Assembly: GCA_902624455.1 (NCBI GenBank)
Contig: CACNXQ010000005.1
Span: 65,340 to 98,607, forward strand
Direction of reading: 5' to 3'
From: an uncultured Pelagibacteraceae bacterium
GTDB taxonomy: Bacteria; Pseudomonadota; Alphaproteobacteria; Pelagibacterales; AG-422-B15
DNA: 33,268 nucleotides
Part shown: in pieces, positions 1-33,268 of the stretch
How positions within the stretch are numbered: position 1 is the first letter of the stretch
Layout: every line of letters begins with the position of its first letter
Notes under the pieces: generated by a model
Told to the model about the DNA's origin: nothing
What the model saw: only the letters and a program-made list of their open reading frames with translations
Database searches by the model: none
Made by a program: the position numbers and the translations under genes

Positions 1-592
1 TTACATCGGCTCTAAGCGAACCTTGCTCCATATTTCCATCACAGGTATCTAAGTATCGTAAAATAGATCTTACTTTTTTAACATATTCAACCGCTTCATC
101 AGCAGATGATATATCTGGCTTAGAAACTATCTCCATAAGAGCTATTCCTGAACGATTTAAATCAACAAATGTATAATTTGGATCTTGGTCATGCAGACTT
201 TTCCCTGCATCTTGTTCCAAGTGTAGTCTCTCAATACCAATTTTTTTAGACTGGCCATTTGAACTTATTTCAATAAATCCACTGCCTACAATTGGATCTT
301 TGAATTGAGATATTTGATATCCTTGAGGCAAGTCCTGATAAAAATAATTTTTTCGGTCAAAAATAGACTTTTTATTAATCTTTGCATTTAATCCAATTCC
401 TGATCGAACTGCTTGCTCCACGCAAAATTTATTAATTACAGGCAACATGCCTGGCATAGCTGCATCTACAAGACTTACTTGACTATTGGGCCCTGAGCCA
501 AAATTTGTAGATGAAGAAGAAAAAAGTTTTGAGTTAGATTTCACTTGCGCATGAATCTCAATTCCAACTACTAATTCCCAACCATCAATCAT
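1..592 (-). CDS. gatB: Aspartyl/glutamyl-tRNA(Asn/Gln) amidotransferase subunit B (partial, C-terminus beyond window)
   Basis: GatB is the kinase-like subunit of the GatCAB complex, which binds misacylated Glu-tRNA(Gln) or Asp-tRNA(Asn) and activates the side chain with ATP before amidation. About 197 N-terminal residues are visible. Reading from the ATG at 592 gives [16 protein letters not shown], then the family blocks [18 protein letters not shown] and [17 protein letters not shown], all in the expected order for the catalytic cradle domain. The start overlaps the gatA stop by 8 nt (585-592), which fits translational coupling in gatC-gatA-gatB. The reading frame is open to base 1, so the tRNA-binding C-terminal half lies outside. 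The call is secure; only the completeness is unknown. Confidence 0.96.
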
Positions 593-2072
593 TAGTCCAC
601 CACTTGTTTGGTTTATGGCTATAATTTATTGTATCTTGAATATTTTTTGCAATGTTCAATAGCTTCTGTTCCTCAAAGGAATTTGTAATAATTTGAAGCC
701 CAATTGGTAAATTATTTTCATCATTCGCGAAAGGTATTGATATGGCGGGTATCCCAGCTAGATTGACAGGAACTGTAAATATATCATTTAAATATGTCTG
801 AACAGGATCATCTGGCTCGTTTTCAATTGCAAAGGCAGTAGATGGTGTAGATGGTGTTAATATTGCATCCACATTTTGAAATGCCTCATTAAAATCTTTT
901 TTAATTAATGATCTTACTTTTTGAGCTTTGATATAATAAGCATCATAATATCCAGATGATAAAACATAAGTGCCAATTAATATTCTTCTTTTAACTTCAT
1001 CCCCAAAGCCAATTGATCTAGTTTCTTCATACATTTCAATAAGATTTTTACCCTCTTCTCTAATTCCATATTTTACACCATCATATCTAGCTAAATTAGA
1101 AGATGCTTCAGCAGGAGCAATAATATAGTAGGTTGGTAGCGCATCCATCGTATGAGGCAAACTTATATCGACTATTTCCGCACCATTAGACTGTAATAGT
1201 TGTTTACATTCATCCCATGCTTTTTGCGTACTGACAGGTAAATCGTCACTTTCAAATTCTTTTGGAATACCAATTTTTATTCCTTTAACCGAATTGTTTA
1301 AATTTTGAAAAAAATTTTCTTTATCTTTAATGGATGATGTTGAGTCCTTTTCATCATGTCCTGAAATGATCTCTAACAATACAGCTGCATCTTCTACTGT
1401 TTTGGTAATTGGTCCCGCCTGATCTAAAGACGAGGCAAAGGCAACAATACCCCACCGTGATACTCTGCCATAAGTAGGTTTTAGTCCTACTGTTCCAGTG
1501 AGTGATGCAGGTTGTCTTATTGATCCCCCAGTATCTGTTCCTAATGAAGCTACACATAAATCAGCTGCAACTGCAGCAGCAGAACCTCCTGATGATCCTC
1601 CAGGAACGAGCTTTGCATCAGATTGTGAAGACTGCCATGGATTAATTACTGATCCAAAGTAACTTGTTTTATTAGTTGATCCCATTGCGAATTCATCACA
1701 ATTCAACTTGCCAAGATTTATTAATCCTGCATCAATACAATTTTGCGTAACTGTTGACTCGTAGGTAGGTACGAAATTTGACAATATACGACTAGATGCA
1801 GTTGTTCTGATATTATTCGTACAAAATAAGTCTTTTATACCAATCGGGATTCCATCAAATGGACTTTTATGATTACCTTCCTTGCGTCTTAAATCAGACT
1901 TTTCGGCCTCAGCAAGTGCATGTTCAGTGGCTACTGTATTGTAACAGTTCAGTTCCTCACCTTTTTTGATGTTATCTAAATAAGTTTTAGTCAATTCATG
2001 AGATGATATTTCTTTTTTTGCAAGAAGGTCTCTAGCATCTAACAAATTAAGATCAATTTTCATTTTCTTCAC
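585..2072 (-). CDS. gatA: Aspartyl/glutamyl-tRNA(Asn/Gln) amidotransferase subunit A
   Basis: GatA is the amidase of GatCAB: it hydrolyses glutamine and passes ammonia to GatB for making Gln-tRNA(Gln)/Asn-tRNA(Asn). The 495-residue length is normal for the family. The amidase-signature Ser-cisSer-Lys triad is visible as Lys80 (GIPIGIKD), Ser160 in the Gly/Ser-rich [11 protein letters not shown] block, and Ser184 in [10 protein letters not shown]. The longest frame begins with GTG at 2072, which overlaps the gatC stop as GTGA (4 nt). An ATG three codons later (2063) is an equally possible start, giving 492 residues. The C-terminus overlaps the gatB start by 8 nt. Its presence implies that the organism makes Gln-tRNA and/or Asn-tRNA indirectly, as is usual in alphaproteobacteria. 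Confidence 0.97.
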
Positions 2073-2356
2073 TCGATAACTTTAGGTACAGAAAAGAAAT
2101 CTAATTCCTTTTCAGGTGCATTTTCTAAAATTTCATTAGCAGAATTTTTGTCAATAGCTATATCATCTCTCATAACAAGAGGTTGATCTAATGAATTAGA
2201 AGTTGGATCTACTTCTTCAGTATCTAAACTTTGAAGTCTATCAATAAAATTTAGAATAGAACCAAGGTCTTTTGAAAGAGAAGATAATTTATCATCATCA
2301 ATCTTTATCTTTGAAAGTTTTCCTAATTTCAAAAGACTATTCTTATCAAATTCCAT
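2069..2356 (-). CDS. gatC: Aspartyl/glutamyl-tRNA(Asn/Gln) amidotransferase subunit C
   Basis: GatC is the small subunit that wraps around GatA and GatB and stabilises the amidotransferase. The 95-residue protein has the usual shape: an N-terminal helix (LLKLGKLSKIKIDDDKL), a central SILNFIDRLQSLDTEEVDPT segment, and the conserved LVMRDD stretch before a C-terminal VPKVIE tail, which is typical for GatC. It is the first gene of gatC-gatA-gatB, divergent from ruvX across a 48-bp gap, and its stop codon overlaps the presumed GTG start of gatA. I see no Shine-Dalgarno sequence before the ATG. Confidence 0.95.
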   Translation of the reverse strand: MEFDKNSLLKLGKLSKIKIDDDKLSSLSKDLGSILNFIDRLQSLDTEEVDPTSNSLDQPLVMRDDIAIDKNSANEILENAPEKELDFFSVPKVIE

Positions 2357-2404
2357 AATTTCTAATATATAAGCTTTAATCTTTCTATGATATACATATA
2401 AAAA
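2357..2404. promoter_or_regulatory. Divergent gatC / ruvX promoter region
   Basis: This 48-bp AT-rich gap must drive gatCAB leftward and ruvX rightward. On the plus strand TATGAT (2386-2391), or TATACA just after it, resembles a -10 box. On the minus strand TATATT (2369 down to 2364) does the same. Both lie so near the start codons that the transcripts would have a leader of a few bases or none. Neither has a convincing -35 box at the right spacing, so the exact boxes are uncertain. Confidence 0.35.
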
Positions 2405-2893
2405 ATGTTTAATTCAACATACAAAGTCGATGATTTACTTGAATTCAAACCTTTTCTTTTAAACCAAAAAAGAATAATGGGATTAGACCTTGGAAAAAAA
2501 AGAATAGGTATTTCTATTTCAACGTTATCTCTAAATGGGGCCTTGCCACTAAAAACTATTAGTAATGACAACTTTGTTGAATTAATTAGTGCGATAAAAA
2601 ATATTGTTGCAGAGTATGATATCAAAGCTATTGTTTTTGGACTGCCTAAGAATATGGATGGATCAGAAGGGAAAAGTGCTCAATCAGTTAGAGATAAGGC
2701 AGAAAAAATTTGCAGTGAGTTGTGCATTAAATACGCTTTTTGGGATGAAAGGCTGTCAACAGTAGCTGTTGAACGAAACTACACTATTGATGAAAAAAGC
2801 AGAGCAAGAAAAAGGGATAACAAGAAAGACATTGATAACCTAGCTGCAGCATTTATCTTGGAGGGTGCAATAAACTATATTACAAATAACTGA
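2405..2893 (+). CDS. ruvX: Putative pre-16S rRNA nuclease / YqgF-RuvX RNase H-fold protein
   Basis: YqgF/RuvX is an RNase H-fold protein linked to processing of the 5' end of 16S rRNA. The 162-residue product carries the family landmarks: GLDLGKKRIGIS with acidic Asp28, FGLPKNMDGSEG (about 78-89), DERLST (114-119) and the C-terminal KKDIDNLAAAFIL, where Asp142/Asp144 would complete the metal site. About 24 residues precede the first beta strand; such an extension is common in alphaproteobacterial members, so I keep the first ATG. pyrB starts 5 nt downstream, and gatC is divergent upstream. No Shine-Dalgarno sequence is seen. Confidence 0.93.
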   Translation: MFNSTYKVDDLLEFKPFLLNQKRIMGLDLGKKRIGISISTLSLNGALPLKTISNDNFVELISAIKNIVAEYDIKAIVFGLPKNMDGSEGKSAQSVRDKAEKICSELCIKYAFWDERLSTVAVERNYTIDEKSRARKRDNKKDIDNLAAAFILEGAINYITNN

Positions 2894-2898
2894 ATTAA

Positions 2899-3837
2899 AT
2901 GACTCAAGATATTGAAATACCAAAAATAAGCCAAAAGCATCTTTTAGGAATAAAATATCTATCTATTGATGATATCAATAAAATTTTAGAATTAGCTATT
3001 TTCTTTAAAATTAAAAATAAGGAAAAAAATAAAAACTACCCTATCCTCACTGGAAGAACTATTATTAATCTTTTCTTCGAGCCCTCAACAAGAACTTTAA
3101 TTTCATTTGAAATAGCTGCCAAAAGATTAGGTGCAGACGTTATAAATATGAATATCGAAGGATCATCATTACGAAAAGGAGAGACATTATCAGATACAGC
3201 CCATACGATTGGCGCCATGAGTCCTGACCTCATTGTCATAAGACATAGTGAAGACAATTCTGCTGAGGAAATAAGTAAACTTTTAGAATGTCCCGTGATA
3301 AATGCTGGAGAGGGAATAAATGAGCATCCAACTCAAGCATTGTTAGATGCATTCACAATTCTTGACCACAAGAAAACTCTTAAAGATTTAATTGTTTCAA
3401 TATGTGGTGACCTTGAACATAGTCGTGTTGCAAGATCAAATTATTATCTATTAACTAAAATGGGCTCAAAGGTAAGATTTGTATATCCAAAATATTTTGA
3501 ACCTAAAGATTTACAAAAATATAAAGTTGAAACATTTAATAATTTAATAGAAGGAATAATGGGCTCAGATATTGTTATGATGCTAAGAATTCAAAATGAA
3601 AGGATTATGGATACTGAATTACCAAGCGCAAATGATTATTTTTTAGAATACGGACTTACTGCAGAAAAATTAGAAAATGCAAAATCTAATGCTCTTGTTA
3701 TGCACCCAGGACCAATCAACAGAGATGTTGAAATTGAAAGTTCTCTAGCTGATGACGTAAATAAGTCAGTGATAAATGAGCAAGTTGAAAATGGTGTTGC
3801 AGTAAGAATGGCATGTCTTGCAATATTAATGAAATAA
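2899..3837 (+). CDS. pyrB: Aspartate carbamoyltransferase catalytic subunit
   Basis: PyrB condenses carbamoyl phosphate with aspartate, the committed step of de novo pyrimidine synthesis, in the cytosol. The 312-residue length fits a class lacking fused domains. Carbamoyl-phosphate residues are visible as PSTRT (62-66), SLRKGET with Lys93, and HPTQ (143-146). The aspartate-side loop HPGPINR lies at about 269-275. The TAA stop is followed at once by the ATG of plsY, so the two are probably translationally coupled. In many alphaproteobacteria pyrC follows pyrB; here it does not, and no pyrI regulatory subunit is present in the window. Confidence 0.97.
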   Translation: MTQDIEIPKISQKHLLGIKYLSIDDINKILELAIFFKIKNKEKNKNYPILTGRTIINLFFEPSTRTLISFEIAAKRLGADVINMNIEGSSLRKGETLSDTAHTIGAMSPDLIVIRHSEDNSAEEISKLLECPVINAGEGINEHPTQALLDAFTILDHKKTLKDLIVSICGDLEHSRVARSNYYLLTKMGSKVRFVYPKYFEPKDLQKYKVETFNNLIEGIMGSDIVMMLRIQNERIMDTELPSANDYFLEYGLTAEKLENAKSNALVMHPGPINRDVEIESSLADDVNKSVINEQVENGVAVRMACLAILMK

Positions 3838-4413
3838 ATGATTTTCGAAATTGTTTTAGTAATATTGCTGTCTTATTTACTTGGATCTATACCCTCAGGG
3901 GTAATATTTGCAAAAATTTTTAATTTGGAGGACTTAAGGACAATTGGATCTGGGAATACAGGAACAACAAACGTGCTAAGAACCGGTAATTATACAGCAG
4001 CTGCTCTAACTTTAATATTTGATTTTGGTAAGGCTTATTTAACAATTTATTTAACTCTTTTTTTTAACGACGATCTAGTTTTCATATCAAGTGTAGTTAT
4101 TTTAATAGGACATATATTTCCAGTTTGGTTACGATTTAAAGGGGGCAAAGGCTTTGCTTCTTACCTCGGAATTATATCAATGGTGAATATTTATTTATTT
4201 TTATTAATATCTTTAGTCTGGCTTATAGTATTTTTTTATAAAAAAATTTCATCGCTTGCAGCTTTATTCAGTTGTTTAAGTTGTATTTTATTATCTATTA
4301 TAATTTTTAAATCAAATGTTACTTTAGTTATTGTATTAACAATAATAATTATTCTAACTCATCGAGAAAATATAAAAAGACTCATAGGCGGCAACGAAAC
4401 TGAAATAAAATAA
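3838..4413 (+). CDS. plsY: Glycerol-3-phosphate acyltransferase PlsY
   Basis: PlsY is an inner-membrane enzyme that acylates glycerol-3-phosphate from acyl phosphate to make lysophosphatidic acid, the first step of phospholipid synthesis. The 191 residues are very hydrophobic, with about five to six membrane segments. The three conserved cytosolic motifs are present: GSIPSG followed by SGNTGTTNVLR (38-48), GHIFPVWLRFKGGKG (91-105), and a C-terminal HRENIKRLIGGNE. The gene abuts pyrB with no gap and is followed by a 95-bp spacer containing the topA promoter. In relatives dprA often lies between plsY and topA; it is missing here. Confidence 0.96.
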   Translation: MIFEIVLVILLSYLLGSIPSGVIFAKIFNLEDLRTIGSGNTGTTNVLRTGNYTAAALTLIFDFGKAYLTIYLTLFFNDDLVFISSVVILIGHIFPVWLRFKGGKGFASYLGIISMVNIYLFLLISLVWLIVFFYKKISSLAALFSCLSCILLSIIIFKSNVTLVIVLTIIIILTHRENIKRLIGGNETEIK

Positions 4414-4435
4414 TCCCCGTATTCTGGGTTTATTT

Positions 4436-4457
4436 AAACTTATTCACTCATAAGTTT
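4436..4457. repeat. Perfect 8-bp inverted repeat before topA
   Basis: AAACTTAT (4436-4443), a 6-nt spacer TCACTC (4444-4449) and ATAAGTTT (4450-4457) form an exact palindrome. It is not followed by a T run on either strand, so it does not look like an intrinsic terminator. Its right arm shares two bases with the TTGACA box at 4456-4461, which fits an operator site overlapping the topA promoter. That role is inference; the symmetry itself is seen directly. Confidence 0.6.
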
Positions 4458-4484
4458 GACAAATTACAAAAAAAATATTTAAAG
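4456..4484 (+). promoter_or_regulatory. Probable sigma70-type promoter of topA
   Basis: TTGACA at 4456-4461 is a perfect -35 consensus. A 16-nt spacer leads to TTTAAA (4478-4483), or a 17-nt spacer to TTAAAG (4479-4484), as a weaker -10 box. The start codon of topA is at 4509, giving a leader of roughly 15-20 nt. No Shine-Dalgarno sequence is visible before the ATG. Confidence 0.5.
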
Positions 4485-4508
4485 TCGCGAAATTAACATA
4501 TTTTAAAA

Positions 4509-7073
4509 ATGAATTTAGTTATTGTTGAAAGTCCCGCAAAAGCGAAAACAATTAATAAGTATTTAGGTGATAGCTTTAACGTTCTTGCTAGCTTTGGTCA
4601 TGTTCGTGATCTTCCCTCAAAAAATGGCTCTGTAGATCCAGAAAATGAATTTGCCTTTGAATGGGAAGTTTCTAATACTTCAAAAAAACATATGAAAGAG
4701 ATTTATGATGCTAGTGAAAAAGCATCAACACTCTACCTAGCTACGGACCCTGACCGTGAGGGAGAGGCAATTGCGTGGCATATAGTTGAATTACTTAATA
4801 AAAAAAAGTTATTAAAAGATAAAAAGGTTAAAAGGGTTGTCTTTAGCGAGATAACCAAAAACGCTGTCACAAATGGTATTGCTAATCCAAGAGAAATAGA
4901 TAGTGATCTTGTTGATGCTTATCTTGCAAGAAGAGCTCTGGATTATCTTTTTGGCTTTAATTTATCTCCAGTGCTTTGGAGAAAATTACCTGGTGCAAAA
5001 TCTGCTGGAAGAGTTCAGTCAGTTGCTCTTCGTTTGATTTGTGAACGAGAACTCGAAATAGAAGCATTCATTGCTGAGGAGTACTGGAAGATAAAATCAA
5101 AAGTAGAAATTGAAGGAGGAAAGCAAATAGATGCAAACTTAATTTCATTAAATGGATCTAAGATAGAAAAGTTTTCATTTAAAAATGAAATTGAAGCAGA
5201 AAATGTTCTAAATAATTTTAAAGATCAGAAATTTAAAATCACAGATATAACTAAAAAGCCAGCTACGAGAAACCCTGATGCCCCATTTTCAACTTCCACT
5301 CTTCAGCAAGTGGCCTCAAGCATCTTTGGCTTTGGTGCGTCCAGAACTATGCAGATAGCTCAAAAACTATTTCAAGGCATTGAAATTGATGGAGAAACTG
5401 TTGGATTAATTACATACATGCGAACTGATAGTACTGAAATCTCAAAAGAAGCGATTAGTACTTATAGAGAATATTTAAAAAATAATTTTGATAAATCTTA
5501 CTTGCCTGATCAAGTAAGAACTTATAAAGGCAAAAAAGCGAAAAATGCTCAAGAAGCACATGAAGGCATTAGACCTACAGATATAAATCTAACGCCTGAA
5601 AAAGTATCTAAATACTTGGATGTGGACAGTAAAAAACTTTACTCATTAATATGGAAAAGGTCACTAGCGAGTCAAATGAGTTCAGCGCAGTTTGAAAGAA
5701 CTGCGTTAGATATTTCCTCAAATGATGGAAAAATAATTCTTAGGGCTAATGGTTCAATAAGTAAATTTGATGGTTATTTAAACATATATAGTGAATTTAA
5801 AGTAAAGGATGAAAATTCAGAAAAAAAATCTGAAGAGGATGACCTTAGTAATGAAGATGAGAATACTTTACCAGAGGTAAGCTTAGATACAAAAATTAAT
5901 AGTGTAATTCCTGAAAAATCACAACATTTCACATTACCTCCACCAAGATACTCAGAAGCAAGTCTCGTAAAAAAGCTGGAAGAACTTGGTATTGGTAGGC
6001 CTTCCACATATGCCAGCATCATATCAGTATTAAAGGTAAGAAATTATGTTGAATTAGAAAAAAATAGATTTGTGCCTGAAGATAGAGCAATATTAATAAC
6101 TGCTTTTCTTAAGGGTTTTTTCTCAAAGTACATTGATTATGAATTTACTGCAGGTATGGAAGAGTCATTAGACGAGATTACATCCGGTAATGTAAAGTGG
6201 ACTGAATTTTTAAAAGAATTCTGGAATGGCTTCTCATCTAATGTTGGCGATGTCACAGACCTCAGAATAACAAATGTATTGGATAATTTAAATGATACTT
6301 TGAAACATCATATTTTTGAAAAATCTGAGAACAATAATGTATCAAGATCGTGTCCATCTGAGGATTGTAAAGGAGAGCTGAGTCTTAAGGTAAGTCGATT
6401 TGGCGCATTCGTTGGATGCTCAAACTATCCTGATTGTAAATTTACGAGACCAATATCTCATAAAAAAATTAAAGAAGCTTTTGAAGATACGGTATTAGGT
6501 AAAGATACAGATACAGATAAAGATATAAAACTACTAAATGGAAGATTTGGTCCTTATGTACAACTCGGTGAAATTGAAGGAAAAGATAAACCTCAAAGAG
6601 CCTCGGTTCCAAAGGGTATATCTCCATCAGAAATAGATTTTGAAAAAGCTCAATATTTACTTAGCTTACCTCGCGAAATTGGAGAGCATCCTGAAAGTGG
6701 AGAAAAGATAACAGTAAATTATGGAAGATATGGAGGTTATTTAAGCTGTGCAGATAAAAATGCAAGTCTGGAAGACAATAACGAAATTTTCAACATTGGA
6801 ATTAATCGAGCGGTAGACTTGTTAGCAAATGCTAAACCTGGAAGATTAAGAAGTTCTTCAGAAATTAAAACACTAGGAGAACACCCCGATGATAAAAAGC
6901 CCATCAAAGTAATGAAAGGAAAGTTCGGCCCATATATCAAATATAAATCAGTCAATGCAACCATACCGGATCAAATCGATCCAGAAAATATAGAAATGGA
7001 TGAAGCAATTGATTTAATTGAGAAAAAAATGGAAAAGATGGGCAAGAAGAAGAAAAAAACTTCTAAAAAATAA
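4509..7073 (+). CDS. topA: DNA topoisomerase I (type IA)
   Basis: TopA relaxes negative supercoils by nicking one strand through a tyrosine link. The 854-residue protein starts with the Toprim domain: Glu7 in VIVESPAKA and the acidic triad Asp80, Asp82, Glu84 in LATDPDREGE. The active-site tyrosine is Tyr303 in ITYMRTDST, with Arg305 beside it. An acidic linker lies near 435-457. The C-terminal part has one four-cysteine zinc ribbon (starting near Cys615, CPSEDC then GCSNYPDC), then three topo C-terminal repeats (GRFGPYV, GRYGGYL, GKFGPYI) and a lysine-rich tail. This one-ribbon layout is typical of alphaproteobacteria. The gene is likely driven by its own promoter at 4456-4484. Confidence 0.98.
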   Translation: MNLVIVESPAKAKTINKYLGDSFNVLASFGHVRDLPSKNGSVDPENEFAFEWEVSNTSKKHMKEIYDASEKASTLYLATDPDREGEAIAWHIVELLNKKKLLKDKKVKRVVFSEITKNAVTNGIANPREIDSDLVDAYLARRALDYLFGFNLSPVLWRKLPGAKSAGRVQSVALRLICERELEIEAFIAEEYWKIKSKVEIEGGKQIDANLISLNGSKIEKFSFKNEIEAENVLNNFKDQKFKITDITKKPATRNPDAPFSTSTLQQVASSIFGFGASRTMQIAQKLFQGIEIDGETVGLITYMRTDSTEISKEAISTYREYLKNNFDKSYLPDQVRTYKGKKAKNAQEAHEGIRPTDINLTPEKVSKYLDVDSKKLYSLIWKRSLASQMSSAQFERTALDISSNDGKIILRANGSISKFDGYLNIYSEFKVKDENSEKKSEEDDLSNEDENTLPEVSLDTKINSVIPEKSQHFTLPPPRYSEASLVKKLEELGIGRPSTYASIISVLKVRNYVELEKNRFVPEDRAILITAFLKGFFSKYIDYEFTAGMEESLDEITSGNVKWTEFLKEFWNGFSSNVGDVTDLRITNVLDNLNDTLKHHIFEKSENNNVSRSCPSEDCKGELSLKVSRFGAFVGCSNYPDCKFTRPISHKKIKEAFEDTVLGKDTDTDKDIKLLNGRFGPYVQLGEIEGKDKPQRASVPKGISPSEIDFEKAQYLLSLPREIGEHPESGEKITVNYGRYGGYLSCADKNASLEDNNEIFNIGINRAVDLLANAKPGRLRSSSEIKTLGEHPDDKKPIKVMKGKFGPYIKYKSVNATIPDQIDPENIEMDEAIDLIEKKMEKMGKKKKKTSKK
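6504..6519 (+). repeat. Short in-frame hexanucleotide repeat in topA
   Basis: GATACA is repeated twice and followed by GATA, encoding Asp-Thr-Asp-Thr-Asp between the zinc ribbon and the first C-terminal repeat of TopA. The unit is 6 bp, so slippage would add or drop two residues without shifting the frame. It sits in a charged linker where length is probably tolerated. Confidence 0.6.
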
Positions 7074-7117
7074 AAAAATCTCTAATCTACTTTCCTAAGT
7101 TTTATTATCATTTTAAT

Positions 7118-7124
7118 GGAAGGA
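7118..7124 (+). promoter_or_regulatory. Strong Shine-Dalgarno sequence of the aldehyde dehydrogenase gene
   Basis: GGAAGGA lies 5 nt before the ATG at 7130. It is one of the clearest ribosome binding sites in the window, where most plus-strand genes have none, and it fixes the start of the aldehyde dehydrogenase. The rest of the 56-bp gap is AT-rich, with TATTAT (7103-7108) as a possible but unsupported -10 box. Confidence 0.65.
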
Positions 7125-7129
7125 AATTC

Positions 7130-8620
7130 ATGGCTTTAGCTCATAGTGATGTTATAGAAAAAAAGTCTTCGATTGACTTAAAGACGCAGGCTTTTATTGG
7201 CGGAAATTACACAAATTCATTATCTGGAAAAACATTTGAAAGCATTAGTCCTGTAGATGGAAATTTGATAGCTCAAGTAGCTGAATGTGATGTTGAAGAT
7301 ATTAACAATGCTGTAAAAGCTGCAAGGGCTGTATTTGAAAAGGGATCTTGGTCTCGAATGGCTCCTTCGAAAAGGAAAAAAATACTATTCAATTTTGCAG
7401 ATCTAATGAAAAAAAATATTCTTGAACTTGGTCTTCTTGAAACGATGAATATGGGAAAGCCTATTACAAGAGCCACAGGTGATATTGCTGCATGCGTTAA
7501 TTGTACAAAATGGTATGCTGAAGCAATTGATAAATTGTATGATGACGTAGCACCAACTGGCGATAATTTAATTGCCACCATTACCAAAGAACCGCTAGGA
7601 GTAGTTGGCGCAGTGACGCCCTGGAATTTTCCCCTACTAATGGCTTGTTGGAAATTTGCGCCTGCTCTTGCTACAGGCAATAGTTTTATTTTGAAACCAG
7701 CTGAACAATCACCTTTATCAGCTCTTAGAGTTGCTGAATTAGCAATGGAAGCAGGAATACCAGAGGGTGTATTTAATGTTGTGCCTGGATTTGGACCTAC
7801 GGCCGGTAAAGCGCTTGGAACGCATATGGACGTAGATAAATTAGGTTTTACTGGCTCAACAGAGGTTGGTAGATACTTCTTATCTTACTCAGGTGAGTCA
7901 AATATGAAGCGTGTTTCTCTAGAATGTGGAGGAAAATCTCCAAACATAATTTTTGGAGACGCTCCTGATTTAGATTTTGCTGCAAAAATGGCAGCAGATG
8001 GAATGTTTGGTAATAGCGGACAAGTATGTGACGCTCCATCAAGACTTCTTATTCAAAAATCAATTAAAGATGAGTTCCTTGAAAAAGTTGTTGAATATTC
8101 AAAGCCTTGGTTACCAAGTGACCCTTTTGATCCGAAGACTTTAATGGGTTCAATTGTTGATCAAACACAAACTGAAAGAATTCTTGATTACATTGATAAA
8201 GGAAAAAGTGAAGGGGCAAATGTCCTAACAGGTGGAGATCAGGTAATGCAAGATACTGGAGGTTATTACGTAAACCCAACTGTCTTTAAAGATGTAAAAA
8301 ATGAGATGACCGTTGCAAAAGATGAGATCTTTGGCCCTGTATTGTGTGCAATTGATTTTGAGAATGAAGATGAAGCTCTTCAAATTGCAAATGATACTCA
8401 TTATGGCCTCAATGCCATGATATGGTCTAATGATTTAAATAAAGTTCACAAGTTAGCAAAAAGAATTAAAAGTGGGAAAGTACTTATCAATAGTGTTAGT
8501 GATGGTGACATGTCTCTTCCTCATGGAGGATACAAACAATCAGGTTTTGGTAGAGATAAATCATTAGAGGCACTAGGTCAGTATACTCAGACAAAGCTCA
8601 CGTTGATAGAAATAAAATAA
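7130..8620 (+). CDS. NAD(P)-dependent aldehyde dehydrogenase, PuuC clade
   Basis: This enzyme oxidises an aldehyde to its acid with NAD(P)+. The 496 residues show the full ALDH core: Asn166 in TPWNFP, Lys189 in ILKPAEQSP, the GFTGSTEVG cofactor loop, the general base Glu265 in LECGGKSPN and the nucleophile Cys300 in GNSGQVC. Long stretches resemble E. coli PuuC, the gamma-glutamyl-gamma-aminobutyraldehyde dehydrogenase: WYAEAIDK, SNMKRVSLE, and the C-terminal DGDM..GGYKQSGFGRDKSLEAL. I infer an amino- or trimethylamino-aldehyde substrate (4-aminobutyraldehyde, 4-trimethylaminobutyraldehyde or betaine aldehyde) but cannot choose. A strong Shine-Dalgarno sequence precedes it, and the HAD gene follows after 6 nt, so it probably heads a cassette. 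No puuA, puuB or puuD is present. Confidence 0.88.
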   Translation: MALAHSDVIEKKSSIDLKTQAFIGGNYTNSLSGKTFESISPVDGNLIAQVAECDVEDINNAVKAARAVFEKGSWSRMAPSKRKKILFNFADLMKKNILELGLLETMNMGKPITRATGDIAACVNCTKWYAEAIDKLYDDVAPTGDNLIATITKEPLGVVGAVTPWNFPLLMACWKFAPALATGNSFILKPAEQSPLSALRVAELAMEAGIPEGVFNVVPGFGPTAGKALGTHMDVDKLGFTGSTEVGRYFLSYSGESNMKRVSLECGGKSPNIIFGDAPDLDFAAKMAADGMFGNSGQVCDAPSRLLIQKSIKDEFLEKVVEYSKPWLPSDPFDPKTLMGSIVDQTQTERILDYIDKGKSEGANVLTGGDQVMQDTGGYYVNPTVFKDVKNEMTVAKDEIFGPVLCAIDFENEDEALQIANDTHYGLNAMIWSNDLNKVHKLAKRIKSGKVLINSVSDGDMSLPHGGYKQSGFGRDKSLEALGQYTQTKLTLIEIK

Positions 8621-8626
8621 TTAATA

Positions 8627-9292
8627 ATGAACAATCATTTAGCTGATAATCTTATCAGTCAAATCAATAATGTTCAGATACAAAAAGATAAACAATTACT
8701 TATTTCAGACGCTGATGAAGTACTTCTGCATTTTTTGCCAGCATTTGAAGACTATTTAAATGAACATGGCTATTGGTACGATTTGAAATCATACGCATTA
8801 TTTGGAAATATCAAACAACTTCGGGATGACCTGCCCATTCCAAATGAAGAAGTTATTAAATGTTTAGAAGATTTTTTTAAAAAAAATGTTAGAAACATTT
8901 CTTTTGTCAATGACTCAATTGTTTATCTTAAAAACTTGATGATTGAGCATAATTTTCAGATAATCATTCTAACAAACATACCGTTTGAATACCTTGACGA
9001 TAGAAGAAAATGTTTTGAAGACAATGATTTGAGCCTACCCATAATTGCCGGTAAAGGGCCAAAAGGTGAAGTTATAAAAGAAATAACAAAAAATTATGAT
9101 AAAAAATTTTTTTTTATTGATGACTTAGCTCCTCATATAATTTCAACTAAAAATGAAAATAAATTAGTCAAGACAATACACTATATAAGTGATCCGAGAC
9201 TCTCTCAATTGGCCGATACTCCTCAAGAAGCAGATTTTCGTGCAAAAAGCTGGAAAGATATATATAGTTTTATAACTAATGAAATTAATTAA
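8627..9292 (+). CDS. HAD-superfamily hydrolase, substrate unknown
   Basis: I do not recognise a named family, but the four HAD motifs are clear in 221 residues: motif I LISDADEVLL with Asp28 (nucleophile) and Asp30; motif II IILTN with Thr116; motif III near GKGPKGEV (Lys143 or Lys146); and motif IV FFIDDLAPH with Asp165 and Asp166. The segment of roughly 85 residues between motifs I and II could hold a helical cap (C1 type). A phosphatase or phosphonatase-like reaction is most likely. There is no signal peptide, so it acts in the cytosol. It starts 6 nt after the aldehyde dehydrogenase and overlaps the RidA gene by 14 nt, suggesting tight co-expression. The substrate may be a phosphorylated metabolite linked to the neighbouring enzymes. 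Confidence 0.8.
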   Translation: MNNHLADNLISQINNVQIQKDKQLLISDADEVLLHFLPAFEDYLNEHGYWYDLKSYALFGNIKQLRDDLPIPNEEVIKCLEDFFKKNVRNISFVNDSIVYLKNLMIEHNFQIIILTNIPFEYLDDRRKCFEDNDLSLPIIAGKGPKGEVIKEITKNYDKKFFFIDDLAPHIISTKNENKLVKTIHYISDPRLSQLADTPQEADFRAKSWKDIYSFITNEIN

Positions 9293-9743
9293 TAAATTAC
9301 AACAACTTATACCAGAATATAATTTAACATCTGCTCCTCCTTTGGGGAGTTATGTTCCTATCAAAGAAGCTGGTTCTTTAATTTACATTTCTGGTCAACT
9401 CCCATTTGAAGGTCAATCACTCATAACTGGCAAAGTTCCTGATGAAACCTCAATTGATAATGCTGTGAAAGCCTCAAGAATTTGCATTCTAAATACTCTT
9501 ACAATCATCCACAATTATAATCCTGAAATAAGTATTAATGATTTATCGTGTGTTAATATATCAGGTTTTGTGAATTCCTCAGATAACTTTTCAGAACATC
9601 CAATTATAATTAATGGTGCATCTGATTTTTTATATGATGTATTGGGAGAACAAGGAAAACATAGTCGAATAGCAATTGGCTGCAATTCACTTCCAAAAAA
9701 TGCATCAGTAGAAATATCATCTATTTTTCAAATAAAATTATAA
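9279..9743 (+). CDS. RidA/YjgF/UK114-family protein (long form)
   Basis: RidA proteins hydrolyse reactive enamines and imines made by PLP enzymes, or have related deaminase roles. This 154-residue member is of the longer form, with a roughly 20-residue N-terminal helix before SYVPIKEAGSLIYISGQLP. Other conserved blocks are NISGFVNSSDNF, IINGASDFLYDVLGE and KHSRIAIGCNSLP. Arg130 matches the carboxylate-binding Arg of RidA and Glu145 the conserved acidic residue near the C-terminus. The start overlaps the end of the HAD gene by 14 nt; a later start would cut the first helix. The next gene (a glycerophosphodiesterase) begins one base after its stop. I recall the RidA-GDPD pair from other alphaproteobacteria. 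The true substrate is unknown. Confidence 0.88.
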   Translation: MKLINKLQQLIPEYNLTSAPPLGSYVPIKEAGSLIYISGQLPFEGQSLITGKVPDETSIDNAVKASRICILNTLTIIHNYNPEISINDLSCVNISGFVNSSDNFSEHPIIINGASDFLYDVLGEQGKHSRIAIGCNSLPKNASVEISSIFQIKL

Positions 9744-9744
9744 A

Positions 9745-10422
9745 ATGTTACCACTACTAGATAGGCCAATCGCACATCGTGGTCTTCATAATGAAAGAGG
9801 AATTATAGAAAATACAGCAGAGTCATTTAAAAATGCTATAGATAATCAATACGGCATTGAATGTGACGTAGTTTTATCTAGCGATGGTGAAGTAATGGTC
9901 TACCATGACTATGATCTAAATAGATTATGTGGAATAGATAAAAAAATATCTGAGACAACGAAATTAGAGCTTAAAAGTTTAAAGCTTCTTAATTCAGAGT
10001 CAGGAATTCTTACTCTTGATGAAATGCTATACATGGTAAGTGGAAGAGTTTCAGTTCTAATTGAAATCAAGCCCTCGTTTCATCCTTACATTGAAGAAAG
10101 AATATTTGAAATCATTCGATCATACCAAGGTAGTCTTGCACTTCAATCTTTCGACATCAGAGCTATTGAATGGTTTAATAAAAATGCCCCTTATTATAAA
10201 ATAGGATTAATCGACAATGAAGATGACGTGAAAGTTGATAAGATTAAAAATCTTAAGCTTGATTTTGTTTCTTACGATATAGAGCACATACATAATGAGG
10301 AGCTTCAAATGATAAGGAAAACTGGAATACCACTTCTTACATGGACAGTAAATGATGATAAAAAATTAGAGAAATCTATTGAATTTGCTGATAATTGCAT
10401 TTTTGAGAACATTAAACCATGA
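9745..10422 (+). CDS. Glycerophosphodiester phosphodiesterase, cytosolic (UgpQ-like)
   Basis: GDPD enzymes cleave glycerophosphodiesters such as glycerophosphocholine to glycerol-3-phosphate and an alcohol. The 225-residue TIM-barrel protein shows all metal and catalytic residues: His11-Arg12 (IAHRG), Glu22-Asn23 (ENT), Glu39 and Asp41 (IECDV), His54-Asp55 (YHD), and Glu107/Lys109 (IEIKPS). The C-terminal LLTWTVND is also typical. No signal peptide is present, unlike GlpQ, so it resembles cytosolic UgpQ. It lies one base after the RidA gene and overlaps panC by an ATGA. It could recycle phosphorus and head groups from phospholipid turnover or imported glycerophosphodiesters; no ugp transporter is in view. 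Confidence 0.92.
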   Translation: MLPLLDRPIAHRGLHNERGIIENTAESFKNAIDNQYGIECDVVLSSDGEVMVYHDYDLNRLCGIDKKISETTKLELKSLKLLNSESGILTLDEMLYMVSGRVSVLIEIKPSFHPYIEERIFEIIRSYQGSLALQSFDIRAIEWFNKNAPYYKIGLIDNEDDVKVDKIKNLKLDFVSYDIEHIHNEELQMIRKTGIPLLTWTVNDDKKLEKSIEFADNCIFENIKP

Positions 10423-11252
10423 GAGTGATTAAGCAAATTTCTAAGCTTCAATTGAGCCTTTTAAATCAAAAAAAAATCGGCAAAAAGGTTCACTTTATTC
10501 CAACAATGGGGGCCTTACATGATGGCCACATATCTTTAGTAAAATCAGCAAAAGCTAAAAAGGCTACACGGATAGTCAGCATTTTTATAAATCCTGACCA
10601 GTTCTCTCCAAATGAAGATTTTGAAAAATATCCATCAACTATTAAAAATGATTTAAAGCTTTTAAGAAAAGAAAGGGTAGATATTGTATTTTTACCTAAT
10701 AAAGAAGAAATAAAAAAATATAAAATAAAATATAAAATTCCAAATTTTTCAATTGAAAATAAACTTTGTGGGAAAACACGACCTCATTTTTTTCCTGGTG
10801 TTAAAAAAATTGTTACAAAACTTTTTGATATTATAGAGCCTGATAAGTCATTTTTCGGTGAAAAAGATTTCCAACAATATCTTGTTATAAAAGAGTTGTG
10901 TAAAAAGATGAAACTAAAAACAGTTATCGTCAAATGTAAAACAGTTAGAGATCAGAAAGGTCTAGCACTTTCTTCAAGAAATAATTATTTAAATGAAAAA
11001 GAGAAAAAAATGGCTCAAAAAATTAATAAGTCAGTCAAAAAGTTCTTACCATTTTTTAGAGAAAACCTAAAAGTTGGTAAAGGAACACTAAAGTTAAAAC
11101 AAGATTTATTCAAGCACGGGATTGATAGCATTGATTATTTAAAGATATTCACTGAGCAATTAACAATTAGAAAAAAATTAAATGATAAATGTAGGTTATT
11201 TATAGCTGTCAAAATTGGTAATACAAGACTTATTGATAATTACAAAATTTAA
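10419..11252 (+). CDS. panC: Pantothenate synthetase (pantoate-beta-alanine ligase)
   Basis: PanC joins pantoate and beta-alanine with ATP to form pantothenate, the precursor of coenzyme A. The 277-residue length is normal. The nucleotidyltransferase HIGH-like motif appears as PTMGALHDGH (28-37) and the KMSKS-like one as LALSSRNNYL (182-191); FGEKDFQQ (147-153) is also conserved. One deviation: the usual RPGHFxGVxTVV loop reads RPHFFPGVKKIV (about 121-132), so the conserved His is displaced and the Thr is Lys. The start overlaps the GDPD stop by ATGA. The end overlaps the convergent mgtE stop by 4 nt. panB is not in the window. The name is secure; the altered loop deserves attention. Confidence 0.92.
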   Translation: MRVIKQISKLQLSLLNQKKIGKKVHFIPTMGALHDGHISLVKSAKAKKATRIVSIFINPDQFSPNEDFEKYPSTIKNDLKLLRKERVDIVFLPNKEEIKKYKIKYKIPNFSIENKLCGKTRPHFFPGVKKIVTKLFDIIEPDKSFFGEKDFQQYLVIKELCKKMKLKTVIVKCKTVRDQKGLALSSRNNYLNEKEKKMAQKINKSVKKFLPFFRENLKVGKGTLKLKQDLFKHGIDSIDYLKIFTEQLTIRKKLNDKCRLFIAVKIGNTRLIDNYKI

Positions 11253-12619
11253 ATCAAATAAATAGAAGCCAACCCTAAAAATGATAAAAAGCCAAATACA
11301 TCTGTAATTGTAGTAACGAATACACTTGAAGCTAAAGCTGGATCAATCTTGATTTTATAAAGAATGTAGGGAATTAAAAAACCAAACAATCCAGCTGAGA
11401 AAATATTAATTATCATTGCTGCTCCAACAATTATCGAAAGGCCACCATCAGAAAACCATAAATAAGCTGTCATCGCAGTCAAAATTGCAAAAATAAATCC
11501 ATTTAAAACTGATACTAAAATTTCTCTAAAAAAGATTCTTTTTCTATTTGTATCAACCAGTTCTTTTGTAGCCAATGATCTTACGGTCAATGTAAGCGTC
11601 TGAGTTCCTGCATTGGCCCCCATCGAAACAACTATTGGCATAAGTATTGCTAAGGCAACCATTTTCTCAATACTTGCATCAAAAAGACTTATTACATATG
11701 AAGCTAATATGGCAGTTAATAAATTAACAAATAACCATACAAATCTATTTTGTGTAGACCGAACAATGCTTTTATTAGTTTCACTTTCTGTCACTCCCCC
11801 TAATCTAAGTATGTCTTCTTCAGCCTCTTCCTGCAGTACCCAAACTATGTCATCCGCTGTAATTCTTCCAATTAGTCGATTGTGTTCATCTACAACACCA
11901 GCAGAGACTAGCGAGTATTGTTCAAAAAACTGAGCTGCTTCTTCCTGATCCATAGATGCCTTTATAAATTTAGGACTTGTATCCAATATTTCATCTAACT
12001 TTGTGTCTCTCTCAGATCGAAGTACTTTTGAGACTGAAGCGCTTCCAATAGGTTTATTTGACGGATCTACAATAAATATTTCAAAAAAATCATCTGGTAA
12101 TTCAGGATTCTCTCTTAAGTAATCAATAGCCTGGCCTACAGACCAAAAAGCTGGCATTGAAACAAATTCTTTTTGCATTCTTCTTCCAGCAGAATCTTCT
12201 GGGTAGTTGAAACTTTCCTCAATTAATTCTCGATCATCTGGGTTAACTTTAGCAAGTAGTTTTTTTTGTTCTTCAGGCTCTAAAGATTCGATAAGATTAA
12301 CTGCATCATCGGTTTCCATTTCTGATATTGAACGAACAACTTCATCATCTTTAAGTTTAAGTATTGTCTCACTAACAATATTTTCATCTAATTCCGAGAG
12401 AACTTCAGTGTATTTACTTTCATCAAGAGTACTGAGCAAGAATGATCTTTGATCAGAGTCTAAAAATGTTAATAAATCTGCTAAATCTGCAGAGTGAAGG
12501 CTTTCAGTTACTTTTTTTAATTCCTGAGAATTTTTTTCTCTTGAAAAATAAATAACGAGATTGATAAGTTTATTATTAAAAGTGATATTTTCAGAAATAT
12601 TATTAATTGATTTTTCCAT
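11249..12619 (-). CDS. mgtE: Magnesium transporter MgtE
   Basis: MgtE is a dimeric inner-membrane Mg2+ channel gated by intracellular Mg2+. The 456-residue protein has the full architecture: an N-domain of acidic helical repeats (about 30-135), two CBS domains (about 140-265) ending in an acidic connecting helix (EEAEED), and five membrane segments (about 290-456). Signature residues are MPIVVSMGANAGTQ (327-340) and the pore Asp440 in TTITDVFGF. It is a lone minus-strand gene. Its TAA shares bases with the panC TAA (TTAA at 11249-11252), and it diverges from lipB across 45 bp. That gap is too short for an Mg2+ M-box riboswitch, so control is probably post-translational through the N/CBS domains. 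Confidence 0.96.
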   Translation of the reverse strand: MEKSINNISENITFNNKLINLVIYFSREKNSQELKKVTESLHSADLADLLTFLDSDQRSFLLSTLDESKYTEVLSELDENIVSETILKLKDDEVVRSISEMETDDAVNLIESLEPEEQKKLLAKVNPDDRELIEESFNYPEDSAGRRMQKEFVSMPAFWSVGQAIDYLRENPELPDDFFEIFIVDPSNKPIGSASVSKVLRSERDTKLDEILDTSPKFIKASMDQEEAAQFFEQYSLVSAGVVDEHNRLIGRITADDIVWVLQEEAEEDILRLGGVTESETNKSIVRSTQNRFVWLFVNLLTAILASYVISLFDASIEKMVALAILMPIVVSMGANAGTQTLTLTVRSLATKELVDTNRKRIFFREILVSVLNGFIFAILTAMTAYLWFSDGGLSIIVGAAMIINIFSAGLFGFLIPYILYKIKIDPALASSVFVTTITDVFGFLSFLGLASIYLI

Positions 12620-12664
12620 TATTTTTTTATTTACTACAATATCACTTTAAATCCAGTAATTTTT
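12620..12664. promoter_or_regulatory. Divergent mgtE / lipB promoter region
   Basis: The 45-bp gap must hold promoters for both genes. TACAAT (12635-12640, plus) and TATTGT (12641 down to 12636, minus) overlap almost completely and could serve as -10 boxes for lipB and mgtE, making the two directions mutually exclusive. No good -35 box is seen at the right spacing on either strand, so this is only a weak assignment. Confidence 0.3.
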
Positions 12665-13291
12665 ATGGAATTCAAAATAGATAATCACCAAGAAGAATAC
12701 TTAAATTCAATAAATTTTATGGAAAATAGAGTAAATGAAATCATTAAAGGATTGTCGAATGATTTAATTTGGTTTGTGAATTACCCAAGTATCTATACAT
12801 TTGGACCACAAACAATTGAGTCTGATTTAAAAATTAAAGATTTATTTCCTGTTTACGAAACTAGTAGAGGAGGAAAACTTACTTATCATGGGCCAGGTCA
12901 AAGAACGGTATACTTAATGATTGATTTGAACAAACGAACCAAAGATATAAAGAAATTTGTGAGGAAAATTGAATTAGTTATTTTGAAAACCTTGTCTTTT
13001 TATAACATTGAGGGCGAACTAAATAATGATCATCATGGAGTTTTTGTGCAAAAAAACATGAGGGCGCACAAAATTGCTAGCATTGGTTTGAAATTTAAAA
13101 AATGGACATCTTTTCATGGCTTTTCTATTAATGTTAGAACGCAACTAGATAATTACAAAGGAATCAAACCATGTGGTCTTAATAGTAGTGATGTGACAAG
13201 TTTGCTCGATTTAGGTATTGATATTGATCTAAAGGAATTCGATGATATTCTACTAAGTGTTTTAAAAGAAGAATTTGAAGAAAAATGTTAG
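12665..13291 (+). CDS. lipB: Octanoyl-[ACP]:protein N-octanoyltransferase
   Basis: LipB moves octanoate from acyl carrier protein to lipoyl domains of 2-oxo-acid dehydrogenases and GcvH, before LipA inserts sulfur. The 208-residue protein has the signature RGGKLTYHGPGQ (68-79), the catalytic Lys136 in HKIASIGLK and Cys170 in IKPCGL, the latter forming the acyl thioester. HGFSINV (151-157) is also typical. The gene is divergent from mgtE and its stop overlaps the start of the dioxygenase by 7 nt, so the two are coupled. lipA is not nearby. Length and all catalytic residues are normal. Confidence 0.96.
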   Translation: MEFKIDNHQEEYLNSINFMENRVNEIIKGLSNDLIWFVNYPSIYTFGPQTIESDLKIKDLFPVYETSRGGKLTYHGPGQRTVYLMIDLNKRTKDIKKFVRKIELVILKTLSFYNIEGELNNDHHGVFVQKNMRAHKIASIGLKFKKWTSFHGFSINVRTQLDNYKGIKPCGLNSSDVTSLLDLGIDIDLKEFDDILLSVLKEEFEEKC

Positions 13292-14373
13292 AAATTTTAA
13301 AATACAACAATAAAAGTATTTCACTAAATATTAATCATCAGAAATATAACTTGCATGCTCAGTGGTTATATGAAATTAGCAAAAATACACTTATTAGAGA
13401 TCCATACACTAATCAGCTTATAATTGAGGTGGCAGAGATAAATAAAAATTTATTTATAAAACAAGCAATCATTAAAAATAATGCACTATTAATTTACTTT
13501 AATGATAACTCTGAACATATTTTTTCAAAAAAACAGATTCTCAACCAATTAGTTAAACATAATATAAAAACTGAAAAAAAATTATGGAATAAAAAGACAA
13601 TTAATCTTCCAAAGTTTAATTTTAAAAAATTTAATCAACAGATGCTTCTTGAAATACTTGAAGCAGTTGAAAGATTTGGATTTTGTCTAATCAAAAATAT
13701 GCCTGTCAAAAAAAATGGAATTAATGAATTAACAAATCATATTGGCCCTATCAAAAATACTAATTGGGGAGGTATTGCAGATGTGAAAAGTATTAAAAAA
13801 GCTTATGACTTAACTATGACAACTAGAGCTCTTGAAAATCACACAGATAACCCCTACAGATTTCCTACGCAAGGGTACATTTTTTTACATTGCCTAGAAA
13901 ATAGCAAGTTTGGGGGTGCAAATACCATCTCTGACGGTTTCTATATAGCAGAATATCTTAAAAAGAATTTTAAGGACTATTTTCATACACTAACGACATT
14001 TCATACATTTTTTGAATATCAAGATGAAAATGCATGTTTGCAGAATAATTGTACACTTATTGAACTTGATAATGAAAAATCTGTAAGTCAAGTTAGATAC
14101 AACAATAGGACTGAAATAATGCCATTCAAAAATCAAAAAGATTTAGATAAGTATATAGAGGCAAGAAGAAAATTTTGGAGTTTGATAAAATCAAAAACAA
14201 ATAACCTTGAGATCAAACAACAATCAGGCGATATGCTGATACTTGATAACTACCGTGTTTTACATGGAAGAACTGGCTACAAAGATACTGAAAATAAGAG
14301 ATACTTCAGACAAGGATACATGGATCGTGATATTTTACAGAGCAAACTCAAAACTTTAAGAGCTAATTCTTAA
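13285..14373 (+). CDS. Gamma-butyrobetaine dioxygenase-like Fe(II)/2-oxoglutarate oxygenase
   Basis: The family hydroxylates gamma-butyrobetaine to carnitine or trimethyllysine, using Fe(II) and 2-oxoglutarate. The 362 residues form two parts: a GBBH N-terminal-like (DUF971) domain, about 1-95, recognisable by AQWLYE...DPYTNQ, and a TauD/TfdA-type double-stranded helix. The iron triad is visible as His186 and Asp188 (ENHTDNP) with distal His327 in RVLHGRTGY; Arg329 and later Arg338 or Arg342 are candidates for 2-oxoglutarate binding. The N-terminal domain lacks the CxCxxC zinc cysteines of human BBOX1. The substrate cannot be told from sequence; other bacterial relatives act on unknown betaines. 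The start overlaps lipB by 7 nt; the stop end overlaps convergent pccA by 11 nt. Confidence 0.82.
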   Translation: MLEILKYNNKSISLNINHQKYNLHAQWLYEISKNTLIRDPYTNQLIIEVAEINKNLFIKQAIIKNNALLIYFNDNSEHIFSKKQILNQLVKHNIKTEKKLWNKKTINLPKFNFKKFNQQMLLEILEAVERFGFCLIKNMPVKKNGINELTNHIGPIKNTNWGGIADVKSIKKAYDLTMTTRALENHTDNPYRFPTQGYIFLHCLENSKFGGANTISDGFYIAEYLKKNFKDYFHTLTTFHTFFEYQDENACLQNNCTLIELDNEKSVSQVRYNNRTEIMPFKNQKDLDKYIEARRKFWSLIKSKTNNLEIKQQSGDMLILDNYRVLHGRTGYKDTENKRYFRQGYMDRDILQSKLKTLRANS

Positions 14374-16357
14374 AAATTATTAATTCTTCGTCTGTACTTA
14401 CGCTATCTCCAGATTTTACCAGAATCTTTTCTACTGTGCAGTCTTTTTCACTTTTTAAAATGTTTTCCATCTTCATGGCTTCAATAATTAGTATCTGATC
14501 TCCATTTTTAACTTTCTGACCCTCTTTAACATCAACCGTTTTTATCAAACCTGGCATTGGAGAGATCAGTTTTTTGGATAGATCTTCTGCTTTTAGTTTT
14601 GGCATATATCCAAGTAAATTTTCTTGCGATCTAGGAATTATTTTCATATCCAGCACACAATCTTCAAAGCCAACTTTGACATCATGTATGTTCTTTATTT
14701 TTACTACCTTGAAGCTTTTCACATCATTATCAATTGAAAGTCTTAAAATTTTCTCATAGAGTTTCCAATCAGTACTTAATTCGTATTTTTTTTTGTTTAT
14801 TTGCACAGAAACAGAAAGGTCATTATTTTGTAAATTAAAGTTTAATATTTTCAAGTTTGTGACCTTGTTCTCTGAACTGATTGTAAAATCCTTATTTATC
14901 ATTGTTTTTGGATTTTTGATTTGACTAAGATGCATGATAATTGCTGATAAACTTAGTTTCTCAATTTTCTCTTGATCAATTAAACAATTTGCTTGATAGC
15001 CATTTTTAAATTTTTCCTTGATAAAATTAGTACTAATATCTCCTTTTTGAAATTTTTTATCTGATAAAATTGAAATCAAAAATTCAATATTATTTCCTAC
15101 TCCAGATAAGTAGTATTGATTAAGAGATTCTATCATTAATTTAATTGCAGACTTTCTATCATTACTATGAACCGCAAGTTTTGATATCATGGGGTCATAA
15201 TAAATTGATATGTCAGAGCCAGGACTAATGCCTGTATCATTTCTAACTATCTGACTGGAAGAATTTGTAATTTTTGGTTCAATATACTCAGAAACTCTTC
15301 CAATAGACGGCAAAAAGTCCTTTGTTGGGTCCTCTGCATAAATCCTAGACTCCACAGACCAACCGTTCAGTTTTATATCTTTTTGTTTAATATTGAGCTT
15401 TTGATTATCAGCACATCTTATCATTTGCTCAACCAAATCTACATTTGTGACAAGTTCAGTAACTGGGTGCTCTACTTGTAACCTTGTATTCATTTCAAGA
15501 AAGTAGAAATTCTTATTTTTATCTACAACAAACTCTACGGTGCCAGCTGAGTCATATCTAACTTCCTTTGCTAAAGTTAATGCCTGTCTAGCCATCTCTT
15601 CTCGCATTTCCTCATCAACAAAAGGTGATGGACATTCTTCTATTACTTTTTGATATCTTCGCTGAATAGAACATTCTCTTTCACCAAGATGTAGTTGATT
15701 GCCATGCTTATCGCACAGAATTTGTATTTCTATATGACGAGGTTCTTCAATATATTTTTCAATAAATACTCGATCATCACCGAAACTTTTTTTAGATTCA
15801 CTCTTTGCAACGTCAAAATTTTCAGATAGCTCTTTTTCAGCTTTAACGATACGCATACCTTTTCCACCACCTCCAGCAGACGCCTTAAGTAGTACTGGAA
15901 AACCAATTTTCTTAGAAATTTTCATTGCCTCTTTAGAGTTTTTTACTGGAGCTGTGTGCCCAGGAATAACATTTAATTTAAGTTTTATTGCTAAATTCTT
16001 AGATTCAATTTTATCTCCCATTTTTTTTATTGCATTTGGATTTGGTCCGATAAATTTTATTTTTGTCTTCTGAAGCTTTTTAACAAAATCAGCATTTTCT
16101 GACAAAAAACCATACCCAGGATGAATAGCATCAGCTTTTGATTTTTTTGCTACCTCTAATATTTTTGGAACATTCAAATAAGATTCACTAGGTTGAGAGC
16201 CTCCTATAAAATAGGACTCATCTGCATTCCTAACATATAATGAGTCTTTATCGGCCTCAGAATAAACAGCTACAGTTTTTATGTTCAGCCTTTTAGCTGT
16301 TTTGATCACCCTGCATGCAATTTCACCTCTATTAGCAATTAAGATTTTTTTTATCAT
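14363..16357 (-). CDS. pccA: Biotin-dependent acyl-CoA carboxylase alpha subunit (propionyl-CoA carboxylase type)
   Basis: This subunit carboxylates its own biotin with ATP and bicarbonate, then presents it to the beta subunit. The 664 residues contain a biotin carboxylase domain (about 1-445) with ANRGEIACRV, the ATP-grasp glycine loop AGGGGKGM (161-168) and MNTRLQVEH (289-297). A BT-type linker region (about 465-590) follows, then a biotinyl domain (about 598-664) with biotin Lys629 in EAMKMEN. The fused layout matches propionyl-CoA or methylcrotonyl-CoA carboxylase, not the separate AccB/AccC of fatty-acid synthesis. The partner pccB, 4 nt upstream, belongs to the propionyl clade. The gene ends over the last 11 nt of the dioxygenase gene on the other strand. 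Confidence 0.92.
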   Translation of the reverse strand: MIKKILIANRGEIACRVIKTAKRLNIKTVAVYSEADKDSLYVRNADESYFIGGSQPSESYLNVPKILEVAKKSKADAIHPGYGFLSENADFVKKLQKTKIKFIGPNPNAIKKMGDKIESKNLAIKLKLNVIPGHTAPVKNSKEAMKISKKIGFPVLLKASAGGGGKGMRIVKAEKELSENFDVAKSESKKSFGDDRVFIEKYIEEPRHIEIQILCDKHGNQLHLGERECSIQRRYQKVIEECPSPFVDEEMREEMARQALTLAKEVRYDSAGTVEFVVDKNKNFYFLEMNTRLQVEHPVTELVTNVDLVEQMIRCADNQKLNIKQKDIKLNGWSVESRIYAEDPTKDFLPSIGRVSEYIEPKITNSSSQIVRNDTGISPGSDISIYYDPMISKLAVHSNDRKSAIKLMIESLNQYYLSGVGNNIEFLISILSDKKFQKGDISTNFIKEKFKNGYQANCLIDQEKIEKLSLSAIIMHLSQIKNPKTMINKDFTISSENKVTNLKILNFNLQNNDLSVSVQINKKKYELSTDWKLYEKILRLSIDNDVKSFKVVKIKNIHDVKVGFEDCVLDMKIIPRSQENLLGYMPKLKAEDLSKKLISPMPGLIKTVDVKEGQKVKNGDQILIIEAMKMENILKSEKDCTVEKILVKSGDSVSTDEELIIFKN

Positions 16358-16361
16358 TTTA

Positions 16362-17894
16362 TTAAAGTGGTATATTGTCGTGTTTTTTATAAGGAGAGCT
16401 AAGTTCTTTATTCTCTAAATTTTTAAGTGCTACTGCGATACGTTTCCTGGTTGAATGAGGTTTAATAACATCATCTATAAATCCTCTTTTTGAGGCAATA
16501 AAAGGATTTGCGAATTGCTCGGTATACTCTTCAGTTCTTTTTTCAATTTTAGCCTTATTTTTTATTTCATTTCTAAATAAAATTTCTGTAGCTCCTTTCG
16601 CGCCCATGACTGCTATTTCTGCACTTGGCCAAGCATAGTTAATGTCGCCTCTCAGATGCTTAGAAGCCATAACTACGTATGCTCCACCATATGCTTTCCT
16701 AGTAATGATTGTTACTTTAGGAACGGTAGCTTCAGCATAAGCATATAATAATTTAGCGCCATTTTTGATAATGCCGTTATGCTCTTGAGACACCCCTGGT
16801 AGGAAACCCGGAACATCCACAAAGGTCACTATTGGAATATTAAAACAGTCACAAAATCTTACAAACCTTCCACCTTTTTTTCCTGAATCAATATCTAAGC
16901 AGCCCGCCAAAACTAAAGGCTGATTTGCCACAAAACCTACTGTTTTACCTTCAATTCTGCCAAACCCAGTTATAATATTTTTTGCAAAATCAGGTTGGAT
17001 CTCGAAAAAATAGTTGTTATCAACTACCTTATTTATTAGTTCCTTCATGTCATATGGCTTGTTAGGATTTTCAGGAACTAATGTATCAAGTGATAAATCT
17101 TGATCTAGCCCTTGATAACTGTCTGAAGATGATCTTGATATTTCTCTATTATTAGAAGGCAGTAAATCAATTAAATTTTTAATTTCGTGAAGAGTATCTA
17201 TATCATTGTTGAAAGCTCCATCTGCTACTGAAGATTTTGATGTGTGTGTTTTTGCTCCACCAAGCTCTTCTTGAGTCACACTTTCTTGAGTCACGGTCTT
17301 TACAACATCTGGACCGGTAACAAACATGAAAGAAGTATTTTTTACCATAAATATAAAATCTGTCATTGCTGGGGAATAAACTGCGCCACCAGCGCATGGG
17401 CCCATGATTACAGATATTTGAGGTACTACTCCAGAAGCAAGAACATTCCTTTGAAAAACCTCGGCATAGCCCGCAAGTGATGCAACACCTTCCTGAATAC
17501 GAGCACCCCCAGAATCATTAATCCCTATTATTGGAGCACCAACCTTAATTGCCATATCCATGATTTTACAAATCTTCTCTGCATGGGCTTCAGACAATGA
17601 ACCACCAAAAACCGTAAAGTCTTGACTAAAAACATAGACAAGCTTGCCATTTATTCTTCCACTTCCTGTAACAACACCGTCTCCAGCAAATTTTTGATCG
17701 GCCATACCAAAATCATTAGTCCTATGTTCGACATACATGTCGTACTCTTCAAAGGAGCCCTCATCAAGGAGAACATCTATTCTTTCTCTTGCTGTAAGTT
17801 TTCCTCTAGCATGCTGTGCATCGATTCTTTTCTTTCCGCCACCTTCGCGTGCTTCAAGTCTCTTTTTCTCTAATTGATCGATGATTTTTGTCAT
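16362..17894 (-). CDS. pccB: Acyl-CoA carboxylase beta subunit (propionyl-CoA carboxylase clade)
   Basis: The beta subunit transfers CO2 from carboxybiotin to an acyl-CoA; with propionyl-CoA it gives methylmalonyl-CoA. The 510-residue protein has two crotonase-type halves. The oxyanion-hole loops are [11 protein letters not shown] (165-175) and [10 protein letters not shown] (400-409). Other PCC-type blocks are [26 protein letters not shown] and [15 protein letters not shown]. The residue after GGAY is Val407, whereas propionyl-CoA carboxylases normally have Asp there, so specificity may be broader. A Shine-Dalgarno-like AAGG precedes the ATG. rluC lies 36 nt upstream and pccA follows after 4 nt. 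The clade call is good; the preferred acyl-CoA is open. Confidence 0.93.
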
Positions 17895-17930
17895 GATAGT
17901 GATCTTACCTTATATATTTCAATTATCAAT

Positions 17931-18803
17931 TTATAAGTAGTCCTTAAAATAAACTGGTTCATTAACTTTTATATTGATGGTCTTTCCTATGGGGCTTACA
18001 AATTTTAACTTTTTGGCATGAAGGTATAAGTTCTTTACGTTCTTCTTATAAACAGAATTAACGTTATATTTTTTATCTCCAAGTATTGGGCAATTATTCT
18101 TTGCACAGTGTAATCTTATTTGGTGTTTACGGCCATATGTTGGTTTTAATTCAAGCAGAAATAAATCACTTTTAAGTTTTCTTTTAACTTTATACGAGGT
18201 AATGGCTTTAAGTTCTTTTCCATTATCATTTATTGAATTTTCAAAAGAACCTTTGAGATATTTTGGTTCATTTTCAACAATTGCACTATAAGTTTTTTCA
18301 ATTTTAAGATTCTTAAACTCATTTTGAAAATATCTTGCTGTCGACTTATTTAATGCAATTATTAGCAAGCCAGAAGTTTCTTTATCAAGTCTATGAACTA
18401 ATTTAGGCTCAACATTGTCATTCTGTAAAACTCTGATTAAATCATCAATGCTTATACTTACATTATTACCTCTTTGACAAGCAATCCCACTCCATTTGTT
18501 TAAAACTATAAAATCATCACTCTGATATAAAATTGAATCATGTAATTTTTTTTTTAATTTTTTAGGAATATCAATTGGCTTTCTTTTAATTGGTGCATCT
18601 TCAAAATTTCTATGAACAGAAACAACATCTGACATTTGTAGTTTATAATTTGATGACGACTTAGAGTTATTTACTCTTATATTTTTTTTTCTTATTTGAC
18701 CTTGGGCTAAACGGAACGGTATAGAGATTCTATCAATAATAAACTTATCCAACCTCATGCCCTCATATAATTTGTCAGATATTATGAATTTTTTTAAAGT
18801 CAT
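17931..18803 (-). CDS. rluC: 23S rRNA pseudouridine synthase, RluC/RluD family
   Basis: RluA-family enzymes isomerise uridines in 23S rRNA. The 290-residue protein has an N-terminal S4 RNA-binding domain (about 15-65) and the catalytic domain with the HRLDKETSGLL motif (137-147), where Asp140 is the nucleophile, followed by EKTYSAIV and GRKHQIRLHCA. RluC-like proteins modify U955, U2504 and U2580 (E. coli numbering); I choose RluC over RluD from general similarity only. It lies 44 nt after rplQ on the same strand and 36 nt before pccB, so it may read through from the ribosomal operon. Its place beside ribosomal genes fits the function. Confidence 0.85.
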   Translation of the reverse strand: MTLKKFIISDKLYEGMRLDKFIIDRISIPFRLAQGQIRKKNIRVNNSKSSSNYKLQMSDVVSVHRNFEDAPIKRKPIDIPKKLKKKLHDSILYQSDDFIVLNKWSGIACQRGNNVSISIDDLIRVLQNDNVEPKLVHRLDKETSGLLIIALNKSTARYFQNEFKNLKIEKTYSAIVENEPKYLKGSFENSINDNGKELKAITSYKVKRKLKSDLFLLELKPTYGRKHQIRLHCAKNNCPILGDKKYNVNSVYKKNVKNLYLHAKKLKFVSPIGKTINIKVNEPVYFKDYL

Positions 18804-18847
18804 TTATGACTGACTCAAATAAAGAATTATTTTAAAATTAAATAGAA

Positions 18848-19201
18848 TTATTCAACGAATTGAATAAACGCCATAGGAGCGTTGTCACCAGTTCTAAATC
18901 CAGCTTTCACTATCCTACAATATCCACCATTTCTATCTTTAAATCGTGTTGAAAGGTCCTCAAAAACTTTGCTAACTGCTTTTTTATCTCTTAAAGAGCT
19001 AAAAGCCAATATTCGTGAAGATTGTTTATTTTTTTTTCCTAAAGTAATTATTTTCTCAACAAACGGTCTAAGTTCCTTTGCTTTAGGTAAAGTCGTTTTT
19101 ATTGTTTCATGCATAATAAGAGATACAGCCATATTTTCCAACATCGCAATTCTATGTGTGGAAGTCTTATTTAATTTTCTTTTTGCTATACCGTGTCTCA
19201 T
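18848..19201 (-). CDS. rplQ: 50S ribosomal protein L17
   Basis: L17 is a large-subunit protein near the peptide exit site. The 117-residue product starts [17 protein letters not shown] and ends in [16 protein letters not shown], both typical of the family. It starts 2 nt after the rpoA stop and closes the classical rpsM-rpsK-rpoA-rplQ transcription unit. The 44-bp gap to rluC holds an AT-rich ATTTTAAAAT palindrome with no loop and no GC stem, so I see no intrinsic terminator. Confidence 0.98.
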
Positions 19202-19203
19202 GA

Positions 19204-20226
19204 TTAGTTGTAGGGATCCTCAATCTTTCTAGCTAATTCTTCAATATTTTCTGGCGGCCAATTTGGAACTTCCATACCTAGGTAAAGTGACATGGTGCCA
19301 AGGACTTCTTTAATTTCATTAAGAGATTTTCTACCAAAATTAGGAGTTCTAAGCATTTCAATTTCACTTTTTTGCACAAGGTCACCAATATAAATTATAT
19401 TATCATTACGTAGACAATTCATTGAACGAACAGATAACTCAAGTTCTTCAACTTTTCTGAGTAGATTTTTATTAAATTGAGGTTCTAATGAGTCTGGCTC
19501 TTCTTGAATTGCTTCTGGCTCTTCAAAATTAATAAATGATTGAAGTTGATCTTGAATTATTCTTGCGGCAAAAGCTATCGCATCTTCAGGTGAAACAGAT
19601 CCATTTGTTTCTATTGACATGGTAAGTTTATCATAATCAAGAACCTTACCTTCTCTTGTATTTTCAATGCTATAAGAAACTTGCTTCACTGGGCTAAAAA
19701 TGGAGTCAATGGGTATTAAACCTATTGCAGCATCCTCAGGTTTGTTATGCTCTGCAGCAACATAACCTTTACCCTTTGCTACGACAAGTTCCATATTTAA
19801 CTCAGTATTTTCATCAAGATTACAAATAACTAGTTCAGGGTTAATTATATCAATTTCAGAGGGATTATTAATCATACCAGCGGTTATTTCACCAGGTCCG
19901 GTAACGTTAAGATTCATTTTTCTTACTCCCTCAGAATGCATATTCAGTGCTAGTGATTTTATATTTAGAACAATATCTGTGACGTCTTCTCTCACTCCGT
20001 CAATTGATGAAAACTCATGTAAAACGTTATCAATTTTAATCGCAGTAACAGCTGTACCTTGAAGTGAAGAAAGTAAAACTCTTCTTAGTGCATTTCCTAG
20101 CGTTAAACCAAATCCTCTTTCAAGAGGTTCTGCAACTAGAGTAGCCTTATATTGAGAGTCATCTTCTGTTGTAAGTTTAAGTTTTGATGGCTTGATAAGT
20201 GATTGCCAGTTATTAATAATGCTCAT
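19204..20226 (-). CDS. rpoA: DNA-directed RNA polymerase alpha subunit
   Basis: The alpha subunit dimer nucleates RNA polymerase assembly and contacts UP elements and activators. The 340 residues contain the N-terminal assembly domain ([20 protein letters not shown], then [11 protein letters not shown]), an acidic linker ([12 protein letters not shown], about 243-255) and the C-terminal domain with [12 protein letters not shown], whose Arg matches Arg265 of E. coli, and [18 protein letters not shown]. The protein ends [17 protein letters not shown], as usual in alphaproteobacteria. An AAAAGGA Shine-Dalgarno sequence lies about 8 nt before the ATG. It follows rpsK by 20 nt and precedes rplQ by 2 nt. 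Confidence 0.98.
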
Positions 20227-20246
20227 TTTTTTTTCCTTTTACTCTT

Positions 20247-20636
20247 TTAAACTCTGCGCTTTTTTGGTGGTCTACATCCATTATGAGGTATTGGAGTGGT
20301 ATCTTTTATTGATGTAATATAAAAACCAACAGCTTGTAACGCTCTTAATGCGGACTCTCTACCACCACCGGGACCTTTCACAAATACTTGCAAATTTTTT
20401 AGTCCAAATTCTTTTGCTTTCGTTCCTGCATCTTCAGCTGCAATTTGTGCAGCATAAGGAGTAGATTTACGTGATCCCTTGAAACCCTTTACACCCGCTG
20501 AAGACCAAGCAATACTGTTTCCTTGCTCATCAGTAATGGTGATCATAGTATTGTTAAAAGTTGCATTAATAAAAGCTAATCCAGATATGATACTTTTTTT
20601 CTGTTTTTTCTTTTTTGAAACTCTTGCTTCAGCCAT
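20247..20636 (-). CDS. rpsK: 30S ribosomal protein S11
   Basis: S11 lies on the 30S platform and helps shape the mRNA path at the E site. The 129 residues include the conserved [33 protein letters not shown] and the C-terminal [12 protein letters not shown]. The ATG directly follows the rpsM stop with no gap, so translation is coupled. The first 15 residues are lysine-rich, as in relatives. Confidence 0.98.
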
Positions 20637-21014
20637 TTATTTAGTTACCTTTTTCTTTCCAGCGATAGCAATTGCCTTACCCTTTTTTGTTCTGGCATTT
20701 GTATGAGTTCTTTGTCCTCTGCATGGTAAGTTTTTTCTATGCCTTACACCTCTATAAGTCCCAAGGTCTTTTAATCTCTTTATATTGCCAGATACTTCTC
20801 TTCTTAAATCTCCCTCAACTAAAAAAGATGAAGCAATTACATCAGATATATTTTTAATTTCATTTTCGGATAGATCATTAACTCTTGTATTAGAGTCAAC
20901 ATTGGCTTTTTCACATACGTCAATCGATACTTTTTTGCCTACTCCATAAACATAGGTAAGAGCTACGCCTAACTTTTTTTGTGAAGGTATATTGACGCCT
21001 GCAATTCTAGCCAT
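20637..21014 (-). CDS. rpsM: 30S ribosomal protein S13
   Basis: S13 sits in the 30S head, contacting the P-site tRNA and forming bridges to the 50S. The 125 residues start [21 protein letters not shown] and contain [20 protein letters not shown] and the basic NARTKKGKA tail that reaches the P site. It is the first gene after a 72-bp gap that carries a near-consensus promoter, so it probably heads a separately transcribed rpsM-rpsK-rpoA-rplQ unit. Confidence 0.98.
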
Positions 21015-21042
21015 ATAAATTGTTAATCTTTAATTTTGAGTT

Positions 21043-21081
21043 GGGATGGGCGGATTATATGTTTATTCTTAATTTGGTCAA
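21043..21081 (-). promoter_or_regulatory. Strong promoter of rpsM-rpsK-rpoA-rplQ with GC-rich discriminator
   Basis: Read on the minus strand, TTGACC (21081-21076) is followed by a 16-nt spacer and a perfect TATAAT (21059-21054). Right after the -10 box comes CCGCCCATCCC (21053-21043), a GC-rich stretch that stands out in this AT-rich DNA. Predicted transcription starts near 21047, leaving a leader of about 33 nt before rpsM. In other bacteria GC-rich discriminators mark promoters of translation genes that respond to ppGpp; that link is inference here. The -35 box begins 5 nt after the adk stop codon. Confidence 0.7.
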
Positions 21082-21086
21082 GCATA

Positions 21087-21653
21087 TTAAAGAGACCTCA
21101 AACTTGCATTAATCCTTTGATTTACTTGACTAATTTCTCCTTCACCGTCAATTTTTATCAATAAATTTTCATTCTGATAAACTTCGATTAAAGGCTGGGT
21201 TTCTTCAAAATAAACTCTGAGTCTGTTCTCTAAAACTTTCTCATTATCATCTGCTCTGCCTTCATCCTCTTTTCTTTTTAGAATTCTATTTAATAATAAT
21301 TCCTTATCAACATCTAACATTATTACAGCGTTTAACTTAAAATTAATTTCATGCATTAATTGATCGAGTAATCCAGCTTGTTCCGCATTTCTTGGAAAGC
21401 CATCAAATAAAAATCCACTTGCATCATTATTTTTACTAATAAAATTTTTTAAAATTCTAAGAATAATTTCATTTGAAACTAAATTTCCAGCATCAACAAT
21501 ACTTTTAATTTCTTTTCCAAGATCACTCGAACTTTTTGTTTCATTTCTGAGTAGATCCCCAGTTGATATATGGGTAAGATTAAAGTCATTGCAAATCATT
21601 GATGCCTGAGTACCTTTACCGGCACCGGGTGGTCCAAGAAGAATAAGATTCAC
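21087..21653 (-). CDS. adk: Adenylate kinase (short-LID form)
   Basis: Adk interconverts ATP + AMP and two ADP. The 188-residue protein shows the P-loop GPPGAGKGT (7-15), the AMP-site block STGDLLRNE, and GFLFDGFPRNAEQA. The LID is short (KRKEDEGRADDNEKVLENRL) with no four-cysteine or long insert, as is common in alphaproteobacteria. The start overlaps the secY stop by 4 nt. The gap of 72 bp after it is the largest within the ribosomal cluster and holds the rpsM promoter. Confidence 0.97.
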   Translation of the reverse strand: MNLILLGPPGAGKGTQASMICNDFNLTHISTGDLLRNETKSSSDLGKEIKSIVDAGNLVSNEIILRILKNFISKNNDASGFLFDGFPRNAEQAGLLDQLMHEINFKLNAVIMLDVDKELLLNRILKRKEDEGRADDNEKVLENRLRVYFEETQPLIEVYQNENLLIKIDGEGEISQVNQRINASLRSL

Positions 21654-22981
21654 CCTCTAGTACTCCTCAGTCTAGATTTTTTTATAAGAGACTCATACTG
21701 GTATGCAAAAAGATGATTTTGTATTTGACCAACAGTATCCATTCCAACTACAACAACAATTAATAGTGATGTACCCCCTAAATAAAAAGGAATTGAGTAT
21801 TGCGAAATAAGTATCTCCGGTAATATACAAACAAAAGCTAAATATAGTGCGCCTATAGTTGTAATTCTTGAAAGCACAAAATCAATATACTCTGCAGTTT
21901 TTTCACCAGGTCTTATTCCTGGAATGAAACCTCCTTGACGTTTTAAATTATCGGCCGTTTCAGATGGATTAAAAACAATTGATGTATAGAAAAATGCAAA
22001 GAAAATTATTGCAGATGCATATAGTAACATGTAAAGGGGCTGTCCTCTTCCAAGTAAAGAAGCTATGTCATTAATCCAATTGGATTCCGATGATAAGTTA
22101 AAATTTGCAACTGTGATCGGTAATAACAATATTGAAGAGGCAAAAATGGCCGGTATTACTCCTGCAGTATTTAGTTTTAATGGAAGGTGGGTGCTATCAC
22201 CAGCAAACATCTTATTGCCCATTTGTCTTTTTGGATACTGAACTAAGAGTCTTCTTTGAGCTCGTTCCATAAAAACTATAAAAATTATAATTGCTACGAT
22301 CATTAATAAAAGAAGAACGAGAGTGAGAGTAGATATCGAACCTTGTCGACCTAATGTTAAAGTGTTTATAAGTGCACTTGGTATCTCAGCTACAATTCCA
22401 GAAAAAATTATAAGTGATATACCATTTCCAATACCTCTACTGGTTATTTGCTCTCCAAGCCACATCAAAAATACAGTTCCACCTGTTAGAGTGATTGTTG
22501 TCGATAACCTGAAAAAAAGTCCTGGATCAGTTACAACCTTTCCAGCAGACTCTAACCCTACAGAAATTCCATATCCTTGTACTAAAGCTAAAATTACTGT
22601 TCCGTATCTGGTATATTGAGTAATTTTCCTTCTTCCTGGTTCGCCCTCTTTTTTGAGAGCAGCCAAATGCGATGAAACGCTGGTCATTAGTTGCATGATA
22701 ATTGAAGATGAAATATATGGCATTATTCCAAGTGCAAAGATTGCCATTCTGCTGATAGCACCACCTGCAAATACATCAAACATTCCTAAGATACCGCTCT
22801 GGTTTGTATCAACTAAAAGTTTTAATTGATCAATATCGATTCCGGGGAGTGGAATGTATGTTCCAAATCTATAAATAATAAGTGCACCTAGAGTAAACCA
22901 GATACGTTTTTTTAGATCAGTAGCTTTTGAAAAAGTACTAAAATTGAAATTAGAAGCTAATTTTTCTGCGGCTGATGCCAT
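21650..22981 (-). CDS. secY: Protein translocase subunit SecY
   Basis: SecY is the ten-helix channel through which the Sec system exports or inserts proteins. The 443-residue, highly hydrophobic product has the cytosolic N-terminus with KKRIWFTLGALIIYRFGTYIPLPGID, the IMQLMTS plug-proximal helix, the ITSRGIGNGISLIIFSGI block and NLKRQGGFIPGIRPGEKTAEYID near the C-terminus. All are typical. It follows rplO by 5 nt and overlaps adk by ATGA. Its position between ribosomal genes follows the conserved spc order. Confidence 0.98.
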   Translation of the reverse strand: MASAAEKLASNFNFSTFSKATDLKKRIWFTLGALIIYRFGTYIPLPGIDIDQLKLLVDTNQSGILGMFDVFAGGAISRMAIFALGIMPYISSSIIMQLMTSVSSHLAALKKEGEPGRRKITQYTRYGTVILALVQGYGISVGLESAGKVVTDPGLFFRLSTTITLTGGTVFLMWLGEQITSRGIGNGISLIIFSGIVAEIPSALINTLTLGRQGSISTLTLVLLLLMIVAIIIFIVFMERAQRRLLVQYPKRQMGNKMFAGDSTHLPLKLNTAGVIPAIFASSILLLPITVANFNLSSESNWINDIASLLGRGQPLYMLLYASAIIFFAFFYTSIVFNPSETADNLKRQGGFIPGIRPGEKTAEYIDFVLSRITTIGALYLAFVCILPEILISQYSIPFYLGGTSLLIVVVVGMDTVGQIQNHLFAYQYESLIKKSRLRSTRG

Positions 22982-22986
22982 AAATA

Positions 22987-23451
22987 TTAATTTTTAAAGT
23001 TTATTTTTAGATCGTTGCCTTGTTTTTTAATCTTTTCTTCAGCAACCTTTGTTATCTTCTCACACTCAATAGGATTCTTTGAAGTAATTTCACCACCTCC
23101 AAGAATTTTTATAACAGATTTGTCATTAGGTTTTATAAATTTGTATTTTTTTAATAGATCTGTATTTATTGTATCGGTTTCTGAAATATTGTGTTTTGAA
23201 ATGAAACTTTGAATTGAGCTAAGATTAAGCTCTAGGTAGTTCTTTTTAGTAAAATTTTTAAAACCATATTTTGGCAATCTTCGATAAAGTGGCATTTGAC
23301 CACCTTCAAAGCCATTTATTGCAACACCTGAACGAGCTTTTTGTCCCTTATGCCCACTTCCCGACGTTTTACCTTTTCCAGAGCCAATACCTCTACCTAC
23401 TCTTTTGCCCTTTTTGGCTGTGTTTAATTTACTAATTTGATTTAACTTCAT
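22987..23451 (-). CDS. rplO: 50S ribosomal protein L15
   Basis: L15 is a late-assembling protein of the 50S core. The 154 residues carry the glycine-rich N-terminal arm [20 protein letters not shown] and the [17 protein letters not shown] block, with a lysine-rich end. It overlaps rpmD by 4 nt and precedes secY by 5 nt. The gene is ordinary in length and order. Confidence 0.97.
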
Positions 23452-23636
23452 GATTTTAACTCTTCAACTGTAATTAAATGTTTAACTTTTTTTATCATTC
23501 CAAGAACCTCAGGAGTTTCATCCAATATTGAGTGACTATTTAATTTGCGAAGACCTAGGCCTCTAACTGATGCAATTTGTGATTGAACAGAACCAATAGT
23601 GCTTTTAACCAATGAAATTTTAATTTTCTTAACCAT
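23448..23636 (-). CDS. rpmD: 50S ribosomal protein L30
   Basis: L30 is a small 50S protein; this one has 62 residues. The pattern [20 protein letters not shown] followed by GLGLRKLNS matches bacterial L30 (RxTLxxLGLRKxN). L30 is dispensable and lost from several reduced genomes, so its presence is informative. The stop overlaps the rplO start by 4 nt. Confidence 0.95.
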
Positions 23637-23639
23637 ATT

Positions 23640-24161
23640 CTACTCTCTTGCAGCCGTTATATTTGTTACTTTTTTACTTCTTCTGGCAGCTATCATTTTT
23701 GGAGATTTTTGCTGCTTTAAACCGTCAACTGCGGCTCTAACAATATTATATGGGTTAGAACTTCCCACTGATTTAGCAACTATATCCTGTATTCCAAGCA
23801 GCTCGAATACGGCTCTGACAGATCCACCAGCAATAATTCCTGTACCGGATGGAGCAGATCTCATAACAACTCGCGAAGAGCCATGTATACCCACAATGTC
23901 ATGATGCAAAGTTCTACCTTCACGTAGAGGAATCTTTACTAAATTTTTTTTAGCAGAATCAGTAGCTTTCTTTATTGCTTCAGGCACCTCTTTAGCTTTA
24001 CCGTGGCCAAAGCCCACCTTACCAGTTTCATCACCTGCTACTACTAGTGCCGCAAAGCCAAAACGCCTGCCTCCTTTTACAACCTTAGTCACCCTATTTA
24101 TTGCAACTAACTTGTCTTTTATATCAGAATTTTGATCTTTATTTTTATTTTCTTTAACCAT
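23640..24161 (-). CDS. rpsE: 30S ribosomal protein S5
   Basis: S5 lines the mRNA entry channel and affects decoding accuracy. The 173-residue protein has a charged N-terminal extension ([10 protein letters not shown]), the S5 double-stranded RNA-binding part with [18 protein letters not shown] and [14 protein letters not shown], and the C-terminal domain with [17 protein letters not shown]. It starts 6 nt after rplR and ends 3 nt before rpmD. A TAGGT Shine-Dalgarno-like sequence precedes it. Confidence 0.98.
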
Positions 24162-24167
24162 TATTAC

Positions 24168-24515
24168 CTACAATCTTAATCCACCTGCTCTAGCTTCATC
24201 AGCAATAGCTTTAATTATTCCATGATAAATGTTTGCACCTCTATCTAAATAGACTGACTCAACATTTTTGCTCTTTGCCACTTCAGCTATTTTAGATCCT
24301 AACTCCTTAGCGGTTTTTATGTTGCAACCATTTCCCTTATCACCTTTTTTAAGTGAAGAGACACTACATACAGTCTGACCTTTATTATCATCAATTATTT
24401 GGAGGTATAGATACTGAGAAGACTTATATACTGATAGTCTTAAAGAATCTTTATTGTTCTTTTTCAGTCTATATCTGACCCTTTCTGCTCTTTTTGCTTT
24501 TTTAAGAGATAACAT
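24168..24515 (-). CDS. rplR: 50S ribosomal protein L18
   Basis: L18 binds 5S rRNA in the central protuberance together with L5. The 115 residues show RLSVYKSSQYLYLQIIDD and the C-terminal YLDRGANIYHGIIKAIADEA, both characteristic of the family. The start shares one base with the rplF stop. Length is normal. Confidence 0.97.
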   Translation of the reverse strand: MLSLKKAKRAERVRYRLKKNNKDSLRLSVYKSSQYLYLQIIDDNKGQTVCSVSSLKKGDKGNGCNIKTAKELGSKIAEVAKSKNVESVYLDRGANIYHGIIKAIADEARAGGLRL

Positions 24516-25048
24516 TATTTTTTCTTTCCTTCTTTACGATTAATATATTCATCTGCATATTTTATACCTTTACCTTTATAGGGTTCAGGACCTCTAAAGT
24601 TTCTAATTTCAGCAGCTATCTGACCAACAAGCTGCTTATCTGCACCTTTTATTTCAATGTTATTCTGTTTGTCCACAGTTAAGTTAATGCCTTCAGGAAT
24701 TTCATAGTTTATTGGATGACTATAACCAAGGGCAAGTTCAAGTGTTTTCCCCTTTAGATTTGCTCTGTAACCTACACCGTTCATCTCGAGTTTTTTTGTG
24801 AAACCGTCACTTACTCCAATTATGATATTGTTTACGAGATTTCTTTGGAGTCCCCAAAAAGACCTTGTTTCCTTATCTTCATTTTTAGGAGACACTTTAA
24901 TGATGTTACCATCGATTTTAACTTCAATTGTATTATGAATACCTGATTCAAGCTTTCCTAATGGGCCTTCAGCAATAATTTTTGCATCTTGCAAAGATAC
25001 TTTTACGTTATCAGGAATATTAATTTCTTTTAAACCAACTCTCGACAT
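24515..25048 (-). CDS. rplF: 50S ribosomal protein L6
   Basis: L6 lies near the factor-binding site and the sarcin-ricin loop. The 177 residues start MSRVGLKEINIPDNVKV and contain the two L6 repeats, with LEMNGVGYRANLKGKTLELALGYSHP in the middle and the conserved GPEPYKGKGIKYADEYINRKEGKKK-type end. It starts one base after the rpsH stop. Confidence 0.98.
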   Translation of the reverse strand: MSRVGLKEINIPDNVKVSLQDAKIIAEGPLGKLESGIHNTIEVKIDGNIIKVSPKNEDKETRSFWGLQRNLVNNIIIGVSDGFTKKLEMNGVGYRANLKGKTLELALGYSHPINYEIPEGINLTVDKQNNIEIKGADKQLVGQIAAEIRNFRGPEPYKGKGIKYADEYINRKEGKKK

Positions 25049-25049
25049 A

Positions 25050-25448
25050 TTAAAAAACCTTACAAATTATTTCGCCACCGATATTTGCTTCACGAGCATC
25101 CGCATCCGTCATTACACCTCTTGAAGTAGATATAATTGAGATACCTAAGCCGTTATGAATAAATGGAATTCTGCTAGCTCCTGAATAAACCCTTCTTCCT
25201 GGTTTTGATATTCTTGTTATGTTTGATATTACTGGACCATTATCATCGTATTTTAATTCAATATCTAATTCTTCTCTTCCCGTTGAATGTGTAGTGCGAG
25301 CATAACCTCTTATGTAACCCTCTTTCTTTAGAACCTCTAAAACATTTTCCCTCAATTTAGAAACAGGTGAGGTTACAATAGATTTATTTCGCATTTGAGC
25401 ATTTCTAATACGACTAAATAAATCTGACAACGGATCTTGTAATGACAT
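25050..25448 (-). CDS. rpsH: 30S ribosomal protein S8
   Basis: S8 is a primary 16S rRNA-binding protein of the central domain and, in E. coli, the translational repressor of the spc operon. The 132 residues include [28 protein letters not shown] and the C-terminal [19 protein letters not shown]. It follows rpsN by 11 nt. I could not identify an S8-binding site on the rplE end of the operon by eye. Confidence 0.98.
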
Positions 25449-25459
25449 ATTCTACCTTT

Positions 25460-25765
25460 CTACCAACTTGATTTATTCATTCCAGGAATCTGGCCCTTAG
25501 AAGCAAGATCTCTCAAAGCGATTCTCGATAATCTAACTCTTTTATGATACCCTCTTGGTCTTCCAGTTAATTCACATCTATTTCGAACTCTTGATTTAGC
25601 GCCATTCCTTCTCAATTTTGCAAGCTTTAATTGCGCCTGAAATCTATCATCAATTGAAGTTTGCTTATTCATAATTTTCGACTTTAAAGCCAATCTTTTA
25701 TTAAAATCTTGATCTGAAAGCTTTATTCTTCTTTTATTTTTTTCTATTGCACTTTTTTTAGCCAT
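25460..25765 (-). CDS. rpsN: 30S ribosomal protein S14 (zinc-free long form)
   Basis: S14 is in the 30S head near the A site. The 101-residue length and lack of CxxC pairs mark the long, zinc-independent form normal for proteobacteria. The C-terminal RNRCELTGRPRGYHKR and SRIALRDLASKGQIPGM are diagnostic. It follows rplE by 7 nt, with an AGGTGA ribosome binding site. Confidence 0.98.
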   Translation of the reverse strand: MAKKSAIEKNKRRIKLSDQDFNKRLALKSKIMNKQTSIDDRFQAQLKLAKLRRNGAKSRVRNRCELTGRPRGYHKRVRLSRIALRDLASKGQIPGMNKSSW

Positions 25766-25772
25766 TTATCAC

Positions 25773-26324
25773 CTAACTTGTTATTGGAAAATTTAATGAT
25801 TTAAGTAAAACTAATGCATTACTGTCATTAGTTGCTGAAGTTCCGATTGATATATCTAAGCCACGAACCTTATCTAGTTTATCAACATTAATTTCAGGAA
25901 AAATAGTTAATTCTTTTATACCGAATGAGTAGTTTCCTCTTCCATCGAACCCTTTATTGCTCAAGCCTCGGAAATCTCTAATTCTTGGAAGCGCTATCGT
26001 TGTTAACCTATCTACGAATTCGTACATCCTATTACCTCGGAGAGTTACCTTTACACCAAGAGGCATTCCAGTTCTTATTTTAAATGTTGCAATGGATTTC
26101 TTAGCTTTGGTTACAACTGGTAGTTGACCAGAAATTAGAGAAAGCTGCTCAGAAGCGAGCTGTATAACTTTTGAGTCATTAACTGCTTCACCTAAGCCCA
26201 TGTTCAGAGTAACTTTTAAAAGTTTTGGCAAAGCCATCTCATTACTAATAGACAAGTCTTGTTTAAGTTTGGGTGCAACTGTTGTGTTATATATTTCTTT
26301 TAGTCTAGGAGTATAATTATCCAT
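25773..26324 (-). CDS. rplE: 50S ribosomal protein L5
   Basis: L5 binds 5S rRNA and contacts the P-site tRNA from the central protuberance. The 183 residues contain [36 protein letters not shown] and the C-terminal [17 protein letters not shown]. The start overlaps the end of rplX by 8 nt, so translation is probably coupled. Confidence 0.98.
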
Positions 26325-26622
26325 CTAGTTGCTCTCCCGATTTGATTAATATTCTAACTTTTTTACCGTCTTTTTTCTTTTGGTAACCTATTCTTGAACC
26401 TTTTTTTGTTTTTGTGTCTACAGGCATAATATTTGAAACATCTATTGGAAGTTCTTTACTAAGAATGCCGCCCTCATTTTTTTGATCTTGTTTTTGGTGT
26501 TTTTTGTACAAATTTACACCTTTCACTAAAGCCTTCGGGCCCGTCAGTTTCATAATTTCACCTATCTTACCCTTATCTCTTCCAGTTCTTACGATCACTT
26601 GATCACCTTTTTTTATTCTCAT
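26317..26622 (-). CDS. rplX: 50S ribosomal protein L24
   Basis: L24 starts 50S assembly by binding the 5' domain of 23S rRNA. The 101-residue protein opens with the KOW motif, [20 protein letters not shown], and continues with [15 protein letters not shown], both typical. It starts 2 nt after rplN and overlaps rplE by 8 nt. Confidence 0.97.
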
Positions 26623-26624
26623 GA

Positions 26625-26993
26625 TTAGATAACCTCCGGAGCAAGGGAAATAATTTTCATCTGTTTTTTTGATCTTAACTCTCTACAAACAGGACCAAAT
26701 ATTCTAGTTCCAACTGGTTCACCCTGAGCATTAATTAGTACAGCAGCGTTAGAATCAAATTTTATAGTGCTGCCATCTTGTCGTTGTAATTCTTTTCTAG
26801 TTCTTACAATCACAGCCTTATGAACTGTACCTTTTTTAACTTTGCCCTTTGGAATTGCATCTTTAACTGTAACCACGATAATATCGCCAACTGAAGCAAA
26901 TCTTCTTTTAGATCCACCTAATACCTTAACACACAGCACTTCTCGAGCACCAGAGTTGTCAGCTACATTTAATCTTGATTCAACTTGTATCAT
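26625..26993 (-). CDS. rplN: 50S ribosomal protein L14
   Basis: L14 lies at the subunit interface and forms a bridge to the 30S. The 122-residue length is exactly the usual one. [19 protein letters not shown] at the start, [13 protein letters not shown] and the C-terminal FGPVCRELR block are conserved. The gene directly abuts rpsQ without a gap. Confidence 0.98.
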
Positions 26994-27221
26994 CTAGTTT
27001 ATTGCAACCCACCTTTTTGATTTAGAAATTGGCTTAGACTCCATAATTTTAACTTTATCTCCATTTACGTATTTATTTTCTGGATCATGAGCACTGTATT
27101 TTTTTGATCTTCTAATAACTTTTTTAAGCACTGGATGTTTAAACTTTCTTTCAACAAGCACAGTAATTGTTTTATCTTGCTTATTGCTTACTACTGTTCC
27201 TTGAAGTATTTTCTTTGGCAT
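26994..27221 (-). CDS. rpsQ: 30S ribosomal protein S17
   Basis: S17 is an OB-fold protein that binds the 5' domain of 16S rRNA. The 75 residues start [18 protein letters not shown] and include [20 protein letters not shown], as expected. It lies 2 nt after rpmC, and the rplN ATG follows its stop at once. Confidence 0.97.
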
Positions 27222-27223
27222 AT

Positions 27224-27412
27224 TTAGTCTCTTTTTTCTCTAATAATTGTTTTAATCTTAGCTATCAATTTTCTTACTTTAAAAATTCTTGAAGTATTCT
27301 CTAACTGACCAGAAGATTTTTGAAAACGTAAGTTAAAAGCTTCCTTGTACAGATTCAGGAGCTCTGTTTTTAGTTGATCGATTGTTTTATTTCTAATTTC
27401 TTCAGTTTTCAT
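27224..27412 (-). CDS. rpmC: 50S ribosomal protein L29
   Basis: L29 sits at the tunnel exit and helps bind trigger factor and SRP. The 62-residue, all-helical product includes [33 protein letters not shown] and [11 protein letters not shown], the usual pattern. It starts 5 nt after rplP and is followed by rpsQ after 2 nt. Confidence 0.97.
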
Positions 27413-27417
27413 AAAAT

Positions 27418-27831
27418 TTATTTAATTAGTTGTTCGACTACTTTTGTTTTAATTGGAAGTTTTGAAGATGCTCTACCAAACGCTTCTTTCGCAACGTTTT
27501 GTGAAACACCATCAACTTCAAAAAGTATTTTTCCAGGTTTTACTCTACATGCCCAATATTCTGGTGAGCCCTTACCCTTGCCCATTCTTACTTCAGTAGG
27601 TTTTTTTGAAACGGGAACATCAGGAAAAATTCTTACCCATACTCGTCCAGCTCTTTTCATAAATCTTGTCATTGCAACTCTAGCCGCTTCGATTTGTCGT
27701 GCCGTTATTCTCTCAGCCTCGAGAGCTTTTAATCCGTATGTGCCATAATTAAGCGAAGTTGCAGATGTTGCAACGCCCTTGATACGGCCTTTATGTGCTT
27801 TTCTAAACTTTGTTTTCTTTGGCTGTAACAT
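27418..27831 (-). CDS. rplP: 50S ribosomal protein L16
   Basis: L16 organises the A-site region and the peptidyl transferase centre. The 137 residues begin [16 protein letters not shown] and contain [26 protein letters not shown] and [19 protein letters not shown], all conserved. It starts 2 nt after rpsC, with GGAT upstream as a weak ribosome binding site. Confidence 0.98.
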
Positions 27832-27833
27832 AA

Positions 27834-28505
27834 TTATCCTAATTTATTTTGATTACTTTCCATCTCGTGAGGAGCATTATCGTCAATGTCTCCCTTGTAG
27901 ATCCACACTTTAATACCACAAGAACCGTAAGTTGTTTGTGCTGTAGCTGTTGCATAATCAACATTTGCTCTAAAAGTATGCAGTGGAACACGGCCCTCTC
28001 TGTACCACTCAGTTCTTGCAATTTCAGTACCACCTAAACGACCACCACAATTAACTCTTATACCATCAGCACCAAGGCGCATTGCTGACTGAACAGATCT
28101 TTTCATAGCTCTTCTAAAGGAAACCCTACGCTCTAATTGTTCTGCAATTGCATCTGCAATCAATTGTGCTTCAACTTCTGGCTTTCTGATTTCAACAAGA
28201 TTTATTGATACCTCGTCAGAAGTAAATTCACTTATTGTTTTCTTAAGCTTTTCGATATCACTTCCCTTTTTACCAATTATTAGTCCTGGTCTTGCAGAAT
28301 ATATTGTTACTTGGGCTTTTTTAGCTGGTCTTTCAATTTGAATTTTAGCAACAGCACAATTTTTTAATTTTTGCTCAAGATATTTTCTAATTTTCAAATC
28401 TTGTTGCAAAAAAGAACCGAAATCTTTCTTATTTGCATACCATCTAGACTGCCATTTCTTATTAAGTATAAGCCTTAGGCCAACTGGGTTAACTTTTTGT
28501 CCCAT
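27834..28505 (-). CDS. rpsC: 30S ribosomal protein S3
   Basis: S3 forms part of the mRNA entry tunnel and has helicase-related activity with S4 and S5. The 223 residues have [15 protein letters not shown] at the start, a type II KH domain with [16 protein letters not shown], and the C-terminal domain with [19 protein letters not shown]. It lies 2 nt after rplV and 2 nt before rplP. Confidence 0.98.
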
Positions 28506-28507
28506 AT

Positions 28508-28894
28508 CTATTTAGACTCCTTAGTTGTGTTTTTATTTTGGTCCTCTACAACTTTAATTGTTATATTTGTTAAAAATTTATTGATCCTGCCAGGTCTTCC
28601 TTTTGCTCTAGCCCTCCAGCGTTTCATTACCATACCTTTACCACAATATGCTTCGCTAACTTTTAGTATGTCTATATCAAGCTGATGATTGTTTTCAGCA
28701 TTTGCTATCGCACTACTTAAAAGCTTACCAATGTCTTTGGCTGCTCCTCTAGATGAAAACTTTAACATATTGAGAGCATCAGATGCCTTTTTCCCTCTGA
28801 TCATACTTAAAACACTATTAGCTTTTGAAGGACTAACTCTCATATTCCTCAAAACTGCATATGCTTCATTTTCTTTTATCTTTAACTGTCTCAT
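28508..28894 (-). CDS. rplV: 50S ribosomal protein L22
   Basis: L22 lines the exit tunnel constriction with its long hairpin, where macrolide-resistance changes can arise. The 128 residues include [20 protein letters not shown], and the tip region [21 protein letters not shown] 12-residue C-terminal extension (NKNTTKESK) follows the core. It starts 2 nt after rpsS. Confidence 0.97.
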
Positions 28895-28896
28895 AA

Positions 28897-29169
28897 CTAT
28901 TTAGTTTTCTTATCTCCAGTATGACCATTAAATGTTCTCGTCGGTGAAAATTCACCAAACTTGTGACCAACCATATCTTCAGTGACATTTACGGGAATAA
29001 ACCTTTTACCATTGTGAACAGCAAAATTAACACCGACAAACTCTGGTAAGATTGTTGATCTCCTTGACCAAGTTTTAATCACAGTGTTTTTATTTTGCTC
29101 GCTAGCCTGCTTCACTTTTTTAAGCAAGTGACTATCAACAAAAGGTCCTTTCCATACTGATCTTGTCAT
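28897..29169 (-). CDS. rpsS: 30S ribosomal protein S19
   Basis: S19 pairs with S13 in the 30S head. The 90 residues start [19 protein letters not shown] and contain [32 protein letters not shown] and [10 protein letters not shown], which are standard. One base separates it from the rplB stop. Confidence 0.98.
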
Positions 29170-29170
29170 T

Positions 29171-30016
29171 TTATACCTCTAACCTTGCCTTCTTATCTGT
29201 TTTTCTCTTAATGATAAATTTGTCAGTTCTTTTGTTATTCCTTGTCTTCTTACCCTTGGTTGGCTTACCCCAAGGCGTTACAGGATCTCTACCGCCAGAA
29301 GTCTTACCCTCACCACCTCCATGTGGATGATCTACAGGATTCATTGCAACTCCTCTTACCGATGGCCTTACGCCTAACCACCTTTTTCTTCCAGCTTTTC
29401 CTAATTTTTGGTTCTTTTTATCGATGTTAGAGAGTACTCCAATAGTGGCCCTGCACTCTTCTCTCACTTTTCTTTGCTCGCCTGAAGGCAACTTTACTGC
29501 AACGTAACCTTCTGATTTACCAACTATTTGAGTAGACGCTCCTGCAGAACGCGCAAGTTGACCTCCAAAGCCAGGCTTTAGTTCAACATTATGAATATCT
29601 ATACCAACTGGAATGTCAGAAAGAGGCATGCAATTACCAACTCTAATTTCTTTTTTTTCTCCAGAAATAATTTTATCACCGATTTTAATCTCTTTTGGTG
29701 CAAGAACATAAGAATGCTGATTATCACTATATTTAATGAGAGCTATATAGCATGACCTATTTGGATCATACTCAATTCTTAGAACTTCAGCCTCAATATC
29801 TTTTTTATTCCTTTTAAAATCGATTACACGATATTTAACTTTATGACCTCCACCTTTGCGTCTCATCGTAATTCTTCCAGTATTATTGCGTCCACCTTTT
29901 TTTGAAATACCGGTTGTTAGTGACTTCACGGGCTTACCGGTCCAAAGACCTTTTTTTTGAATTAGTGTAAGTCCTCTGGTTCCCGGGGTATTAGGTTTGT
30001 ATTTCTTTAATGCCAT
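29171..30016 (-). CDS. rplB: 50S ribosomal protein L2
   Basis: L2 is essential for subunit joining and peptidyl transferase activity. The 281-residue protein has the N-terminal part with TPGTRGLT, the OB/SH3-like core and the conserved [20 protein letters not shown] segment, including the His required for activity. A basic tail rich in Lys and Arg follows. It starts 5 nt after rplW. Confidence 0.98.
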
Positions 30017-30021
30017 GACTA

Positions 30022-30315
30022 TTATACTCCTGAACTCAGATCTATGCTTTGTCCATCTTCGAGAGAAACAAATGCCTTTTTATAGTCAGACCTTTTACCA
30101 ACTGAGCCTCTGAAAGATTTAAGTTTACCTTTTACTATGGATGTATTTACTTTCTTTACTTTAACTTTGAAGATTTCCTCAATAGCAACTTTTATTTCAT
30201 CTTTAGTACTTGTTTTCTTTACATGGAAAGTAACTTGATTATTTTCAGATCCTAAGGATGACTTCTCAGTAATAATTGGCTTAATAATTGTTTCAAAATT
30301 TTTAATATTAGGCAT
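30022..30315 (-). CDS. rplW: 50S ribosomal protein L23
   Basis: L23 at the tunnel exit is the docking site for trigger factor and SRP. The 97 residues contain [38 protein letters not shown] and the [21 protein letters not shown] loop region. Its start overlaps the rplD stop by 8 nt. Confidence 0.97.
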
Positions 30316-30934
30316 TTAAAACTCTCTTTTCTAATAGTTCCATTGCGCTTTTACTGATTACAATGGTTTCATATTTAAGCAAATCAAGTGCATTAAGAAT
30401 GCTTACATTTAAAAATTTAATATTTTTTAGGTTTCTAGAAGCTAATGCAAAATTTAAATCAGGTTTATCACCCTCAAGGAACAAAGCTGATGAGATTTTT
30501 AAGTTATTTATTATTTCATTTAGAGCTTTTGTTTTAGGTTCCTTCAACATTAAGTTTTCAACCAGAATGATATTGTTATCTTTAATTTTAGAGGACAAAA
30601 TATGTTTAATTGCTAAATTACGAGTGCGTTTAGGCATTTTTTTTGATGATCTAATGCCTCTTAAATTGTGTGCCATTCCTCCAGATCTAAATATATTAGC
30701 TTTCTTTGAGCCATGTCTTGCGCCGCCACTTCCCTTTTGTCTAACTGATTTTTGAGTAGTCCCCTTTACCTCTGACCTATTTTTAGTTCTAGCCCTCAGA
30801 GGCTTAGCGTTTGCAGAGTTCCAATTAACGAGTGAGCTAATTATATTTGCATTTGCTTCAAGGCCAAATATAGCATCACTTACGTTCGCTTTATTTACTT
30901 TGTTGCTACCTATTTCAATTAAATTAATTTCCAT
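30308..30934 (-). CDS. rplD: 50S ribosomal protein L4
   Basis: L4 reaches into the exit tunnel; in E. coli it also represses the S10 operon. The 208 residues have the extended basic loop (RARTKNRSEVKGTTQKSVRQ, then KGSGGARHGS) at about 46-75, and the globular part ending EKRVLNA. The start shares one base with the rplC stop. I could not see an S10-type leader here, since the operon reads in from fusA. Confidence 0.97.
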   Translation of the reverse strand: MEINLIEIGSNKVNKANVSDAIFGLEANANIISSLVNWNSANAKPLRARTKNRSEVKGTTQKSVRQKGSGGARHGSKKANIFRSGGMAHNLRGIRSSKKMPKRTRNLAIKHILSSKIKDNNIILVENLMLKEPKTKALNEIINNLKISSALFLEGDKPDLNFALASRNLKNIKFLNVSILNALDLLKYETIVISKSAMELLEKRVLNA

Positions 30935-31593
30935 TATTTTACATCACTTCCTTGACTAGAAACGCCCTTTTTTTTGAGTGAGTCTTGCACTACTAAATAG
31001 GTACCTTTTGCACCGGGAGTAGCACCTTTCACACAAATAATATTTTGCTTATCATCAACCTTGACGACTTGAAGACTTTGAATAGTTTTATGGACATCGC
31101 CGTATTGGCCAGCCATTTTTTTACCTTTGAAAACTTTACCTGGGTCTTGGCACTGACCCGTTGAACCTTGGCTTCTATGTGAAACTGAAACTCCATGAGA
31201 AGCCCTGAGTCCACTAAAGTTATGTCTTTTCATCACTCCAGAAAAGCCTTTACCTTTTGAAAAACCTGAAACATCAATAAATTGTCCTTCTGAAAAATGA
31301 TTAGCATTGATTGAGTCACCTTTTTTTAATTCATCGTCTTTATTTACCGAAAATTCTCTTAAAATACTAAAAAACTCAGAATTTTTTTTCTCGAAATAAA
31401 CCTTCATTGATTTAGGAACCTTTTTTATTTTGCAGGCTCCAACTAAGACTTTATCAGTATGCGGGTCACTACTTTCGTGCCGATCTATAATTTTACATTC
31501 ACTAACTTGCAATAGTGTAACAGGAATATTTTCACCACTATTTGAATAGTAATTACTCATGCCAATTTTCTTTGCTATAAGTCCAGTTCTCAT
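30934..31593 (-). CDS. rplC: 50S ribosomal protein L3
   Basis: L3 is an early-assembly protein whose loop nears the peptidyl transferase centre. The 219 residues start MRTGLIAKKIGMSNYYSN and contain GFSGVMKRHNFSG, SHRSQGSTGQCQDPGKVFKG and KKMAGQYGD. The Gln in the GQ.QDPG loop is the usual PrmB methylation site. It starts 2 nt after rpsJ. Confidence 0.98.
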   Translation of the reverse strand: MRTGLIAKKIGMSNYYSNSGENIPVTLLQVSECKIIDRHESSDPHTDKVLVGACKIKKVPKSMKVYFEKKNSEFFSILREFSVNKDDELKKGDSINANHFSEGQFIDVSGFSKGKGFSGVMKRHNFSGLRASHGVSVSHRSQGSTGQCQDPGKVFKGKKMAGQYGDVHKTIQSLQVVKVDDKQNIICVKGATPGAKGTYLVVQDSLKKKGVSSQGSDVK

Positions 31594-31595
31594 AA

Positions 31596-31904
31596 TTATA
31601 ATTTTATTTCTACATCAACACCTGAAGCCAAATCTAACTTCATTAATGCATCAACTGTTTGAGGAGTAGGATCTACGATTTCAATTAGTCTTTTATGTGT
31701 TCGGATTTCAAACTGTTCTCTACTTTTTTTGTTTACATGCGGGGAACGTAAAACTGTGAATTTTTCATTATTAGTTGGCAGTGGTATCGGTCCCTTAACA
31801 AGAGCGCCGGTTCTCTTTGCAGTATCTACAATCTCTATTGAAGATTTATCTAATACCCCGTGATCGAAAGCCTTAAGTCTAATTTTTATATTTTGATTTT
31901 CCAT
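31596..31904 (-). CDS. rpsJ: 30S ribosomal protein S10
   Basis: S10 is a 30S head protein and also the NusE factor in antitermination. The 102 residues include [44 protein letters not shown] and the C-terminal [13 protein letters not shown], all expected. It starts only 7 nt after the fusA stop, so the tuf gene that commonly lies between them is absent and S10-operon transcription must come through fusA or from a promoter inside it. Confidence 0.98.
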
Positions 31905-31911
31905 ATACTAT

Positions 31912-33268
31912 CTACGCAAATTTAGCCTTTACTTCATCTTGGACAGCTTGTGGCACTTGTTCATAATGATCAAAAAACATTGAATATTGTGCCCTGCCCT
32001 GAGTCATTGATCTTAGAGTGTTTACATAACCAAACATATTAGCTAGTGGTACCATTGAGCTGATGGCTGTAGTATTACCTCTTGCTTCACTCCCACTTAC
32101 CTGACCTCTACGGCTACTCAGATCTCCAATTACATCACCCATAAACTCTTCTGGTGTTACAACTTCAACACGCATAATTGGCTCTAAAAGTTTTGGATTA
32201 GCCTTCAAACAAGCATCTTTAAATGCCATCCTTCCAGCAATCTCAAAAGCTAAACTACTTGAGTCTACATCATGATACTTTCCATCAATTAATGTTACTT
32301 TGTAATCAATAATTGGGAACCCAGCTATAACGCCTGTGTCAGCGACGCTTTCAATCCCTTTTTCAACACCTGGAATATATTCTTTAGGGATATTTCCACC
32401 CTTAATCTTATCGTCAAACTGCCTACCAGTTCCTGGTTCACAGCCCTCAACTACAATTTTAACTTCAGCAAATTGACCAGCTCCACCACTTTGCTTTTTA
32501 TGGGTATAAGTTACTTCAACTTCTTTAGAAATAGTTTCACGATATGCTACTTGTGGTGCACCAACATTAGCCTCAACTTTAAATTCTCTTTTCATTCTAT
32601 CTACAATGATATCTAAGTGTAATTCACCCATACCTTTGATGACAGTTTGTCCTGACTCATCGTCAGATGTTACTCTAAAAGAAGGATCTTCTTTTGCTAG
32701 TCTCGCGAGAGCTTCTCCCATCTTTTCTTGGTCTGCTTTTGTTTTCGGCTCAACTGCAATCTCAATCACAGGATCAGGAAAGTCCATAGACTCCAAAACG
32801 ATAGGTTTTTGAGTGTCACATAAAGTTTCACCAGTGACTGTGTCTTTTAGGCCCGCGATAGCAACTATATCACCTGCATAAGCAGTCTTTATATCTTCTC
32901 TATTATTAGCATGCATAAGAAGCATCCTGCCTATCCGTTCTTTATCACCCTTGACAGAATTCATTATTGTGGAACCAGCTTCTAATTTACCTGAATATAC
33001 TCTTGTGAATGTAAGTGATCCTACAAATGGATCGTTTGCAACCTTGAAAGCCAAAGCCGACAATGGCTCATCATCATTTGCTTTTCTTATCTCTTCTTCC
33101 TCTTTTCCTGGAATTGTACCTGAGGCTTGCTGAACCTCACTTGGATCAGGCATAAAATTAACAATCGCATCTAAAAGAGGTTGAACTCCCTTATTTTTAA
33201 AAGCGCTACCAGTTAATATAGGGACAAAATCAAAATTGATAGTTCCTTTACGAATACATCTGATTAGA
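31912..33268 (-). CDS. fusA: Elongation factor G (partial, N-terminus beyond window)
   Basis: EF-G is the GTPase that moves tRNAs and mRNA through the ribosome and helps split subunits. About 452 C-terminal residues are visible. The frame stays open to the right edge: codons before the Met at 33153 read [20 protein letters not shown] and [16 protein letters not shown], which are internal EF-G sequence, so that Met is not the start. Domain II begins around [19 protein letters not shown]. Domains III-V show [30 protein letters not shown] and the end [12 protein letters not shown]. The GTP-binding G1-G3 motifs lie outside. rpsJ follows after 7 nt. Confidence 0.98.

Follow-up and report, generated by a model that had tools for sequence, protein, structure and literature searches.

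We found that the window, by which we mean the whole stretch of 33,268 nucleotides analyzed here, encodes a propionyl-CoA carboxylase (PCC) beta subunit, PccB, with Val at residue 407. At this position, carboxylases that use propionyl-CoA are described as having a conserved Asp (PMC7835884, in part; here and below, "in part" marks papers cited for a part of their text). The enzyme is likely an ordinary alpha-beta PCC in which Val407 is tolerated and has evolved repeatedly. Its main substrate would still be propionyl-CoA; use of acetyl-CoA would rise modestly at most, and use of butyryl-CoA would not increase and would probably fall. The features on which this reading draws are listed below; the source family is the family of the source genome.

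16362..17894, minus strand: pccB, 510 aa, PCC beta (carboxyltransferase) subunit; Pfam Carboxyl_trans, 644.9 bits.
16674..16676, minus strand: codon 407, GTA (Val), the specificity position (Asp422 of S. coelicolor, Asp407 of M. extorquens), placed by alignments.
16677..16688, minus strand: residues 403-406, GGAY, the loop holding the acyl-CoA thioester; invariant in 42/42 source-family members and in 80/80 named relatives (the best 80 of at least 587).
17454..17456, minus strand: codon 147, Phe; Phe in 41/41 source-family members covering the site (PMC5187497, in part).
16389..16391, minus strand: codon 502, Tyr; Trp in 0/42 source-family members and in 79/80 named relatives (the best 80 of at least 587).
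14363..16357, minus strand: pccA, 664 aa, biotin carboxylase, BT region and biotin carrier; directly downstream of pccB.

When PccB was searched against the PDB with phmmer, the top match was 3n6r_B (E 2.6e-249, 831 bits, residues 2-510). All eight top matches were named PCC beta subunits or engineered forms, starting at residue 2, 3 or 5 and ending at 510. The PccA translation contains the Pfam domains Biotin_carb_N, CPSase_L_D2, Biotin_carb_C and Biotin_lipoyl and an intact biotin motif, EAMKMEN; PCC_BT scored 20.2, slightly under its Pfam cut-off of 23.5. The set expected of a PCC is therefore present, with a full-length PccB-type carboxyltransferase, an adjacent alpha subunit, and an epimerase and a mutase in the genome. 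Asp at the specificity position is absent from the window PccB; this is not a strict criterion, since 3n6r_B is a PCC with Val. The Ile that marks AccB-type enzymes is not found there either. With PccB, every NCBIfam model stayed below its cut-off, which we counted against the ordinary PCC; the best was mmdA (TIGR01117, methylmalonyl-CoA decarboxylase alpha), at 765.7 bits versus a cut-off of 998.8. The decarboxylase assignment is not supported: this score lies below the curated cut-off, and a biotin carboxylase subunit adjoins the gene. Nor does PccB match the medium-chain acyl-CoA carboxylases of the MccB type, which have Gly in place of the pocket Phe; Phe147 is present in all 41 source-family members covering the site (equivalence by numbering offset; PMC5187497, in part). 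An Rfam scan of the window returned nothing at gathering thresholds. Convergent with pccA, a TauD-family dioxygenase gene lies at 13285-14370 of the window; its nearest model was TmpA (2-trimethylaminoethylphosphonate dioxygenase), with 304 bits against a cut-off of 400.

The ORF translation confirmed that residue 407 is encoded in frame by GTA. In the phmmer alignments, V407 stands opposite D407 of the wild-type M. extorquens PCC (6ybp), with no gap nearby, and opposite I407 of the engineered M. extorquens forms 6ybq, 8pn7 and 8pn8. The initial annotation had placed the specificity residue here and excluded a frameshift from the flanking codons; the identical numbering, 407, bears this out and rejects a slip of frame or alignment. 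An alignment putting another residue at the Asp422 position had been named beforehand as counting against the claim, and the gapless alignments around the site to both 6ybp and 3n6r keep Val there. The role assigned to position 422 also agrees with work on S. coelicolor, in which D422I was reported to be clearly promiscuous and I420D in AccB to narrow the range (cited in PMC7835884, in part). From the PDB alignments and the position-422 series of S. coelicolor PccB, we therefore consider the placement correct. That Val is a sequencing slip is unlikely, because all 42 source-family PccB sequences covering the site carry it, through three different codons. The alignments refute an artefact of either kind, and the chance that some other residue truly occupies the Asp422 position is next to nil.

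To see how Val407 is distributed, we compared PccB within the source family and beyond it. The source family comprises 53 genomes: 42 have a PccB covering the site (four genera), 1 has an N-terminal piece only, and 10 are draft genomes without a close PccB match. The orthologue alignment proposed earlier gave Val in 42/42 (own included), encoded by GTC in 18, GTT in 15 and GTA in 9. Constant Val over changing synonymous codons suggests selection for Val. A separate set of peptide patterns gave the named relatives, among which Asp stands at 407 in 77 and Val in 3 (the best 80 of at least 587), and residues 402-406 and 408-409 are invariant in the same 80. The statement that PCCs have Asp at this position thus holds for nearly all of these named relatives and fails for the closest PCC in the PDB, 3n6r_B. 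Across Alphaproteobacteria, we drew 385 genomes evenly and found the loop motif in 219, a search that would miss PccB with differing flanking residues. A codon with T in the middle occurs at 407 in 16 of these 219, namely 14 with Val (own included, 10 families) and 2 with Ile. Five families (f11, f17, f99, f132 and f156) contain both Val and Asp genomes.

We then placed these sequences on a tree of 85 rows, a chosen subset (9 source-family, 23 Val/Cys/Ile and 53 Asp rows) built by a quick method with LG+G4 and with column 407 excluded. Twenty of the related stretches were picked by hand from the motif list (4 Cys and 16 Asp, 7 of the latter from families also with Val). Val requires 12 changes on this tree, each of which may be a gain or a loss, and well-supported (starred) branches force 8 of the 12; support is weak at 26 of the 82 inner branches, row L080 is a partial sequence, and L190 and L191 are flagged long branches. 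The row nearest to 3n6r (Val) is an Asp Ruegeria sequence, 88% identical to it, among the best 80 of at least 587 named relatives. Together, the class sample, the tree changes and the 3n6r/Ruegeria pair establish that Val has recurred naturally in a minority of alphaproteobacterial PccB enzymes, and an oddity of one genome is rejected by the 42/42 count and the 12 changes. Among the sequences of the pocket alignment, only D, V, C and I occur at 407. Cys was seen in four genomes of one family among the matches listed; these (L175-L178, family f51) belong to another small-genome family (1.3-1.4 Mb), and Ccr, the crotonyl-CoA carboxylase/reductase, was found in 0/4. According to the initial annotation, Cys also occupies the corresponding position in mycobacterial AccD5. 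AccD5 uses mainly propionyl-CoA (PMC4347857, in part). Ile407 occurs in two alphaproteobacterial pccB genes (L091 and L092), as in the promiscuous S. coelicolor AccB and the engineered D407I form; neither genome has Ccr. One Sphingomonas MAG (L134) has an in-frame stop inside pccB.

The six other acyl-pocket positions checked are unchanged. We assigned positions 143, 147, 173, 177, 380, 383 and 407 by numbering offset, with no structural superposition of our own. The first six of these are Y, F, Y, M, A and L in every source-family sequence that covers them, which is the majority state of the Asp enzymes. In the GGAY loop, the equivalent Gly of MccB contacts the thioester (PMC5187497, in part; equivalence by numbering offset). 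The sequence of 6ybq differs from that of 6ybp by L100S, Y143H, D407I, I450V and W502R, and 6ybq is described as the glycolyl-CoA carboxylase M5, with five mutations (PMC10729300, in part). The source family retains Leu100 and Tyr143 (41/41 covering) and Ile450 (40/42). Residue 502 is Leu in 28 members, Tyr in 7, Gln in 3, Ile in 2, Phe in 1 and Ser in 1. The loss of Trp502, another site altered in the engineered enzyme, counts against an ordinary PCC. As a hallmark of specificity, this residue was weakened by its absence from 8/123 Asp and 3/17 Val sequences outside the source family. S. coelicolor PccB has Pro at the equivalent position, in a PPKKH stretch, so that Trp502 loss by itself carries little weight. 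On the tree, the row outside the source family that lies nearest to it, L187, combines Pro502 with Asp407, and Trp502 loss may therefore precede Val407. We found no mention of W502R together with a carboxylase in the literature searched. A single subclade, to which M. extorquens belongs, has Asp and not Ala at position 171 (L073, L075, L076, L084, L085, L087-L089, L093, L175-L179, L189 and L193); Asp171 touches the engineered His143 in the glycolyl-CoA carboxylase (PMC10729300, in part).

The source genome (1.32 Mb, 15 contigs, 99% complete) was examined for the genes around propionyl-CoA. The methylmalonyl-CoA mutase whose presence the initial annotation had proposed to check is encoded (1190.9 bits, cut-off 876), with MeaB directly after it (363.8 bits, cut-off 329), and methylmalonyl-CoA epimerase lies on contig C7 (169.9 bits, cut-off 114.95). 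The same check of accA and accD was borne out for AccA (384.2 bits, cut-off 357); for AccD there is a candidate, a 149-residue piece scoring 165.7 against a whole-protein cut-off of 317.45. The genome contains five PF01039 matches in all: PccB, two other large carboxyltransferases, AccA and the AccD candidate. Next to Ccr (567.8 bits, cut-off 378.55) are genes for a second mutase of 652 aa and an acyl-CoA dehydrogenase of 551 aa, whose sizes and positions fit ethylmalonyl-CoA mutase and methylsuccinyl-CoA dehydrogenase. The genes of this probable ethylmalonyl-CoA pathway on contig C1 (Ccr, the second mutase, the acyl-CoA dehydrogenase, methylmalonyl-CoA mutase and MeaB) occupy two stretches of the source genome:

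G000:C1:258033-263029 (L197:8034-13030).
G000:C1:281142-284274 (L198:11143-14275).

The isocitrate lyase family was not found in the source genome. Judging from the Ccr gene set, the source genome probably encodes the ethylmalonyl-CoA pathway. Because this pathway requires carboxylation of propionyl-CoA, the PCC would have a dedicated role. Ccr exceeded its cut-off in 40/53 source-family genomes, and the 13 without it include one that is 91% complete. The other family of the same order (144 genomes) yielded nothing close to PccB (best E 2.2e-16), and the mutase family was absent from 21/21 genomes examined. From the mutase, epimerase, MeaB, the Ccr set, AccA and the AccD candidate, we infer a dedicated role in propionyl-CoA use with no need for a role in acetyl-CoA use. 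That Val makes up for a missing acetyl-CoA carboxylase was rejected in the source genome as regards AccA. We also examined if Val is tied to the ethylmalonyl-CoA pathway. Ccr was present in 11/13 Val, 34/61 Asp, 0/4 Cys and 0/2 Ile genomes, the 61 Asp genomes being hand-picked among the matches listed, and no clear tie emerged for Val versus Asp (Fisher p = 0.065). A paired test on starred branches (45 rows) gave 6 independent pairs, of which on average 1.1 favored the tie, 0 opposed it and 4.9 showed no difference; the number of pairs is too small for significance.

According to our model, PccA would carboxylate its own biotin, and PccB would use that carboxyl group to make methylmalonyl-CoA from propionyl-CoA bound where two beta subunits meet in the dimer. 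The epimerase and the mutase would convert this to succinyl-CoA, a sequence that most likely completes the ethylmalonyl-CoA pathway. Val407 would take the place of Asp in lining the end of the acyl pocket. The specificity residue is buried far inside the pocket and points its side chain at the acyl group (PMC7835884, in part). In T. fusca, D427I changed Vmax/Km from 644 to 408 for propionyl-CoA, from 115 to 154 for acetyl-CoA and from 244 to 53 for butyryl-CoA (PMC7835884, in part). Two synthetic pathways employ PCC D407I to carboxylate acetyl-CoA (PMC11599936, with M. extorquens named as the source, and PMC9889269, both in part). Thus, from T. fusca, S. coelicolor and PCC D407I, a hydrophobic residue at 407 can favor acetyl-CoA, more so in some enzymes than in others. 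Residue 407 alone does not predict acyl range, as the Asp enzyme of T. fusca is itself promiscuous. In the literature searched (the primary kinetic tables of the 3iav series and of 3n6r lay outside it), we found no kinetics for any Val form or for a source-family PccB, and no mention of D422V.

The initial annotation had suggested that Val broadens the acyl range, perhaps to acetyl-CoA and butyryl-CoA. Some extra activity on acetyl-CoA is plausible from the Asp-to-Ile data. The butyryl-CoA part is unsupported by the one kinetic table consulted, and it points the wrong way in the T. fusca case, because D427I lowered butyryl-CoA use there. It is unlikely that Val407 makes a truly broad carboxylase of the kind of S. 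coelicolor AccB, whose cellular substrates would include acetyl-CoA and perhaps butyryl-CoA besides propionyl-CoA. A larger shift in substrate is possible, because D422I is promiscuous in S. coelicolor (cited in PMC7835884, in part) and PCC D407I serves for acetyl-CoA; Val shares with Ile a branched, hydrophobic side chain, and a butyryl-CoA side reaction would yield another intermediate of the ethylmalonyl-CoA pathway. Against this stand the modest shifts of T. fusca D427I, the natural recurrence of Val, including in 3n6r, the AccA and AccD candidate alongside propionyl-CoA-to-succinyl-CoA enzymes, and the lack of a clear tie to Ccr, the one gene-content trait tested. A related reading adds Trp502 loss to Val407, two of the five positions changed in the glycolyl-CoA carboxylase, and sees a naturally widened enzyme for propionyl-CoA that would, inside the cell, also act on acetyl-CoA or a small hydroxyacyl-CoA; we regard this as very improbable.

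Neutral drift, by which Asp and Val would be equal in function and Val one mutation away (GAY to GTY), is compatible with an ordinary PCC, and we hold it to be doubtful. It agrees with the many recurrences of Val among Asp genomes of the same families and with the 88% identity between the Val sequence of 3n6r and the Asp Ruegeria sequence. On the other hand, site 407 is not free, because Val is held in 42/42 source-family members across synonymous codons and its neighbors are invariant in the best 80 of at least 587 named relatives; just four residues occur at 407 in the pocket alignment. Asp at 407/422 is unsafe as an annotation rule, as a minority of alphaproteobacterial PccB, one of them with a solved holoenzyme, have Val. 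Natural Asp/Val pairs, such as Ruegeria and R. denitrificans, offer a ready system for the effect of the residue in an unengineered enzyme.

Among known systems, position 422 of S. coelicolor PccB corresponds to 407 of the window; that enzyme is actinobacterial and, unlike the window PccB, naturally has Asp. Its PDB entries have Asp (1xnv), Ile (1xnw), Val (3iav), Ala (3ibb) and Asn (3mfm) at residue 422, so that the exact Asp-to-Val PccB already has a deposited structure, 3iav, with the residue of the window. Entry 1xny, identical in sequence to 1xnv, contains S. coelicolor PccB, and 3ibb is the PccB mutant D422A (PMC7835884 and PMC5187497, both in part). T. fusca TfAcCCB has the homologous specificity position, D427, with kinetics for Asp versus Ile; it has Asp yet is promiscuous, and it includes an extra non-catalytic subunit (PMC7835884, in part). 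The M. extorquens PCC 6ybp shares the 510-residue numbering of the window PccB and differs at residue 171, where it has Asp and the window Ala. Its engineered glycolyl-CoA carboxylase forms (6ybq, 8pn7 and 8pn8) combine hydrophobic Ile407 with a replaced Trp502, while the window has Val407 and Tyr502 and retains Leu100, Tyr143 and Ile450, all altered in 6ybq. Huang 2010 reportedly compared the R. pomeroyi PCC with a chimera carrying the R. denitrificans beta subunit. That subunit is the one in the PCC holoenzyme chimera 3n6r (PMC10148081 and PMC4347857, both in part). It is the closest relative in the PDB: like the window PccB, it has the loop AYGGAYVVM with Val407; unlike the window PccB, it keeps Trp502, has Val100 instead of Leu100 and lies in a part of the tree where Asp and Val rows are mixed.
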